A DNA stretch of 64,000 nt. It comes from Halomicrobium zhouii (lineage in GTDB: Archaea > Halobacteriota > Halobacteria > Halobacteriales > Haloarculaceae). Below, one piece after another: positions 1 to 64,000 of the stretch. The notes beneath the pieces are model-generated. The model was not told the origin of the DNA, did not search any database, and saw only the letters and a program-made list of their open reading frames with translations. How positions within the stretch are numbered: position 1 is the first letter of the stretch; every line of letters starts with the position of its first letter. The translations under genes were made by a program, and so were the position numbers. Location of the stretch: assembly GCF_900114435.1 (NCBI RefSeq), contig NZ_FOZK01000004.1, positions 62,001 through 126,000 of the forward strand. Reading direction: 5' to 3'.

Positions 1-802
1 CCATCCGCCAGATACGTACGGCGTCCCCACCACGGAGGGCATCGTCGAGCGCGTCGACGACGGCCTGTGTGGCGTTCGGACGGACGGGCGGGGCGTCGAC
101 GCCGCAGCCACACCGGATCTTCCGTGCGGCGGCACACACCCGCTCGTGGGTCGCCTTGGCGTTGGCGGCGATGGCGACGTCGATGTCGGACCGGGTAAGC
201 CCACTGGTCCGCGCTGCGAGGAGGACGGCGCCGCCGGCGAGTGACTCCCAGGCCATCCGGCCACCGGGGAGACGGGCCGCCGACGCCTCTCGGAGGTACT
301 TGGCCGCCGTCTCGACGACGTGGTCGGGCAGGGCCAGGTTGCCGCCGATCATCTCGACGTCTCGCAGCCCCTCGTTGAGACGCTTCGTCCGTTTGCGCTG
401 GGCGCCGAACTGGTAGCGCCGGTGGCGCTTTCGCAGGCGGCGGAACTTCCGACGCTGTGGGTCCGAGAGCGAGTTGCCGTAGCCGTCGGTCCCGAGCGAG
501 AACTTGGTGTGGAGGCCCTTGTCCGTCCGGAGCGGGTTCACTGTCTCGATGCTCTTCGACGCGTCGCCGACCATGCCCAGGTCGACGAGCGTCGGGCTGC
601 GGTCGACCCACTCCGCCGCGACGATGACGCCGCAATCGGCACAGAACGACTCCTCGTCCTGGGTGACGACGTCGCCGTCGCACTCGGGGCACTGTGACCG
701 ACTCGCCGGGCCGTGTTCGACTCTGGCGTCGGGACTGTCCTGTTCGCTGGCTGCACGCTGTGCTGGCGAAACTACTTGTGTAATCGCGTTCGAAGTTGCC
801 AT
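1..802 (-). CDS. tfb: Transcription initiation factor TFB (TFIIB family), 3' end outside window
   Basis: Translated on the minus strand from ATG at 802, the frame stays open to the window edge (267 codons, no stop), so the gene is partial. Residues about 38-58 form a TFIIB-type zinc ribbon: CPEC, a 13-residue gap with an acidic turn, then CADCG. A B-linker/reader-like stretch follows, then a cyclin-like helical core (ISDP-like LSDPQRRKFRRLRK, then alanine-rich helices). In archaea TFB binds TBP-TATA-BRE and recruits RNA polymerase; haloarchaea carry many paralogs, often on plasmids. The start is set by the good frame and by a GGAG lying nine bases before ATG. The basic RLRKRHRRYQ stretch is typical of haloarchaeal TFBs. 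Identity as TFB is firm; which paralog is unknown. Confidence 0.9.
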   Translation of the reverse strand, partial: MATSNAITQVVSPAQRAASEQDSPDARVEHGPASRSQCPECDGDVVTQDEESFCADCGVIVAAEWVDRSPTLVDLGMVGDASKSIETVNPLRTDKGLHTKFSLGTDGYGNSLSDPQRRKFRRLRKRHRRYQFGAQRKRTKRLNEGLRDVEMIGGNLALPDHVVETAAKYLREASAARLPGGRMAWESLAGGAVLLAARTSGLTRSDIDVAIAANAKATHERVCAAARKIRCGCGVDAPPVRPNATQAVVDALDDALRGGDAVRIWRM

Positions 803-859
803 TGGAAGTACTCCGGAGGGCGCTCACGCGCCTGCTGCCGCGATGCTGTAACATCGCGG
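803..859 (-). promoter_or_regulatory. 5' leader of tfb with CTCCGGAG motif and two hairpins
   Basis: Reading toward the tfb start on the minus strand: a perfect 8-bp stem (CCGCGATG/CATCGCGG, 838-859, loop 846-851), a 5-bp stem GGCGC/GCGCC (819-832), then CTCCGGAG (811-818) and TTCCA directly before ATG. The GGAG can act as a Shine-Dalgarno site. Almost the same layout precedes the SWIM gene start at 17,844, so the arrangement is probably functional rather than chance. The role (translation control or start-site selection) is inferred. Confidence 0.5.
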
Positions 860-1065
860 CGTTTTCACGACATACAACTACTCAGCGACGGGCTCACGTT
901 CGCGCCCTCCACCCTCCCCCCGGGCTAAAAAATAGTCGTGCGTTCGCTGGAATGACACATTCTATAAAATTAGACCTTGGTACAGGCGCAAACCGATGAA
1001 GTATCTGTTTAGCGAGTTGATTGGAGGCTGTTAGGTAGGGTTATAGTGCTTGAAGAATGTGACTG
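860..1065. other. Intergenic region between tfb and the restriction gene
   Basis: No gene is supported here. Base composition drops sharply in GC after about 930, marking the left edge of the lower-GC restriction gene block. A TATA-like ttatag at about 1041-1046 lies 20-30 bases before the candidate starts GTG 1066 and ATG 1078, fitting a leaderless or short-leader transcript. Confidence 0.4.
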
Positions 1066-4000
1066 GTGCACGCACTCATGAGTCAGCTCACGCTTGGTCC
1101 AAGGCCCTACGACAATTCTGGGCTTTTCAATGGCGATTATCTCTACACCTCTGTCCCAGAATTTGATCTCTGGGACTGTGACGATGGGGCCCAGGAAGCC
1201 CTAGATTCCATTTCTGAACTCTACGAGGATGAAGGAGAATTTCTTGATGGATACAACGAGGATGAGCTTCGCGGAACATGGATCGATAAGATCCTTAGGA
1301 TACTCGGCTATGACTTTTTGAATGAAACTTCTATTCCCCGCGGCAATGGCCAAGTAGACTATGTCCTTTTCAATTCAGAGAGTGAACGTAGACAGTCTCA
1401 ACGATTTAATAAATCCGGAGACAGCAATGAAACGTTCAGACATTCATTAGGATTCGTTGAGGCGAAGCAGTGGGACGAGGACTTCGAACGAGAATATGTT
1501 GGGAGAGCATATCGAAACGCGTCTTCCCAGGTCTGTCACTACCTAGACCGAACACCGAGTAACGTCCGTTGGGGTATCCTAACGAACGGTCGCAAATGGC
1601 GCATCTATGGCAACCGAGAATACGAAACCCAGATCTACTACGAGGTTGACTTAGTAGAGCTTATCGCCAAAGGAGATCTGGAGGATTTCAAATATTTCTA
1701 CGTCTTCTTCGGGCCACATTCCCTGCGAGGGTCCATCGGCGATTCATTCCTCGATGAGGTTTGGACCGAGAGCGAGAATTACTCTGCTCAACTCGGGGAA
1801 GACCTTCAAGACAACGTATTCACTGCCTTGAGGCTTCTTGGAGAAGGACTCGTCGAATGTAATGACCTAGATATCGAACCCGGTGATGACGAAGAGCTGG
1901 CAGAATTGAAAGAGCAGTCTCTCGTCTACCTTTATCGGTTGATGTTCATCCTCTACGCGGAAGGAAAAGATCTCATTCGGCCTGAGGACCCTCATGCAAG
2001 GGATGAGTTTGAGGAACATTTCAGTCTTGAAGGAAGACGGAAAGATATCGTCGAAGAAGCCGGTGTCGGAGGGTTCTTCGAGGACTTTAGCACCCGTTCT
2101 CGTGACTATTGGGACCGCCTCAACCGGCTCTTCGAGCTAATCGATAAGGGAGACAAAGAGCTAGGGATTCCCGCATACAACGGCGGTCTATTCGATGCTG
2201 AGGAACACCAATTCCTTACCGAGAACCACGTGACGGACTATTACCTCGCACAGGTTATCTACTATCTATCAACCGCAATCAATGAGGACGGCGAATTAGT
2301 CTATGCTAACTACGCCGATTTGGATACCAGGCACCTTGGATCAGTCTACGAAGGGTTGCTTGAGCACCAATTTAAGATAGCAGAGGAGAAGATGGTGGCA
2401 ATCAGCGAGGACGGGGGGCAAGTTTGGAAGACCGCCGCCGAAATCGACGATGAGGAGCCTGTGGATACCGCCGATGAAAATAGCCTGTACGTTGTCAACG
2501 ATGAAGGAGAACGGCGTTCCACAGGTTCATACTACACGCCAGACTATATTGTCACGTACATCGTCGAGAATACCCTAGATCCGCTAATCGACGATATTCG
2601 TGAGTCGCTCATTGAGGATGGCTATGAACAGGGCTCTCACGAATACGCTGGTCAATTCTATGCTAGAGTCCTCGAACTGAACATTTTAGACCCAGCGATG
2701 GGTAGCGGGCATTTCCTCACTGCGGTCACCAGCTATCTTGCCGAGCAAGTGCAAGAAACTGCGCGAGACGCAGAACTCTCCAGTGTACTCAAGGAAGAAG
2801 TGATCCGGCGAGAAATAGCCAAAGAATGCATTTTCGGGGTCGATCTGAATGAAATGGCTGTTGAGTTGGCGAAGTTGTCGATGTGGTTGGAAACCCTAGC
2901 GAGTGATAAGCCCCTCACTTTCCTTGACCACCACTTCAAACAAGGGAATTCACTAATAGGGGCTGACCTCGATGAGATTGACGCCCTTCCTGGTCACAAA
3001 TCTGATGAAGATGAAATTGAAGAGGAGCAGTCTACCCTGAATCTATTCCAGAATACCGTCCAAGACACTATCAAAAAATACCTGAAGGAGTACGCAGAGT
3101 TCGAGGAAATCGGGGACGATACGATTGACGAGATCGAGAAGAAGAAGGAGAAATACGAGGGGCTTGAGCACGAGGAGATGCGGTTACGTCTTGAGCAGCT
3201 AGCGAACGTCTACACTGCCACTCACTTCGATGTAGAAGTTCCGGCTGACGCCTACGACAACCTGAAAAAGGCACTTAGCGGCGAGCATGAAACCTCTTGG
3301 GAGGAATTCACCGAGAAGAGTTGGTTCAAGGAAGCCGAGGCCATGGCCGAGAAACATGACTTCCTTCACTGGAAACTTGAATTCGTAGAGGCGTTCTTCA
3401 ACGGGAGTGCAAAACAATCAGAGAAGGGCTTTGACGCGGTTGTTGGCAATCCCCCCTACTTTAACCTCGAAATCGTCGACGATGAAGGAGTTAACGAGAC
3501 TCTGAAGTGGAATTACGACGACCTCTATGCTGGTAAGGCCGACATCCTCTACTTCTTTGTCGGGCTTGGCATCAACCTGATTCGAGACCGGGGAAACCTC
3601 GGTTACATTGTTTCCCGGTATTTCACCGAGGCTCACTTCGCCAAAGATTTCCGTGAATCTGTCTCGGACAACGCTGACATCCACGAAATCGTTGATTTCG
3701 GGAACAACCAAGTCTTTCCTGGAGTTGATACACTTACAGTCGTTCTAGAGCTTGCCAAGAACAGGCCTGTGGAGGACACAACAATAACGTATCTGTTGGA
3801 TGAGCTGGAGTCTGATGCACAGGAAATCCAGCAGACCATGGAGAAATTAACTGTTGGTGAAGAAACTGATATGGGAGGTCAGTATACTATCCCGGAGTCG
3901 TCCTTTGGTAGTGATCGATGGGGGATTCTATCGAAAACGCTTCTCGATATCAAGGACTCCATAGAAAGCAACGGGACCCGTCTCGGAGAGGACTATCGAA

Positions 4001-5313
4001 CAGGACAGGGAATGATGACTGGGTTGAATGAAGCCTTCACTGTCTCTGATGACGAAATATCAACGTGGGGCATAGAAGACGAGGTCCTAAAACCACTTGT
4101 CAAGAACGGAGACCTGCGGAAGTACCAGTACACCTCCCGAGGGTTACAATTGCTCTACTTGGAAAACAAGGACATCTCTAATTATCCGAATACGAAGGAG
4201 TACCTGAGTCAGTATAAACCAGATCTGGAGAATCGAGCAAAGGATAACGTGGAGTGGTATCGGTTTCTAAATCCGATTAACAAGGAGCTCTTCGAGAGTC
4301 CTGACGAGAAGATTATCTGCCCGTTCGTGGCTACAGAAAACCGCTTCATAGTAGACAGTGATGGGCTTTACAATGACGGCGGGGACGTGGAGGTCATTGT
4401 TCCGGACATCAATAATCTCCCTGACAACAGGTACCTTGTCTGTTTACTGAACTCTACACTCATAGAGTTCTATCACCTGCACCACGCGAAACTCAAGCGG
4501 GACGGGTTCTACGAGTACTTCGGGAATTCACTGCAAGACATCCCTCTGTGTCTTGAACCGGCTGACAGGGATGCTGACGTAACTGTGCTGCCGGATTCAG
4601 TAATTGCAGGTGCGGAAGACGATGATGTAGAATCTGTTCTGAGCCATGTGTATGATGTTATGGTTGAGAAGCATGAAAAGCGTAAAACGCTGAAGGAGGG
4701 GCTAGACCCGTTCAAATATCTCTCTCGTACAGCTTCGGTTAACGGATTGACCGATGTATTGAATGAAGAGATGAAGTATGGATCGAAGGTCAACGATATA
4801 GTCTTCGATAGCCGGCATGATATCACTGACTTGGAGCTAGTGGAGAAGAGCGATTCGGATGACTGGGTCCTACGCGGTCAGGTGAAGATGCGAGAAAAGG
4901 TGGGTGAGGACTATCAATGGAAACGTGATGACGAGGATGGGAACGGGATTGTCCGTCAGTGGGTGAAGCTCTATTCTTTCCCAGGCAACCTTGTGGATCA
5001 GAATCGAATGCGGAAATATCAGGTAGTGCTAGAGAACTACGACGATTTCGAGAATAAGTCTCCGAAGAATGGGTTCCCTGGTGGGAGGACTCGTACTGTG
5101 CAGGAGAAGTTAGAGAAAGCGACTCTGCCAGTTGTTGATAGTGTAGATATGGACCCGTATTTTGATTTAGAGGACGAAATAGATGAACTCGAAGCAGACA
5201 TCATGGAGATTTATCGCGGGGTAGACCAAATCGTGTACGACCTCTATGACATGAGTGATGAGGAAATTGACCGGGTAGAGGATGAGAACGGGGTTGGACT
5301 CGAACTTCAGTAG
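1066..5313 (+). CDS. Eco57I-like (type IIG) restriction-modification protein, nuclease plus N6-adenine methyltransferase
   Basis: A 1,415-residue protein. The N-terminal part holds a PD-(D/E)XK-like nuclease signature: D98 in GNGQVDYVLF, then E132-A-K134 in GFVEAKQW. The methyltransferase core has motif I (LDPAMGSGHFL, about residue 541) and the catalytic NPPY (about residue 795, VVGNPPYFNLE), the order of gamma-class N6-adenine methylases. The region from about 930 to 1,190 with TGQGMMTGLNEAF and the following segment fits an Eco57I-type target recognition domain. Such proteins cut and methylate DNA in one chain. Start is GTG 1066, or ATG 1078 (MSQLTLGPRP), which I slightly prefer. Codon use and GC are clearly lower than in neighbours, suggesting recent transfer. 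No hsdS, pglZ or drm partner is visible, so BREX or DISARM is not supported. Confidence 0.85.
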   Translation: MHALMSQLTLGPRPYDNSGLFNGDYLYTSVPEFDLWDCDDGAQEALDSISELYEDEGEFLDGYNEDELRGTWIDKILRILGYDFLNETSIPRGNGQVDYVLFNSESERRQSQRFNKSGDSNETFRHSLGFVEAKQWDEDFEREYVGRAYRNASSQVCHYLDRTPSNVRWGILTNGRKWRIYGNREYETQIYYEVDLVELIAKGDLEDFKYFYVFFGPHSLRGSIGDSFLDEVWTESENYSAQLGEDLQDNVFTALRLLGEGLVECNDLDIEPGDDEELAELKEQSLVYLYRLMFILYAEGKDLIRPEDPHARDEFEEHFSLEGRRKDIVEEAGVGGFFEDFSTRSRDYWDRLNRLFELIDKGDKELGIPAYNGGLFDAEEHQFLTENHVTDYYLAQVIYYLSTAINEDGELVYANYADLDTRHLGSVYEGLLEHQFKIAEEKMVAISEDGGQVWKTAAEIDDEEPVDTADENSLYVVNDEGERRSTGSYYTPDYIVTYIVENTLDPLIDDIRESLIEDGYEQGSHEYAGQFYARVLELNILDPAMGSGHFLTAVTSYLAEQVQETARDAELSSVLKEEVIRREIAKECIFGVDLNEMAVELAKLSMWLETLASDKPLTFLDHHFKQGNSLIGADLDEIDALPGHKSDEDEIEEEQSTLNLFQNTVQDTIKKYLKEYAEFEEIGDDTIDEIEKKKEKYEGLEHEEMRLRLEQLANVYTATHFDVEVPADAYDNLKKALSGEHETSWEEFTEKSWFKEAEAMAEKHDFLHWKLEFVEAFFNGSAKQSEKGFDAVVGNPPYFNLEIVDDEGVNETLKWNYDDLYAGKADILYFFVGLGINLIRDRGNLGYIVSRYFTEAHFAKDFRESVSDNADIHEIVDFGNNQVFPGVDTLTVVLELAKNRPVEDTTITYLLDELESDAQEIQQTMEKLTVGEETDMGGQYTIPESSFGSDRWGILSKTLLDIKDSIESNGTRLGEDYRTGQGMMTGLNEAFTVSDDEISTWGIEDEVLKPLVKNGDLRKYQYTSRGLQLLYLENKDISNYPNTKEYLSQYKPDLENRAKDNVEWYRFLNPINKELFESPDEKIICPFVATENRFIVDSDGLYNDGGDVEVIVPDINNLPDNRYLVCLLNSTLIEFYHLHHAKLKRDGFYEYFGNSLQDIPLCLEPADRDADVTVLPDSVIAGAEDDDVESVLSHVYDVMVEKHEKRKTLKEGLDPFKYLSRTASVNGLTDVLNEEMKYGSKVNDIVFDSRHDITDLELVEKSDSDDWVLRGQVKMREKVGEDYQWKRDDEDGNGIVRQWVKLYSFPGNLVDQNRMRKYQVVLENYDDFENKSPKNGFPGGRTRTVQEKLEKATLPVVDSVDMDPYFDLEDEIDELEADIMEIYRGVDQIVYDLYDMSDEEIDRVEDENGVGLELQ

Positions 5314-5867
5314 GACCCTATCTCTTCACGAAACCGATACTCCAGGTGAGAGATTCGCTCTTCTAGGTCGGAAACGTCGTCGTCGACGTCTTTCTCAATT
5401 TGTCGGAACCGGCTAGAGAGTACTCCGAATGGAGAATCAGGGTTGGGATCTGTCACGTCATCGATTTCTGCAATTGGGCTGATTCCGACGCCTTTCCAAG
5501 TATAGTAGAGTCCTGGGTTAACGTCATCTTCAGAGACATACTGGAATGTGACCTCTGAGCGCCAGTAGCGATATTCGAGGATATTAGACACTATGGACTG
5601 CCGAGCAGCTTTCGCACCGTCGATTGGGTCGTCACCAACGAGATCGTCAGGGAATAGGTGCTGATGTTCGTTATAGAGGTGTTCCTCGATTTCTTTCACT
5701 GAAAACGCTTGTTCTCTGTGATCTGTAAGGAGAGAAGTGATTTCCGTACCTATTACGTCATAGCTTCGTGCATTCTTCCACATGTCTGAGTTAAGATCGA
5801 TCGGCATGTCTATTCCATTGTGAGCACTGTTAAAACCGTACCGCCGGTTGGTGGATTCTTGTCCCAT
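5307..5867 (-). CDS. Unknown 186-residue protein convergent with the restriction gene
   Basis: Not recognised. It is convergent with the methylase gene and overlaps its last 7 bases, so the two share a compact 3' junction. The middle part (about residues 35-115) alternates helices and strands in a way compatible with a winged helix: GTEITSLLTDHREQAFSVKE, later SIVSNILEYRYWRSEVTFQY. The last 45 residues (SRFRQIEKDVDDDVSDLEER and following) form a likely coiled coil. An alternative start is Met21 (5807). Base composition matches the methylase gene, suggesting both arrived together. It may be an accessory or control protein, but that is inference from position only. Confidence 0.6.
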   Translation of the reverse strand: MGQESTNRRYGFNSAHNGIDMPIDLNSDMWKNARSYDVIGTEITSLLTDHREQAFSVKEIEEHLYNEHQHLFPDDLVGDDPIDGAKAARQSIVSNILEYRYWRSEVTFQYVSEDDVNPGLYYTWKGVGISPIAEIDDVTDPNPDSPFGVLSSRFRQIEKDVDDDVSDLEERISHLEYRFREEIGSY

Positions 5868-6061
5868 TCAATAGCTTGGGTTGATTTGAGAGCATTCTGT
5901 TGACGAGTTTCATCGGTTATATGCTTACTGTGATGATATACCAACATTGTAGGAAAGCCAAAACCAGATTGCCGGTCGCCTTGCGGAGCGGTGCGACAGT
6001 AATCGGAGCGAGCGCGTTCTGGCGGGCCGTCGCTTGCGGAGAGGGGTGAGCGTCGATTAAG

Positions 6062-6111
6062 CCACCCTCTGTTGGAGGGTGGAACAACAGTTTTATTCTG
6101 TTGGAGAGGGT
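6062..6111 (+). promoter_or_regulatory. Promoter with hairpin and direct repeats before the toxin-antitoxin pair
   Basis: A perfect hairpin CCACCCTC-TGTTG-GAGGGTGG spans 6062-6082. Within it starts a repeat TCTGTTGGAGGGTGG (6068-6082), repeated as TCTGTTGGAGAGGGT at 6097-6111, 29 bases later. The TATA-like ttttatt (6091-6097) sits between the copies and about 27-30 bases before ATG 6123. Repeats bracketing a TATA box suggest an operator for autoregulation by the HTH partner encoded downstream. Confidence 0.5.
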
Positions 6112-6122
6112 AGCAACGGTTG

Positions 6123-6437
6123 ATGGACGGGGACGAGTCAGCCACGCTCCTCCTGCGTGAACGGGAAAACTTCGATACCCGGTATGCAGAAGTCAAAGCG
6201 TGGGACGTCCCCGAATCCGACCGCTACCCCGACGGCGTAAAATACAGCTTCCAATACGGCGAGTTCGATGGCGACACCGTCTTCCGGTACGACAACTTCC
6301 CGGACCATCCCGATGCGCCACACCACCATAAGCACACGACGGATGGCAGTGTCGAAGGTGTGGAGTTCGACGGCGTTGCGGCGCTGTTTCGGCGGTTCAA
6401 ATCCGAGGTAAACGACCATGGCCACGACTGGAACTAA
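6123..6437 (+). CDS. TumE-family toxin-like protein (DUF6516)
   Basis: About 104 residues, acidic. The segments YPDGVKYSFQYGEFDGDTVF, RYDNFPDHPDAPHHHKH and GVEFDGVAALFRRFKSEV match the layout of haloarchaeal TumE/DUF6516 proteins (conserved YSF, RYDN, HHxH and a final helix). TumE is the toxin of TumE-TumA systems, described in bacteria. The frame also allows a TTG start three bases earlier; ATG 6123 is preferred because it lies at the expected distance from the TATA-like box. It overlaps the next gene by 20 bases, typical of a toxin-antitoxin operon. Toxicity here is inferred from family, not shown. Confidence 0.7.
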   Translation: MDGDESATLLLRERENFDTRYAEVKAWDVPESDRYPDGVKYSFQYGEFDGDTVFRYDNFPDHPDAPHHHKHTTDGSVEGVEFDGVAALFRRFKSEVNDHGHDWN

Positions 6438-6843
6438 CCCACCGTCTGAATCCGAACGCGTCCTGCACATCCGCTTCGAGCGGAGCGACAGCGACCGCAT
6501 CGAGGAAACGCTCCAGGCGATCGATGCCGGCGAAACGCCCGAACCGTACTTCGAATGTACGTTCCACGATTCTGACCAGCTGCATCAGGTGACGCGCCCG
6601 AAGAATCTGGAGTTGCTTCGGACTATCGCCCGGGAAGAGCCCGACGGCATTCGTGAGACTGCTCGTCTCGTCGACCGCGACGTCCGACAGGTCCACCGAA
6701 ACCTCACAGAACTCGAAGATCTCGGCCTGATCGACTTCGAAACGGATGGCCAGTCGAAGCACCCGCACGTCTGGTACGACACCATCGAAGTCGACCTCCC
6801 GCTACTCGATTCAGACGGCGAGTACGATACAGCAGACGCCTAA
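6418..6843 (+). CDS. HVO_A0114-like winged-helix protein, probable TumA-type antitoxin
   Basis: 141 residues. A winged HTH is visible at about residues 60-110: NLELLRTIAREEPDGIRETA, RDVRQVHRNLTELEDLGLID, then a wing ending in WYDTIEVDLPL. This is the HVO_A0114 family of haloarchaeal DNA-binding proteins, often encoded just after TumE-like genes. The start ATG 6418 lies inside the toxin gene, so translation is probably coupled. It is the natural candidate to bind the repeats at 6068-6111. Confidence 0.75.
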   Translation: MATTGTNPPSESERVLHIRFERSDSDRIEETLQAIDAGETPEPYFECTFHDSDQLHQVTRPKNLELLRTIAREEPDGIRETARLVDRDVRQVHRNLTELEDLGLIDFETDGQSKHPHVWYDTIEVDLPLLDSDGEYDTADA

Positions 6844-6928
6844 CCGGTGAGCGACTGGACTGGCAACAGATCTACTCCCCACCCTCGTCGACGAGCTCCT
6901 GAGTACGGGCATCGATTTCCTCGAAGCG

Positions 6929-7413
6929 CTAGTGCAGTTCTCGCGTCCGTTCGTCGAGTTTCTTCAGCGCCGATTCGTGTTCGTCGACGCGTTGTTCGAG
7001 ATCGTCGAGTCGACTACCCATCTCCTCAACGACGTCGACCGCCTGACTGTTGTCATCGATATCTACTCGCGCCTGTGTCAACCCCATCTCTAGATCCGCG
7101 ATATCTTTGATGAATCGTATCTCGTCGTCCAATCTGAGAACATCCGACATCGCTTCGACGGCGCTCGTGAAGGGGACATCTACCTCATAACTGTAGTAGT
7201 TGCCTCGTGAGCCACTCCGGTTTTCGAGGGCGGACAGGATGCCCAGCATTCGCAAATCAGAGAGGTGGTTGTGAACGACCGCTGGGCAAGCGTGTCGGTC
7301 CCAGACGACTCACAGAGGGTCGTGTACGCTTCGTAGATACTACGGATCCGGCACGGTGGTACTTCCTTCGCTGCTTCCGTGACCACGGCCAGTAACGCGA
7401 GCCAGTCGTGCAT
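6929..7413 (-). pseudogene. Broken Orc1/Cdc6 C-terminal fragment (frameshift)
   Basis: Two minus-strand frames join into one winged-helix domain of the Orc1/Cdc6 C terminus. The first (from 7413) reads HDWLALLAVVTEAAKEVPP and RSIYEAYTTLCESSGTDTLA. The second continues VHNHLSDLRMLGILSALENR and YSYEVDVPFTSAVEAMSDVL. A single missing base near 7265 (CGGTCG-TTCAC, expected an extra G) accounts for the shift. The AAA+ half is absent: a stop lies in frame just before 7413. The tail (DLEQRVDEHESALKKLDERT) is a short coiled coil not usual for Orc1. The fragment ends next to iteron 7442-7466, so an older replication gene was probably cut at the origin. Confidence 0.7.
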
Positions 7414-7441
7414 CGTTAGCTCTCACATCTCATGGACAATT

Positions 7442-7466
7442 GAATTGCGGACGCCCCCGGGGGTGG
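7442..7466. repeat. Origin iteron B1 (GCGGAC-CCCGGGGG type)
   Basis: GAATTGCGGACGCCCCCGGG and following Gs, containing the palindrome CCCCCGGGGG. Related copies occur at 9935-9960 and 10092-10120, always after GAATTGCGGAC. The position between the Orc fragment and an ORB-like box suggests a replication or regulatory element. Confidence 0.55.
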
Positions 7467-7488
7467 TCCGGAGATTTGTCTCCGTGCA

Positions 7489-7516
7489 CCCCCTCCCCCC
7501 GTGATCGATGTGTAAA
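7489..7516 (+). repeat. ORB-like origin box 1
   Basis: CCCCTCCCCCCGTGATCGAT followed by GTGTAAA. The C-tract plus GTGATCGATGTG core recurs around the Orc1/Cdc6 gene in both orientations. Haloarchaeal origin recognition boxes carry such a G/C-string beside a conserved core. A G-rich stretch (gtggggtggg) follows at 7531-7540. Confidence 0.65.
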
Positions 7517-7840
7517 TCCCTACGAAAGGAGTGGGGTGGGAAGTGTGGGAACCGAGAGCTGGAGAGAGATACGGGTTCTGCCACAAGACTGAGTTTACTC
7601 GATCAGCCTTACGTCATAATCAGCAGTATATAATTCGAAAATTATATACATAACCACATCAAATAATATCCGTAGTAGACTCTTTCGAAGAAAAGGATAG
7701 GGATCTCAATTTACACTGAAAATCGATCCCGCGTTTAGACGGAACTTTGAGCGGTCTATTCGCCGAAACTGGATTGATGAAGATGGGTACTGTTCTTTTG
7801 GGATCTGCGTTCGGTCTCGAACACCGTACCCTCCATCCGA

Positions 7841-7864
7841 TACACATCGATCACGGGGGGAGGG
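7841..7864 (-). repeat. ORB-like origin box 2
   Basis: TACACATCGATCACGGGGGG plus AGGG, the inverted form of box 1. It lies downstream of the Orc1/Cdc6 gene. Confidence 0.65.
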
Positions 7865-7993
7865 AGTTCAAGAAAAATGAGACACGATCTGCCCCCGTCA
7901 CCCCTCAGAAAGGTATTCTACACCGCTTTCGACCTCTCGCTGCTCGTTTCCAGTCGATGTTGAGCGTGATGGGTGCCCGTACTGGAGCAGTGG

Positions 7994-8021
7994 TTTACAC
8001 ATCGATCACGGGGGGAGGGGG
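7994..8021 (-). repeat. ORB-like origin box 3
   Basis: TTTACACATCGATCACGGGG continuing GGAGGGGG, inverted relative to box 1 and only 32 bases from the end of the Orc1/Cdc6 gene. Boxes 1 and 2/3 face each other across about 330-480 bases with AT-rich stretches (7620-7665), a plausible unwinding element. Confidence 0.65.
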
Positions 8022-8052
8022 TCGAACAGTACGTCTCACAGAGACTGCGATC

Positions 8053-9453
8053 TCACTTCGTATGAAATTCCTGTAGTTGGGCATCGACGATAGTCTGGAG
8101 AAGCTCCTCTTGTTCGGCCACAGTTTCGAGCCGGGTGTCCTCGACGATTCGCTCCATTATCGCTACGGGATCGCCCGTGAACGTGAATTCCATGTACATT
8201 CCGCCTCCACGCCCTCGACTCTTCCGAGCGGTCGAGACCAGACCATACGTGGAGAGCTCTTTGACGTATTTGACGTAGGTCTCGCGAGTCATCTGGTCAG
8301 CATCGAGTTCATCAGTAATCCAGCGATAGACGCTGAAACCGACCGGACTCGGAACAGAACACTGGGACGGATCCGAGTAGCGGGTGACGGCTGCTGTGGC
8401 GTACAGCGATATTTTCTTCTGCGTCGTGAGTCCATCGACGAGTTTCAGCGAGCGGTCCTTGTCGATTTCCTCTTGGGACTTGCGAACGTGGGCTTCGGTA
8501 ACTCGATCGTCGCCCCGTTCGTCGGCGAGGTCACCGGCGCCACGAAAGAGGTCGATCGCCTTCCGGGCGTCACCGTGACTCTGTGCAGCGAAGGCCGCCA
8601 CGAGTGGTATCACGTCATCTTCGAGCGCATCCTGGCGGAAGGCATCACGGCGATTATCGAGGATTTCACGCAACTGCGTGGCATCGTAGTCAGGAAAGTA
8701 GACGTCCCGTGGATTGAACGAACTCTCGGCACGGCCGTCGATATCTTCCATAAACTTCGGGTCGTTCGTCAACGCAGCGACCGACACGCGGCCTTCGATA
8801 GCGTTCGTGGTACTAGCTCTGGACAGCTGGTACAGGAGTCTCGAATAGGCGGGTTCGTCGATTACGCGGCGGCCGGACAGAAGGTCGATCTCATCGAGGA
8901 TGAAGATGACGGAGTCGTAGTGCTCGTTGACGAGGTGGTACAGACGTCGATACTTGCGCTTCGTAGAGACGCCCGTCTCTGGGACACCAACTTCTGCGTC
9001 GACGTCTGTTGCAACCGTCTGAATGAGTTCGTAGACCGCTTGGTCAAGCGTATTGATTGGCTGGCAGTTGATGGACACCACACCGAAACATTTGCCCTTC
9101 GAATGGCAGAGGTCGATAATCTGTTGGGTGACTGCCCCGATGATGAGTGACTTCCCCGTTCCAGCAGGACCATATAGTAACATATTCGGTGGCCGATTTC
9201 CGTGGAGAGTTGGCTTCAGATACGAGACGACAGAGTCGAGTTGGTCATCGCGACCAACGATGCGCTCCTCGTCGATGATCGTGTTCGGTTCGACGAGATC
9301 TCGATCGGCAAAGACCGAGACCATTTCATCCTCGTCGAGCATCTCCCGGATCGACTGTTTGGATTCAGCCCCAATTGTTTCTCCATCCTGATCTGGGTGT
9401 TTTTCTCTTCCCCGTAGCGACTGATCCATCCCTTCTTGATCACTGCCACGCAT
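8053..9453 (-). CDS. orc: Orc1/Cdc6 family replication initiator
   Basis: 466 residues, full length for the family. The AAA+ domain has Walker A LLYGPAGTGKS, Walker B VIFILDEIDLL, sensor 1 VAALTNDPKF and sensor 2 area SHGDARKAIDLFRGAG. The C-terminal winged helix (about 345-440) ends KELSTYGLVSTARKSRGRGG, whose basic wing would contact origin DNA. It binds ORB sites and loads the MCM helicase. ORB-like boxes flank the gene on both sides (7489-8021 and 9594-10830), so gene and origin form one replicon module. Alternative start at Met9 (MDQSLRGREK). Confidence 0.92.
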   Translation of the reverse strand: MRGSDQEGMDQSLRGREKHPDQDGETIGAESKQSIREMLDEDEMVSVFADRDLVEPNTIIDEERIVGRDDQLDSVVSYLKPTLHGNRPPNMLLYGPAGTGKSLIIGAVTQQIIDLCHSKGKCFGVVSINCQPINTLDQAVYELIQTVATDVDAEVGVPETGVSTKRKYRRLYHLVNEHYDSVIFILDEIDLLSGRRVIDEPAYSRLLYQLSRASTTNAIEGRVSVAALTNDPKFMEDIDGRAESSFNPRDVYFPDYDATQLREILDNRRDAFRQDALEDDVIPLVAAFAAQSHGDARKAIDLFRGAGDLADERGDDRVTEAHVRKSQEEIDKDRSLKLVDGLTTQKKISLYATAAVTRYSDPSQCSVPSPVGFSVYRWITDELDADQMTRETYVKYVKELSTYGLVSTARKSRGRGGGMYMEFTFTGDPVAIMERIVEDTRLETVAEQEELLQTIVDAQLQEFHTK

Positions 9454-9593
9454 ATTTCTTTCTACAGCCCGATTCTGTTAAAATATTCGGCTTCGTCGAT
9501 TTGTATCTGGGCGCAACAGGCTCTCTAATGACTATAATCATTAGATCCGTCCCTCAATGATAGAACCGAGATCGAAGTATATTCAATATATGA

Positions 9594-9616
9594 CTCTCCG
9601 TCATCGAAGTGAAAAA
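9594..9616 (+). repeat. Degenerate ORB-like box
   Basis: CTCTCCGTCATCGAAGTGAA plus AAA: a weaker copy of the GTGATCGATGTGAAA core, directly before the better copy at 9630. Two boxes in the same orientation upstream of orc suggest cooperative binding. Confidence 0.4.
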
Positions 9617-9629
9617 TCGTTTCAGCACA

Positions 9630-9653
9630 CTCCCCGTGATCGATGTGAAAAAC
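9630..9653 (+). repeat. ORB-like origin box 4
   Basis: CTCCCCGTGATCGATGTGAA followed by AAA, then a G-rich stretch (ggaaaggggcg). Same core as boxes 1-3, with a shorter C-tract. Confidence 0.6.
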
Positions 9654-9730
9654 TTGGAAAGGGGCGATAGGGACGTGGATTGTTTGAGAACGAGGGGAAT
9701 AGGGAGCCATCACAAACAATCTCTACAACC

Positions 9731-9750
9731 TCACCACCGCTTCCGAAGCT
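9731..9750 (+). repeat. Iteron C/D family copy (CACCACC-TTCCG)
   Basis: TCACCACCGCTTCCGAAGCT. Member of a dispersed family with core CACC-CGTTTCCG seen in both orientations at 9801, 10273, 10492, 10535, 10660 and 10746. Confidence 0.45.
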
Positions 9751-9800
9751 TCGTTAGATCTGCTACTTTGGGGGAATCTCCCCATGTACCTAGGATATAC

Positions 9801-9820
9801 GACGGAAACGTGGGGTGGGT
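9801..9820 (-). repeat. Iteron C/D family copy
   Basis: GACGGAAACGTGGGGTGGGT. The same 20 bases recur at 10276-10295, and as GACGGAAACGTGGGGCGGGT at 10746-10765; the reverse complement matches the CACC-CGTTTCCG core. Confidence 0.55.
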
Positions 9821-9934
9821 TACGATACAGTTCGATATCGGGTGTCCGCCAGTCGCAGTCTTGGGAGACTACGTCGGCTTGGTGACTATCTGCTCCAGAA
9901 TTATCTCGTGTTTACTAGGTCGCGAGGGTATTCG

Positions 9935-9960
9935 AATTGCGGACAACCCCGGGGGCCGGG
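9935..9960. repeat. Origin iteron B2
   Basis: GAATTGCGGACAACCCCGGG plus GGCCGG; two bases differ from B1 inside the GC palindrome. Confidence 0.55.
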
Positions 9961-10091
9961 GTGATCGGGTCAAGTCGATACCAAGCGTATATTCTGGTAA
10001 TCCCCTCGCCTAGATCCAGCGACGATGGAGTTCCTTCCTTCGATTTCGTGAGACAACTCGTGATCTACAGAACGAAAGTCATCCTCGAAGA

Positions 10092-10120
10092 GGAATTGCG
10101 GACGCCCCCGGGGGCGGGCC
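10092..10120. repeat. Origin iteron B3
   Basis: GGAATTGCGGACGCCCCCGG continuing GGGCGGGCC; matches B1 almost exactly over 22 bases. Confidence 0.55.
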
Positions 10121-10272
10121 CTACGTAAGAACTGAGGCCCAGCGTTGTCGTCACTAGTGGAAGGAGTACACTTCGGCCACAGGACGGCTGTCAGAAGTCC
10201 GGCGTTGCAGAGCGAACGGGACCGTCCTATTCACGAAGAGAACTGCAATCGAGTCGTCGGCAGTTCGCGGAA

Positions 10273-10297
10273 ACGACGGAAACGTGGGGTGGGTGGG
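10273..10297 (-). repeat. Iteron C/D family copy
   Basis: ACGACGGAAACGTGGGGTGG then GTGGG, an exact copy of the 9801 element with one more GGGT unit. Confidence 0.55.
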
Positions 10298-10374
10298 TAG
10301 AGAGAGTCCTTCTCTTCGAGGGGGAGTAATAAGAATCGAGGGGACGCGTGCTCGACTACTAATCGACGTCTCAC

Positions 10375-10406
10375 TACACCCCTCCCCCCGTGATCGATGT
10401 GAAAAA
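10375..10406 (+). repeat. ORB-like origin box 5
   Basis: ACACCCCTCCCCCCGTGATC then GATGTGAAAAA. Together with box 1 this is the best match to the consensus, again followed by a G-rich stretch (gaaggggtggg). Confidence 0.65.
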
Positions 10407-10491
10407 CCATGCGAAGGGGTGGGCAGGAACGGAGGTGATTCGAGAACTAGGGAGATATGTCACCCGCCACAGCCATTCTCTACCATCCCCT

Positions 10492-10688
10492 AACCACCGT
10501 TTCCGGAGCTTCCGAAGCTCCACTGTTTATTAATCACCCACACACCACCATTTCCGAAGCTTTGTCGTGGCTCAGCCGTCTTGGGAAAGTTGGAGCTGCG
10601 CTCGGGATTGTTCTCTGACTGTTGCATCTTCACGTGGTGCCACTGCTTCTGTTTGAGGAAAGCTCCGGAAACGATGGCGTGTGTGGTG
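10492..10688. repeat. Inverted-repeat block of C/D iterons
   Basis: Three copies: AACCACCGTTTCCGGAGCTT (10492-10511, plus), CACACACCACCATTTCCGAA and following GCTT (10535-10562, plus), and AAGCTCCGGAAACGATGGCG then TGTGTGGTG (10660-10688, minus). The last two face each other over about 97 bases and could pair or present sites in opposite orientation. Confidence 0.5.
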
Positions 10689-10745
10689 CCGATCTACTCA
10701 ACGTTTTACGGGTAATCGGAATCGTCCCGATGTTCTCAGAATATA

Positions 10746-10766
10746 GACGGAAACGTGGGGCGGGTG
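10746..10766 (-). repeat. Iteron C/D family copy
   Basis: GACGGAAACGTGGGGCGGGT, one mismatch from the copy at 9801. Confidence 0.5.
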
Positions 10767-10808
10767 CGTAGGAATACCGATCGAGTGAGAAGGCCAATCC
10801 CCGCGGAG

Positions 10809-10830
10809 TTACACTTCGATGACGGGGGGT
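10809..10830 (-). repeat. ORB-like origin box 6 (outer)
   Basis: TTACACTTCGATGACGGGGG plus GT, inverted relative to boxes 4 and 5 with two changes in the core. It seems to close the right side of the origin. Confidence 0.5.
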
Positions 10831-11449
10831 CTGGTTCACCGCATTGTCGGTGAATCGTACTTAGCGGGCCGAACGCATCGATCATCACTTGAAAAAGTGG
10901 TGTGTCTTTGCCCAACCCGCATAGGTTCTATCCCTGAAACCAGCGATTGCAATTTCCCTCTATCCGCGGGGTGGAGTTTTAGCTTCAGTAGGTCCGAGTG
11001 AGTCCTCTGATCATGGCTCGACCCATGTTACCGGACCCAATGACACTAACAGATGCCATATATTACAAATATTAGCACGAACAGATATAGCTTCTATGGT
11101 ATGGAATGAATATAATAGTATAAATGAATGTGAAAATTGTAACGTAGTCGCGTACGATCATCCGGGGATCAATAGTCCCTGACCGCTTAAACCGCCAAGA
11201 AGCCGAAATCTGTCGGCGCTATCATAGGCCGCCGTCTCACCTGTGAGTTGCCTGCAAGGATATCTGATTTGAGATAGAGGGCCATTACTACAGTTTGACG
11301 TGTGCTGCAGATTGATGTCGGATGTCTATTTGTCCACAACAGAGAATCAATTTTGATGTGTATCGAAATTTGGATCAGGCAATATCGGATTTAAGTATGA
11401 AATGTTGGCATAGAAATATTAAATAAATTTGCGACACGAATAATATGCT

Positions 11450-12376
11450 ATGAATCAATATAAGAATATCGTCCTGTTTCTCCTCCTCGGAGTGATCTGG
11501 GGTGGGGCATATCCCGCAATCAAAATCGGACTCAACTCAATCCCCCCCGTCCTTTACGCAGCGGTTCGGTATGACATTGCGGCTCTCGTTATGCTCGGGT
11601 ACATCATCGCCTTTAGAGAGTACTGGCGACCTCGGACCCGTGATGACTGGATCAACGCCACAATAGGGGGTGTACTGATTATTAGCGCCTACAACGCATT
11701 CCTCTTCATCGGCGAAACTACTGTCCCGAGCGCTATCGCTGCAATCCTCGTTGGGCTGATGCCTATCTTCACTACCGTTTTCTCCGGAGTGCTGCTCTCC
11801 ACGGAAGACCTCAAACCCACCGGAATTCTTGGCGTCATCCTTGGATTCATTGGCATACTTGCTATCTCACGCCCCGATCCGTCGAATCTACTCGCAAGCA
11901 GTATTATCGGACAGGCATTTGTTCTCCTCGCCGCCGCGAGCATGGCTATCGGAAGTGTACTAACCGAGAGGTTCGATGCCGATCAGCCTGCGATTACGAT
12001 GGAAGCGTGGTCAATGGCCATCAGTGCGGTACTCCTCCACCTTGCGGCGCTGGGATCGGGTGAGGCATTAGCGACCGTTCGGTGGACAAACTCGCTGATC
12101 GCCATGATACTGTACCTCTCTCTACTCTCAAGCGCTGTTGCGTATTTCATCTACTTTCACTTGCTTGACCATCTCGGGGCATTTGAAATGAACTTCATAG
12201 CTTACGCAGCAGCGGTTTTCGGCGCTCTTATTGGATGGCTTGTTCTCAACGAGCAGATTACTGTGTATACCCTCACCGGATACGGGCTAATACTCACTGG
12301 CTTCGTTCTCCTCAAGAAGGACGAGATCCGCCAAGAACTCACCGAGGCCGGTTCTACCCAGGCCTCCTCTGACTAA
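11450..12376 (+). CDS. EamA/DMT-family transporter
   Basis: 308 residues with about ten hydrophobic segments arranged as two EamA repeats; the first opens LLLGVIWGGAYPAIKIGLNS, a hallmark of the drug/metabolite transporter family, and the second ends LNEQITVYTLTGYGLILTGF. Likely exports a small metabolite across the cell membrane; the substrate cannot be told. An AT-rich promoter (aaatattaaataaattt, about 11,414-11,430) lies about 25 bases before ATG. It sits alone beside the origin region. Confidence 0.85.
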   Translation: MNQYKNIVLFLLLGVIWGGAYPAIKIGLNSIPPVLYAAVRYDIAALVMLGYIIAFREYWRPRTRDDWINATIGGVLIISAYNAFLFIGETTVPSAIAAILVGLMPIFTTVFSGVLLSTEDLKPTGILGVILGFIGILAISRPDPSNLLASSIIGQAFVLLAAASMAIGSVLTERFDADQPAITMEAWSMAISAVLLHLAALGSGEALATVRWTNSLIAMILYLSLLSSAVAYFIYFHLLDHLGAFEMNFIAYAAAVFGALIGWLVLNEQITVYTLTGYGLILTGFVLLKKDEIRQELTEAGSTQASSD

Positions 12377-12452
12377 GACAGATCTCATCCCACTCTCTGC
12401 TTTCCACAGACGACAATCAACGTACGGTCTCTGCGACTGATGGATGTGCTAG

Positions 12453-13019
12453 TCGGCGGTCACCGATCCGCTCGTCGCCGGGCGAGAAGAGCGGCGAGAG
12501 CGGCCCGACCGCGAACAGGAAAGCTCACCACATACGCCGGCGCTCGTCGTCGCGTCCGCTATCGACGCGATGTACCGGACAGACGATACCCTCAGTGACG
12601 CCCACGCGGAGACGCTCCAGGCACGGGCGCCCGCCCGGCTTCGAGACTACGCCGAAGCGTACGACGTCCCCGTCCTCCTCACCCGGACAAGCGACGACGA
12701 GTTCACGGCGCCGGTCGAGACCGTCGTGGACCAGCACCTGGAATGTGTCCAGACGGAAATGGGGCCACGATTCGTCGGCGACGAGTTCAAAACGCTCGTC
12801 TACCCCGTCGGTGACGGGTCGTACTACCAGACGACGTTCGCCTACTGGCAGGAGATGCTCGCTGCCCGTGCCGACCAGGTTGGACTGCAGCCGGCGACGC
12901 TGCCGCGGCAGACCGACGATGTCGGTACTGGAGTTACAGCCGACGGGTCGACAGCGACACTCACGACGGACCCGCTACTCGACGCCTGGACCGGGGCTGC
13001 CAGCGCTGGCGGGTGGTAA
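12453..13019 (+). pseudogene. 5'-truncated RecA-superfamily-like haloarchaeal plasmid protein
   Basis: From ATG 12570 the frame gives 149 residues, but homologous-looking coding continues upstream without a start (PALVVASAIDAMYR) until a TAG at 12450. The visible part, DVPVLLTRTSDDEF and KTLVYPVGDGSYYQTTFAYW, resembles the second half of a haloarchaeal RecA-like family of roughly 230 residues; the nucleotide-binding N terminus is missing. The next gene starts 3 bases after the stop, as in intact versions of this pair that I recall. Probably non-functional. Confidence 0.5.
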
Positions 13020-13022
13020 ACG

Positions 13023-13329
13023 ATGGGACGGACAAATCCAACCTATCGGGACGCACTCCGAGCCATCCAGGAGCGCTGGGGAGACTTCCGGCAAGCACTC
13101 CGGCGTCGCGACCAGCCACGATTCGACCAGCCTGTTCACCTACGCCCGAGAGCACACCGACGCGAGCGGGCTGCTGAACCACCAGAACCCGCTACTCCCC
13201 GCACTGCTCAGTATCGACCTCGAACAGGAGACGCGGCTGGACGATCACGAACAGCGCCTCGACGAACTTGAGGCTTCACTAGAAGTCAGCGACGAGCAGG
13301 AGAGTAAGCCACCTGTGTCCGTCGAATAG
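13023..13329 (+). pseudogene. Frameshifted small haloarchaeal plasmid protein
   Basis: Starts GRTNPTYRDALRAIQERWGD then FRQALRRRDQPRFDQ. At about 13,130 an extra C (CAG-C-CTG) moves the rest into another frame, which continues LFTYAREHTDASGLLNHQNP and SIDLEQETRLDDHEQRLDEL to a stop at 13,329. Correcting one base restores a protein of about 101 residues with a C-terminal coiled coil. It is paired with the RecA-like gene upstream; its function is unknown. Confidence 0.65.
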
Positions 13330-13492
13330 AACTCCCGGCATCGGGCAGTGAGGGGGCATTGCCAGCACCAAGTACCTCACTGCTGGGGCTCCCTGCAAGA
13401 CCCTTTGTCTCGTTACCTGGGCAACGTAGTGCTCAATATAGCGTCATTCACAACGTGTATCTCTGCACGGGACTTACCTGACGTATCGAAGA

Positions 13493-13762
13493 ATGACCTG
13501 GTTTAATCGTCTGAAGCTGGCGATACGGGCCGTCATTTCTCAGTCTCCCCATCAGCGTATGTCACGGGCACTCGTCAAGACCCTCCTGTATCGGACACTG
13601 ATGGTGGTAATCACCGTCGCTGTCGCGTTCTTCTTCACGGAGAATACCGGCGATGCCCTCAGTATCGGACTTGTCTCTAACGTCATCAAAACAGGGACAT
13701 ATTATGGGTATGAACGTCTCTGGGACAGAATCTCGTGGGGCGTAGCCACCACTGGTCAATAG
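13493..13762 (+). CDS. DUF2061 family small membrane protein
   Basis: 89 residues. The conserved block ALVKTLLYRTLMVVITVAVA, FFFTENTGDALSIGLVSNVI, KTGTYYGYERLWDRISWG is characteristic of DUF2061, with two short membrane segments. The family is often found beside sulfate or polysaccharide genes in bacteria, but its role is not established. The N-terminal 25 residues may be an extension; an alternative start is Met23. It stands alone between broken genes. Confidence 0.8.
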   Translation: MTWFNRLKLAIRAVISQSPHQRMSRALVKTLLYRTLMVVITVAVAFFFTENTGDALSIGLVSNVIKTGTYYGYERLWDRISWGVATTGQ

Positions 13763-14315
13763 GCACGTTCGATCCTATAACGATTTCACTCCACAGCGCG
13801 TCACACTACTTGGATTTCGGCAAGTCTTCTCCGTCACTACGGAGGATTGAATGCCGATTTCGCAGAGCCGGTACGACTCAGACAACTCGACAGCCGGTGG
13901 GCTCCAGCGGCGTAGGTGTTGGCCTCCATGACCGCGGCTGGCGCCCGATTCGTTTTACTATTCGTGCAAACCTAACTCAGTAGGCCAGGGAATTATCCCC
14001 CTTCCCTCAAATAGAGGATTGTCGGGCATCATTTGTGGTTCGTCCGGCACTCCACCCACCCCACAAATCCAGCCGCTGAGGCCATCACCTATCACGGCTG
14101 GACATTTCCGTATTCACTCTCAGTAGCTTCGGCTTCGGAATTGGCCGCTGGTTCTACTGAGGGGAACCCGGAACCCGTGGAGAGAGCCCGAAACCATGGG
14201 AAGAAGGTGAGATTACAGTGAATGCAACGCCATCCTTGAACTCCGGAAGTGACACGGGCCGAGTTATCCGGTCGCTGGCCGTCAACTAGGATATGAGGAG
14301 GGAGCGCACGTAGCC
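13763..14315. other. Intergenic region without recognisable gene
   Basis: About 550 bases. Open frames here have poor codon usage and no recognisable motif. I see no repeat or RNA structure of note. Confidence 0.4.
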
Positions 14316-15589
14316 ATGCCGTTCACGATCGTCTTTCTCGCTGATGGCCGCGTCCTCGAATGGGAAGCGACGGAAGGCGGCGCCGTCGTGACCGAGCGAG
14401 AAGACTACACGCCCAGATTCTACGTCGCACCTCGCGACCGCGATGCGGATAATGATCTAACGCCCCTCCGTTCGCTATATGACCGACATCCGGACGTCGC
14501 CGCAGCAGAGGTCACAGCTCGCCGTCCAAGTTTCCGTCGCGACGACGAGAGAGTCCTCGCCGTCGACGTCGACCATATCGACCGGGTGACGGCGCTCGCT
14601 CGAAAGGCCCGACAGCTAGCCGAGTACCCTGTCGGTGACCTCGCTTGCTTCAACGTCGACTTCTCCCGGGAGTTCCGCTACTGTCTCGAGACAGGCGTCG
14701 ATCCGACACCGACTACGGAGCTGTCGACACTCCGACTTGGCGTTCCACTGTCAGAGACGGCGGGCGAGGCCTACGACGAACTCGCCGTCGACGGCGAGAC
14801 TGTCTCTGGACCGCCCGCGGCCGTTCTAACCGCGGTACAGACCGCGATAGACGACCACGGCCTGGACGTGCTCGTCTGCTCGACGAGCGACATCGTCCCG
14901 ACGCTGTACGAGATGGCCGAGACTGCCGGGTTCGACGAGTTCACGCTGAGCCGCTGGCCCGACGTCGGCTACCAGCAGCTCGCCAGTCGGTCGACGTACG
15001 CGAGTTACGGTCAGGTTGGCCACTCGCCTGCCCGGTACAACGTCCCTGGGCGAGCAATCGTCGACGAGTCGAACACGTACTTCTACGGCGAGACGAACCT
15101 CGACGGCATCCTCGACCTTGTTTCACGGTCCAAAAAGCCGGTCCAGGAGACCGCGTGGGCGAGCATCGGGAACGTCCTCACCGCCATCCAGATTTGCGAA
15201 GCCCACGACCGCGACGTCCTGGTTCCCTGGAACTCCTGGCGCCACGAGCGCTATAAGACGATGGGGACGCTCCACGACGCCGACCGGGGCGGGTTCATCT
15301 TCGCCCCCGACGTCGGCCTCCACGACGACGTCCACGAACTCGACTTTTCGAGCCTCTACCCGAACATCATCTGTACACAGAACGTCTCGCCCGATGTCAT
15401 TCGGTGTGACTGCCATCGGCATTGCGAGGACGTACCTGGCCTCGGCTACGCGATTTGTGACGAGCGGGGGTACCTCGTTGACGTTCTCCAGCCGATCATC
15501 GACGACCGGGACGAGATCAAAGCCGCAATCCAGCGCGAGAAGCAGCGGGACGCTCCCGACCAGGAGCGACTCGAAGAACTCGAAGCAGT

Positions 15590-15608
<19 letters not shown>
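14316..15608 (+). pseudogene. polB: Family B DNA polymerase truncated before motif B
   Basis: 430 residues where complete haloarchaeal PolB proteins are about 700-900. The N-terminal and exonuclease-type region is present, followed by GRAIVDESNTYFYGETNLDG and polymerase motif A, ELDFSSLYPNII (about residue 345). Coding is lost after EERLEELE-like text: the last residues AVPLLGS come from inserted DNA. The motif B (Kx3NSxYG-type) and motif C (DTD) regions needed for catalysis are gone, and no downstream remainder is seen in the next kilobases. The break coincides with an IS200/IS605-type right end at about 15,590-15,650. Non-functional as a polymerase; it could still yield a short protein. Confidence 0.85.
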
Positions 15609-15755
<147 letters not shown>

Positions 15756-16322
15756 TCAGCAATCCAACGAAAATCGTGAACTGCCGAGGACAGACCCGTC
15801 GCTATAAATAACTATCTCACGAGTCGCTGAGTCACCACTGCCCAGAGATCCCAATTCCAGGTAAACGCTATACGCACTGTCGGGCACATCAGGACCGAAA
15901 TCAGCGTCTTCGGTGGATGCAGTCTCTGTGACACCCTCGAAAACGTCGTCCGTGGCACGAGTAGTTAATTCAGTCTCACTCGCCGACGACGAACCAGCGG
16001 TTGAAGAGGTATCGGCGTCCCAGGCAGCGACGACGTCACCATCTACCGCTTTCGCTTCGATTCTGTCGATCACGTCCGTGTCGACCCAGAGTTCTGCTTC
16101 GAAACATCGCTTCGCCGTCCATCGATCACAGCTTCCTTCATTGGAAGCGTTGTTACTCGTGTGACCGACGTATATCCTGTAGAGTGCGTCATGCTCGATC
16201 TCCTCGCCGAAGGAGAGCGTACAGGTCGGGCCATTGCTGAGCGGGCCAATACACCCTGTAGTCGCTGCAGCGGCTCCCACTGCCAGAACGGATCGGCGTG
16301 ATGGCGGGCTCTGGTCGTCCAT
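15756..16322 (-). CDS. Twin-arginine lipoprotein, unknown function
   Basis: The best start is ATG 16322: MDDQSPPSRRSVLAVGAAAA followed by TTGC, a Tat signal (RRSVL) with a lipobox cysteine, so the product is exported folded and anchored by lipid. The mature part is serine/threonine/acid rich with a pair CDRWTAKRC and a C-terminal beta-rich domain ending SSRFSLDC. The longer frame to 16,418 adds an unlikely N terminus. No family is recognised. It sits between two damaged genes. Confidence 0.7.
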   Translation of the reverse strand: MDDQSPPSRRSVLAVGAAAATTGCIGPLSNGPTCTLSFGEEIEHDALYRIYVGHTSNNASNEGSCDRWTAKRCFEAELWVDTDVIDRIEAKAVDGDVVAAWDADTSSTAGSSSASETELTTRATDDVFEGVTETASTEDADFGPDVPDSAYSVYLELGSLGSGDSATREIVIYSDGSVLGSSRFSLDC

Positions 16323-16568
16323 ATTTCGGCACCTTCGAGACGAGGCATATACCTTCTGTTTGGCTGACTGTTTGGGGAAGCCACGGACGAGAAGCGAGGC
16401 GGTTAGACAGTGGGACAATGGTTCGACCGATCATCCTCTCGTAGAGGACATCCCAGAATCTGAAGGTATGGCCTCCAGCGGGCAGAAATAGAATCGCTGA
16501 GACAAATATTCCTCCCAATGACGACAGATAATTGACAGGATCCAAATGTAATTTACTTATTATTTTTC

Positions 16569-16967
16569 ATGCGGTTTGGTTCGTGTCAAACGAGATGGTG
16601 GATGATCAAAAGGGTAAGTGCTAGCGGGATCTGTCTCTCCACACTAGGAGTAGAAGCAACAGCGAGCCGATCGGCTGACGAAGAGGCAATATATCTCGTA
16701 CTAGCTGGAGGGGATGGCCTTCGGGGTAGGTTGCAAGAACGTGGGTACGAAGTACTCCACGAGCTAAGCGGCGGGTCAATATATTTCATATCTGGACCCA
16801 GAGAAACAGCAGAAGAACTCCATTCTATCCCGATCGTTAACGACGCTGTTCCCAATTACAGTGAAGTCGCCGACGATATCCAAGAGAAGCAAGGAAAGAA
16901 CACCGCCACCAGCGATCCTCGGAGAGACGGAGGAAGGCGAGCGCTACGAGACTGCGCCGCGGCCTAA
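16569..16967 (+). CDS. Fragment resembling the propeptide of a subtilisin-like (S8) secreted protease
   Basis: 132 residues. The segment EEAIYLVLAGGDGLRGRLQE, GYEVLHELSGGSIYFISGP and IPIVNDAVPNYSEVADDI resembles the inhibitor-I9-like propeptide of haloarchaeal subtilases (alternating strands and helices, ending with a PN-y region). The catalytic domain is missing; after about 16,905 the frame becomes arginine-rich nonsense. A start at Met12 (MIKRVSASGICLST) would give a signal-like N terminus. Most likely a truncated gene; family assignment is tentative. Confidence 0.35.
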   Translation: MRFGSCQTRWWMIKRVSASGICLSTLGVEATASRSADEEAIYLVLAGGDGLRGRLQERGYEVLHELSGGSIYFISGPRETAEELHSIPIVNDAVPNYSEVADDIQEKQGKNTATSDPRRDGGRRALRDCAAA

Positions 16968-17019
16968 GCACTGACAACGGCCGTCTTTCATTTCGCAGAC
17001 GGGGTGTCGGAGTGTCTCG

Positions 17020-17844
17020 TCACCGACTTCGACGACCGTCGGGCAACCGCCCGTCGGGCCGGGGAACCAGCCCGGCCTCGATCTCCAGGCCGACACGTCG
17101 GAGGTGCTTACACCGGTCGGCAGTGTCGGGGCAGCTACAGGACTCCGCGGCGACGTCGACGTCGTAGTAGCTGTCGGAGGCGGAGTGAACTTGGTACACG
17201 CCACCTTTCCGGAGGAGAGAGACGTCCATGTCCTCAGTCTTCGCGCGTTCCGTCCGGGGCTGGTCTGCATCCGAGACAGCGAACGGATCGTCACGGGAGG
17301 GTTCGGCATCGTCCCCCGGAACTGCGAGCGCCCCGCCATCAGTGGCGACGTCGGGCTGGTCTCGGTCGTTGACGCTCGTCCAGCGGGCGTCAGTGATGGA
17401 GATACCGCCGTCGATGCGGTCGGTCGATAGCGGTCCGATTGAGAGAGCATCGGCCAGCCGAAGAACATCCCACGGAGAGGCCATCGCCGGCAGGTTGACC
17501 GTGAACTCGTGCTCGTCGACCCGTTCGATCGTGTAGCGACCACGCGGGAAATCGTCGGTGACGAACGCGGCGACGCGGTAGACGTTCAGGCCGGTCATGG
17601 CGCGACTCTGCGTATGGTCGAGCCGGTCGCGACACCGGTCGGACGACGGTCCCTGCACGTCGACGACCGCGACGGCGCCGGTCTGACAATCCCCGCAGCC
17701 GAAGAGGAGTGTCTGCCGGTTCGGGGCGGAGTGCTGGCTCCGGCGTTCGAGGGAACTGCCGCAGACGGCGCAATAGTCGACGGCGTCGGGAAGCTGGCTG
17801 AGCGATTCGGCGCTGCTGCTCACGGATGTGTCGTCTGTCGACAT
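17020..17844 (-). CDS. SWIM zinc-finger protein, 3' end possibly frameshifted
   Basis: 274 residues from ATG 17844 (MSTDDTSVSSSAESLS). A first zinc site, YCAVCGSS ... FGCGDCQTG, lies near the N terminus; a SWIM motif CSCPDTADRCKHLRRV lies near the C terminus (CxCxnCxH). Between them is a disordered acidic linker. SWIM domains bind DNA or protein; haloarchaeal plasmids carry many such genes. After LPDG the present frame stops quickly, while the neighbouring frame continues TVEVGDETLR, matching what one expects after LPDG; a one-base frameshift near 17,040 is likely. The start is supported by the CTCCGGAG leader, which is shared with tfb. Confidence 0.75.
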   Translation of the reverse strand: MSTDDTSVSSSAESLSQLPDAVDYCAVCGSSLERRSQHSAPNRQTLLFGCGDCQTGAVAVVDVQGPSSDRCRDRLDHTQSRAMTGLNVYRVAAFVTDDFPRGRYTIERVDEHEFTVNLPAMASPWDVLRLADALSIGPLSTDRIDGGISITDARWTSVNDRDQPDVATDGGALAVPGDDAEPSRDDPFAVSDADQPRTERAKTEDMDVSLLRKGGVYQVHSASDSYYDVDVAAESCSCPDTADRCKHLRRVGLEIEAGLVPRPDGRLPDGRRSR

Positions 17845-17874
17845 TGGAAGCTCCGGAGCGCGCACGGCGTGCGC
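17845..17874 (-). promoter_or_regulatory. Hairpin plus CTCCGGAG leader of SWIM gene
   Basis: Reading toward ATG 17844: stem GCGCAC-GCC-GTGCGC (17,860-17,874), CTCCGGAG (17,851-17,858), TTCCA, ATG. The order hairpin, CTCCGGAG, TTCCAATG is the same as upstream of tfb (803-832) although the stem bases differ, pointing to structure conservation. GGAG lies six bases from the start and can serve as ribosome binding site. Confidence 0.5.
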
Positions 17875-17982
17875 CCTCCACCCCGCGAGGGCAAACAAAT
17901 ACCGTCGAGGCGGCTGGATTCTACAGGCCGAAGGGAGTGCTCGAAGCGCCGAGGCTCAGGCGACGAGTCGGGCCCGCCGGGA

Positions 17983-18906
17983 CTAGCCGTCGGGACCGTC
18001 GTCCCACGGATATCGTCCGTACTCATCGTAAAATGCCGATAGCTGTCGTTCGTGCTCGGCAGCGGGCCCGCCGGGGAGCGTGGTCTGGACCGGCGTGCCG
18101 TCGGGCCCGGGGATCACATCGGAATCCTTCTCGGAAGAATCACCGTCCGGGTCGGGACCGTAGGCTGGCCGGCCACAGCGGCGACAGACCCAGATGGGTC
18201 GCTCGAGTTCGGGGATAGAACGCGGCGCACCACCCCATCCGACGAAGGCGTGGGGCGTCGCAACCGCTCGGCAGTCACAGGTAAGCTGGGACTTCGGCCC
18301 GTCCGGCACATCGACGGAGTGTCGCCGGACGACGCCGGGAACGAGCCAGTACGTCTCGTCGTCAGCACCGTCCTCGACGACGCCATCCACGTCGTCTCGG
18401 CTGACGAGGGGCGTGCCTGCCTCGTCGTACAGGCGAGGCGTCGACGCTGAGGTCTGGGCCGTCTTTTCTAGAGCCGTATCGAGTAACGCACAGCCCCGGT
18501 CCATATCGCGACGGACGGCGGCTGGGAGGTCCCCGCCCCAGTCCGCAACAAGGGGCCCGGCCGGCGAAGACGTGAAATCGTACACGGGCCTGACGTCGCT
18601 GTCGACCACGCCGGGCTCGTCGACGAACGCTTCCTGCAGGGAGAATGCCGCTGTCCCCAGTGCGATCGCCATATACCGAGTGCTGGCTGGAACGAACGCC
18701 AGGACGACCCGCCCGAACGACCAGGAGCCATCGGTCCTCGGAGCGGGTGAACTGTCGACGTCACGGGCGCGATACTGGGCTGGTTGCAGTGCTTCGGGAG
18801 CGTCGTCCGGACACCCGCGTTGCTGGCGTGAGAGATGTCGTCGTCCATCTGTGGAACGCGGTCCCTGTGGGAGTGGCCGCCGTCGGTTCGATTCTCGGCC
18901 AGTCAT
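17983..18906 (-). CDS. Unknown plasmid protein with C-terminal zinc site
   Basis: About 307 residues from ATG 18906 (MTGRESNRRRPLPQ); the frame extends to 18,972. The middle segment SWSFGRVVLAFVPASTRYMA and LPAAVRRDMDRGCALLDTAL is well ordered; further on TYWLVPGVVRRHSVDVPDGP precedes CDCRAVATPHAF and CRRCGRPAYG, a likely zinc-binding quartet. The C-terminal tail is acidic. Not recognised beyond being typical of haloarchaeal plasmids. The N-terminal 60 residues are arginine-rich and may not be coding. Confidence 0.55.
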   Translation of the reverse strand: MTGRESNRRRPLPQGPRSTDGRRHLSRQQRGCPDDAPEALQPAQYRARDVDSSPAPRTDGSWSFGRVVLAFVPASTRYMAIALGTAAFSLQEAFVDEPGVVDSDVRPVYDFTSSPAGPLVADWGGDLPAAVRRDMDRGCALLDTALEKTAQTSASTPRLYDEAGTPLVSRDDVDGVVEDGADDETYWLVPGVVRRHSVDVPDGPKSQLTCDCRAVATPHAFVGWGGAPRSIPELERPIWVCRRCGRPAYGPDPDGDSSEKDSDVIPGPDGTPVQTTLPGGPAAEHERQLSAFYDEYGRYPWDDGPDG

Positions 18907-18992
18907 GGCAGCCACGCTTCCCTCGTCATCCCGTAAAAACCTGGGTATGATTTCCACAAATGCTTGGATCACTAGACATCGCTCCCTTCTAG

Positions 18993-19115
18993 TTCCATCG
19001 CCAGTCGACGCCCCACGACGAAATCATCGACCAGCTGCAGCAGTACGAGGGCGCACGGACGGCCATCATCCTCGATGATGTCGACCAAATCGAAGACTCG
19101 GGGATCATCACCTAG
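18993..19115 (+). pseudogene. Orc1/Cdc6 fragment around Walker B
   Basis: The open stretch reads FHRQSTPHDEIIDQLQQYEG then ARTAIILDDVDQIEDSGIIT and stops. ILDDVDQ is the Walker B region of Orc1/Cdc6 proteins, preceded by the usual helix. There is no start, Walker A or C-terminal domain nearby. It is distinct in sequence from the full gene at 8053-9453, so it derives from another initiator. Confidence 0.6.
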
Positions 19116-19153
19116 GCAGCATTCAGGTCATTTGAGCAAGAAGTTGGAAAGGG

Positions 19154-19546
19154 TCATGATGAGGGGTCTGAGCCGGTAATATTCCGAATATCTGTATCGA
19201 TCTCCTGGCGTCCCAGATGGGTGATTTTGTAGAACGTCTGTCGTCTATCGGTACCTTCGGGCGCACCTGTCCGGGCGACCAGACCAACATCGACGAGTTC
19301 GCCAAGATGATGGCTCAGGTCGAAGCTGTCATCGTCGATGGCAGCAGCAAGTTCCTTGCGTGCCACTTCCTCTCGATCCCAGAGCAGGAACAGGATCGCG
19401 TATCGCCGCTCATCACCGAGTGCTGCCTTGCGGGCAGTGTGGTCCGCGAGCGTGCCCATGCTGTCGTCGAACAGTCGCTGATCAACATACTGTTCTAGAT
19501 CCTCCTCGTCCGGATCTGGGGTTTTGTGGGCAGTTTCAGCGGCCAT
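19154..19546 (-). CDS. ArsR-like winged-helix transcription regulator
   Basis: 130 residues. DERRYAILFLLWDREEVARK, ELAAAIDDDSFDLSHHLGEL, VDVGLVARTGAPEGTDRRQT and FYKITHLGRQEI form a complete winged helix with recognition helix and wing, of the kind common in haloarchaea. It has an acidic N-terminal tail. The target is unknown; no operator is obvious in the 140 bases upstream. Confidence 0.8.
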   Translation of the reverse strand: MAAETAHKTPDPDEEDLEQYVDQRLFDDSMGTLADHTARKAALGDERRYAILFLLWDREEVARKELAAAIDDDSFDLSHHLGELVDVGLVARTGAPEGTDRRQTFYKITHLGRQEIDTDIRNITGSDPSS

Positions 19547-19688
19547 CGTTACGTGGACGTACGATAGGGTTCTATATGAGACTGGCGGTTACAGAGAAAA
19601 TATTCTCTGTATCTGGCCCTTACTTTCTGCACGTGGTTTGCATATTCGATGGACACCTCTTTGACATCCCAAAACAGTAGATACCAGT

Positions 19689-20099
19689 ATGTTTGACGGT
19701 GAAACGAACTTCCAGTACAACGAACGTCCCATCTCCGATATTCTTGCAGAACAAGCCCCCGCACCGCCGAAATTCAGCACTCACAACGACTTTACCGTTT
19801 ACGTCATGGGCCCATACACCGCGTTTAATGCTGAAGTTGCCTATTCTGATGCCGACAAACTCCGAACGCCGTTTCAGGACGACCCGCTCTTCGATCCAGA
19901 CAGTCACGTTACCAACGATGGCAAGGGCGACATGGAACAGGCCCTTCGGGACGTCTGTGCGGACCTTCGCGAGAACCTCAATTGTCGCGCATTCATTGCT
20001 ACCGATATCGACATCCCGACACACGAACAGGCTGAGAAACAGGCCGAAACCAGTAGTGATGATGACCCTGATGGAAAAGGGATGGACCCGCTCGCACAT
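19689..20099 (+). pseudogene. DUF7509-like gene, 5' half (split by IS element)
   Basis: Residues FTVYVMGPYTAFN near position 36 open a nucleoside-deoxyribosyltransferase/TIR-like fold; MEQALRDVCADLRENLNCRA and FIATDIDIPTHEQAEKQAET continue it. The frame runs into IS right-end DNA at 20,100, stopping at once. The 3' half begins at 21,934. Removing the 1,834 bases 20,100-21,933 restores one reading frame (LAH joined to SISIAFAAHSDAVLF) of about 260 residues. The family is often found on haloarchaeal genomes; its role is unknown. Confidence 0.65.
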
Positions 20100-20173
20100 T
20101 GACCTCCTCCCGCGCCTGAAGACGCGGGAATCCCACCACGGGATGTCAGGCCGAGCGAATCGGCCGTGTGGTT

Positions 20174-21412
20174 TCAAGACGCATACGTTCCACGCGTCTC
20201 CTGCTGGGTTTCAGCATCGGCGTGGCTGTCTTGTGGCGCGGTCAAGCGCGCCCCATCCTCAGCCGAGTCATCGTCGTTCTCGTGTTCTCTGGAACGACTC
20301 TCTCCGCTGAGGTAGCGGTCTGCAATGTTCACCGCTCCATTCACGTCTGCTTGATACTCGCCGACCCAGCAGTCGTCGTTCGGACATTTGAACGTCGCTT
20401 GCTTTGGGCGATACGCGACCTCACCGCACGCATGGCACTCTTTCGAGGTGTTGCGTGGATTTACCGTCTCGACAGGGATGCCCTTCTCGACGGCTTTGTA
20501 GCGTATCTGCGCGTGGAGTTTGGCGAACCCCCACCCGTGGAGACGACGGTTCATGTATTCGCCATAGTCCATCGACTCCCGTATGTGCGTCAGGTCTTCC
20601 AGAACCAGAACGGGATTCTCGACGGACTCGGCGTACTCCACGACTTCGCGGGTGACGCGGTGGAACACGTCGTCTATCTGGCTCCACAGGCAGTCACCAT
20701 AGGACTCTGCGATACGTTCGCTTCCGCGCTTCTGAAGCCGTCTCTTGGCGGTGAAGTACGTCTTTCGGAGCCGACGAACAGTTTTCCCCGCGTCGGCCCA
20801 CAGTTCCGGAGCGGTCGGGCAACCGCCGTCGTCGCGGTGACACACCGTGACGAGTGACGCTTCCCCAATATCGACACCGATGGGCGTCCGTTCTTTCGCT
20901 AACAACTCGGAACCGTCCTCCACGTCGCGGGTGGCGGTAACGTGAAGATACCACCTCTCGTTCCGCTGGAAGAGCCGACTCTCACCCATCTCAGCGTCAC
21001 CAGCGTTCACTGCTTCGAGCCAGTCCCGCTGTTCGGGGTTCGGTTGTGCTGGCAGCCAGAGATGGTAGTCTTCGTGGTGCGGGATTTTAACGTACCACTC
21101 GATAGCATTCTCGGGCTTGTGGTTGAGGCGTAGCCCCTCGTTCGTGAACCGAACAGGGTGGTCGTCGTGAAGTTCGCCCGCGTTGTACGTCGTCGTCAAC
21201 TGCGGGACGTACTGTTTGAGTGCGTTCTTCGCGTACCCGGTCAGGTCGTAGTCGACCACCACATCGTTCGCTTCAGTTTGTGTGGCACAGCCAGCATCGA
21301 AGGCAGCCTGAAGCGCCTGCTGGTACGCCTCCTGCGTCTCTCGGAGTTTCTGTTGCTTGTGGGCGTTCGGCTGAACCAGTTTCAGTTCCAGCGTCTTCGT
21401 CAGTTCGGTCAC
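20174..21412 (-). CDS. tnpB: TnpB, RNA-guided nuclease of IS605 element
   Basis: 412 residues. The RuvC-like centre is present: TPIGVDIGEASLV (first Asp), NPVLVLEDLTHI (Glu), and ADVNGAVNIADRY (last Asp). The zinc ribbon CHACG ... CPNDDC lies between the last two. TnpB proteins are guided by an RNA from the element's right end and cut DNA, favouring transposon maintenance. All catalytic residues look intact. The tail after ADRYL is long and polar (EHENDDDSAEDG), as in other haloarchaeal copies. Confidence 0.92.
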   Translation of the reverse strand: MTELTKTLELKLVQPNAHKQQKLRETQEAYQQALQAAFDAGCATQTEANDVVVDYDLTGYAKNALKQYVPQLTTTYNAGELHDDHPVRFTNEGLRLNHKPENAIEWYVKIPHHEDYHLWLPAQPNPEQRDWLEAVNAGDAEMGESRLFQRNERWYLHVTATRDVEDGSELLAKERTPIGVDIGEASLVTVCHRDDGGCPTAPELWADAGKTVRRLRKTYFTAKRRLQKRGSERIAESYGDCLWSQIDDVFHRVTREVVEYAESVENPVLVLEDLTHIRESMDYGEYMNRRLHGWGFAKLHAQIRYKAVEKGIPVETVNPRNTSKECHACGEVAYRPKQATFKCPNDDCWVGEYQADVNGAVNIADRYLSGESRSREHENDDDSAEDGARLTAPQDSHADAETQQETRGTYAS

Positions 21413-21798
21413 GATTCGTCCTCCTCGTGGCGCTGGATGTAGTTCTGGACTGTCTCACTGGAAACCTGCCCAGCTGTTCCTGCATAGTAGCCTCTTGCCC
21501 AGCCAATTTTCTCGTCGTCGTGGTCGGTGTAGCGGTGGTTGTACTTCCGCGAACTGATGCCTTTGAACCAGTTGGCGAGAAGAGAGGGGGCGTGCTTCGG
21601 TGGGCTACTGACGAACAGGTGGATGTGGTCGGGCTGAACGGTCAAGTCGAGTATTTCGAGGCCCTTGTCGTCGGCAATTTCGTGAAGGATGGTTCGCACA
21701 CGGTCGGCGACTTCGTCGACGAGTACCGTGTCACGGTACTTCGATAGCCACACTATGTGGTAGTTGAGGTTGTAAGTCGCGTGCCGTGTGGTCTTCAT
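21409..21798 (-). CDS. tnpA: TnpA, IS200-type Y1 HUH transposase
   Basis: 129 residues, usual length. The HUH pair is HIH in VQPDHIHLFVSSPPKHAPS, and the catalytic tyrosine lies in SSETVQNYIQRH near the C terminus. LNYHIVWLSKYRDTVL opens the protein as in the family. Cuts and rejoins single-stranded ends during replication-coupled transposition. It overlaps tnpB by 4 bases. Confidence 0.93.
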   Translation of the reverse strand: MKTTRHATYNLNYHIVWLSKYRDTVLVDEVADRVRTILHEIADDKGLEILDLTVQPDHIHLFVSSPPKHAPSLLANWFKGISSRKYNHRYTDHDDEKIGWARGYYAGTAGQVSSETVQNYIQRHEEDES

Positions 21799-21933
21799 CC
21801 GTGCTTCACACTATCAACGCTTGTGTCTTAATATCTTCGTTGAGCATTGGAAATCTAGCGATTTCGGAACTCGTGGACGCACACTATGCCTATCGCTTGA
21901 CCTCCGCCTAAAGACGGAGGTATGTGCTATCGG

Positions 21934-22302
21934 TCTATATCAATCGCGTTCGCTGCCCACAGCGACGCCGTTTTATTTCTATTCACACAGGGTGGCCTCA
22001 CAACCGGTGTCGGCGCGGAAACTGGCGGAATCCTCGGTGAGTTTCACCTCCGTCGAGGGAATCCTGCGCTTACGCACAAGCCAGGTCAGCGCATCGGTCT
22101 CTACCTGGATGAGAATTTCAGCAGCGCCACTATCGACGAACTCCCGAGAGGCTACGACATTCAATACAACTCGTTCGCTACAAAGAGTGGCCTCCACGAA
22201 AAAGTCCGCAACTGGCTCGATAGTCTTGACCGGGAAACCCGCGACACAGACCTTCCGGTATTCGTTCCCGGAGAGACCTACTCGTCTGGTACTGATGCGT
22301 AA
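21934..22302 (+). pseudogene. DUF7509-like gene, 3' half
   Basis: Continues the gene cut at 20,099: SDAVLFLFTQGGLTTGVGAE, TGGILGEFHLRR, RIGLYLDENFSSATIDELPR and YDIQYNSFATKSGLHEKVRN. GVGAETG is the substrate-pocket region of the fold. A start at 21,922 exists by chance inside the IS left end. Without the 5' half the domain is incomplete. Confidence 0.65.
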
Positions 22303-22473
22303 TCTCCTCACTCGGTGACTATTCGGAGAGATTGTTCAGTGGGTGCTGGGCCCTTCACTACATCAGAATCCTCCAGTTATCGGGCCAGGACCTGGAAACC
22401 GCAGGACAAGCGAGACTCAGTTTTGTCACCCCATATTTAATTCCATTCTTCGATATGTCGAATACACCATCAC

Positions 22474-23046
22474 ATGTACGCGATGGCAGGAACACTGCTG
22501 ACGTTCATCGGTATCTCATTGCTGCTCCCTCACTGGTCGGTACAATTGTACAACGTGCTACATCGGATTCCGCCGTTTTCGACGATTGAAAAGGGGGGCC
22601 GCCAGCTCTACGAGACGGACGGGAAACTCACAAGTGAAGACCCTGGATTCGAGAAGATTCGGGCTGCGCTCCAGCGAGAGTGGCGAACATACAAGCCGCC
22701 CAGCGATCCCGGTTTTTTGTGGAAGATCGGTGCAGAGATTACCTTTCTGCAGAGGACTGATCTTGGACCATACGAGGGATATACACTCCTCAGTATCGAG
22801 AAACAGGGAGAGCACTATCTGGGCAATTCGGGGATTGTGCTTCGAATGATTCCACCAGAGGCGGTCGATTCGCTCGGTGCAAGCACCGAATCGAGTGATG
22901 AACAAGTGCCCGTGAGTGAAATCGAGATGCGGAATGGCCCGTTTCTCGAGGCGATCGAGCGCTACAAAGGGAGCCTCGTATTGAAGCTGTCAGTTGTGTG
23001 TTTTACTTCGGGACTCGTGCTTCTCGGTGCAGCAGATATCCTCTAA
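22474..23046 (+). CDS. Membrane protein of unknown function
   Basis: 190 residues with a hydrophobic N-terminal segment (AGTLLTFIGISLLLPHWSVQ) and another at the very C terminus (LVLKLSVVCFTSGLVLLGAA), framing a soluble central domain with mixed charge. Start is ATG 22474 or 22483. No family is recognised. The two-anchor layout suggests a loop domain on one membrane face. Confidence 0.55.
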   Translation: MYAMAGTLLTFIGISLLLPHWSVQLYNVLHRIPPFSTIEKGGRQLYETDGKLTSEDPGFEKIRAALQREWRTYKPPSDPGFLWKIGAEITFLQRTDLGPYEGYTLLSIEKQGEHYLGNSGIVLRMIPPEAVDSLGASTESSDEQVPVSEIEMRNGPFLEAIERYKGSLVLKLSVVCFTSGLVLLGAADIL

Positions 23047-23280
23047 GTGGGGCAATCGAACCTAGCTCAGCCGAACTGACTCAAGCGTATCTCGGTACGT
23101 CTCCTCGTTTCCACTCTTCCCCCACCGATCTCCGTCGTACGCGGGTTCACAGACTCAGTCATATATGGGCCGCTATCGACTCGCCACCCCAAGCGTTCGA
23201 ACGCCTGAGAACGCCTCGCGCGAGATAAAATCTCGAAATTGAATTGGCGTAGCGGTCATGTAGCTGCCGAATTCGAGGTA

Positions 23281-23304
23281 TTTACAGATCGATAACGGGG
23301 GGTG
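23281..23304 (-). repeat. Isolated ORB-like box
   Basis: TTTACAGATCGATAACGGGG plus GGTG: the same core as the boxes around the Orc gene with two changes, but 12 kb away. It may be a relic of another origin. Confidence 0.4.
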
Positions 23305-23480
23305 TTGTCGGGTTCTGATTGGGCCGAAACCGGAATCCAAGTCCAAGCGAGAAACGCCGATCAATTTCACCCAAGTAGTTGGCTTATGCGTTGTCGATTG
23401 GGTAAGATGAATATATGGCGAGCGACGACCGCCCCGGGTGTATCACCTAAGTGGATAGCTCGCAACGGTTTCAGTATCCG

Positions 23481-23693
23481 ATGGCACGAGTTTGCCAGGA
23501 GTGCGATTTGCGCCTCCATCCCGAGTGCGATGACGATCGATGCCAGACCTGCAGTAACACATCAGCTGACGATGGGTGTACTCGATCAGTATCGGTTCGG
23601 GGAATTCACAGGGCTCAAAAGCAATTTCGGATGGAGGCCAAAGCGTGTGGATGCCCAGATTGCGTCGGCCTGCTTCGAAATATTCAGTTTTGA
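23481..23693 (+). CDS. Possible small zinc-finger protein
   Basis: About 70 residues: MARVCQECDLRLHPECDDDR, CQTCSNTS, then ACGCPDCVGLL. Eight cysteines in CxxC-like pairs would suit a double zinc finger, a class common among haloarchaeal microproteins. Codon usage is not decisive and the overlapping frame is longer, so this remains weak. Confidence 0.22.
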   Translation: MARVCQECDLRLHPECDDDRCQTCSNTSADDGCTRSVSVRGIHRAQKQFRMEAKACGCPDCVGLLRNIQF

Positions 23694-24052
23694 ACTGCTA
23701 GCCGGTACACCCGGACCTAAAAATGAGGAAATTAGCGGTGAAGTGAAATACAGGAATTCCCGCGACATCAAGATGAATTGAACGGACACAGGCGCCGCCG
23801 GTCAACACTGCCTTTTGCCGGTTTCACTCCAGTTGGACGTACTAGGGTGAACAGTGCCTAACAGCGGAACCAGTGGGGTGGGTGCGATGGCTAGGTCACC
23901 TCCAGCCATGCCATCTGTGCGTGCATTGATCGGTACCAGAGAAACCGAACGCTCCAATTATACTTCTTCAAGTTCCACCGCCTTCGTGTAATATCCGCAG
24001 CCTAGACAGCAGATATTAATATAGGATTTCGCCACACGAGTAAGTAGCAGCG

Positions 24053-24565
24053 ATGGCCAATCGGAGTGAGAAGGTCGAGTTCTACGTGACGCCGGACAAG
24101 AAGCAGGAGATAGTACAGGCGGCGGACGAGGCTGAGACGACCGTCTCGACGTGGTGTGCAAGTCGGATCGACGAAATCCTCCACAACGACGCACTCGAGG
24201 CGAAGTCACAGGAGCACCAGGCGGAACAACGACTCCAAGAACTGATCGCCCGCGCAACGGACGAGATTGAGGCGGCGGCCGAAGACCTCCGCGAGACGCA
24301 GATCAAGTCGGGCGTGTACTCCATCGCCACCTGGGAACTAGTCAAACAGGACATCGGCGAGGTACAGCGCCAGGACGCCCTCTCCGACGCGGCGAGCCGG
24401 GTCCGGGATACCGATGCGCTCGATATCGACATCGAGGTCACAGAGTCCACGGCAGCGAGCCAGTCGACGGCGGGTACCGAGTCGACGACGGAGTCAGCGA
24501 CGACAGCAGCGGCTGATTCGGACGGGGAATCAACAGCCGATGACGGAAAATGGTGGAATCAATGA
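24053..24565 (+). CDS. Ribbon-helix-helix mobilisation accessory protein (MobC-like)
   Basis: 170 residues. KVEFYVTPDKKQEIVQAADE and ETTVSTWCASRIDEIL form a ribbon-helix-helix DNA-binding domain; a long helix follows (EHQAEQRLQELIARATDEIE) and then a low-complexity S/T/A tail. Its stop overlaps the relaxase start in ATGA, so both are translated together. RHH accessory proteins bind the transfer origin and help the relaxase nick; this role is inferred from position and fold. Confidence 0.7.
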   Translation: MANRSEKVEFYVTPDKKQEIVQAADEAETTVSTWCASRIDEILHNDALEAKSQEHQAEQRLQELIARATDEIEAAAEDLRETQIKSGVYSIATWELVKQDIGEVQRQDALSDAASRVRDTDALDIDIEVTESTAASQSTAGTESTTESATTAAADSDGESTADDGKWWNQ

Positions 24566-25077
24566 TCGTCAAGACCGACTTCCAGCGTGGGGACGCTGGC
24601 GCTCTCGTCGACTACATCAAGTACGACCGGAAGGCAGAGGAGCAGCGCGTGCCGGTGCGGGATCCGTCCGGTCGCGACCTCAGCGACGCCGACCTCGAAC
24701 AGTTTGTCGAGCGGTCGGAAGCGAAAGGGATGGAACGCCACTTCATCATCTCCCCTGACCCGGACGCGACCATGTCGTCGACAGACCTCGACCGGGGGAC
24801 ACGCCGGCTACTGAGCGACTGGCGCTCTGGGCGACCATCAGCGAGTTACGTCTACGCGATTCACGACGCTGGTGAGAAACCACACGTCCACGCCGCGGTC
24901 ATCGGGCAGGAGCGCGACCTCTGGATGGGGCGGGACGACGTCGTCGAGTTGCGGGAGCAGGCGCGCGACGCCTTCCGCGAAGCCGATCGATTGCCCACGA
25001 GGGAGCGCCAACAGCAGGGCGAACGGGAAGCCATACCGGAATCAGCACGGGGCCCGAGTCGCGACGATGTCGAGTGA
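24562..25077 (+). CDS. Relaxase/mobilisation nuclease (HUH type)
   Basis: 171 residues from ATG 24562 (MIVKTDFQRGDAGALVDYIK). GMERHFIISPDPDATMSSTD and YVYAIHDAGEKPHVHAAVIG match the relaxase core, with HVH as the metal-binding pair. A catalytic tyrosine candidate is in VDYIKYDRKAE near the N terminus, as in MOB relaxases. It would nick one strand at oriT and lead DNA into a recipient. It is short compared with bacterial relaxases, but this compact form is usual in haloarchaeal plasmids as far as I know. It overlaps the coupling protein gene by 11 bases. Confidence 0.75.
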   Translation: MIVKTDFQRGDAGALVDYIKYDRKAEEQRVPVRDPSGRDLSDADLEQFVERSEAKGMERHFIISPDPDATMSSTDLDRGTRRLLSDWRSGRPSASYVYAIHDAGEKPHVHAAVIGQERDLWMGRDDVVELREQARDAFREADRLPTRERQQQGEREAIPESARGPSRDDVE

Positions 25078-26866
25078 GCGCGACCAGGAGTCGGAATCCG
25101 TCTACTACGACGAGGAAGTCCTCGTCCTCGAAGTACTCTGGCGCTGGCTGCGGTTGGCCATAATCGCATGCATCCCGCCGCTACTGGTCGACCGTGATGC
25201 CCCACCGCTCCAGCGATTCGTCCGATGGCGATTCGTCTACGGTTCGTTTCTCGTCCTCACGGTGACCCTGTTCGGGCCGACGCTTCTCGCCGGGCATCTG
25301 GAGTACCTGCTGTTCGCCCCGGTCTTCCACGTGGCAGTCGGTGGCCTGCTCCTCAGTACGGTCGTCACTGGCTCGGCCCCGGGTGTCTCGTATCCCATCC
25401 TCTCCGACGGGTCGGTGCTCCTGTTGCACGTCCTCGCGCTCGGGCTCGTCGCCGGTGCCGAGTGGACGCGACGGCGACACCCGGCGTGGCTCGGCCTGTC
25501 GAGCCCAGAACTCCACCGGAACGACGACGAGTTCGTCGTCCCGATGGCGGAAGTCGACAATGCAAGCGAACAGGCGCCGGCCGTCCCACGGATGGACCAG
25601 TCGGTGTCGACGGCGTTCATCGGGGAGACGGGGTCGGGAAAGACGTCGGCGATGCAACTCTTCGCCGAGCAGTATCCGAACGACGACGATGTGGCCGTGT
25701 TCGTCCACGATTACGGCGACGACTTCCAGCAGTTCTACGGTGACCGTCTCGCGCACGGGGACAGTGGCGATAACGCCGAGCAGAGCGACGAATCCGACGA
25801 AGCGACCGAGCAGGCAACCGAGCACGTCACCGCCCCCGACGAGACGGGCGAGGTGATGCGCGTGGCAGCGCGGAATAGCGACGTCGTCTGGAACCTCTTT
25901 CGGGACGTCGAGCGGGAACAGGACCTCCGTGAGGTCGCCGGCGCCGTGTTCGGCGAGCCCGACGGAAACGACCCGTTTCACAATCCGGCACTGCAGGTGT
26001 TCGAGGCTGTCCTGGTCTTCCTCTATCGCGAGGCCGCCGCGAGAGACAGGCTCGACAGGCTCGGCCACGACGACGTCGTCCGGTTCGTCAACCAAGAGAT
26101 GGGAGAGTTACACGGTGCGCTCACCTCCTACGACGATCTGGTCGGTGCGGCCTCGCACATCGACCCGGATAGCGGGCGCGGTGCGCCGACAGTGTACTCG
26201 ACGCTCCACGAGCACGTCCGGGACGTCTTCGTCGGCGATTTCGCGGCCCACGGTGAGTTCTCGATCCGCGAGTATCTCGACGACCCAGCGGGCGTACTCG
26301 TCGTCGACTCCTCGACAGGTGACCTGGAAACCTGCGGCCCGATGTTCCGGTTGCTCCTGGACTGGGCGATCAAGCGAGCGATGGCGTCGTCGACGCCAGC
26401 GAACTTCATCCTCGACGAGGTAGACCGGCTGCCCCAGCTCCAGCAGTTGCCGGAACTCGCGGCGCGTGGACGGGCCGAGGGGGCGAGAGCGCTCGTCGGC
26501 GTCCAGACCGTCGGCCAGCTCAAGCATCGGTACGGGGGCGCCTCGTCGGGTGTCCTGGGGAACTGCCCGCAGGGCGTCTACTTCGCACCGGGTGACAGCG
26601 AGACTACTGAGTACATCCTCGACGAAATCGGCGACCATCGCCACGACGTCGCATCGAAGTCAGTCTCCCGGTCGAAGCGAAACCAGCACTCGGAGTTCAA
26701 CAGCCCTCGCTACTCACGATCACGGACGGTCCGAGAAACGGACCGGGCACCGATCCCCTCTGGCGACCTGAAGCAATTCACGGCCGGTGAGTGCATCGTG
26801 AAGTCACCTGGCCACTGGTGGATCGGTCGTATCGAGCAACTCGAGGCCGTTCGCCAGCGCCTATGA
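25067..26866 (+). CDS. Type IV coupling protein (VirD4/TraD-like ATPase)
   Basis: 599 residues from ATG 25067 (MSSERDQESESVYYDEEVL). Three or four N-terminal membrane segments (to about residue 140) precede an ATPase: Walker A FIGETGSGKTSAMQ at about 186-193 and Walker B NFILDEVDRLPQL at about 446. The C-terminal GVQTVGQLKHRYG region matches the sensor part of the VirD4/FtsK/HerA superfamily. It would bring the relaxase-DNA complex to the transfer channel. An acidic insertion with repeated EQA-T units (about 240-260) is unusual. The frame continues further upstream, but only the start inside the relaxase end makes sense. Confidence 0.85.
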   Translation: MSSERDQESESVYYDEEVLVLEVLWRWLRLAIIACIPPLLVDRDAPPLQRFVRWRFVYGSFLVLTVTLFGPTLLAGHLEYLLFAPVFHVAVGGLLLSTVVTGSAPGVSYPILSDGSVLLLHVLALGLVAGAEWTRRRHPAWLGLSSPELHRNDDEFVVPMAEVDNASEQAPAVPRMDQSVSTAFIGETGSGKTSAMQLFAEQYPNDDDVAVFVHDYGDDFQQFYGDRLAHGDSGDNAEQSDESDEATEQATEHVTAPDETGEVMRVAARNSDVVWNLFRDVEREQDLREVAGAVFGEPDGNDPFHNPALQVFEAVLVFLYREAAARDRLDRLGHDDVVRFVNQEMGELHGALTSYDDLVGAASHIDPDSGRGAPTVYSTLHEHVRDVFVGDFAAHGEFSIREYLDDPAGVLVVDSSTGDLETCGPMFRLLLDWAIKRAMASSTPANFILDEVDRLPQLQQLPELAARGRAEGARALVGVQTVGQLKHRYGGASSGVLGNCPQGVYFAPGDSETTEYILDEIGDHRHDVASKSVSRSKRNQHSEFNSPRYSRSRTVRETDRAPIPSGDLKQFTAGECIVKSPGHWWIGRIEQLEAVRQRL

Positions 26867-26905
26867 CGTGGCTAGTAATGATGAATCGACAGGACACCAT
26901 CGGCT

Positions 26906-27502
26906 ATGAACCGACGTGGCTATCTCACCGGTGTCCTCGGCGGACTGGTCGGTAGCACTGGCTGTCTCGGCGGCGGTACGTCTGGCGAGGACAACACCGA
27001 GAGCAAGAAAGCGGGACTGGCTGTGACGAACATCTCGATTATCGAGTACAAGCCGAAAGATTACGAGGACCGACCAAAGATTGCGGGTTCGATCGAGGTA
27101 ACAGTTGAGAACACCGGGTCTGCGCCGCTCACGATCACAGCGCTCCGAATCTCGGGAGACGTACCTCGGCCTCACGACGAGACCCAAACAGGCCGATTCA
27201 CCATCCCCTCACAAGATCTCGTTGACGAGGTAGAACTTGGATCAAAAGAAACGCAAAAGCTCCGGGTGCGCCACGAACCGCTATACTACGTCGATCTCTC
27301 GTCAGAGCAGGGACGAACACAGGAAGAATTAGACGCTTCTACCTGTACTGGTGAAAATCGCGCTGCGACGCTCCATTTCGATACAGAAGAGCAGGGAACC
27401 GTCGATAGAGACATCGAGCTCGTATTCGATGGAGAATCAGTCGAGTTCGATGAGATGGCCCCCGACTATGGATGTACAGACGTCACCGCAATCAAACCGT
27501 GA
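26906..27502 (+). CDS. Twin-arginine lipoprotein in conjugation cluster
   Basis: 198 residues. MNRRGYLTGVLGGLVGSTGC is a Tat-type signal with a lipobox, so the protein is exported and lipid-anchored. The rest is a beta-rich domain (GSIEVTVENTGSAPLTITAL) resembling immunoglobulin-like folds of archaeal surface proteins. Sits 39 bases after the coupling ATPase and may be part of the transfer apparatus, or an unrelated passenger. Confidence 0.65.
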   Translation: MNRRGYLTGVLGGLVGSTGCLGGGTSGEDNTESKKAGLAVTNISIIEYKPKDYEDRPKIAGSIEVTVENTGSAPLTITALRISGDVPRPHDETQTGRFTIPSQDLVDEVELGSKETQKLRVRHEPLYYVDLSSEQGRTQEELDASTCTGENRAATLHFDTEEQGTVDRDIELVFDGESVEFDEMAPDYGCTDVTAIKP

Positions 27503-27597
27503 TGCCGCCGATTGAGAGGGGGCTTGGCCGATATAATACGTGATTAACATATTGTAATTACCGTTTATGAAAGTGAATATAATACAACAGCGGCACT

Positions 27598-28065
27598 ATG
27601 GTAGGAGGAGATCTCCGATTGCAGGTAGCGTTCGATGAGTGGCTGTCATTTGAATCGTATATCCTTCGCTTATCTCTCGTACAGGCTCGGATAGTTGCGA
27701 TATTGGTCATCGGATTGAACGTTGTGGCCGCCCCCGCCATGGCGCAGGGCTCCCCCATCGACGAAGTGGGCGACGCAATGTGCGGAACCGGCATCGGTGA
27801 CCTCGTTGCGTTACTTCTTGCGGCGATTTCCATGTACCTCATTGTCAAGGCCGGGATCCGGGCAACGATGGCCTTCGACAAGCTGGGAGAAGCGCGGTCG
27901 GAAACACAGTTCGAGGGTAAAAAGCAACTCGCCGGTGCCGGCAAAACACTAGGTGGCGCGTTTGTCCCGGTCGCATTCGGCGGGATTCTCGAGGTAGTCG
28001 GGATGAATACGGTCTCGTGTCTTTCGTTCGATATCGGTCTGATGATGAGCTCTCTGCTATTCTAA
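27598..28065 (+). CDS. Candidate VirB2-like pilin/channel subunit
   Basis: 155 residues. A hydrophobic signal ending APAMA-QGSP suggests Sec cleavage, leaving about 100 residues with two membrane helices (DLVALLLAAISMYLIVKAGI and AFVPVAFGGILEVVGM) around a basic loop (FEGKKQLAGAGKT). That size and topology matches VirB2-type pilins. It directly abuts the VirB6-like gene (no spacer). Its own AT-rich promoter (aatataatac) lies just upstream. Function is inferred from architecture and context. Confidence 0.5.
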   Translation: MVGGDLRLQVAFDEWLSFESYILRLSLVQARIVAILVIGLNVVAAPAMAQGSPIDEVGDAMCGTGIGDLVALLLAAISMYLIVKAGIRATMAFDKLGEARSETQFEGKKQLAGAGKTLGGAFVPVAFGGILEVVGMNTVSCLSFDIGLMMSSLLF

Positions 28066-29622
28066 ATGACTGGACGAACGCTGTACAGATGCGGAATTGG
28101 CGTTCTGGTCTGCCTGGCCCTCCTCTCAGCAGTCACGGTGGGGAGTGCTACAGTGCCATCGGCGACTGGTGCAGCCGAGCTAGGTCATGGGGAGCGGCTT
28201 CCGAACCACTGTAGCACGGTCCCGGATCGCTATCCGTGCGAGCCAGGCCATGCAGATGAAAATACAGCGGAAGAGACGCCAAGCGAAGCGGTAAGTGAGC
28301 AGGAAACACCGCCGGAGACCAGTGTGAACGGAACCAGTGATAGCAGTCCGAGTGGCGATACCGCCGATGGAAACGATTCGGCCAGCGTGGATCTACCGAG
28401 TCCACTGAGTATCAAAATCAGCCCACTGAATGCCCGCAAAATGGTCACCAGTGTCGCTCGGGATGGGCAACAAGCGATTCATGATGGCGTGCTTGACGCT
28501 ATTGACAACGCCAACGCGTACCTCTTCTCCCTCCCGGCGCCGGGCCAGCCAGACGATCCGGCGTCGTGGGCCGATCCGGAACGGGGCTGGTGGAGTGGAG
28601 TGATGGAGTCGTACTGGATCCTCTCGTTCATCGCGATCCTCACGCTGATCCCGTGGACGATGCTCGCGATGGGGCAGGACGCTCGCCGGCGGCGGTCGAC
28701 GTTCCGTCGACTGGCGATCGGGGCCGCGTTGATCCTTACCGGGCCCGTCGTGATGCCCCTGGGCTATCACATCGGGTCCGTCTTCGCACAGGCGATCGCC
28801 CCGAGCGGGACGGAGTTCCTCCAGACGCCAGGCAACGTCGCACGGCTGGGGATCGGGATAGGGATGGCGTTGCTCATCGCGTACGTCAATCTGGCTGCAG
28901 TGTTGTTCGCGCTGCTGGCGTACTACACGCTGTTCGTGGTCGCGTTCTTCGTGGCTGCTCTGTGGCCGCTATACTGGGCACTGTACGCGGCGCCGTTCCG
29001 GACGTTACAGACGGCGGGGTCGGTCGGCATCGGCGCGTACATGACGCTCCCGCTGATCCTCGTGGCCCAGACCGCTATCCTGCGGGTCCTGTTCGCCCTG
29101 CCACTGGAGGGGTTAGACATCGTCACGACGGTCATCGTGACCGTCGGTGGGCTGTTCGTCGCGTTCTTCGTCCTCCCGAGGGTTCTGTTCGATCGGCTGG
29201 CGCCGCGGGCGGTCGCGGCGCTCACGCGGTCGATCGACCAGCGGACGGTCGACCGGGTCAAACAGAAACGCAAGCGGATCGCGAAGGGGCTCCGTCAACA
29301 GTACCGGCAGGCCCGCCCCGGCGTCCCGTCAGGAGTACGGGACATCCCGACGCGCGTCGGCGGTTCGGCGACGAACGGCACCGTCGGCGTACCGACCAGT
29401 CGGCAACTCCCGGAGAAACGCACACCCCGACTTCCGGAGAAACAGACACCCCGACTCCCGGGAGGCGAGACGCCGGAACTGCCCGGTGAACGGACGCCGC
29501 GACTCCCCGCGAAGAAGCCGGCCGACCGGTCGAACGACGAGGCGCGTCGCCTCGCACGGCAACGCCGGCGAAAACAGCGTCGCATCGAACACGCAACCGA
29601 TCCAGACCGTTTCTCGAACTAA
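28066..29622 (+). CDS. VirB6-like polytopic membrane protein
   Basis: 518 residues. A signal-like N terminus is followed by a disordered acidic ectodomain (to about 120), then six or more membrane helices between about 185 and 390 (YWILSFIAILTLIPWTMLAM, IGMALLIAYVNLAAVLFALL, FVVAFFVAALWPLYWALYA). The basic C-terminal tail carries four 8-residue repeats: RTPRLPEK, QTPRLPGG, ETPELPGE, RTPRLPAK. Position between the pilin candidate and VirB4 suggests the inner-membrane channel of an archaeal type IV secretion-like apparatus. Confidence 0.65.
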   Translation: MTGRTLYRCGIGVLVCLALLSAVTVGSATVPSATGAAELGHGERLPNHCSTVPDRYPCEPGHADENTAEETPSEAVSEQETPPETSVNGTSDSSPSGDTADGNDSASVDLPSPLSIKISPLNARKMVTSVARDGQQAIHDGVLDAIDNANAYLFSLPAPGQPDDPASWADPERGWWSGVMESYWILSFIAILTLIPWTMLAMGQDARRRRSTFRRLAIGAALILTGPVVMPLGYHIGSVFAQAIAPSGTEFLQTPGNVARLGIGIGMALLIAYVNLAAVLFALLAYYTLFVVAFFVAALWPLYWALYAAPFRTLQTAGSVGIGAYMTLPLILVAQTAILRVLFALPLEGLDIVTTVIVTVGGLFVAFFVLPRVLFDRLAPRAVAALTRSIDQRTVDRVKQKRKRIAKGLRQQYRQARPGVPSGVRDIPTRVGGSATNGTVGVPTSRQLPEKRTPRLPEKQTPRLPGGETPELPGERTPRLPAKKPADRSNDEARRLARQRRRKQRRIEHATDPDRFSN

Positions 29623-29624
29623 CA

Positions 29625-32600
29625 ATGCCGCAGACAGACAGTCGCGATCCGACACAGCTCATTCCGCCGTCCGTGAACACGCACATCGAGTGGTATCGTG
29701 GGGTGACGACGCAGGACCTCCTCCTGTTCGTTCCGGCCGGATTGCTGGCCGTCGTCGCACTTGGGGCGCTCTACCTGGGGGCGACGACGCTGGCCTGGGT
29801 GGCTGGGCTACTGGCCCTTGCGAGCGCGTTCCTCGCCATGGTGGGAAAGCTTACGACGAAGTGGTATACCAGTCCCCGGGAGCGAGTGCGCGACGGGCTT
29901 TCCTATGTGCGACGACAGCGGCGGTACCCGTGGGGGCCGGACGAGACGGTCGACGTCCACGGCGTGCGGCGGCTCGACGACGGCATCGCCGAGATGCAGG
30001 ACGGGCGGCTGGTTGGACTCGTCCGCGTCGATCCGACGAACACGGCGATGATGGAACAGTCGACGAAGGAGCAGCTGGCGTCGCAACTGGGCTCGGTCGT
30101 CGACGAGGAGATCAAGGCCTTCGACTTCAAACTGTTCGCGACGACGACCGAGACGGACCCCGAGCGCCTCACCAGCGAGTTCGCCAGCCGACGGGACGGC
30201 GACCTCGACGACCTGGACGACGACCGCGACGTCGCGCTCAGGAAACGCACCCATCTGGCGGACTTGGTCGCTTGGCGGGCCGACAATCACTCGGTGTGGG
30301 AGGCGACGGACTGGACGTTCTACGTCGCCGTTCCGGTGTCACCGTCGGTGCTCCGCCACGACGTAAGCATGTGGAAACTGCTGCTACCGTTCGCGAATCC
30401 CGAGAACGAGCGGTCCGACGGCGAACTGGAGGGGGAACTCCGACAACGTATCGACCAGGTCGTCAACGGGCTCGCGGGTATCGACGGGCTCGACGCCGAA
30501 CGGGTCGCCGCCGAGGAGCAGGCCGACCTGCTGGCACGGTTCTGGACCGACAGAGAGATCACCGACGATCTTCGCGACAGCCTCGACCGTGAGGAGAGCC
30601 GCGACAACGCGGCGGTGACGCCGGCCGAACAGGCGTTTCGACCGTCACATCTCGACGAACACCAGGGATTCGTCGAGCTCAACGGTGAGTACGTGCGCAC
30701 GTTCTGGATCGCCTCGTGGCCCGTCGAGCCACAGGGACTCTTCCTCCAGAACCTCGTCTCGCTGCGAGGCGTCGACGTCGACCTCTGCATCCACGTCCGA
30801 AGCGAGGACAAGAAGCGGAAGATCACCCAGTTGGAACACCAGATCGCGGACATCCAGTCCGAAGGGATGGAGCGAGAGCGGAACGCCGACGTCAGCGCGG
30901 TCGACGTCGACCGCGACGTCGACGCCCACATCACGTATCGCGAACTGCTCCAGGAGACGCCGACCCAGCCATGGCAGATTTCGGGATACGTCACGGTGCG
31001 GGCGGATTCCCGGGATGCTGCCGAGCGTGCCGAGGGGGCCGTTGAAGGATTTGCGTCGGTCGACGCGGCCCAGCGCGTTGCCCTCGACGATGCGGCCGAT
31101 AAGGTCCGTGATCGAGCCGAAGCGAATCCCGCTGACCTGACCGTCATCCCACCGTCGAAGAACCAGCTCGCTGCGCTTCGGGCCAGCTCACCAGTCGGCC
31201 GGGATCACTACCAGGAGCAGACAGTCGAAGACAAGACCCGATCGGTGCCCGGTGGGGCCATCGGCGCGATGTTCCCCTTCGGCCACGTCACTATCGAGGA
31301 GGAGGGCGGGATGGAGTGGGGCCGCAACGAGCAGAACGGAACGGCGATCAAGGCCGACCCCTTCGACCGCGGCGTCGCCCCGCACATGATGACGATCGGG
31401 CAGTCCCGCTCGGGGAAGACCTACGGCTGCTCGAAGGCGGCGGCCCGGTGGTTCATGGAGAGCGACGAGCACACGCTCATCGTCTGCGATACGCAGGCCG
31501 GGTTCGAGGGACTGACCGAGCAGCTCGGCGGCCGTCACTACGTCGTCGACGGCTCGAAGACGATCAACCCGCTCGACATCCAGCCGGTGCCAGAGTACGT
31601 CCGCGAGAGCGTCGGGCAGGTCAACCCCTACCAGATGAAGGTCAACGAGGCGACGCAGTTCTTCGCGGGCGTCCTGAAATCCCAGGGCGTCGACCCCGGC
31701 TCGTACACGTCGACTATCGAAGAGGGGCTCGAAGAGACCTACGCACGCTTCGACATTTATCCCGAGGACCTCGACAGCCACGCGAACGAGAGCCCGACGG
31801 TCGCGGACTTCCTGGAGACGCTCGAAGACATCCTCGAACACCCGGGCGAGTACACCCACACGAATCACGAGCGGGAAATCGAGCGCAAGGTTGCCCGGGT
31901 GTCGGACCTGCTCGACAAACTCTCGGGGTTCAAACCCAGCGGGAAGTACAGCTATCTCGTCGGGCAGACCGAAGAGAGCCTGACCGACTCGGATCTGGAC
32001 ATGGCGTATTTGGACCTTCGCCAGTTCCGCGGGTCGTCGGACGCCGAGAAATCAGTCATGTTGCAACTGATGCTCGGTCAGGTCTACGAGAAGGTCAAAC
32101 GCTCCCGGCAGAAGGTCGTCTTCCTCATCGACGAGGCACACGTCCTCCTCCACAGTGAGCGGATGGTCACCTGGCTCCAGAAGGCGGCACGGGAGTGGGC
32201 ACGCTACGACGCGGCGCTGTGGTTCGTCAGCCAGAGTCCGCGGGAGTTCCTGTCGTCGATGCAGGGCCACGGTGCGGCCGAAGAGAGTCACCGCCGCACC
32301 ATCGTCGACCAGTGCTCGACGATCCAGTGCTATCGAACGCCAAGCGTCGAACCGGAGATTCTGCGGGAACTCGGGCTGAACAGCACCCAGATCCAGTTCG
32401 TCAAGCGAAAGGCGACGCCGGGGAAGGCCGCTGCGGGACACTCGGAGTGCCTGATCAAACTCGACGACTACCAGTCGTGGATACCGACGTACGTCGAGGC
32501 GTCACCGTTCGAGGACACCGTCCTCCAGTACAGCCGCCGTGAACACGGGGATTACAGCGAATACGTCGAGCACGTTTTGGGAGGAGATTCTGAGGGGAGT

Positions 32601-32720
32601 CCGACAGTCACAGGGACTAATGATCGGATACCCGACCAGCGACAGCATACATCAAACGGGAAAAGTGATACTGAACGCAGGGGGCCTGAGTCAGATAGTA
32701 GGAACCCCACACAGCCATAG
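29625..32720 (+). CDS. VirB4-like conjugation ATPase
   Basis: 1,031 residues. Two N-terminal membrane segments (LLLFVPAGLLAVVALGALYL and LAWVAGLLALASAFLAM) are followed by a long linker and a HerA/FtsK-type ATPase: Walker A MMTIGQSRSGKTYG (about 590-598) and Walker B VVFLIDEAHVLL (about 830-838). Sensor-like DAALWFVSQSPREFL follows. VirB4 energises pilus assembly and substrate transfer. Its start lies three bases after the stop of the upstream gene. The C-terminal 40 residues are polar and probably disordered. Confidence 0.88.
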   Translation: MPQTDSRDPTQLIPPSVNTHIEWYRGVTTQDLLLFVPAGLLAVVALGALYLGATTLAWVAGLLALASAFLAMVGKLTTKWYTSPRERVRDGLSYVRRQRRYPWGPDETVDVHGVRRLDDGIAEMQDGRLVGLVRVDPTNTAMMEQSTKEQLASQLGSVVDEEIKAFDFKLFATTTETDPERLTSEFASRRDGDLDDLDDDRDVALRKRTHLADLVAWRADNHSVWEATDWTFYVAVPVSPSVLRHDVSMWKLLLPFANPENERSDGELEGELRQRIDQVVNGLAGIDGLDAERVAAEEQADLLARFWTDREITDDLRDSLDREESRDNAAVTPAEQAFRPSHLDEHQGFVELNGEYVRTFWIASWPVEPQGLFLQNLVSLRGVDVDLCIHVRSEDKKRKITQLEHQIADIQSEGMERERNADVSAVDVDRDVDAHITYRELLQETPTQPWQISGYVTVRADSRDAAERAEGAVEGFASVDAAQRVALDDAADKVRDRAEANPADLTVIPPSKNQLAALRASSPVGRDHYQEQTVEDKTRSVPGGAIGAMFPFGHVTIEEEGGMEWGRNEQNGTAIKADPFDRGVAPHMMTIGQSRSGKTYGCSKAAARWFMESDEHTLIVCDTQAGFEGLTEQLGGRHYVVDGSKTINPLDIQPVPEYVRESVGQVNPYQMKVNEATQFFAGVLKSQGVDPGSYTSTIEEGLEETYARFDIYPEDLDSHANESPTVADFLETLEDILEHPGEYTHTNHEREIERKVARVSDLLDKLSGFKPSGKYSYLVGQTEESLTDSDLDMAYLDLRQFRGSSDAEKSVMLQLMLGQVYEKVKRSRQKVVFLIDEAHVLLHSERMVTWLQKAAREWARYDAALWFVSQSPREFLSSMQGHGAAEESHRRTIVDQCSTIQCYRTPSVEPEILRELGLNSTQIQFVKRKATPGKAAAGHSECLIKLDDYQSWIPTYVEASPFEDTVLQYSRREHGDYSEYVEHVLGGDSEGSPTVTGTNDRIPDQRQHTSNGKSDTERRGPESDSRNPTQP

Positions 32721-32796
32721 CAATGGAGAGATCGATTAGCCGCATGAAACAGTCCATTGAAAACGTTGTCGAGTACCGCACCGAGAGGTGATTGTT

Positions 32797-33024
32797 CTAC
32801 CTGCAGTTCGAGGACATGGAATGGTAACCCATCTGTACTAGTTCTTCGAGCACGTCCTCGGGATACCAGAGCGCAGCGCGGTACACCGCCTTGTGCACCT
32901 CGAACTTCAGGAGGTCCCGGCCGAGCGAAGGCTCGAGGTCAGTGATCGGGTCCCGTTCGCCGTCGGCGACGTCGTCGTGGACGAAGAAGGTCAGTCGCTC
33001 GTCGCTGTCGGTGATCGCGTACAC
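32797..33024 (-). pseudogene. Truncated copy of the ParA-partner protein
   Basis: 75 residues nearly identical in pattern to the C terminus of the gene at 34,135-34,740: ERLTFFVHDDVADGERD, ITDLEPSLGRDLLKFEVHKA, VYRAALWYPEDVLEELVQMG. The N-terminal acidic region is absent. It is either a fossil of a second partition locus or a duplication. No parA lies next to it. Confidence 0.65.
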
Positions 33025-33143
33025 ATCACGCGGGAGAGACGAACGTGACAGAGGCCACGTCCGTCAGGCGCGGCATTACCCGAAGCGAAAAGCGATCGAC
33101 GGTGACCTTCAGCCCGAAGTCGGGTCGTCCTCGTGGAACCGAG

Positions 33144-33875
33144 TCAGGCCGACCGTGCGAAGACGATGAACAGCGCCAGGCCGACACCGGCCAGGAGGGC
33201 GAGCATCGAATGGTCCGTCTCGTAGGACTGTGCTTCGGGGAGCAGATGGGCCGCAGAGACGTAGATCAGCACGCCCGAGACGAATCCGAGCATGAGGCCC
33301 AGGTCGCTTCGACCGAGCCTGCTCACCAGTGGGTAGGCGACGAAGGCGCCGATCGGTGTCGTCAACGCCGCGATGACGAACGCATACATCGCTGCCGTTC
33401 GTTCCGTCACGTTCCCTTTCAGCAAGACGAGATACGTGATGACCCCTTCGGCGAATTCGTGGACGACCAGCCCGGTACCGGCCAGAACCCCTGTCAGGAG
33501 TGAAATGTTGAACGTGACGGTGTAGACGACGCCGTCGACCAGGGAGTGGATCCCGATGCCCTCTGCCGCCGTCACCCCGAACGCGAGCGGCTCCTCCCCG
33601 GTGCGATGTCTGATCACCTGGTTGGAGAGATACATGAAGAGGAAGCCGGTCAGGGCGGTGAACCCTGCAGCAGCGTTGTTCGCGACCGCGTGCGGGAGGG
33701 CGTGGATCAGCGGCGTCGTGATGAGGATCCCCGCGGCAAAGCACATGAGATACGGGAGCGACCGTTCCGCCCACTCCCGGTGTCGAGATATCGTGACGAT
33801 GCCCGCGCCGTTTACCAGTACGGCGACGATGGCGAACGCTGCAATCCAGTAGAACGTCCCTGGCAACGCTACCAT
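33144..33875 (-). CDS. ZIP-family metal transporter
   Basis: 243 residues with eight predicted membrane helices. The metal site signatures are HSLVDGVVYTV in helix IV and VVHEFAEGVITYLV in helix V, where His and Glu bind zinc or another divalent ion. Imports metal into the cytoplasm or moves it by gradient. Stands alone between plasmid genes. Confidence 0.87.
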   Translation of the reverse strand: MVALPGTFYWIAAFAIVAVLVNGAGIVTISRHREWAERSLPYLMCFAAGILITTPLIHALPHAVANNAAAGFTALTGFLFMYLSNQVIRHRTGEEPLAFGVTAAEGIGIHSLVDGVVYTVTFNISLLTGVLAGTGLVVHEFAEGVITYLVLLKGNVTERTAAMYAFVIAALTTPIGAFVAYPLVSRLGRSDLGLMLGFVSGVLIYVSAAHLLPEAQSYETDHSMLALLAGVGLALFIVFARSA

Positions 33876-34134
33876 CGCCGATTCTCGTTTCCGTTCGGCC
33901 TCGACCGCTCACGTTCGGTCACGAGAAGAGACGTCCGGTCTGCCAGTCCGGGTCTCGCTGACTTTCCCATGTGGCACCTACTGCCGTTAAATATTAAAAA
34001 CGACGTCCGTCCGACTGGCACCGACTCGACTCTGGCTCACCGTTCAGTTAACCATCTCTCGATATATCGACATGGAGTATAGTCAGCGAACAAACTTGAT
34101 CTGGGGTGAACAGGGGTCGTCTGTGACTAGCGAC

Positions 34135-34740
34135 CTACTCCTCGTCGGCCGAGTAGCCCATCGCCAGCAGTTCTTCGAGCACGGCCTCGGGGTTCCGGAG
34201 CGCGGCGCGGTACACCGCTTCGCGGACGTCGAACTTCGGGAGGTCCCGGCCGAGCGCGGTCTCCAGGTCGGTGATCAGGTCCCGTTCACCGTCGGCGACG
34301 TCGTCGTGGACGAAGAAGGTCAGGCGCTCGTCGCGCTCGAACTGGACCGACTTGTCCTGGATGGCCCTGCGGACGATGTAGGGCTGTCCCCCGGACGACG
34401 ACCCGACGTCGACCGACGACGCGTCGAGGGCAGGTCCGGCGTCGCCTGCGGACGAGTCCGAGGGCTCGGTCGACGAGCCAGCCGTCGCCGACGGGGAAGA
34501 CGTCGACGCCGCCGACGATTCGGAGTCCGCGTCGCGGTCGGATTCTACACTCGATCCGGTATCAGTCCTGTCGGGCGTCTCCGATTGCTGCTCTGACGTC
34601 CGGTCGGTGCCGGCCCCGGTGCTGGAGTCGTCGGTTTCGGAATCGCCGGTCGCAGTAGCCGGAGCGTCGTCCGCCTCGTCGTCTTCGTCCCCGTCGTCGC
34701 CCCAGAGGTCGTCGCCGGACCCCGATTTCAGGCCCGTCAT
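34135..34740 (-). CDS. ParA-partner protein of haloarchaeal plasmids
   Basis: 201 residues. The first 115 are a strongly acidic, Ser/Thr-rich low-complexity region; the C-terminal 80 (RRAIQDKSVQFERDERLTFF, VHDDVADGERDLITDLETAL, KFDVREAVYRAALRNPEAVL) are helical and conserved with the fragment at 32,797. It overlaps parA by 4 bases (ATGA) and is thus co-translated. In haloarchaea this gene usually follows ParA; a ParB-like adaptor role is inferred, not known. Confidence 0.65.
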   Translation of the reverse strand: MTGLKSGSGDDLWGDDGDEDDEADDAPATATGDSETDDSSTGAGTDRTSEQQSETPDRTDTGSSVESDRDADSESSAASTSSPSATAGSSTEPSDSSAGDAGPALDASSVDVGSSSGGQPYIVRRAIQDKSVQFERDERLTFFVHDDVADGERDLITDLETALGRDLPKFDVREAVYRAALRNPEAVLEELLAMGYSADEE

Positions 34741-35648
34741 GCTTCCACCTCTGCGTCGTCGGCTTCGGCGTCCTCGGGCTCGACCTCACCGGGCTCGGGC
34801 GGGTTCGGCGCTTCGACGCCGCCCTCGGATTCGAGGTGCCGGGCCAGCTCGTCGAACTGCGCGAGCGTCTCGACTTCGTAGTCGCGCTTGCGACTGCGGT
34901 GGTCGCGGACGTACCGGAACGCGCTGCAGTGAGCGCGCCAGCAGCCCTCCAGCAGCGAGGTCCGGTCGCGGAGGATGACCGGCACGTCGAATCCCGCGTC
35001 CTCCACCTCGGCGACGACGTCGTCCTGGTCGCGCGTCCCCTTGAACCGGTTGGGCACGGCCGCCAGGACGCCGATGTTGATCTCGAGTTGCTCTTCGAGG
35101 TTGGTAACCAGGTCGTCGAGCCCGCTGACGGAGGCCTGGCCCTTTCCGGAGGGTTCGATCGGAACGACCAGGTTCCGGGTCGCGTCGAGTGCGTTGTAGA
35201 GCTGCGGGCCGGAACTGGCCGGCGGGTCGACGATGAGGACGTCGTACTGTTCGTTGATCTTCTCCTCGCGAAGGACGCGCTGGAGCTGCGTCCACATCGG
35301 GAACGACTCGCCGAAGTCGCTCCGGGCCTCCTGTTCTTTCCGGAGCGCTTCGCCGAGGTCCTCGAGCCGGTTGTGCTCGGGGATGATGTCGACGCCGTGT
35401 TCGACGGTCCGGATCAGGTCCGAGAACTCGCCCATTCCCCGGCCGACGAGGTGGTGGACCAGGGTGTCGACGTCGCTGTCCGCCCGGTCGTGGTCAGCGT
35501 CGAACAGGTAACTCAGGTCGCCGTCCTGCGGGTCGAGCGGGACCACGAGGACGTCGAGCCCGGCGCGAGCGTGCGCGACAGCCAGGTTTGCGGTGAGCGT
35601 CGTCTTCCCGACCCCACCGGCCTCACTGTACACCGCATACGAGAGCAT
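34737..35648 (-). CDS. parA: ParA-family partition ATPase
   Basis: 303 residues from ATG 35648 (MLSYAVYSEAGGVGKTTLTA). The Walker A is the deviant form EAGGVGKTT, missing the usual first Lys (KGG) which is Glu here; Walker A-prime VVPLDPQDGDLSYL and Walker B YDVLIVDPPASSG follow. These ATPases segregate replicons or position complexes. The acidic C-terminal tail is about 40 residues. The longer frame (to 35,732) would begin upstream but lacks family similarity. The repeat array at 35,719-36,170 lies just upstream and is the obvious centromere candidate. Confidence 0.88.
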   Translation of the reverse strand: MLSYAVYSEAGGVGKTTLTANLAVAHARAGLDVLVVPLDPQDGDLSYLFDADHDRADSDVDTLVHHLVGRGMGEFSDLIRTVEHGVDIIPEHNRLEDLGEALRKEQEARSDFGESFPMWTQLQRVLREEKINEQYDVLIVDPPASSGPQLYNALDATRNLVVPIEPSGKGQASVSGLDDLVTNLEEQLEINIGVLAAVPNRFKGTRDQDDVVAEVEDAGFDVPVILRDRTSLLEGCWRAHCSAFRYVRDHRSRKRDYEVETLAQFDELARHLESEGGVEAPNPPEPGEVEPEDAEADDAEVEA

Positions 35649-35718
35649 ACCCTCCGTTGCGAGGCTTCGAGTATAAGTTTTCGTCAGACGTTTCAATTCA
35701 ACGTACCACGTACACCAA

Positions 35719-36170
35719 ACAGTTGTTTGCAACGTTTGCTTGCAACACCCGTTTCAAACAGTCGGTTGTAACAATCGTTTGCAACGGATGATTGTAGCAG
35801 TGGTTTGCATCGAACGTTCAGAGCAATCGTCTGAAACGACCGTTCGAGACAATCAGGGCGAGAGACGCCAGACGTAGCACCTGTATCCTACATTCCCAAC
35901 GATCAATCGATTTCAACGTACGTTTTGTCTGTTTGAAACAGTTTTTTGTAGCGCTTGGTTGCTACAATTGTTTCATACGCCTGTTTGAAACAGTTGTTTG
36001 TAACGACTACACCATTGGCTCGATGGCGACGGCCACAGGGATCGATCGCATCGACTGGGACGATCAAGACGGAGGGCGAGACCGACGATCGAAGATTGGT
36101 TGCAACAATTATTTGCAACAACTGTTTGCACCAGTCGGTTGCAACAGTTGTTTGTAACGACTATTTGCGC
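35719..36170. repeat. GTTGCAAC/TTTGCAAC repeat array upstream of parA
   Basis: About 16 half-sites of the form GTTTG(C/T)AAC or its variants. Palindromic GTTGCAAC occurs at 36,099-36,106 and 36,138-36,145. A 20-base direct repeat ACAGTTGTTTGTAACGACTA is exact at 35,990-36,009 and 36,144-36,163. Clusters: 35,719-35,815, 35,931-36,009 and 36,098-36,170. No gene fits inside. Position suggests a parS-like centromere or operator. Confidence 0.65.
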
Positions 36171-36261
36171 CGGCTACTGGTTGTAGGAGGGAGGGTAGAA
36201 ACGAACTACGGCTCCGACGAAGCGTTCGGCCAGAGCATACTCGGCGCGGCAGAGCGCCGAT

Positions 36262-37521
36262 TCACTCCCCGTCGGCGGACTCGAAGGCGGTACTCAGCTT
36301 CTCTCGCATGAACTGGCGACGCAGCTCACGTCGACGGTCGGCAGAGAGGTAGTCGTGCCAGACGACGTCTGCAGAGGCGCTGCCCTGTTCGTCAGCGATC
36401 TCCGAGACCTGGTGTTCGACGAGCATCTCCACAGTGTCGGAGTAGCGGTCGTACCAGAACCGTCGTCCCATCTGCGGGACCGTGTTCTGTCCGACGATCT
36501 GCGTGGGAACGTCGGCCCTGGTGACGAGGTTGGCGAACCAGTTCCCGATGGTGCTCTTCGACCGGTGGCCCGTCGCGGACCGTGACGACGGGAAGAGATA
36601 GCCGGACCAGTCCGCCTCGTCGGCCAGTTCGGCGAGGCGTTCGCGAGCGGTGTCGGCCCCGTAGATGACGGCGACTGTCCCCGGGCCATTCTTGCGTTCG
36701 TCGAAGCGAATGTGGGGGTTCTCGTCGTCGAGGACCAGCTGGCGGGCGTGCAGTGCGGCCACTTCGCTCGTTCGCAGGCCCCAGGCACAGAGCGCGACGA
36801 CGAGCAGTCGTTCCCGCGAATTCGAAGCAGCGTCGAACAGCGCCCGGACGTGGTCAGGGGAGAGTGCCGGGTTGTCCCCGCTCCGGTCGTCGACGGTCCA
36901 GTCGTAGTCGAGGCCGTCGGTGGGGTTCAGCGCCGCTTCGCGCCGGCTGACCAGCGTCGTGTACCAGTTCGACGTGGTCCGGTAGATCCGCCGGAGTGTG
37001 CGCCGGCCGACCTCCCGGTCCAGTTCGTCGAAGGTGTCCCAGCAGGCGTCGACGGCTTCGTGGGGCGGGACGTCGCTGTCCCGGGCGACGGGCGTGAGAA
37101 GATCGGGTGTGCCGTTCACGTCCTCGTACGCGCGCACGTACCGGCCGAGGCGGTACGCGTGGGCCTCGACGGTGCTGTCGCTCCAGGACAGGCGCTGAGC
37201 CTGCCGGTCGAGGTAGCGTTCGAGCGCGTCGACGGTGGGTTCGTGGTCGATTCCCCAGTCGTAGCCCCCGGCTTCGAGCCCGAGGTCGTCGTTCCAGAAC
37301 TCGGCGAAGCTGCGGTCGTGGTACTCCCGGAGCGCGTACACCAGGCCGCGGAAGCCGTGTTCGGACAGCCAGGAGTGTGACGGACGGTCCGCCTCGGGGT
37401 CGAGCCCGTCGGCCTCCATGGCCGGCGCGACGACGTCCCAGTACGCGTCTTCGAGGCCGTCGGGGTCGAGGAGCGTCCACCGGACGTCGGCCGTGGAATC
37501 TGAGTGCCCCGATTTCGCCAT
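36262..37521 (-). CDS. Tyrosine recombinase/integrase
   Basis: 419 residues. The N-terminal half resembles a SAM-like core-binding domain (LDRQAQRLSWSDSTVEAHAY). In the catalytic part, Arg250 lies in CAWGLRTSEVAALHARQL (first Arg of the family) and QMGRRFWYDRY (about 350-358) holds the second Arg region; the HxxR histidine is not in its usual form. The nucleophilic tyrosine cannot be assigned with certainty. It would catalyse integration or dimer resolution of the element. A perfect 25-base inverted repeat lies 40 bases upstream. Confidence 0.75.
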   Translation of the reverse strand: MAKSGHSDSTADVRWTLLDPDGLEDAYWDVVAPAMEADGLDPEADRPSHSWLSEHGFRGLVYALREYHDRSFAEFWNDDLGLEAGGYDWGIDHEPTVDALERYLDRQAQRLSWSDSTVEAHAYRLGRYVRAYEDVNGTPDLLTPVARDSDVPPHEAVDACWDTFDELDREVGRRTLRRIYRTTSNWYTTLVSRREAALNPTDGLDYDWTVDDRSGDNPALSPDHVRALFDAASNSRERLLVVALCAWGLRTSEVAALHARQLVLDDENPHIRFDERKNGPGTVAVIYGADTARERLAELADEADWSGYLFPSSRSATGHRSKSTIGNWFANLVTRADVPTQIVGQNTVPQMGRRFWYDRYSDTVEMLVEHQVSEIADEQGSASADVVWHDYLSADRRRELRRQFMREKLSTAFESADGE

Positions 37522-37560
37522 GTAGCGCCTATATCTCGGTATTCAGATAGGTGTTGTGGT

Positions 37561-37585
37561 TGCGCAGACTGCGAGAGTCTGCGCA
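37561..37585. promoter_or_regulatory. Perfect inverted repeat upstream of integrase
   Basis: TGCGCAGACT-GCGAG-AGTCTGCGCA, two 10-base arms. It lies 40-64 bases before the integrase ATG, so it could be an operator, a recombination core with inverted arms, or a transcription terminator. Loop size 5 and GC-rich arms make hairpin formation likely. Confidence 0.5.
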
Positions 37586-37941
37586 GTCAACGGTCGATCA
37601 TGAGCGATAGGAATGATATCGAATAAATCGTATATCGCTATATCATTCTGGCTCGGATCGCGACGGTACTGCGAGGCGAGAGCGGTAACCGCGCCCTATA
37701 CAGCCAATTGTGACGAGATCGGGCACGTCGACGGTGTATTCGGCGAGATCGGTCCAGATCGCCGTGCGGGGACGTTCTAAGACGTTCGTAGCGATGGCGG
37801 GCTGATTGATACGCGCGTACGAATCAGGCACGATCTGCACGGCCAGGAGACAACAGAACGGTACGAAGCTGTATATAGATCTCATAGTAGAACGTGCCCC
37901 ACCGAGCGGAAGGTACCCCTCCAGATCGGGCCGTACACCTC
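37586..37941. other. Boundary region between integrase and phosphate operon
   Basis: No gene is convincing. A minus-strand frame at 37,643-37,885 begins with a signal-like sequence but its remainder is not protein-like. This may be the junction between the plasmid-like part and the chromosome-like part, yet no tRNA or direct repeat defining att sites was seen. Confidence 0.35.
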
Positions 37942-37957
37942 ATATGAACGTTCATAT
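37942..37957. promoter_or_regulatory. 16-base palindrome over the pstS TATA box
   Basis: ATATGAACGTTCATAT, perfectly symmetric. Its right half TTCATAT is the likely TATA element, 25-30 bases before ATG 37982 of pstS, as expected for a leaderless transcript. A dimeric repressor bound here would block TBP/TFB, so this is the probable phosphate-control operator. Confidence 0.6.
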
Positions 37958-37981
37958 CCGTACTCCCACCCGTCTCAGGTG

Positions 37982-39115
37982 ATGACGCGTGACCAGCGTC
38001 CGGACGACGTATCGCGGCGGAAATTCATCCTGGCGACCGGTGCGGCGGGGACGGCGGCGCTCGCCGGGTGCTCGGGTGGCAGTGGGAGCGAGTCGACGCC
38101 GACGCCGCGCGTCGAGCAGGAGACGGTCGTCAAGACCGTCACTCGCGACGCCGACGGGTCCGACTCGGACTCCCAGCAGATCCCCTCGCTGACGGCCGAC
38201 GGGTCGTCGACGGTGTACCCGATCACGAACCTGGCGTCCTCGCTGTGGAACGGCAACCCGCCCGCGGACGACCAGGAGTACTGGGGCCCCGGCCAGTACG
38301 ACATCGACACGGACCAGAACCTCGCCGACTACTGGGCCGGGCTGTACGGCTTCGAACCCACTGAGGAACGCAGTGTACCGCCCTTCCAGACGCAGGTGGC
38401 CCTGAGCCACTCCGGCACCGGCGTCGAGGGCGTGATCAACGAGCGCGTCGACATCGGCGACGCCAGCTCGACGGCCGGATCCATCCTCGGCGAGGACCAC
38501 GAGGCGATGGACGACATCGTCGACCACGTCGTCGGCGTCGACGGCCAGCCGATCGTCGTCAGTCGTGAGATCCGCGAGGCCGGCGTGACCCAAGTGACGG
38601 GCGACGAACTGCGCGCGATCTACAAACAGGAGATCACCAACTGGAGCGAACTCGGCGGGCCGGACAAGGACATCTACGCGATCGGCCGCGCGGAGGACTC
38701 GGGGACCGACACGGCGTTCCGTGCCAACCTCTACGGCGACCCGGACGCACCCATCGAACCGGACACGCGCAAGGGCCAGAACCAGCAGGTCGCGACCCTG
38801 GTCGAGCAAAACGACAACGCCATCGCGTACATCGCGCTGGCCTTCGTGGAACCGGACGGCGCGACGCCGCCCATCGGCCTCGAACTCGACGGCACGCTCT
38901 ACGAGTACGGCAAGAACCTCGGGTCGAAGGGCTATCCGCTCAGCCGCGACCTCCACTGCTACACCTTCGAGGGGACCGACAACCGGGAGAGCGCCTTCAT
39001 CAACATGATCCTCTCGGAGTTCGGCCAGCAGTACTTCGTCGAGCCCAACAACTACTTCAAGCTCCCGCCGGCGCGGCGCGAGGAAGAGCGAGCCAAACTG
39101 GCAGACCAGGCCTGA
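37982..39115 (+). CDS. pstS: PstS phosphate-binding lipoprotein
   Basis: 377 residues from ATG 37982. MTRDQRPDDVSRRKFILATG, then a lipobox LAGC, gives a Tat lipoprotein. The phosphate-binding fold opens LTADGSSTVYPITNLASSLW, and QVALSHSGTGVEGVINERVD and DSGTDTAFRANLYGD supply the anion-binding loops. First gene of pstSCAB-phoU. Captures phosphate outside the cell and passes it to PstC/PstA. A hairpin follows the gene, likely to give more pstS than downstream mRNA. Confidence 0.92.
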   Translation: MTRDQRPDDVSRRKFILATGAAGTAALAGCSGGSGSESTPTPRVEQETVVKTVTRDADGSDSDSQQIPSLTADGSSTVYPITNLASSLWNGNPPADDQEYWGPGQYDIDTDQNLADYWAGLYGFEPTEERSVPPFQTQVALSHSGTGVEGVINERVDIGDASSTAGSILGEDHEAMDDIVDHVVGVDGQPIVVSREIREAGVTQVTGDELRAIYKQEITNWSELGGPDKDIYAIGRAEDSGTDTAFRANLYGDPDAPIEPDTRKGQNQQVATLVEQNDNAIAYIALAFVEPDGATPPIGLELDGTLYEYGKNLGSKGYPLSRDLHCYTFEGTDNRESAFINMILSEFGQQYFVEPNNYFKLPPARREEERAKLADQA

Positions 39116-39141
39116 GAGGCCCGGACCGGCTATCGGATCCG

Positions 39142-39161
39142 CGCTACCCTCGCGGGTAGCG
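39142..39161 (+). terminator. Hairpin between pstS and pstC
   Basis: CGCTACCC-TCGC-GGGTAGCG, perfect 8-bp stem in the 67-base gap. There is no U-tract of note directly after it, so it may stabilise the pstS mRNA end or attenuate, rather than act as a strict terminator. Confidence 0.45.
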
Positions 39162-39182
39162 GTCTCACGATTTTCACTCATC

Positions 39183-40292
39183 ATGCTCGAAATACGTACG
39201 AAGACGTCGCAGGCAGTGCCGTGGTTCCGGAACCGGGCGGTCTCGATGGTCCGAACCGCGACTGACATGGACCGGGTGAGCCTGGTCGTCGCGACGGCAC
39301 AGATACTGCTGATCACCGGAACGTTCGCTGGCTTTATCTTGCAGTCCACGTGGACGACGACGCTCCTGTACGGGTTCCTGGTCGTCGCGGGGATCGGCTG
39401 GGTCGGCCGGCAGGCGCTGACGGCGAAGGTGACGACGTTCCTGATGACCGCCGCGACCCTCTCGACGCTCGGACTCATCGCCGTCTTCCTGGTCCTGGAG
39501 GCGATTCCCATCTTCCGCCACGCCGGCTTCGGCATCCTCTGGCCGTTCGGCTCGAACGCGTGGAGCACCTCCCAGGGGCAGTTCTCGCTCGTCCCGATGA
39601 TCTGGGGCACGGCGCTCACGACGGCCGTCGCTATCCTCGTCGCGGCGCCGTTCGGGGTCGCGGGCGCGCTGTTCATCAGCGACGTCGCCCCGGACTGGCT
39701 CCGCGAGATAGTCAAACCCGGTGTCGAACTGCTGGCCGGGATCCCGTCGATCGTGTACGGGTTCATCGGCTTCACCGTCATCAACCCGTACATCGGGAAC
39801 CTGCTCTCGATCAACCCGGGCGCACTCGTCGCCATCGGACTCGTCATCGGGTTCATGGCACTCCCGACAGTCGTCTCGGTGGCCGAGGACGCGCTCTCGG
39901 CCGTGCCGGAGGCGATGAAGGACGGGTCGGTGGCGATGGGCGCGACGGACTGGCAGACGCTGAAGAGCGTCTCGATCCCGACCGCATTCTCCGGCGTCTC
40001 GGCCGCCGTCCTGCTCGGGGTGGGTCGCGCCATCGGCGAGACCATGGCGGCGACCGTCATGATCTCCCACAGCCGGCGGCTGCCGAGGCCCGAGCTGTAC
40101 AACGTCTTCGACAGCACCGAGACGCTGACGACGTTCATCGCCGCCAGCTACGGGCACGTGACGCCCGGACAGCTGTTCTGGAGCGCGCTGTTCGCGGCGG
40201 GCGTCGTCCTGCTCGTCATCGTGACCGGGCTCGGCATCGTCTCGCAGCTGATCCAGCAGCACATGCACCGTAAGCTGGAGGGGAGCCAATGA
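39183..40292 (+). CDS. pstC: PstC phosphate ABC transporter permease
   Basis: 369 residues with about seven membrane segments. The permease EAA loop is [20 protein letters not shown], preceded by [17 protein letters not shown], a PstC hallmark. The first 60 residues extend beyond bacterial PstC. Forms the channel with PstA; its stop overlaps the pstA start in ATGA, so the two are coupled. Confidence 0.9.
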
Positions 40293-42475
40293 GCGAGGCC
40301 TACGACCGGCGGCTCGTCGACGACGGCGGCGCGGCTTACGAGCGATTCGCGACGGGCGTGGTCGCGGGCTCGTTCGGCGTCTTCGTCCTCGCACTGGGGG
40401 CGCTGTTCGGCTGGGTCCCCGTCGAGGGACGCGTCGGCGGCGTCCCGGCGGCGACCGCCTTCGGCGGTGCGACCGTCGCGCTGGGGGTCGCGACCGGCTG
40501 GCTGGGGCTGCGCTCGCGGCGGGGCGGCACGGAGACGACGCCGGACCGCTCGCCGGGACTCGCCGTCGGTCTGGTTCACGCCGTTCTCTGGGCCGTCACC
40601 GCCGGCCTGGTCGCGAGCAACAGCCTCGGCCTCGGAGGCGCCGGCTGGCTCGCTGCGGTGCCGGTGGGCGCACTCGCCGGCTATCTCACTATCGCGTCCA
40701 GGGAAGACGTCGGGGCGACCGTCCCGACGGGCCTGTTCGCCTGTCTCGTCGGCGCCCTCTTCCTCTCCGGCGTGATCACGCCCGCGTGGGCGTGGAACGT
40801 CGCCGCCTTCGAAGCGACGTTCCCCGGGACGATCGTCGTCCCCCTGCTGAGCATGCTCGGCGCCCTCCTCACCGCCTGGGCGTCGGCCTCGGCCGCGGAG
40901 GGATTCGGCACGCGCGGCAGGCAGAGCGGGGCGTTCCTGCTCATCTCGCTCGTGGTGCTGCTCGTCCTCTCGGTCCTCGCCTTCCTCGTCGTCTTCGTCG
41001 TCGAGCGCGGCCTCGCCGTCGTCGTCGAGAACGCGACCGTCGGCGCCGTGACGGCGCTCGCCGTCGTCGGGACCGCGCTCTTCGTCCTGGTGCGGTCCGG
41101 CCGGCTCCGGCCGACCATTGCGGACGGGACCGACCGGGTGGTCGCGTTCGTCCGGCTCGCGCTCGCGGTCGCCCTCGCCCTCGGCTGTCTGCGGCTCGTG
41201 ACCGCTATCGCCACGAACAGCGCGATCTCGCGGGCGACGATCACGGTCGAGCCGACGACGACCCTCGGTGCGGTCCCCGGCCTCGTCGCCGGCGCCGTCC
41301 TCCTGGCAGTCGCCCGCCAGTCGGGGCGGTCGTGGACGCCCGACTCCGACGTCGGTCGTCGACTCGACGTGGGGCTGCGGTTCGGTGTCGTCCTCCTCGG
41401 TGCGACCGTGCTGGTCGAGGGCGTGACCGGGACGGCACTCGCCGCCGGCCGCGTCGGACTCGTACCGGTGCTCGCGCTGGTCGTCGGCGGCGTCTCGCTG
41501 GGCTCGCTCGCACTGGGCAGCGCGGCGCGCCCGTCGGGTGCCGCCGACCGCCTGGCGTGGACGCCGCCGGGATGGCGCGCCGGCGGTATCGCGCTGTGGG
41601 CGTTCGTCTTCGTCTGCCTCCACGTCGCGGTCACGGGAGCGCCCGTCGGCTGGGGGCCGGTCGGCGTCGGCGGCGGCACCCTCGAGTGGCCGTTCGTGAT
41701 GAACCCCTCGCAGGGCCTCGGCATCCAGAAGGGAGTCATGCCGGCGATCCTCGGGACCGTCTGGATCGTCGTCGGCGCCGTGACGTTCGCCGTCCCCCTG
41801 GCCGTGGGCGCCGCCGTCTACCTCACCGAGTACGCGGAAGACAGCGCGTTCACCCGCGCGGTCGACGTGGCGACGAACGGCCTCTGGAGCACGCCGAGCA
41901 TCGTCTTCGGACTGTTCGGCCTCGCCTTCCTCGTCCCGCGCTTCGGCGGGACGCCGTCCATCTTCGCCGCACAGCTGGTGCTCGGGTTCATGCTCCTCCC
42001 GCTCGTGCTCATCACGAGCCGGGAGGCGATGAAGAGCGTCCCCGACGAGTACCGGGACGCGAGCGCCGCCCTCGGCGTCTCGCGGTGGGAGACGATCCGG
42101 AGCATCGTCGTCCCCGCGGCGATGCCGGGCGTGGCGACCGGCGTCATCCTCGGCGTCGGGCGAATCGCCGGCGAGACGGCGCCCCTCCTGCTCGTCCTCA
42201 ACGGCCCGAACTTCCCCAACGCGGCGCCGGGCGTCCTCACGAGTTTCACGTTCGAACTGGGAACGACGCCCCCGTTCGTCCACGTCTCGAACCCCGCACT
42301 GCTCGAACGGGCGAGCGCGCTCCCCTACCAGCTGTACGCGGTCATCACCGCGGGCGTCGGTGCCGAGGAGTCCTTCGGCTGGGGGACGACGCTCGTCCTG
42401 CTCGGCGTCGTCGTCGGCTTCTTCGCGATGGGCATCGCCACCAGACGCTACTTCAGGCAGAAACTACACCAATGA
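40289..42475 (+). CDS. pstA: PstA phosphate permease with long N-terminal membrane extension
   Basis: 728 residues, about 2.5 times a usual PstA (near 280-300). The C-terminal part (from about 460) is the true permease: [35 protein letters not shown] and EAA loop [20 protein letters not shown]. The first 440 residues hold about ten extra hydrophobic segments without an ABC motif. Overlaps pstB by 4 bases. The extension might be a fused sensor or a structural module; I do not know the function. Confidence 0.87.
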
Positions 42476-43476
42476 CGAACTCGACTGTGACAGACGACAC
42501 GGCGGCTGAACGGATCGACCCCGACGAAACGGCGGCGGCCGACGACGCGACGGCGGCCGACGGAACGGCGTCGCGCACCGAACCGACGACGGCGATCGAC
42601 CAGTCGGCGACGGCCGATACGACGACGACCGGCGAGTCGGAGGAACGGACGGACCCGGCCTGGCGGACGTACTCCTTCCCCGGCGATCCCGTCCTCTCGG
42701 CCGAGAGCCTCGACGTCTGGTACGGCGACGACCACGCGCTCCGCGACATCTCGATCGAGATCCCCGAGCGGAGCGTCACCGCGCTCATCGGCCCGTCGGG
42801 GTGTGGCAAGTCGACGTTCCTCCGCTGCCTCAACCGAATGAACGACCGGATCAAGAGCGCGCGCATCGAGGGGACCGTCTCGTTCGACGGCGAGAACGTC
42901 TACGCGGACGGGACTAACCTGGTCGAACTCCGCAAGCGGGTCGGGATGGTGTTCCAGCACCCGAACCCCTTCCCGAAGTCGATCCGCGCCAACGTCGCCT
43001 ACGGCCCGCGCAAGCACGGCGACATCGAGCGCGGCCTCGTCCCGAAACTGCTCGGCCGGGACGAGCGGGAGAAGGAAGACGAACTGGTCGAGCGCTGTCT
43101 CCGCGACGCGGCCCTCTGGGACGAAGTGAAAGACCGCCTCGACGACAACGCGCTGGGGCTCTCGGGCGGCCAGCAGCAGCGCCTCTGCATCGCGCGCTGT
43201 CTCGCGACCGACCCCGAGGTCATCCTGATGGACGAACCGGCCTCCGCGCTGGACCCCATCGCCACGGCGAAGATCGAGGACCTGATCGAGGAGCTGGCCG
43301 AGGAGTACACCGTCGTCGTCGTCACCCACAACATGCAGCAGGCCGCCCGGGTCTCCGACCAGACCGCCGTCTTCCTCACCGGCGGCGAACTCGTCGAGTA
43401 CGGCGACACGGACCAGATATTCGAGAACCCCGAGAGCCAGCGCGTCGAGGACTACGTCACCGGCAAGTTCGGGTGA
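42472..43476 (+). CDS. pstB: PstB phosphate ABC transporter ATPase
   Basis: 334 residues from ATG 42472. A disordered acid/Thr-rich N terminus of about 60 residues precedes the ATPase: Walker [21 protein letters not shown], signature [13 protein letters not shown], Walker [14 protein letters not shown], switch His in [23 protein letters not shown] and HPNPFPKSI are PstB-specific. Powers phosphate import. Confidence 0.95.
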
Positions 43477-43478
43477 CC

Positions 43479-44468
43479 ATGGAGACCCGCAAGATCCAGA
43501 TCGCCGGCGGGACGACGTACACGGTGTCGCTCCCCAAGGAGTGGGCCAGCGACCACGACCTGGAGGCGGGCGCGCGGGTCCGCGTCCATCCCTACGAGGA
43601 CGGCTCGCTGCTCGTCCAGACGGCGGGCCACGCCGAGTCGGAGCGCGATCCGCTGCGTCTCGCCCCGACCGACGCGTCCGTCGAGACCCTCCGGCGTCAG
43701 GTCCGGGCCGCGTACGAGACTGGCCGGGAGGCCGTCGAAGTGACCGGCGACGCGGTGGCGGCCGCAGACCAGCGCGCGCTGCGAGACGTCGCGGCGTCCC
43801 TCCTCGGCGTCGACGTCGTCCAGCGCTCCGGGGACCGAGTCCGCTACCGGAGTCTGCTCGACGCCAGTACCGTCTCGCTCGAACAGTCGCTCCGCCAGCT
43901 ACAGTTCGTCGCCGACTCGGCGCTCGGCGACGCCGCGTCGGCCCTCGTCGACGAGGACCGTTCCCCGCACCGGATCGAGGAGCGCGCCACCGAGGCGGGC
44001 CGGCTCGCGGCACTCGTCGGTCGACAGTTCGTCCGTTCGCTCGACGACCCGGCCGTGCTCGACGACCTCGGCGTCGAACGGACGACGCTGTTCGACTACC
44101 ACGCTGCGGCGACCGAACTCGAACGGATCGTCGAGCACGCTACGACCGTCGTGACGGTCGCTGGACGGCGACGGACGCCGGTTCCCGAGGACGTCGCCGA
44201 GACGCTCGTATCCACGGCTGACGACGCCCGTGACGGTATCGAGCGGTCGATGAGCGTCCTGCTCGACGGCGGCACCGCCGCGACCGCCTGCGACGTCCTC
44301 GACGACTGCGAGCGCGTCGACGTCGCGCAGTTCGACCGGCTCGACGACGACGCGCCGGCGTGGCTCGGCGTCGTCTTCCGATCGCTCGTCGACGCGGTCG
44401 AGGCCAGCGGTGCCATCGCGGCGGTCGCGCTCCGGGCGGCGCTCAGAGACGGGGAGTACGATCAGTGA
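43479..44468 (+). CDS. phoU: PhoU-family regulator with AbrB-like N-terminal domain
   Basis: 329 residues from ATG 43479 (METRKIQIAGGTTYTVSLPK); the N-terminal swapped-hairpin AbrB/SpoVT domain (EWASDHDLEAGARVRVHPYE) is DNA-binding in many archaea. PhoU-like helical bundles follow (LEQSLRQLQFVADSALGDAA and ERIVEHATTVVTVAG). This domain fusion would let the regulator bind the pstS palindrome at 37,942 and also sense transporter state. Last gene of the operon. Confidence 0.85.
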   Translation: METRKIQIAGGTTYTVSLPKEWASDHDLEAGARVRVHPYEDGSLLVQTAGHAESERDPLRLAPTDASVETLRRQVRAAYETGREAVEVTGDAVAAADQRALRDVAASLLGVDVVQRSGDRVRYRSLLDASTVSLEQSLRQLQFVADSALGDAASALVDEDRSPHRIEERATEAGRLAALVGRQFVRSLDDPAVLDDLGVERTTLFDYHAAATELERIVEHATTVVTVAGRRRTPVPEDVAETLVSTADDARDGIERSMSVLLDGGTAATACDVLDDCERVDVAQFDRLDDDAPAWLGVVFRSLVDAVEASGAIAAVALRAALRDGEYDQ

Positions 44469-44480
44469 GCGGCGTGGGAA

Positions 44481-44648
44481 TTAGCCGCCGTCGTCGTCGG
44501 TGACGGTCGCCTCGACGTAGACCAGGTCGCGGCCGTCCGCCGGGATGGATGCGCAGTCGGCGTCGAGTTCGACCCGTGCGGGCTCGCCCGCCGTCTGGAG
44601 TCGGTGTTCGGCGACGACCTCGCCGTCTTCCTTCGGGACCGCCCGGTA
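44481..44648 (-). pseudogene. Glycoside hydrolase family 2 fragment
   Basis: Minus-strand frame YRAVPKEDGEVVAEHRLQTA, GEPARVELDADCASIPADGR, DLVYVEATVTDDDGG then stop. This is the immunoglobulin-like domain of GH2 enzymes such as beta-galactosidase (the ADGRDLxYVEV pattern). No start and no catalytic domain; about 56 codons. A fossil placed tail to tail with phoU. Confidence 0.65.
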
Positions 44649-44773
44649 ACGTCACCTTATCCGACAAATACGTCCAGAGATACCGGTCTATTTCGGGGAC
44701 GGAGCGGTGGTTCAGGACCTCTCGAACGTGCGAGACGTCACCATATGGATCCGTCACGAATGTATTTACTCAA
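44640..44773 (-). pseudogene. Tyrosine-recombinase C-terminal fragment
   Basis: VNTFVTDPYGDVSHVREVLN and HRSVPEIDRYLWTYLSDKV match the integrase box III to tyrosine region (VxxVLxHRS...T/DRYL), without the rest of the protein. It is directly joined to the GH2 fragment, with the reading frame changing at about 44,645. Assignment rests on a short motif. Confidence 0.45.
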
Positions 44774-44782
44774 TAGTGAGTA
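44767..44782. promoter_or_regulatory. TACTCA-ATAG-TGAGTA palindrome
   Basis: Perfect 6-base arms with a 4-base spacer, next to the AT-rich taagtcttat, which sits about 30 bases before ATG 44817. It may be an operator for the small-ORF and membrane-protein transcript downstream. Confidence 0.45.
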
Positions 44783-44816
44783 AGTCTTATCTACGTCAGG
44801 GGCTCCCGCTCTAGTA

Positions 44817-44912
44817 ATGCGAATAACAGTCCCCTACGATCCCCGCGCCGCCCCCGAGTCTCGTGCCGAAATCACCGCCGTCACACCCCCAGCCGAGGTA
44901 AGCCAGCGATGA
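44817..44912 (+). CDS. Possible 31-residue leader peptide
   Basis: MRITVPYDPRAAPESRAEIT then AVTPPAEVSQR. Its stop TGA (44,910-44,912) overlaps the next start (ATGATG at 44,909), suggesting coupled translation. ATG lies 27-30 bases from a TATA-like element. Could be a real microprotein or a translational leader; there is no homology evidence. Confidence 0.3.
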   Translation: MRITVPYDPRAAPESRAEITAVTPPAEVSQR

Positions 44913-45211
44913 TGTGGCAGGATCTGGTCTTCATGGCCGGGAGTTCCCTCTCGCTGTTCTTCCTCATGCCGACGCTGCGCGACTCGATGGCCCACGTCCC
45001 CCTCGGCACGTCGCTCCCGTCGGCCACCATCGGCTTCGTCTACGGCGGGACGTTCCTCTCGCTCGGGATGACGTTCTCCGCGATCGGCGCGATGTGCACG
45101 GGCGTGATGTGGAGCGCCATCGCGACGCTCCGGTCCCCCAATCCGCTGCCGTTCTTCGACGACGAGGAGGAGTCGGCGACGCCGAAGGCCGCCGCACCGA
45201 ACGCCGACTGA
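44909..45211 (+). CDS. Small two-helix membrane protein
   Basis: 100 residues. LVFMAGSSLSLFFLMPTLRD and ATIGFVYGGTFLSLGMTFSA form membrane helices; GAMCTGVMWSAIATLRSPNP lies near the C terminus and the tail is acidic (FFDDEEESATPK). Either of two adjacent ATGs could start it. Function unknown. Confidence 0.6.
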   Translation: MMWQDLVFMAGSSLSLFFLMPTLRDSMAHVPLGTSLPSATIGFVYGGTFLSLGMTFSAIGAMCTGVMWSAIATLRSPNPLPFFDDEEESATPKAAAPNAD

Positions 45212-45399
45212 CCCCGGCAGCACCTGCCGTCACGTTTTCGCGATCTCGTCGTTCGGTCCGTCGACGTTCGTCCGGCCTGATCCGTAGCGAAGTGACTGAC
45301 GGGCGGCGGAACCTGCGGAAATTCGACGAGGCGTCGTCGAACCCCCTCGTGGAAGACGGAAACGGCGCCCGGGAACGAACGGCGACTCGGCGAGGGTCG

Positions 45400-46434
45400 T
45401 CAGTTGTTCCCGGTGAACTGGCCCTGCTCGTCGCGTTCCTGCTCCTGAGCGGAGTGCTTGCCGCCGCGTGACCGGGCCTCCTGGGTCAGGCCCTGGGTGT
45501 TCCCCTGGCCGCCCTGACTGCGCTGGTCGCTCTGCTGGCGGTACATCTGCTGCTGGCCGCCACCGCTCTGGCTCCGCTGGTTGCTGCGCTGCTGATTCTG
45601 CTGGCCGCCCTGCTGCTGACCTTGCTGCTGGCCGCCCTGCTGCCCGCCGAACTGCTGTCCCTGCTGTCGCTGCTGACCGCCCTGCTGTCGCTGTTGACCG
45701 CCGTACTGCTGCTGACTGCCTTGCTGGCCGTACTGCTGTTGTCCACCCTGGTGGCCGGTGAACTGGCCCTGCTGGTCCCGCTGCTGGGACTCGGCCGAAT
45801 GCTGGCCACCGCGGCTCTGTCCCTGGTGTCCGCCGAACTGCTGTTGACCGCCACGCTGGCTCTGCTGTCGCTGACTGCCCTGCTGCTGTCCTCCCTGGTG
45901 ACCGGTGAACTGGCCTTGCTGGTCCCGCTGCTGTGACTGCGCGGAGTGCTGACCACCGATGCTTCGGCCCTGCTGCCCGCCGAACTGCTGTCCCTGTTGG
46001 CCACCCTGCTGGCTATACTGCCGCTGACCACCCTGCTGCCGTCCCTGCTGGCCTTGCTGCTGGGGTTGCTGGCTCTGCTGCTGTTGTCCACTCTGGTGGC
46101 CGGTGAACTGGCCCTGCTGGTCCCGCTGCTGGGATTGGGCCGAATGCTGGCCACCGATGCTCCGACCCTGCTGACCGCCGAACTGCTGTCCCTGCTGTCG
46201 CTGCTGACCGCCCTGCTGTCGCTGTTCACCGCCGTACTGCTGCTGACCGCCCTGCTGCTGGGAGTGTTGGCCCTGCTGCTGTCCGCCCTGGTGGCCGGTG
46301 AACTGGCCCTGCTGGTCCCGCTGCTGGGACTGCGCGGAGTGCTGGCCACCGCGAGAACGGCCCTGTTGCTGGCCGCCCTGCTGTTGATCGTACTGTCCGC
46401 CTCGGCCCTGGTTACGCTGTTCGTGTGGACTCAT
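45400..46434 (-). CDS. Q/G-rich protein with five stress-type repeats
   Basis: 344 residues, strongly biased to Gln and Gly. Five copies of a block, best form GGQHSAQSQQRDQQGQFTG, occur at intervals; the last is GGKHSAQEQERDEQGQFTG at the very C terminus. Between them are QQG/QQY spacers. The blocks resemble KGG-type repeats of desiccation and stress proteins (GsiB/Con-10-like), but the Gln-rich spacers resemble prion-like phase-separating regions. No signal or membrane helix, so cytoplasmic. The coding frame is certain from the periodicity and from the acid-free composition in both neighbouring frames. Confidence 0.75.
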   Translation of the reverse strand: MSPHEQRNQGRGGQYDQQQGGQQQGRSRGGQHSAQSQQRDQQGQFTGHQGGQQQGQHSQQQGGQQQYGGEQRQQGGQQRQQGQQFGGQQGRSIGGQHSAQSQQRDQQGQFTGHQSGQQQQSQQPQQQGQQGRQQGGQRQYSQQGGQQGQQFGGQQGRSIGGQHSAQSQQRDQQGQFTGHQGGQQQGSQRQQSQRGGQQQFGGHQGQSRGGQHSAESQQRDQQGQFTGHQGGQQQYGQQGSQQQYGGQQRQQGGQQRQQGQQFGGQQGGQQQGQQQGGQQNQQRSNQRSQSGGGQQQMYRQQSDQRSQGGQGNTQGLTQEARSRGGKHSAQEQERDEQGQFTGNN

Positions 46435-46804
46435 TGTATCGTACCTCGTTGTCGTGCCAGCGGGAACACCGCTAGCGCGTGGGGCCGTCCACGTGTGGAC
46501 GACCCGCGTGTGACGGAATGGGTGAAGCCCAGAAATACGACCGAGACCGTTTAGTCGAGAATGATTCTATTATCGACCGCGGGTTCTGATCACTCCGATT
46601 CGAGTCCAGAAAGGCGGTCGTACTGGAACTGTCAGCGGGACGGATAGCCCCAGTACCCGGAAGAGTGGGAGAAAGACGTCGTTTCTCTCCCGAAGGAAGG
46701 CACCACTGGAACGGACAGCGCCAGCGAGGCGAAAGCCCACCCGATCACTGGAACGTGACTGCCCGACGAACGCGGCGAGGGGACGGGATCCGAGCTTCCC
46801 TGGG
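46435..46804. other. Intergenic region without gene
   Basis: 370 bases. It contains the promoter side of the Q-rich gene (minus) and the 3' side of the DUF421 gene. I see no repeat or RNA gene. Confidence 0.4.
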
Positions 46805-47335
46805 TCACTCCCAGAGCTGTTCTTCCAGTTGCTCGCCGAACGACGGCTCGTCTTCGACGGATCCGATGACGGAGAACTCGCCGCTGGATTCGAGGACGAC
46901 GGCCTCGACCTCGTCGACGGAGCCGAACTGCTTCTTGCGAACGGCGCTTTTGATCTCCGACTCCGTGACGCGCTGTTGGCGCATGGCCCTGTCGACGAAC
47001 TCGCCGCGGAAGTACAACAGGGCGGGCGGGTTCGTGACGACGCGTCTGAAGAAGGGCCACCGGATCTGGATCCAGGTGACGACGTACTGGAGCGCCACGA
47101 GGAGTCCGAAGGCCACGATGGCCTCCGAGAGCGCGACGTCCTTGGCCGTCAGCGCGCGGCCGAAGACGGAGCCGATGGCGACGGTCACGATGAAGTCGAA
47201 CGCGTTCATGCTCGAGAGCGTTCGGCTCCCCGAGAGACGGAGGAAGAGCACGAGCGCGACGTACATCGAGACGCCGACGACGACGATTCGGACGAGCGGG
47301 TTCCAGCCGGAGACGAAGAAGGTGACCTCGGTCAT
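46805..47335 (-). CDS. DUF421 (YetF/YcaP-like) membrane protein
   Basis: 176 residues from ATG 47335 (MTEVTFFVSGWNPLVRIVVV). Three membrane helices precede the conserved SGSRTLSSMNAFDFIVTVAI, GSVFGRALTAKDVALSEAIV block typical of DUF421, then a soluble C-terminal domain (LLYFRGEFVDRAMRQQRVTE). The gene overlaps the upstream channel gene by 4 bases (ATGA). The family is linked to envelope or spore membrane functions in bacteria; in archaea its role is unknown. Confidence 0.85.
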   Translation of the reverse strand: MTEVTFFVSGWNPLVRIVVVGVSMYVALVLFLRLSGSRTLSSMNAFDFIVTVAIGSVFGRALTAKDVALSEAIVAFGLLVALQYVVTWIQIRWPFFRRVVTNPPALLYFRGEFVDRAMRQQRVTESEIKSAVRKKQFGSVDEVEAVVLESSGEFSVIGSVEDEPSFGEQLEEQLWE

Positions 47336-48420
47336 GAGTCTATGGGGGGCCAGTGCCAGGCGTCGGCGGTCACGGTCGCGAGCAGTTTGCGGCGGCGGAC
47401 CGCCAGCTCGTCGAGCGCGTCGGCGAACTCGTCGTCGGAGACGGTCGGGACTCCCTCGTCGCGAAGCCGGTCGAGATCGGGGGGTGGCGGTGCCTCGTCG
47501 GCCGGGTCGATGAACGCGTTGTCGAGGGTCTCCAGGTAGTTCTGGCTCGCCGACCGCGCGTTCTCCACGAGGACGGTGTCGGGCTGGTCCTCGTCCAGAA
47601 CGCCGAACCGGAGGACCGTCATCGACTCGTCGAAGACGGCGACCGCCATCGCGGAGGCGTGCTTGGCCTGTTCGCTGTGGTAGTAGTGGAGGATCGGGTA
47701 GGACTTGTGCTGGTCTGCGAGCGTGTCGAGCCGTGAGGCGAGCGAATTGAGCGGGAGGTGAAGTCCGTCGAAGTCTTCGCCGTCCCACGCCGAGCAGACG
47801 ACCGTCTCGCTTTCCGCCCCCATCCCGGAGACGCTACTCGCGAAGGAGCGCTTGTTCGAGACGGCCCCGAGGACCGAGAGCACGTAGGAGACGCCCATCG
47901 TCACGAACAGCATACCGCTGGCGGTCGTGAGCGACGCGGCAATCTGCCAGATCCCCGCCGGGGGGTAGAAGTCGCCGTTCCCCATCGTGAACATCGTATA
48001 GGCGACGAAGAAGATCCGGCCCGACCAGGTGACGGGGACGTCGTCGCGAGCGGCCAGCAGCGCGTTCTCGCCGCCGGCGAAGACGAGCGTCCAGCCGCCC
48101 CAGATGAGGCCGACCCACGTGACGAGCGTCAGCGTCAGGATGATCGGCCCGGCGAGGCTGAGCGCCCGGGACCGCGTGTCACCGATCCGCCGGAGTCCGC
48201 GCCAGGTCCACGTCGTCAACCGCGCCGAGAGCGGGCCGGAGCCGCCGTCGACCCAGAGCGTCGTCCAGAGGATGTCGACGATGGTGACGACGAGCAACAC
48301 CAGCCCGACGACGAGATACAGCGGTCGTATCGTCTCGGCCCCCTGTAGCGGGACGAGGTCCACTGTCACCCCGGAACCGTAGGCGGCCGACGGGACGAGT
48401 CCCAGCGTGTCCGCGAACAT
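47332..48420 (-). CDS. Two-pore-helix potassium-type ion channel protein
   Basis: 362 residues from ATG 48420 (MFADTLGLVPSAAYGSGV). Membrane segments LYLVVGLVLLVVTIVDILWT, GPIILTLTLVTWVGLIWGGW and the final helix after a pore loop FTMGNGDFYPPAG, a TxGxGD-like selectivity filter. The C-terminal half is a cytoplasmic domain with long helices (LNSLASRLDTLADQHKSYPI). Filter Asn instead of Tyr/Phe makes potassium selectivity uncertain. Co-transcribed with the DUF421 gene. Confidence 0.75.
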   Translation of the reverse strand: MFADTLGLVPSAAYGSGVTVDLVPLQGAETIRPLYLVVGLVLLVVTIVDILWTTLWVDGGSGPLSARLTTWTWRGLRRIGDTRSRALSLAGPIILTLTLVTWVGLIWGGWTLVFAGGENALLAARDDVPVTWSGRIFFVAYTMFTMGNGDFYPPAGIWQIAASLTTASGMLFVTMGVSYVLSVLGAVSNKRSFASSVSGMGAESETVVCSAWDGEDFDGLHLPLNSLASRLDTLADQHKSYPILHYYHSEQAKHASAMAVAVFDESMTVLRFGVLDEDQPDTVLVENARSASQNYLETLDNAFIDPADEAPPPPDLDRLRDEGVPTVSDDEFADALDELAVRRRKLLATVTADAWHWPPIDS

Positions 48421-48733
48421 TCTCACGCGGGCGTAGGTGCTTGACGTGCAAAATGTTAGCGAAGCAACCAATACGTTCGTCGCAGGCGCGCTGCCGTCCG
48501 CGGCGCCGTCTGGGCGTACGCACTGTTGCTCGGCTACGCGCTCGTCGTCTCCGGGCACGTCGCCGACGGGGCGCAGTGACCGTCGGCGTCGAATCCACGC
48601 TCGTGGAGGCCGAAAACGCCGCGGAAGAGCTATATGGCCGCTTCCGAAATCGGAAGTCGATCATGGTCCCGACACGACACCGCCTCGCTCGCTGTCGGTT
48701 CGTCCGCGAAGCCGTGCTCGGGAGGTGGACGGG

Positions 48734-49090
48734 ATGAGGCTCCGAAACGTCGCACTCGTCGTCGCGAGTGGCCTCGCAGCGTTCCTCGCCGTCGGCGTCG
48801 CGGTGACCGAACTCCTCCGTCCGTCGATCGAGTTCTCCCTGTTCGTCGGCCTCCCAGCGGGAGTCGTCGCCGGCGTCCTCGTCTCTGCGGGCGTGTACCT
48901 CGGCCTCGGGGACGAGACGTCCACAGGGCGACGGCGCGTCGCGCTCGCCGCCGGTGCGTTCGGCGGTGTCTTCCTCGCGGTGCTCCTCGTCGCGGCGGGA
49001 CTGTTCGGACTCGGTACCCTGACGGCACTTGCGTTCGCGACGCTCTCCGGCGTCGCGGCAGCCGTCGCCACTTCCGTTCGGAGTTCGTGA
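48734..49090 (+). CDS. Small haloarchaeal membrane protein
   Basis: 118 residues, four hydrophobic segments (VALVVASGLAAFLAVGVAVT, FVGLPAGVVAGVLVSAGVYL, VALAAGAFGGVFLAVLLVAA, LTALAFATLSGVAAAVA). No charged motif of note. Conserved-looking among haloarchaea (DUF8147-like by memory, not verified). Function unknown. Confidence 0.6.
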   Translation: MRLRNVALVVASGLAAFLAVGVAVTELLRPSIEFSLFVGLPAGVVAGVLVSAGVYLGLGDETSTGRRRVALAAGAFGGVFLAVLLVAAGLFGLGTLTALAFATLSGVAAAVATSVRSS

Positions 49091-49129
49091 CCGTCCGCGG
49101 TTTGCGGCCGTGGAATGGCGATCGGGTCG

Positions 49130-49639
49130 TCACTCGGGGAGGAAGAAGTCCGACTTCGGCTGCCGTCGACTGGCCGCTCCCCTGAGCCTGGCGGACTTGG
49201 CGGGGCCGCTGTGGCGGACGATGACGACGTCGTAGGCCTCGTCGGTCGCGACGCTCCCACCGACGCTACTGATCGACGTGACGAGGCGGCCGGCGTTGTC
49301 GCTGCCGACGAACACCATCGACGCGTCTTCGCGCTTTGCGACCTTGCGGATCCGCTTCGAGATGGCGCCGGACGGCGCGTACCGGCCGACGACGAAGTGG
49401 CGGAAGTCGGCGCTCGGACACAGGTCGGACACCTGGCCGTGTATCTTCGAGACGACGGCGGACCGGTCGAACGCCTCGTCGGAGTCGATCCAGTCGCGTT
49501 CTCTCGCGTAGTCGACGTTGCCGTCCGGGATGACGGTGACCGCCACCACGGACTCGTCGAAGACGACGCCGAACTGGTCCGCGCGAAGCAGCGCCGCCTC
49601 GGAGAGTTCCGAACCGTCGAACGGGACGACGAGGGTCAT
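49130..49639 (-). CDS. Universal stress protein (UspA family)
   Basis: 169 residues from ATG 49639 (MTLVVPFDGSELSEAALLRA). The UspA fold is complete, with VPFDGSELSEAAL near the start and VFVGSDNAGRLVTS later, but the ATP-binding GxxGxxxxxxxxxG(S/T) motif is only partly kept (GSDNAG...SSVGGSVAT). The last 20 residues are basic and extend past the fold. First of five Usp genes in this region. Confidence 0.85.
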   Translation of the reverse strand: MTLVVPFDGSELSEAALLRADQFGVVFDESVVAVTVIPDGNVDYARERDWIDSDEAFDRSAVVSKIHGQVSDLCPSADFRHFVVGRYAPSGAISKRIRKVAKREDASMVFVGSDNAGRLVTSISSVGGSVATDEAYDVVIVRHSGPAKSARLRGAASRRQPKSDFFLPE

Positions 49640-49788
49640 ATCGGCTGTTTCGTCCGCCGTCCCAAATAGATACGAGTCGATCGCCGCGCCGCGAGAACGG
49701 GCTTTGCTAGATGGCGATAGCGAACGTGCCGTCGACGAGGCCTCGGTCCCCGTGACCATCAGCAAGTGACCGGCGCCCGGGCAATTAA

Positions 49789-49864
49789 CCAATTCCAAAA
49801 TAGCCTATTTCAAAATAGCCTATTTCAAAATAGCCTATTCTAGATTAGCCTATTTTGGAATTGG
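49789..49864. repeat. Tandem array bounded by perfect inverted repeat
   Basis: Perfect 15-base arms CCAATTCCAAAATAG (49,789-49,803) and CTATTTTGGAATTGG (49,850-49,864) enclose three to four tandem copies of a 15-base unit, CCTATTTCAAAATAG with its last copy diverged (CCTATTCTAGATTAG). Lies in the promoter region of the ATPase gene that starts at 49,906. The low GC is in contrast with its surroundings. Confidence 0.75.
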
Positions 49865-49905
49865 TTATTCGAAACGGCTTTCCCCCGTCGCTCCCGACGA
49901 GACGT

Positions 49906-51297
49906 ATGGAACGATTCGTGAATCGGGAAGATGAACTCTCGCGGTTACGGGAGTGCTACGGATCTGCCGACGCCGAGATGGTCGTTCTCTTCGGCCGCCG
50001 ACGTCTCGGGAAAACGGAACTCGTCCAGCACTCTCTCGCCGACCGGGAAGACGCCGTCGTCTATCAGGCCACGGAGACGACGTCACAGGTACAACTCGAC
50101 GAGTTCGTCGACGTCGCCGCCGATACGTTCCCCGGAATCACGGACATCAAACAGAACTGGGAAGCCCTCCTGGGGTATCTGGGCGACCGCGACGGTATCG
50201 TCGTCCTCGACGAGCTTCCCTACCTCATCGACGCCGACGGGAGTCTTCCGTCGGTCATCCAGCGGTTGTGGGACCAGCGATTCCAGGACACCTCGGGGAC
50301 GCTCGTGCTGGTCGGGTCGTCGATCAGCATGATGGAAGAAGCGACGCTGCTCGGAAACAGCCCCCTGTACGGCCGATTCACGGAGAAACTGGACCTCCGG
50401 CCACTCGACTTCTCCGCGGCACAGGCGTTCGTTCCGGACGACTACTCCCCCGAAGAGCGAATGTTGACGTGGGGGATCTTTGGTGGTATTCCGTACTACC
50501 TGGATGGCGTCGATTTCGATCGAGACCTCGGAACAGTCCTCACCGAAGAAGTGCTCTCACAGAAGGGCTACCTCCACAACGAACCGGAGTACGTCCTCCG
50601 GACCGAACTCAGAGAGCCGAATCGGTACTTCGCCATCCTCACCGCGATAGCTGCAGGGAAGGCGACGTCGAACGAGATCGCACAGGCGGTGGGGATCGAC
50701 GGCAAACAGATCTCGACGTACATGCAGAAGTTAGAACGGTTACGGCTCGTCGAGCGTGAGGTCCCGGTCACCGAAGAGAAAGCGAAGTCACGCCGCGGAC
50801 GCTATCGAATCCTGGATCCCCTGTTCCGCTTCTGGTTCCGCTTCGTCTACGGTACGGAAGATCGATACGAACGTCTCGGCGAGGATGCCTACGAGGCAGT
50901 CGTCGAACCGGAACTCCCGGACTTCGTGAGCCAGGAGTTCGAGCGGCTCTGTCAGGACGCGCTACCCGACCTGTACCCGGAGGAGACGTTTCTCGACATC
51001 GGGCGGTGGTGGTACAAGGAACACGAGGTCGACGTCGTCGGGTTCACGACGGGGAACACGATGGTCGTCGGCGAGTGCAAGTTCACCAGCGCTCCGCTCG
51101 ATTACAGCGCGCTCACCTCGCTCGAAGATCACGCGTCGGAAATTCGGTGGACCCCCGACGGCGGCGACGTCGATACGGAATACGCATTGTTCACCCGTAG
51201 TGGTGCAACACAGGCCGTCCGGGAAGCCGTGTCCGAGCGTGACGACCTCCGGCTGTTCGACCTGGACGACCTCACGCGACGCGGCAGGGGACGCTAG
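49906..51297 (+). CDS. Archaeal-type ATPase with DUF234 nuclease domain
   Basis: 463 residues from ATG 49906 (MERFVNREDELSRLRECYGS). Walker A LFGRRRLGKTELVQ and Walker B GIVVLDELPYLID give the STAND/archaeal ATPase; a winged helix follows (ATSNEIAQAVGIDGKQISTY). The C-terminal DUF234 part holds a PD-(D/E)XK pattern EVDVVGFTTGNTMVVGECKF (Asp, then E-C-K). Such proteins are selfish or defence-like, of unproven function. Convergent with the P-type ATPase gene: the stops are adjacent. The unusual array upstream may be its binding site. Confidence 0.85.
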   Translation: MERFVNREDELSRLRECYGSADAEMVVLFGRRRLGKTELVQHSLADREDAVVYQATETTSQVQLDEFVDVAADTFPGITDIKQNWEALLGYLGDRDGIVVLDELPYLIDADGSLPSVIQRLWDQRFQDTSGTLVLVGSSISMMEEATLLGNSPLYGRFTEKLDLRPLDFSAAQAFVPDDYSPEERMLTWGIFGGIPYYLDGVDFDRDLGTVLTEEVLSQKGYLHNEPEYVLRTELREPNRYFAILTAIAAGKATSNEIAQAVGIDGKQISTYMQKLERLRLVEREVPVTEEKAKSRRGRYRILDPLFRFWFRFVYGTEDRYERLGEDAYEAVVEPELPDFVSQEFERLCQDALPDLYPEETFLDIGRWWYKEHEVDVVGFTTGNTMVVGECKFTSAPLDYSALTSLEDHASEIRWTPDGGDVDTEYALFTRSGATQAVREAVSERDDLRLFDLDDLTRRGRGR

Positions 51298-53922
51298 TTA
51301 CCCGTTAGTTCCCCGGTTCGCCGACTGCAGACGCCGGACGCCGAGGGCGACCAACAAGTACCCCGGGAGGGCCACGGCCAGCACGGCCCCGATCAGGCTC
51401 CAGTCGGCCGGGCCGAGCGGAACCGTGCCGAAGTAGTCGGCCAGCGGCGTGTACAGGACGGCGATCTGTAACGTGATCGAGCCACCGACGGCCGTCGCGA
51501 GCCACCGGTTCGACAGCGTCGGCGTCTCGCGGAGCCAGCGGATCACGTACAGTTTCTCGAACTCGAGGAAGACGAAGCCGGTGAACACCATCGTCATCGC
51601 GTACGGCGTGACCGCCGGTGCGCCGTCGAGCGTGACGACCAGCAACGCGAGCATGACGAGCGTCGAGATGGTGCCCGTGCCACCGACGAGCGCGAGCATC
51701 CCGCGGTCGACGATGCCGCTGTCCGGATCCCGCGGCGGCCGTTCCATGACGTCGCCGCTCTCCGGGTCGGCCCCGAGCGCGAGCGCTGGCAGGCCGTCCG
51801 TGAGCAGGTTGATCCACAGCAACTGGACCGCGGGGAGGACGAGGTAGCCGAACAGGGACGCGAGGAAGACGATGGCCACCTCGGCGACGTTGGCGCTGAG
51901 CAGGTAGCCGACGAACTTCCAGACGTTGTCGAAGATGGCCCGCCCGCGCTCGACCGCCCGTTCGATGGTGGCGTAGTTGTCGTCGAGCAGGATGACGTCG
52001 CTGGCCTGCTTGGCGACGTCGGTCCCCCGGATTCCCATCGCCACGCCGACGTCGGCGTTCTTCAGCGCCGGCGCGTCGTTGACGCCGTCGCCCGTCATCG
52101 CGACGACGTGGCCGCTGGCCTGGAGCGCCCGGAGGATCCGGACCTTGTGTTCCGGCGACGTGCGTGCGAACACGTCGACCGACTCGACGCGCTCCCGGAG
52201 TGTCTCGTCGTACATCGCCGCCACCTCGCCGCCCTCGAGCGCGGACGTTCCCAGACCGAGGGACTCGCCGATGGCGGCGGCGGTCCGGGCGTTGTCGCCG
52301 GTCACCATCTTCACGTCGATGCCGGCGCGCTTCGTCGCGGCGATGGCGTCGGCCACCTCCTCCCGGGCCGGGTCGATCATCCCTACGAGACCGAGGAACG
52401 TCAGGTCCGGGTCGACGGCGTCTTCGCCGAGGGTCGTGGGGTCGTCAGTAGTCGCCACGGCGAGCACGCGGAGCGCGTCGTCGCCGAAGGCCTCGACCTG
52501 CTCGCGGATCCGGTCGGCGCGCTCCTCGGTCAGGTCGGCGGGACCGTCCGCAGTGAGAACCCGCGAGGCCATCCCGAGGACGACTTCCGGGGCGCCCTTG
52601 ACGTAGGCCGCGTCGCCGTGGACGGTCCCCATCCACTTGCGCTCCGACGAGAACGGAACCTCGTCGGTTCGGGGGTGCTGCTCGCGCAGTCGGTCGACGT
52701 CGTACCCGTGGTCCGCGGCGGCCGCGACCAGGGCCTGTTCGGTCGGGTCACCCTCCTCAAGCGTGGCGTCGTTGCACAGCGCGCCGGCCCGCAGGAGCAG
52801 GTCGACGCGGTCGCCATCCCTCGCGATACGGTCGTCGTCCTCGCTGATCTCCTGGTCGTCCGACGAGGCGTCCACGTCGATCACTGCGTCGTTCACCCAG
52901 AGCCGGCTGACGGCCATCCGACCCTCGGTGAGCGTCCCGGTCTTGTCCGTGCAGATGACGTCGACGGCGCCGAGCGCCTCGACGGCGGGCAACCGGCGGA
53001 TGAGCGCGTTCTCGTCGGCCATCTTGCGGACGCCCAGCGCGAGCGTCAGCGTCACCACCGCGGGCAGCCCCTCCGGGACGGCGGCGACGGCGAGCGAGAT
53101 GGCCGTGAGACCGGCCTGGATCGGCGGCGTGTCCCGGAGGAGCAACAGCGGAATGACGAGCGCCGCCAGCACCACGACGCCGATGCCCAACGTCCGCCCG
53201 AGCGCGTCGAGTTCTTCCTGGAGCGGCGTGTCGGTCTCCTCGGTACTCGCGAGTTCGCTGGCGATGGCGCCGACTTCGGTGTCCATCCCGGTCGCCGTGA
53301 CGACGACGGCGCCCGACCCCCGCGTCACGTTCGTGCCCTTGTAGGCCATCGACTCGCGCTCGGCCAGCGGTGCGTCGGTGGCGACCGGTTCGGTGGACTT
53401 CGAGACCGGTGCGCTCTCGCCGGTGAGCGCCGACTCGTCAGCCTCGAGGGAACTCACCTCGACCACGCGCCCGTCCGCGGGGACGACGTCACCCCCGGTC
53501 AGTTCGACGACGTCGCCCGGGACGAGGTCCGTCGCGTCGACGTCGACCGACCGGCCGTCGCGCCGGACCGTCGCCGTCGGCGCGGTCAGCTCTCGCAGCG
53601 AGTCGAGGCTCTCCTCGGCGCGGTAGTCCTGGACGAAACCGAACAGCCCGTTCGCGACGACGATGACGGCGATGAGCACCGCGTCGACGGTGTGGCCGGC
53701 CCACACGGAGAGGCCGGCCGCGGCGACCAGCACCCAGATGAGGACGCTGTCGAACTGGGCGACGAAGATGTCGAGCGCCGTCCGCTCGCTCCCCCTGGCC
53801 ACCTCGTTCGGGCCGTGTTCCCGGAGCCGGCGGTCGGCCTCCGCCGCCGAGAGCCCGTCCCGGTCGCTGTCGACCGACGCGAGGACGTCGTCTGCCGACT
53901 CCTCGTGCGGTGACTGAGACAC
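51298..53922 (-). CDS. P-type cation ATPase (calcium-type, P2)
   Basis: About 874 residues from GTG 53922 (encoding [18 protein letters not shown]); a longer frame to 53,964 exists. N-terminal cation-ATPase domain [19 protein letters not shown]; actuator TGES in [16 protein letters not shown]; phosphorylation DKTGT in [17 protein letters not shown] at about 325; VPEGLP in transmembrane helix 4 ([17 protein letters not shown]); hinge [17 protein letters not shown]. The VPEGLP motif indicates Ca2+-like P2 pumps; exports calcium or another divalent ion. Ten membrane helices. Confidence 0.9.
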
Positions 53923-53990
53923 GGTGTGACTGTCTCGCCCGGGGTGTATGTAGGTTGGCCGCAACTCGGTATCGGCGGTTGCGCGGCTCG

Positions 53991-54356
53991 TTACGGGGCC
54001 AGCGCGTCGAGTTCCCGTGCCTGGAGGCGTTCGTCCTCCTCGACGACCTCCCGTAACACCGCCGGATCGAAGGCGAGTTCGTAGGCGGGTCGGCCCATTC
54101 CCACCGCCGATTTCTCACTCAGTTCGACAGTAGTCAAGAGTCCGCGGTCCGCCAGCGACCGGCAACAGCGGACGACGTCGGCCTCGCTGCACCGACTGCC
54201 GACGACGTCGTCGAAGGTTTCCAGCCGGCCACGACACTGCCCGACGAGTGTGGGTGCCTGGACGGGCGTCCGACCGCTGTCGGCGAGCGTGGCGAACTCG
54301 TCCAGGACGATTCGTTCCAGCACCGACGTCGATCGGATGGCAGACTGGTCGGTCAT
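53991..54356 (-). CDS. Winged-helix regulator
   Basis: 121 residues from ATG 54356 (MTDQSAIRSTSVLERIVLDE). LETFDDVVGSRCSEADVVRC, CRSLADRGLLTTVELSEKSA and MGRPAYELAFDPAVL give a winged HTH with a wing-like beta hairpin. Located between the P-type ATPase and the YqcI gene in the stress region, so it may govern this island. Regulon unknown. Confidence 0.65.
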   Translation of the reverse strand: MTDQSAIRSTSVLERIVLDEFATLADSGRTPVQAPTLVGQCRGRLETFDDVVGSRCSEADVVRCCRSLADRGLLTTVELSEKSAVGMGRPAYELAFDPAVLREVVEEDERLQARELDALAP

Positions 54357-54513
54357 GCCTGAACGTACGCCCGGCAGACAGCAACCTCTTTCGCCGATTG
54401 TCGCCCGCCGGGAATCCGCCTCGCAGTTTTTGTCCCGGCGTCCGTACCGGACGCTCGATGGAACGTCGTCGACAACGACGGATAGAAACCGACCGAACGG
54501 GACGTGAGACACG

Positions 54514-55359
54514 ATGACGGAGAGCATCGTCGGTGGTCTCCAGGACCAGGCGACCGTCGAACAGCGCGTCGAGAGCGGTGCGGCGCCCGACTGGGTCGCC
54601 GCCCACTGGCACTCGTTTCGCGAGCGGCTCGTGGGCGACCACGACGGGGCGCCGTTCCCGTGTTTCTTCGGGGCCGAGTCGGTCGCCAACGGCGACCCGC
54701 TGTACACGGCCGTGCCGTCGATGACCAGTCGCGACGCGCTGCTCGACCTGGGCCGGACGCTCCTGGAGTACCTCGACACGTACGAGGACCACAGCGACCG
54801 CGCGTCGCTGGTCGCCTTCTTCAGACCGCCCGAACGCGACCGAACCGAGCGGGAGTATCACGAGGGACTCTGGCACATCCTCCAGTTCCTGCACGTGCAC
54901 GACCCCGAGCCGTGGCCCGCGGACATCCCGACCGACCCGGACGACCCGTACTGGGAGTTCTCCTTCGGCGGCGAACCGATGTTTCCGACCTGTCGCGCGC
55001 CGTTCTACGACCAGCGGCTGAGCCGGCACTGCCCCGTTGGCCTGGAAGTCACGTTCCAGCCCCGGGCCCTGTTCGAGTCCCTGGACGTGACGGGGGACAC
55101 GGAGTGGGGACAGCAGGCCAGGGACATCATCCAGGACCGCCTCGAGGAGTACGACGGCGTCTGTCCCCACGCCGACCTGGGCGACTGGGGCATCGAGGGT
55201 GACCGGGAATGGCGCCAGTACATGCTGTCGAGCGACGACGCGCAGGCGCCGGACCGCTGTCCGATCAAGGTCACGCGCGAGCATCCGAAGGCGACGGATC
55301 TGTGCACGGAGGAGACAGCGTCGAACGCCGACCCGTCGTCACCGGGGGCGGCTCGATGA
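54514..55359 (+). CDS. YqcI/YcgG family protein
   Basis: 281 residues. [59 protein letters not shown] and [20 protein letters not shown] are characteristic of YqcI/YcgG proteins, which bear conserved His/Cys (WHILQ, CxxP) and whose chemistry is unclear (some are haem or oxygen linked). The start ATG 54514 follows a basic spacer. The stop overlaps the next gene in ATGA. Confidence 0.8.
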
Positions 55360-55931
55360 CCGTGGACCTGCCCGCCGACCCGGTGCTCGTCCTCGTCGAC
55401 TTCCAGCGGGGATTCGACGACCCGCAGTGGGGGACCCGCAACAACCCGGACGCCGAAGCCGAAGCGGAGCGATTGCTCTCGGTCTGGCGGGAACGGGACC
55501 TCCCGGTCGTCCACGTCCGACACGACTCCACGGAGGCGTCGTCGCCGCTCCGGCGGGGGACGCCCGGATTCGCCGCCAAAGAGGGTCTCGAACCGCACGA
55601 CGGCGAGGCGGAGTTCGTCAAGCGAGTCAACGGCGCGTTCGTCGACACCGACCTGGAGCCCTGGCTTCGTGACCGGGGATACGACACCCTCGTCGTCTGC
55701 GGACTGACGACCGACCACTGCGTCTCGACGACGACGCGAATGGCCGAGAATCTCGGGTTCGACGTCCGGCTGGTCCGGGACGCCACCGGGACGTTCGACC
55801 GGACGCTCGACGGCGAGTCGTTCGACCCCGAGACCGTCCACCGAATCGCCCTCGCGCACCTGAAGGGGGAGTTCGCGACCGTCGTCCGCAGCGAGGAGAT
55901 AGTCGACGCGATACGGTCTCCGGAGGAGTGA
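55356..55931 (+). CDS. Isochorismatase/nicotinamidase-like hydrolase
   Basis: 191 residues from ATG 55356. Catalytic triad: Asp in [10 protein letters not shown], Lys in [13 protein letters not shown], Cys in [14 protein letters not shown]. Nicotinamidase-like folds hydrolyse amides such as nicotinamide or isochorismate. Substrate not determined. Translationally coupled to the YqcI gene, so both may act in one process. Confidence 0.88.
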
Positions 55932-55946
55932 CACCCGCCGAACCGT

Positions 55947-56396
55947 TCAGTCCTCGGCTTTGACCGCTCTTCTCCCCGTCAGTTTGTCCGGAACGAGACG
56001 GAACTGCCGGAAAATCACGTCGTCGGACGAACTCTCGAAGATATCGACCAGTGGGATGTCCACGCCCCACCGTTCCGCCATCGCAGCCGAGTCGGACGGC
56101 ACGTCCGAGAGGTCTTCCAGTTCGCCGGTCGCGACGACACTTCGCCATCTGTCCTCCTGCTCGCCGTGTGAGACGAACGAGACGGGACTGTCGAGCAGCC
56201 CTCTCTTTTGCCTGCTCGACGGCTCCACGAGTCGGAAGTGAAAGTGCCCCGACTCGGCGTCGTATCCGTACGAGACCGGTCGCGAGTACGGCGGACCCCC
56301 GTCGCGCGCCGAGAAGGAGAGGACACCGGTCCCGCCGTTCCCGAGAAAGTCGTGTATCTCTTCGTCGGTCATCTGTAGCCACCGGAGTTCGTTCAT
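55947..56396 (-). CDS. Pyridoxamine 5'-phosphate oxidase-like flavin protein
   Basis: 149 residues. LGNGGTGVLSFSARDGGPPY, SRPVSYGYDAESGHFHFRLV and VSFVSHGEQEDRWRSVVATG form the FMN-binding split barrel of PPOX-like proteins (often F420/haem or FMN binding). A paralog is at 62,745-63,191. Likely redox or haem-related stress function; cofactor not known. Confidence 0.8.
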   Translation of the reverse strand: MNELRWLQMTDEEIHDFLGNGGTGVLSFSARDGGPPYSRPVSYGYDAESGHFHFRLVEPSSRQKRGLLDSPVSFVSHGEQEDRWRSVVATGELEDLSDVPSDSAAMAERWGVDIPLVDIFESSSDDVIFRQFRLVPDKLTGRRAVKAED

Positions 56397-56430
56397 TGGT
56401 ATACGTGTCGAGTGTGTCCGCTCCCCGTCA

Positions 56431-56892
56431 TCACTCGTTCCCGGGCTGTGGCCCGCCGCCGGCCTGGGCTTCCTGGGCCTCGCCCCAGCCGCCGGCGTCG
56501 ACGACTTCGAACAGTTTTCCCCAGTTCTCGTCGTCCTCGTCCTCGGGTAACTGGTCGCGGAGCTGTTGCAGGTCAGACGGCGGGACGACGGAAGCCACGA
56601 GGTCCACGATGACCTGGGCGTGGTAGGCAGCCTCGGACCGGTCGATTCCCTCGACGTCGGCGACCCGTTCGACGAACGTCGACCAGTCGAAGCGCTGGCC
56701 GTGGTCGGGGACCGCGCCGGTCGCGTACCACTTGATCTCCATGGGGAGCGACGCGGCCAGATCCTCCGCGTTTCCCTCGGGGATGCGCCGGCCCAGATTC
56801 GACAGCGTCGCCCGGATCGCCCGTACCGCTTCGCCGGTCTCTGCGAGTTCGAGTCGGTGCTGTACCTGCCCTGTGAATTCGTCGAAGTTCAT
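56431..56892 (-). CDS. DUF2267 family protein
   Basis: 153 residues from ATG 56892. NFDEFTGQVQHRLELAETGE, AIRATLSNLGRRIPEGNAED and LAASLPMEIKWYATG fit DUF2267, a helical family found in stress contexts. Tail is Gly/Gln rich. Function unknown. Confidence 0.75.
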   Translation of the reverse strand: MNFDEFTGQVQHRLELAETGEAVRAIRATLSNLGRRIPEGNAEDLAASLPMEIKWYATGAVPDHGQRFDWSTFVERVADVEGIDRSEAAYHAQVIVDLVASVVPPSDLQQLRDQLPEDEDDENWGKLFEVVDAGGWGEAQEAQAGGGPQPGNE

Positions 56893-57027
56893 GCCGGTTC
56901 TGACTTCGCATCGCGAGAATGTCAATCAACTTGCCAGTTCCCAACGGCCGAGAATCGCTGCCGCGCCCGACTGGTCAGAAGCGCAGGCCGATTTATCCGG
57001 CGATGGTACCTACACGGAGATACGACC

Positions 57028-57924
57028 ATGATCGACACCGTTCTCGTCCCGACGGACGGCAGCGAGCACGCGGTTCGCGCCGCCGAGCACGGCGTCGCCA
57101 TCGCCGAGGCGTTCGACGCGACGCTGCACGTGCTGACCGTCGTCGACGTCCGCGCTGCGGCCGGCCCGTTCGACGCCGGCGGCCTCCGGGAGGAGTTCCT
57201 CGAGCACCTCGAAGCCGACGCCGAGGACAGTATCGACGCCGTCGAGGCAGCTGTCGACCCGTCCCAGGGGCTCCAGACCACCGTCCGCGAGGGCGACCCC
57301 GTCGACGAGATTCTCGACTACGCTGCCGACCACGGAATCGACCTGATCGCGATGGGGACCCACGGCCGGACCGGCGTGGAACGGTACGTGATGGGGAGCG
57401 TGACCGAACAGGTCGTCCGGCGGGCGGGCGTACCGGTCCTCACCGTCCGGGCGACCGAATCGAGTCGGCACGCCGGCGCGTACGACGAGGTGATGATCCC
57501 CACCGACGGCAGCGAGTCCGCCGACGCCGCGGTCGACCCCGCGCTCGAACTCGCGGCGCGGTTCGACGCCCGCGTCCACGCGGTCCACGTCCTGAACGTC
57601 GGGGACGCCGACGTCGGCGTCGAACACGCGAACTCGGCCGCGTTGCTCGCCCGTCTCAGGGATCACGGGGAGAGTGCGGTCGAAGCGGTCGCGAACCGGG
57701 CCCGGGAAGCGGGCGTGGACGTCGTCACGAACGTCGACGGCGGCTATCCGGCGTCCGGTATCCTCGACTACGCCGACGAGAACGACGTCGACTGCATCGC
57801 CATGGGGACGGCGGGTCGCACCGGGCTCAACCGGTTCCTCCTCGGGAGCACCACCGAGCGGGTCGTCAGGCACGCGAACGTCCCCGTCCTGGCAGTCAAC
57901 GCCCGCGACGACGGCGAGAACTGA
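57028..57924 (+). CDS. Tandem universal stress protein
   Basis: 298 residues, two UspA domains. Both start VPTDGSEHAV and IPTDGSESAD, and both keep the ATP loop: GTHGRTGVERYVMGSVTEQ and GTAGRTGLNRFLLGSTTE. Each would bind ATP; the tandem form works as one folded unit. Binds ATP and tunes stress responses in other organisms. TATA-like atttatcc at about 56,991 lies 35 bases upstream. Confidence 0.93.
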   Translation: MIDTVLVPTDGSEHAVRAAEHGVAIAEAFDATLHVLTVVDVRAAAGPFDAGGLREEFLEHLEADAEDSIDAVEAAVDPSQGLQTTVREGDPVDEILDYAADHGIDLIAMGTHGRTGVERYVMGSVTEQVVRRAGVPVLTVRATESSRHAGAYDEVMIPTDGSESADAAVDPALELAARFDARVHAVHVLNVGDADVGVEHANSAALLARLRDHGESAVEAVANRAREAGVDVVTNVDGGYPASGILDYADENDVDCIAMGTAGRTGLNRFLLGSTTERVVRHANVPVLAVNARDDGEN

Positions 57925-57951
57925 CCGCGTCGACGCTGGCGGGTGCACGCG

Positions 57952-58656
57952 TCACTCGCGTCGGACCGAACTCCGTTCGACGTACACGGCCATCGCCAGC
58001 GACCCGAGAAGGATCACGACGCCGCTCGCGACCAGCACCCACGTCGTCGCGCGCACCGACTGGGCGGCGATCGGGACGAAGGCGCGCACGTCGAAGCCGA
58101 CGACCAGGAGCGCGCCCACGACGTCGAAGACGAGGTCGAGCGCCGTGTCGCGCCGGCCGTAGTGCACCAGGACCGGTTCGACGTCGTAGCGCCGCCCGAC
58201 GTCGCGCGCGATCAGTTCGATCAGTTCCCAGAAGACGCCCGCGGCGAGCGTGAGCACGACGGTCAGCACGGCGAGCCCCCCGAACGAGGCGTCGAGGATG
58301 GCCACACGGGGGGCGACGACGATCAGGCCGGCGTAGGCGAGCGCCGCGACGAGCCCCGCAGAGACGGTGTGCGTGACCGAGTCCCACCACTCGATAGTGT
58401 CGTACGGTCCGAGCATCCCGAACGAGTGGATCAGTCCCGCCGCGGCGATCCACAGCGAGAGTTCGGGACCGACGGTGACGGTCCGTCCGGAGAGAAGCGG
58501 CACGACGATCTCCAGGGCCGCGGGAACGAGCGAAGCGGCCAGGGAGACGGTCGCGTTCACGGCAGCGGCGAAGTCCCGTCGTCGGAGCGATTCCAGCAGC
58601 AGGAGGACGATTCCGGCCTGGAACACGACGGTGCCGGCCGTCACGAGTTGCGCCAT
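57952..58656 (-). CDS. DUF2238-like polytopic membrane protein
   Basis: 234 residues with about six membrane helices. The block IHSFGMLGPYDTIEWWDSVT and HTVSAGLVAALAYAG carries conserved His and Trp-Trp-Asp as in the DUF2238/YjdF group, and FWELIELIARDVG contains acidic residues in a helix. Role unknown. Confidence 0.7.
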   Translation of the reverse strand: MAQLVTAGTVVFQAGIVLLLLESLRRRDFAAAVNATVSLAASLVPAALEIVVPLLSGRTVTVGPELSLWIAAAGLIHSFGMLGPYDTIEWWDSVTHTVSAGLVAALAYAGLIVVAPRVAILDASFGGLAVLTVVLTLAAGVFWELIELIARDVGRRYDVEPVLVHYGRRDTALDLVFDVVGALLVVGFDVRAFVPIAAQSVRATTWVLVASGVVILLGSLAMAVYVERSSVRRE

Positions 58657-58715
58657 CAGTTCGTGCTCTCCTGGCAGTGGCTGCCAGGTAGTCGTTTCCG
58701 TTCGTCGCTACTGCG

Positions 58716-58889
58716 TCGGTTCACTGGCGTTTGGGCCTTCGATGTGTGCCGAAACGATGCGTTCGATGGGTGCCGGAACGGGACGCTGTCGGGGTGTCGC
58801 GTCAACGCACCCCGTCAGCACATCGACGACGCGTCAGCACGTCGCTGGCGCGTTAGCGCTTCGGCAGTGCGTCAGCACTTCGGCGGTGC
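58716..58889. repeat. Degenerate tandem repeats in non-coding DNA
   Basis: Units of about 24 bases such as TTCGATGTGTGCCGAAACGA and TTCGATGGGTGCCGGAACGG, followed by 19-base units GCGTCAGCACGTCGCTGGC, GCGTTAGCGCTTCGGCAGT, GCGTCAGCACTTCGGCGGT. Lies between two minus-strand genes (58,657-58,890), and could be a transcription-end or regulatory region. Confidence 0.4.
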
Positions 58890-58890
58890 A

Positions 58891-60108
58891 TCACTCCTGG
58901 AGCATCCAGCCGAAGCGCTTCTCCCAGAACTCCTCGTCCGGGTGCTTCTTGGTGCGACCGTAGGTCTTCTCCTCACGGATCTGGCGCTCGAGGACGTCAC
59001 GTGCCTCCTTGATGGCCTGACTCGCGCCGTATCCCTCCCCGGACGCGACGTACAGTCCCCGGTCGGTGTGCAGTCGGATCCGGGCGAGCAGGAGCGGCGT
59101 CCCGCGCTGTTTCTCGTCGTGCTCGTGGAGGTGGAGCTTCGTCTCCAGGACGTTCATCTCCCGGTCCTTCGCGTCGAGACCGTCGACCATCGACACGATC
59201 TCGTCGTAGCTCATGTCGTCGACGAGGTCGGCGCCGTACACCTGGACGCCGCGGTTGCCCTCGGCCTCCCAGGTGAGCGCGTCCAGGACGTCCGTCTTCG
59301 TGACGATGGCGAAGGGGCGTCCGTCGTCCGTGACGACCAGCGACGAGCCGCCGACGTCGAACATCTCGTCGACGGCCACGTCGAGCGTCGCGTCCGGGCG
59401 GATCGAGCGGACCGGCGACACCATGACGTCCCTGACCGGGAGGTCCAGCAGGCGGGCGAGTTCCCCCTCGCGCGCGCCGAACCCGCCGCCCCGGGTGCGC
59501 CCGGAGCTCGCGGAGACGTCGCCACCGAACGAATCGGTCCCCCCGGCACTCCCACCCTGGCTCCGGTCCGTCGACCGGACCGTGACGTCGGTGACGTCGT
59601 AGAGGCTCAGGATACCGACCGCGTCGTCGTCCTCGACGACCGGGAGGTGGGTGATGTGGTTCTCCCTGAAGACGTGGAGGGCCTCCCCCACGGTCGACGC
59701 CGGTTCGACCGTGACGAGGTCGGTCGTACAGGCCTCCTCGACCGTCGCCGCGTCGAGGAAGGGCCTGACTTTCCGGAGGATGGCGTCCACCGTGACGACG
59801 CCGACCAACTCGCGGCCCTCGAAGACGGGCAGGAGTTGCGAGTCGCTGTCGATCATGAGCCGCGCGACCTTGCGGACGTCTTCACCGGGGTCGAGCCGGG
59901 GGACGTGCCAGACCAGCGATCCGAGCTTCTCGTCGGGCGGGTGGTGCGACGTCGCGAGCTGTCGCCTGGTGACGACGCCCTCGAACTCGTCGCCGTGGAC
60001 CACGACGCCCCTGACGGCGGGGTCCTCGAACGTCCCCGTGAGCTTCGAGACGGGCGTCTCCGGGCTGAACTCGGCGTACTCTTCCGAGATGATGTCGGTG
60101 ATGTCCAT
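58891..60108 (-). CDS. Four-CBS protein with ribosome-hibernation-like tail
   Basis: 405 residues from ATG 60108 (MDITDIISEEYAEFSPETPV). Four CBS motifs: FEDPAVRGVVVHGDEFEGVV, SDSQLLPVFEGRELVGVVTV, NHITHLPVVEDDDAVGILSL and GGSSLVVTDDGRPFAIVTKT. The C-terminal 80 residues (MNVLETKLHLHEHDEKQRGT, LLARIRLHTDRGLYVASGEG, YGASQAIKEARDVLERQIRE) resemble S30AE/HPF ribosome-hibernation factors. CBS pairs bind adenine nucleotides; the fusion could couple energy state to translation or ribosome storage. Function inferred. Confidence 0.85.
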   Translation of the reverse strand: MDITDIISEEYAEFSPETPVSKLTGTFEDPAVRGVVVHGDEFEGVVTRRQLATSHHPPDEKLGSLVWHVPRLDPGEDVRKVARLMIDSDSQLLPVFEGRELVGVVTVDAILRKVRPFLDAATVEEACTTDLVTVEPASTVGEALHVFRENHITHLPVVEDDDAVGILSLYDVTDVTVRSTDRSQGGSAGGTDSFGGDVSASSGRTRGGGFGAREGELARLLDLPVRDVMVSPVRSIRPDATLDVAVDEMFDVGGSSLVVTDDGRPFAIVTKTDVLDALTWEAEGNRGVQVYGADLVDDMSYDEIVSMVDGLDAKDREMNVLETKLHLHEHDEKQRGTPLLLARIRLHTDRGLYVASGEGYGASQAIKEARDVLERQIREEKTYGRTKKHPDEEFWEKRFGWMLQE

Positions 60109-60305
60109 GGGTTTGAGAGCCGGGTGGCCACGCTTCGGCACCGCGGAACTGCGCAGCCGACGTATCAGCGTTGGTCGTCGAATCCCAAGTACTCACGGTC
60201 CGTTCTCAGGCTGTGGAAACCGACCCCCGTTCTCTCGGCCCGGGAGCCGTGGGTCGGGACAGACCGCCGGAGAGATTCGCCGGAAAGCCACGGTTCGTTG
60301 ATATA

Positions 60306-60319
60306 GTTGGAAGTCCAAC
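60306..60319. promoter_or_regulatory. Inverted repeat just after the TATA of a Usp gene
   Basis: GTTGGA-AG-TCCAAC, right after TATA-like atatag (60,301-60,306), and 9 bases before ATG 60328. Sits where a repressor would stop TBP/TFB or RNA polymerase. Confidence 0.45.
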
Positions 60320-60327
60320 ACTTCTGC

Positions 60328-60747
60328 ATGTACGATACTATACTGGTAGCCACGGACGGCAGTGGGTCCGCGAACCGTGCAGTCACCCACGCGCTCGAAC
60401 AGGCCGAACAGCACGGCGCGACACTGCACGCGATCTACGTCGTCGACACCGACCGCTACGCCGAGCCCGGGCTGAGTAGCATCGAACTGGAGACGGCCGA
60501 CGTCGAAGACTGGGGGCACGAACAGCTCAACGAGGTCGCGGAGCGGGGCGATTCCCTCGGTATCGACGTCGTCACCCGGTGTTGCCACGGGAAGCCGAAC
60601 GTGGAGATCATCGGCTACGCGGACGAGATAGACGCCGACCTCGTCGTGGTCGGCTACCAGGGCCACTCCCACACGAAGACCGACCTGATCGGGAGCGTCA
60701 CCGACCGGGTCGTCCAGAACGCGGGTCGACCGGTGCAGGTCGTCTGA
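60328..60747 (+). CDS. Universal stress protein (single domain)
   Basis: 139 residues. MYDTILVATDGSGSANRAVT opens the fold; the ATP loop is VVVGYQGHSHTKTDLIGSVT with G-x2-G changed to GYQGH, so ATP binding may be altered. Leaderless start 27 bases after a TATA-like box. The conserved C terminus NAGRPVQVV is intact. Confidence 0.9.
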   Translation: MYDTILVATDGSGSANRAVTHALEQAEQHGATLHAIYVVDTDRYAEPGLSSIELETADVEDWGHEQLNEVAERGDSLGIDVVTRCCHGKPNVEIIGYADEIDADLVVVGYQGHSHTKTDLIGSVTDRVVQNAGRPVQVV

Positions 60748-60831
60748 CGGCCGATTCTGCCCCGGAGACCGCGACGGCCGCGGCGGTCCCGGTGACCGCG
60801 GCGGCCGCGGCGGCGCCGTTCGCGACGGGAG

Positions 60832-61692
60832 TCAGTCGCCCTCTCGTTCCCGGATCGAGAGAACGGGAACGTCCGAAAGCCGGACGACCCGTTCGGTGAC
60901 GCTGCCGAGGAGATAGCGGTCGAGCCCCGTCCGGCCGTGGGTTCCCATCACGACGCAGTCCACGTCGGATTCCTCGGCGTACTCCGCGATCGCCCGGTAG
61001 GGGATGCCGCTGAGTACTGCCCCCTCGATCGCCGTCACGTCGGCGGCCTTCGCACGGGTGCGAACGTCGTCGAGGGCCTGCTCCCCGATCTCCTCGAGCG
61101 CGTCCAGTACCATCGCGACGTTGGCCCCGCCCCAGACGGCACCGCTGTCGACGACGTTGATAACGTGCAGGGTCGCGCCCGTCGACCGCGCCAGGTCGAT
61201 CGCGTGGTCCGCCGCGGCGGCGGCACAGGAACTGCCGTCCGTCGGGACGAGGACGTCGTCGAACGCCGGGTCGACGACCGTGTCCTCGTGGACGGTCATC
61301 ACTGGGATCGACGACTGGCGCAGCGTCAGCTCCGCGACGCTTCCCAGGACGAAGCGGTCGAGCCCGGTCCGGCCGTGGGTCCCCATCGCGATCAGGTCGA
61401 TCTCGTGGTCCGTGGCGTACTGGAGGATCGCCTGGTGGACGGTCTCGCGTTTCTGGTGAGTCGCCGTCCGCGTTTCGACGCCGGCGTCGGCCGCCATCTC
61501 CGCGACGGTCGCGGTCGCCTCGTCGCCGTCCGTCGGTGGGGCGCCGCCGGCACCGACTGGCCGCTCGGTGGGTTCGCGAACGTGGAGCACGTGGAGTTCG
61601 GCGTCGAACCGGCGTGCGAGCGCGACTGCGGTCTCTCCCGCAGCGTCCGCGACGGTGCTGCCGTCCGTTGGAACGAGCAGTCGGTCGTACAT
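60832..61692 (-). CDS. Tandem universal stress protein
   Basis: 286 residues from ATG 61692 (MYDRLLVPTDGSTVADAAGE). Two UspA domains with intact ATP loops GTHGRTGLDRFVLGSVAE and GTHGRTGLDRYLLGSVTE. Closely related to the Usp at 57,028. Divergent from DUF211. Confidence 0.93.
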   Translation of the reverse strand: MYDRLLVPTDGSTVADAAGETAVALARRFDAELHVLHVREPTERPVGAGGAPPTDGDEATATVAEMAADAGVETRTATHQKRETVHQAILQYATDHEIDLIAMGTHGRTGLDRFVLGSVAELTLRQSSIPVMTVHEDTVVDPAFDDVLVPTDGSSCAAAAADHAIDLARSTGATLHVINVVDSGAVWGGANVAMVLDALEEIGEQALDDVRTRAKAADVTAIEGAVLSGIPYRAIAEYAEESDVDCVVMGTHGRTGLDRYLLGSVTERVVRLSDVPVLSIREREGD

Positions 61693-61850
61693 GACTATCC
61701 TGGTCGTGGCAACGAGTCCCAATGTTGTAAACCCGGGTGCCAGCCCCGGGTGACAGCTCTCGATTGCGCGCGCCCGGATCAGCACTCGTCGTCCCAGTTC
61801 GGGCACAGATCCCGGGGACAGTTTAGTGGGAGACGGGCGAACGTTCCCGT

Positions 61851-62141
61851 ATGGCACCCGTTCGCCGCCTCGTCGTCGACGTGCTGAAGCCCCACGACCC
61901 GTCGCTGGTCGCGTTCACCGAGCAGGTCAGCGAGACGGACAGCGTGGCGGCCGTGACCAGCTCGCTCATCGAACTCGACCAGGAGGTCCAGAACGTGAAA
62001 CTCACCTTCGAGGGAGAATCGCTCGACGTCGACGCCGTCGAGGCGGCCGTCGAGGAACTGGGCGGCACCGTCCACTCCGTCGACCAGGTCGCCTGCGGCG
62101 AGCACGTCGTCCGGGATCACCCGACGCTGCAGGACCACTGA
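61851..62141 (+). CDS. DUF211 family protein
   Basis: 96 residues. LVVDVLKPHDPSLVAFTEQV, VTSSLIELDQEVQNVKLTFE and LDVDAVEAAVEELGGTVHSV match DUF211, an archaeal ferredoxin-like fold family with conserved DVLKPH and VKLTxEG. Coupled by position with the VIT-like gene 5 bases later. Confidence 0.88.
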   Translation: MAPVRRLVVDVLKPHDPSLVAFTEQVSETDSVAAVTSSLIELDQEVQNVKLTFEGESLDVDAVEAAVEELGGTVHSVDQVACGEHVVRDHPTLQDH

Positions 62142-62146
62142 TCCCC

Positions 62147-62728
62147 GTGGCGTCACCGCTCTCGGAGCTCCGTCGGTTGCTCGGCGACGAGGACGTCAGG
62201 TCGATTTCGCGGCGATACTTCGTCTCGAACGGGTTCGACGGGACGCTCACCTGCATCGGCGTCGTCGTCGGCGCCGTCCTCTCGGGCATCCCGGACGGGT
62301 TCACTGTCGTCAAGATCGGCCTCGGCGCGGCGGTCGGTCTGGGGACCTCGGCGGTGTGGAGCGTCTGGGAGATCGAACGCGCCGAGACGCGCGCGGAGAT
62401 ACTGCGCCTCGAACGGGCGATGCTGACCGACCTCGACGACACGCGCGTCCAGCGCGACCAGCAGGGGGCCCGACTCGTCCACGCCACGATGAGCGGGCTC
62501 GGGCCGCTCATCGGCGTCCTCGTCCCGCTGATCCCCTTCCTGTTCGAAGCGACCGTCCTCACGATGGTCGAGGCCGCCCTGATCTCGGTCGCGCTCGGCA
62601 TCTCGATACTCGGCGCTTTCGGCGCCTACATGGGCTCCATCTCCGGCCAGCGCTGGTACGTCGCGGCGGGTCGGATGGCGCTCGCTGGGCTCGTCGTCGC
62701 CGTCATCAACGTCTTCCTCCCCGGATGA
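62147..62728 (+). CDS. VIT/CCC1-like membrane transporter
   Basis: 193 residues with a GTG start at 62147 (encoding VASPLSELRRLLGDEDVRSI). SNGFDGTLTCIGVVVGAVLS and VVKIGLGAAVGLGTSAVW are the first two helices of the VIT1/CCC1 family, with the small-residue pattern and FDG; IISIS-type later helices follow (MVEAALISVALGISILGAFG). VIT/CCC1 proteins move iron or manganese. It is short of one helix, but this form is seen in archaea. Confidence 0.75.
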   Translation: MASPLSELRRLLGDEDVRSISRRYFVSNGFDGTLTCIGVVVGAVLSGIPDGFTVVKIGLGAAVGLGTSAVWSVWEIERAETRAEILRLERAMLTDLDDTRVQRDQQGARLVHATMSGLGPLIGVLVPLIPFLFEATVLTMVEAALISVALGISILGAFGAYMGSISGQRWYVAAGRMALAGLVVAVINVFLPG

Positions 62729-62744
62729 GCACGGAGACGTGACG

Positions 62745-63191
62745 TCAGCTGTCCGTCTTCGATTCGACCCTGGCCGTCAACTCGTCGGGGACGAGTCGGT
62801 AGAAATCGAACTCGACCTCCCGGAGCGGGCGGTGAAACACGTCGACGAAGGGGATGTCGACCCGGTCGAGCCCTGCCAGCGTCTCGGTGGCGATGCCCTC
62901 GTCCTCGACGTCCTCCAGCCGTCCACGCGCGACGACGCTACGCCACCGGCCGTCCTCGTCGGTGGTCACGAACGAGACGGGACGGTGTTCGAGTTCCCCT
63001 TTCGAGCCGTCCGCGCCCGTCGCCAGCCGGAAGTAAAACGTCGTCTCGGTCGCGTCGTAGCCGTACGACACCGGTACGGAGTGTGGCGGGTCGTCTGCCG
63101 CCGACGACAGGGAGATGACGCCGGTGCCGCCGTTCCCGAGGAACTCGTCCCGCGCAGCGTCGTCCATCTCGACGGGGCTGTCAGCGCTCAT
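62745..63191 (-). CDS. Pyridoxamine 5'-phosphate oxidase-like flavin protein, second copy
   Basis: 148 residues. FLGNGGTGVISLSSAADDPP, HSVPVSYGYDATETTFYFRL and VSFVTTDEDGRWRSVVARGR match the paralog at 55,947-56,396 in order, and both lie between Usp genes. The pair suggests duplication inside the island. Confidence 0.8.
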   Translation of the reverse strand: MSADSPVEMDDAARDEFLGNGGTGVISLSSAADDPPHSVPVSYGYDATETTFYFRLATGADGSKGELEHRPVSFVTTDEDGRWRSVVARGRLEDVEDEGIATETLAGLDRVDIPFVDVFHRPLREVEFDFYRLVPDELTARVESKTDS

Positions 63192-63258
63192 GCTAGAGAC
63201 AACGGACAGACAGAGGATAAGTCCGTGGTCGGCCGTCGTCAGTCGGCCGTTGGTCGCG

Positions 63259-64000
63259 TTACTCGTCCGTCGACTGCTCGTCCGCGGAGACGGAGAGGAC
63301 GGGCATCTCCGCTCGCGAGATCAGCTTCTCGGTCGTACTCCCGAGGAGGAGCCGGTCGAGTCCGGTCCGTCCCGCGGTCCCCATCGCGACGAGGTCGACG
63401 TCGTGGTCGTCCGCGTACGCCAGGAGGTCACGCGCCGGGAATCCCTCGCGGACCGTCGTCGTCACGTCGACGCCCGCGTCGTTCGCGCGGGTCGTGACGG
63501 CATCGACCGCCTCCTCGCCCGCCGTCCTGAGTTGCTCGACAAGCGTCGTCGGCGGCGTGACGCGCGGCGTCGTCGACGCGGCACCGACGTCGACGACGTG
63601 GACCGCGTGGATCCGGGCGTCGAACAGCGTCGCGATGGCGATGGCGTGGTCGGCGGCGGCGAGCGCGTGGTCGCTCCCGTCGACCGGGACGAGGACGTCG
63701 TCGTATCCGTCGTCGACGCGGCTTCGCTCGGTCTTCCTGACCGTCAGCACCGGCACGTTCGAGCGTCGGACGACGCGTTCGGCGACGCTCCCGGCGATGT
63801 ACCGCCGTATCCCGGACCGGCCGTGGGTCCCCATCGCGATCAGGTCGATCCCGTGGTCGGCAGCGTAGTCGAGAATCGCGTCGGACGGCGTGCCCCTGAC
63901 GACGTCGGTCTGGACGTCGTCCGCCTCGTCGAGCACGGCGTCGAGGGAGCGGATCGTCTCCTCGCCCCTGTCTTCGAGGCGCTCGATGAACTCCTTGTCG
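63259..64000 (-). CDS. Tandem universal stress protein, N-terminal part outside window
   Basis: Open to the window edge: DKEFIERLEDRGEETIRSLD precedes the first Met. Two ATP loops, GTHGRSGIRRYIAGSVAE and GTAGRTGLDRLLLGSTTEK, and the second domain start DDVLVPVDGSDHALAAADHA show two UspA domains. The start codon lies beyond base 64,000. Confidence 0.92.
   Translation of the reverse strand, partial: DKEFIERLEDRGEETIRSLDAVLDEADDVQTDVVRGTPSDAILDYAADHGIDLIAMGTHGRSGIRRYIAGSVAERVVRRSNVPVLTVRKTERSRVDDGYDDVLVPVDGSDHALAAADHAIAIATLFDARIHAVHVVDVGAASTTPRVTPPTTLVEQLRTAGEEAVDAVTTRANDAGVDVTTTVREGFPARDLLAYADDHDVDLVAMGTAGRTGLDRLLLGSTTEKLISRAEMPVLSVSADEQSTDE

Follow-up and report, generated by a model that had tools for sequence, protein, structure and literature searches.

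The locus around a single orc1/cdc6 gene of Halomicrobium zhouii (contig NZ_FOZK01000004.1) is probably a mosaic plasmid origin, in which an A-type unit is set into a broken R-type origin and accompanied by ORBs of other initiators. Judged by their sequences, these foreign sites would belong to initiators from other plasmid families, at least three and probably four in number. A matrix scan, using class matrices made from loci selected partly by motif, yielded seven A, three B, four C, three D, and one R site near the gene, hereafter orc-A. With 260 of the contig's 260.2 kb scanned, all B, C, D, and R sites were confined to positions ~7441-10907, i.e., within 3.5 kb, of the window (the whole analyzed stretch of 64,000 nucleotides). 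The chance expectation within the window, derived from 100 shuffles, was 0 for B, 0 for D, and 0.41 for C. Whole-genome searches recovered good D and C matches, as well as B matches with up to three mismatches, at this locus only.

The A-type core and the extra repeat classes

The intact orc-A gene (8053-9453, - strand) encodes a protein of 466 aa with AAA+, Cdc6 lid, and C-terminal winged helix (Pfam), falling within the A clade of the Orc tree with a support of 100/100. Past its 3' end, the A-class ORBs at 7489-7518 (+) and 7837-7866 (-) form the left and right arm of an inverted core pair with a distance of 348 bp, enclosing an AT-rich stretch (7600-7720; A+T up to 0.77 in 60 bp) as likely unwinding element. 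Further A-class ORBs are located at 7992-8021 (-), 9588-9617 (+, variant), 9624-9653 (+, upstream of orc-A), 10378-10407 (+, ~0.94 kb upstream of orc-A), and 10806-10835 (-, variant core). The A-type ORB recurs at 43 loci having a similar orc, their typical layout being two ORBs in gene direction and one inverted past the orc 3' end; the box ~0.94 kb upstream is present in Natrinema and Haloterrigena relatives, too. The inverted A pair (+ .. -) is spaced by 339-368 bp in 40 of the 41 relatives tested, which are AT-rich at the matching place between the paired boxes. With an intact A-clade Orc beside the repeats and inverted G-run ORBs flanking an AT stretch, the core has the make-up of an ordinary origin from a widespread plasmid family, to which an orc of pNRC200 belongs. 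The GC skew was uninformative for locating the active origin, its range not exceeding that of block shuffles (p about 0.25). An isolated ORB-like site of the A class (23279-23308, -, score about 34) lies intergenically at a distance of 12.4 kb from the origin.

An earlier note on this DNA had already taken the locus for an Orc1/Cdc6 origin with ORB-like boxes in both orientations surrounding one orc1/cdc6 gene, which the intact Orc1/Cdc6 and the ORBs confirm. Its count of six boxes plus a weak one shifts to five boxes with the exact GTGATCGATGTG core (7502+, 7844-, 7999-, 9637+, and 10391+) and the two variants starting at 9588 and 10806, seven in total. The three GAATTGCGGAC-NN-CCCCGGGGG elements (class B) it described are present, but all of them on the + strand instead of in both orientations. 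Seven GGAAACG-type elements do exist behind its "CACC-CGTTTCCG" family, which however splits into two classes, C (AAAGCTCCGGAAACGGTGGAGGG) and D (ACGACGGAAACGTGGGGTGGGTG); the proposed mixture of orientations holds for C, whereas all D elements are on +. The interval under consideration at that time (7442-10830) ended before the R element and left out the orc stump, both described below.

The extra families had been regarded as having no obvious role and as differing from ORBs; their linkage identifies them as ORBs that go with other Orc1/Cdc6 families. The accompanying suggestion of extra DNA-binding proteins is retained in this form, while no observation requires the special DNA structure offered alongside. 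The proposed check on relatives showed strong B sites at one and strong C or D sites at none of 43 similar-Orc loci; by this criterion, an A-type origin does not need B, C, or D. General components of A-type origins were thereby ruled out, as was a single new repeat family, since the elements split by Orc clade.

Initiator families of the foreign sites

For the assignment of sites to initiators, the ORB classes were mapped on a tree of 53 Orcs and compared with shuffles. One change each sufficed for A, B, C, D, and R, a total that equals the minimum possible and was unmatched by any shuffle; the support of the D clade is moderate (85/66), and some joins in the tree involve long branches. On sequence grounds, ORB class follows the Orc tree, the pairing of site and protein being predicted by linkage.

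The ORB class of the Orc-B family occurs at 7442-7463, 9934-9955, and 10093-10114 (all exact copies on +), with each element ending in a GC-rich palindrome. B elements were present at eight of eight loci encoding an Orc with ≥83% identity to Orc-B, each hosting at least three copies in both orientations, and at none of six loci with an Orc 48-56% identical (chance rate 0.1 per 66 kb). Exact B elements were detected in 19 of 391 haloarchaeal genomes, mostly adjoining Orc-B genes. On a Salinibaculum plasmid, four B elements flank the orc gene taken as reference for Orc-B, ~25% identical to that of the window. At the window, the B-class ORBs are present in one orientation, and an Orc-B gene was not found in this genome (best match 42%, partial). 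In viral contigs, neither B nor D had an exact match. Arrays of B in both orientations were observed at L177, L178, and L195 with no orc detected within 1.5 kb, making them possible orphan origins. At L184 (474-696), a broken Orc-C/R-like gene stretch adjoins an Orc-B origin with B sites, which, going by the sequence, is another instance of orc wreckage by an origin.

Matrix scan and linkage assigned the C element to the Orc-C family, with copies at 9729-9753 (-, worn), 10489-10513 (-), 10540-10564 (-), and 10658-10682 (+). The nearest likeness of the copy at 10540 is a C site at the pHTUR04 R-type origin (93% over 29 nt). Elsewhere, C sites flank a separate orc clade (Orc-C), and L145, a locus chosen by its Orc rather than by the motif, likewise bears them. 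Instead of C ORBs adjoining an Orc-C gene, the window holds the above four C sites, of which two are worn, and a protein search of this genome did not find an Orc-C gene.

The D element, by the same approach the ORB class of the Orc-D family, is represented on + by two exact copies (9796-9823 and 10270-10297) and a weak one (10741-10768). D was found in 105 of 391 haloarchaeal genomes compared with a single control match, and an orc gene lies within 1.5 kb of D at 26 of 29 motif-fetched loci, the window's own locus excluded. Of the features of an Orc-D origin, the window shows the D-class ORBs and lacks both the inverted D pair ~390 bp apart and the Orc-D gene.

Two remnants point to the Orc-R family, whose full-length members have an ORB of their own, TTCACTTGnAAnnGTGGTGTGT. 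The R element at 10881-10907 (+, score 35) is the sole R match in the contig. At the opposite end, a protein search gave a short Orc match at 7100-7279, which extended to a stump at 7091-7428 (-) that corresponds to residues about 292-404 of 408, contains one stop, and is frameshifted at 7276. This C-terminal part of an orc is spread over two frames, being 84% and 71% identical to a Haloplanus aerogenes Orc, and its nucleotide likeness to the Orc-R family stops at 7429, 12 bp short of the first B site. Where an Orc-R origin has an intact Orc-R with R ORBs on both sides, the window has a single R site and the frameshifted stump; with the stump at one end and the R site at the other, the A-type unit is bracketed by R remains. 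No further orc fragments were found in the upstream flank (9454-11450).

An intact Orc of the B, C, D, or R clades was not found in the genome (six contigs, 99.55% complete). It encodes five resident Orcs, adjoined by other repeats or by none, and the four besides Orc-A fall outside the A, B, C, D, and R clades. That resident Orcs are the cognates of B, C, or D was set aside as their adjoining repeats differ, with an exception left for the protein C4_193k on D. On the same contig, ~124 kb off (L070, 8400-10400), a pair of divergent orc genes is separated by an intergenic region that carries two additional classes of ORB-like repeats, CTAACTCGGAATCAGGTGTGT and TTCATTTCGCACACGGGGTGTGT, by sequence a second multi-class origin.

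Assembly of the locus and state of the foreign sites

In the mosaic model, Orc-A would bind the A-class ORBs, open the AT-rich DNA enclosed by the inverted pair (7489 and 7837), and load the helicase, as expected from its family and the conserved layout. This unit would be embedded in what is left of an R-type origin, namely the frameshifted stump and one ORB, while the ORBs of Orc-B, Orc-C, and Orc-D would have been gathered in the upstream flank, presumably via recombination between plasmids. A duplication is visible in this flank, the stretch 9632-9752, which comprises an A and a C box, being repeated at 10386-10512 (both +; alignment score 78, with shuffles reaching no more than 29). A long plasmid segment as source of the flank was set aside, as the search for matching plasmid DNA returned short matches only. 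Mixed origins recur in a small survey: D sites were also found at four A-like origins and one origin near C4_197k, a B site at one A-type origin elsewhere, and at least seven C sites at the pHTUR04 R-type origin. At most such D sites, the likeness to true D origins starts at the first D site, as if the mixed origins had been joined there. A point against the mosaic model is that the flanks of the window's B and D sites are unlike those of the sampled cognate origins.

The foreign sites would be idle here, as none of their initiators was found in the genome. The chances are about even that they are pure relics, i.e., inert and decaying leftovers of former origins or plasmid fusions. Such decay is in line with the broken orc stump, with the failure to find an intact cognate Orc in the genome, and with the single orientation of B and D, for which the inverted partner of their own origins is missing. 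Furthermore, one D site is worn and the C sites are more worn than B and D, two of them retaining cognate-like flanks. Less easily explained by decay are the three B and two D sites, which score at or near the cognate median although their flanks (120 bp) resemble cognate flanks no more than shuffles do; cognate flanks match one another well. If the flanks were lost while the sites stayed, the latter may have been preserved by selection. The same pattern of sites and flanks is expected if they were transferred from an origin outside the sample that had different flanks.

Since the B and the two D sites match intact cognate sites, they could still bind initiators supplied by another plasmid. 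This leads to a reading as decoys or alternative starts, in which the foreign ORBs bind the initiators of co-resident or incoming plasmids, thereby lowering the replication of those plasmids (incompatibility) or allowing the initiators to fire this origin. The intactness of the B and D sites and the recurrence of mixed ORB sets at other origins speak for it, and such a decoy role is possible given that a haloarchaeal Cdc6 can act in trans, an ORB cluster can reduce origin activity, and an origin can render a plasmid incompatible (PMC3936714). However, no cognate Orc was found in this genome, and neither B nor D forms an inverted pair around an AT-rich core, which renders firing by Orc-B or Orc-D unlikely. 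We regard relics as more likely than this role, to which we assign a rather low probability. Relics and decoys are both readings of the foreign sites inside the mosaic model, so that their likelihoods overlap with that of the model. It appears slightly less probable still that selection keeps the foreign ORBs as decoys or alternative starts against the initiators of rival plasmids; if true, one origin would be a multi-family incompatibility (or host-range) device consisting of DNA alone, without any gene.

Unlikely, in turn, is a use of the sites in trans by resident Orcs, for example of D by C4_193k or of C and D by the oriC1-type Orc. C4_193k is sister to the D clade, and C and D share a GGAAACG-plus-G-run core, related to GAAACGAAGGGG in this genome's oriC1-type repeat, which we take to resemble the classic archaeal ORB core. 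Against this, C4_193k is adjoined by a different repeat with seven copies, and its identity of about 50% to D-type Orcs falls short of the 80% where ORB families cohere (Wu et al. 2012, PMC3528665). Binding of a general non-Orc factor, for which UBP at the ucm motif of Sulfolobus origins provides a precedent (PMC12141716), or an effect through DNA structure, as the GC-rich palindrome at the B end might suggest, is highly improbable, as every class tracks one Orc clade, a segregation not expected for a general factor, and the genome matches of B and D mostly adjoin orc genes.

Relation to known origins and neighboring genes

With A-type origins (e.g., beside VNG_RS11490, Halobacterium NRC-1 pNRC200, L147), the window has the Orc clade, the ORB, and the inverted pair with AT-rich core past the orc 3' end in common; these relatives are without B, C, D, or R sites, except one with B, whereas the window has all four. 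Two different ORB-like elements near one orc were described for Halorubrum lacusprofundi Hla_3512 and Haloquadratum walsbyi HQ2959A (Wu et al. 2012, PMC3528665). The window shares this feature of more than one ORB type at one orc. Those loci hold two types, read as two candidate origins, in contrast to the window with five classes, each given an Orc clade, plus a broken orc. Two ORB types per orc gene are thus already published, while five classes look new. By eye, the common element TAACAGCGGAAACAGTGGGGTGGGGGGGT of that study resembles D, differing by one inserted base and other changes. The oriC2 of Haloarcula hispanica comprises an ORB-rich oriC2D region, whose ORBs are sites of the same Cdc6E, which they titrate (PMC3936714); as in the window, the extra ORBs lie beyond the core on one side of the orc, but most of the window's extra sites belong to other initiator families. 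The oriC2 of Sulfolobus solfataricus is bound by several Orc1/Cdc6 paralogs resident in the cell (reviewed in PMC5333045). Both are single origins with sites for multiple Orc paralogs, predicted ones in the window, the difference being that intact cognate Orcs were not found in the window's genome.

Haloarchaea harbor numerous Orc1/Cdc6 paralogs and plasmids. This locus, which ties four extra repeat classes to Orc clades, relates to the broader question of how their origins and initiators separate, swap, or compete. It suggests that origins are put together by recombination, down to single ORBs, and raises the idea that foreign sites influence the competition between plasmids. Moreover, it represents a ready construct for asking if a non-cognate ORB influences replication or compatibility.

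Beside the origin, a TumE-like toxin gene is followed by an HVO_A0114-type winged-helix gene (6120-6843, +), likely forming a toxin-antitoxin pair. A large restriction-modification protein with Eco57I-like methylase and TaqI-like specificity domains is encoded nearby (1066-5313, +).
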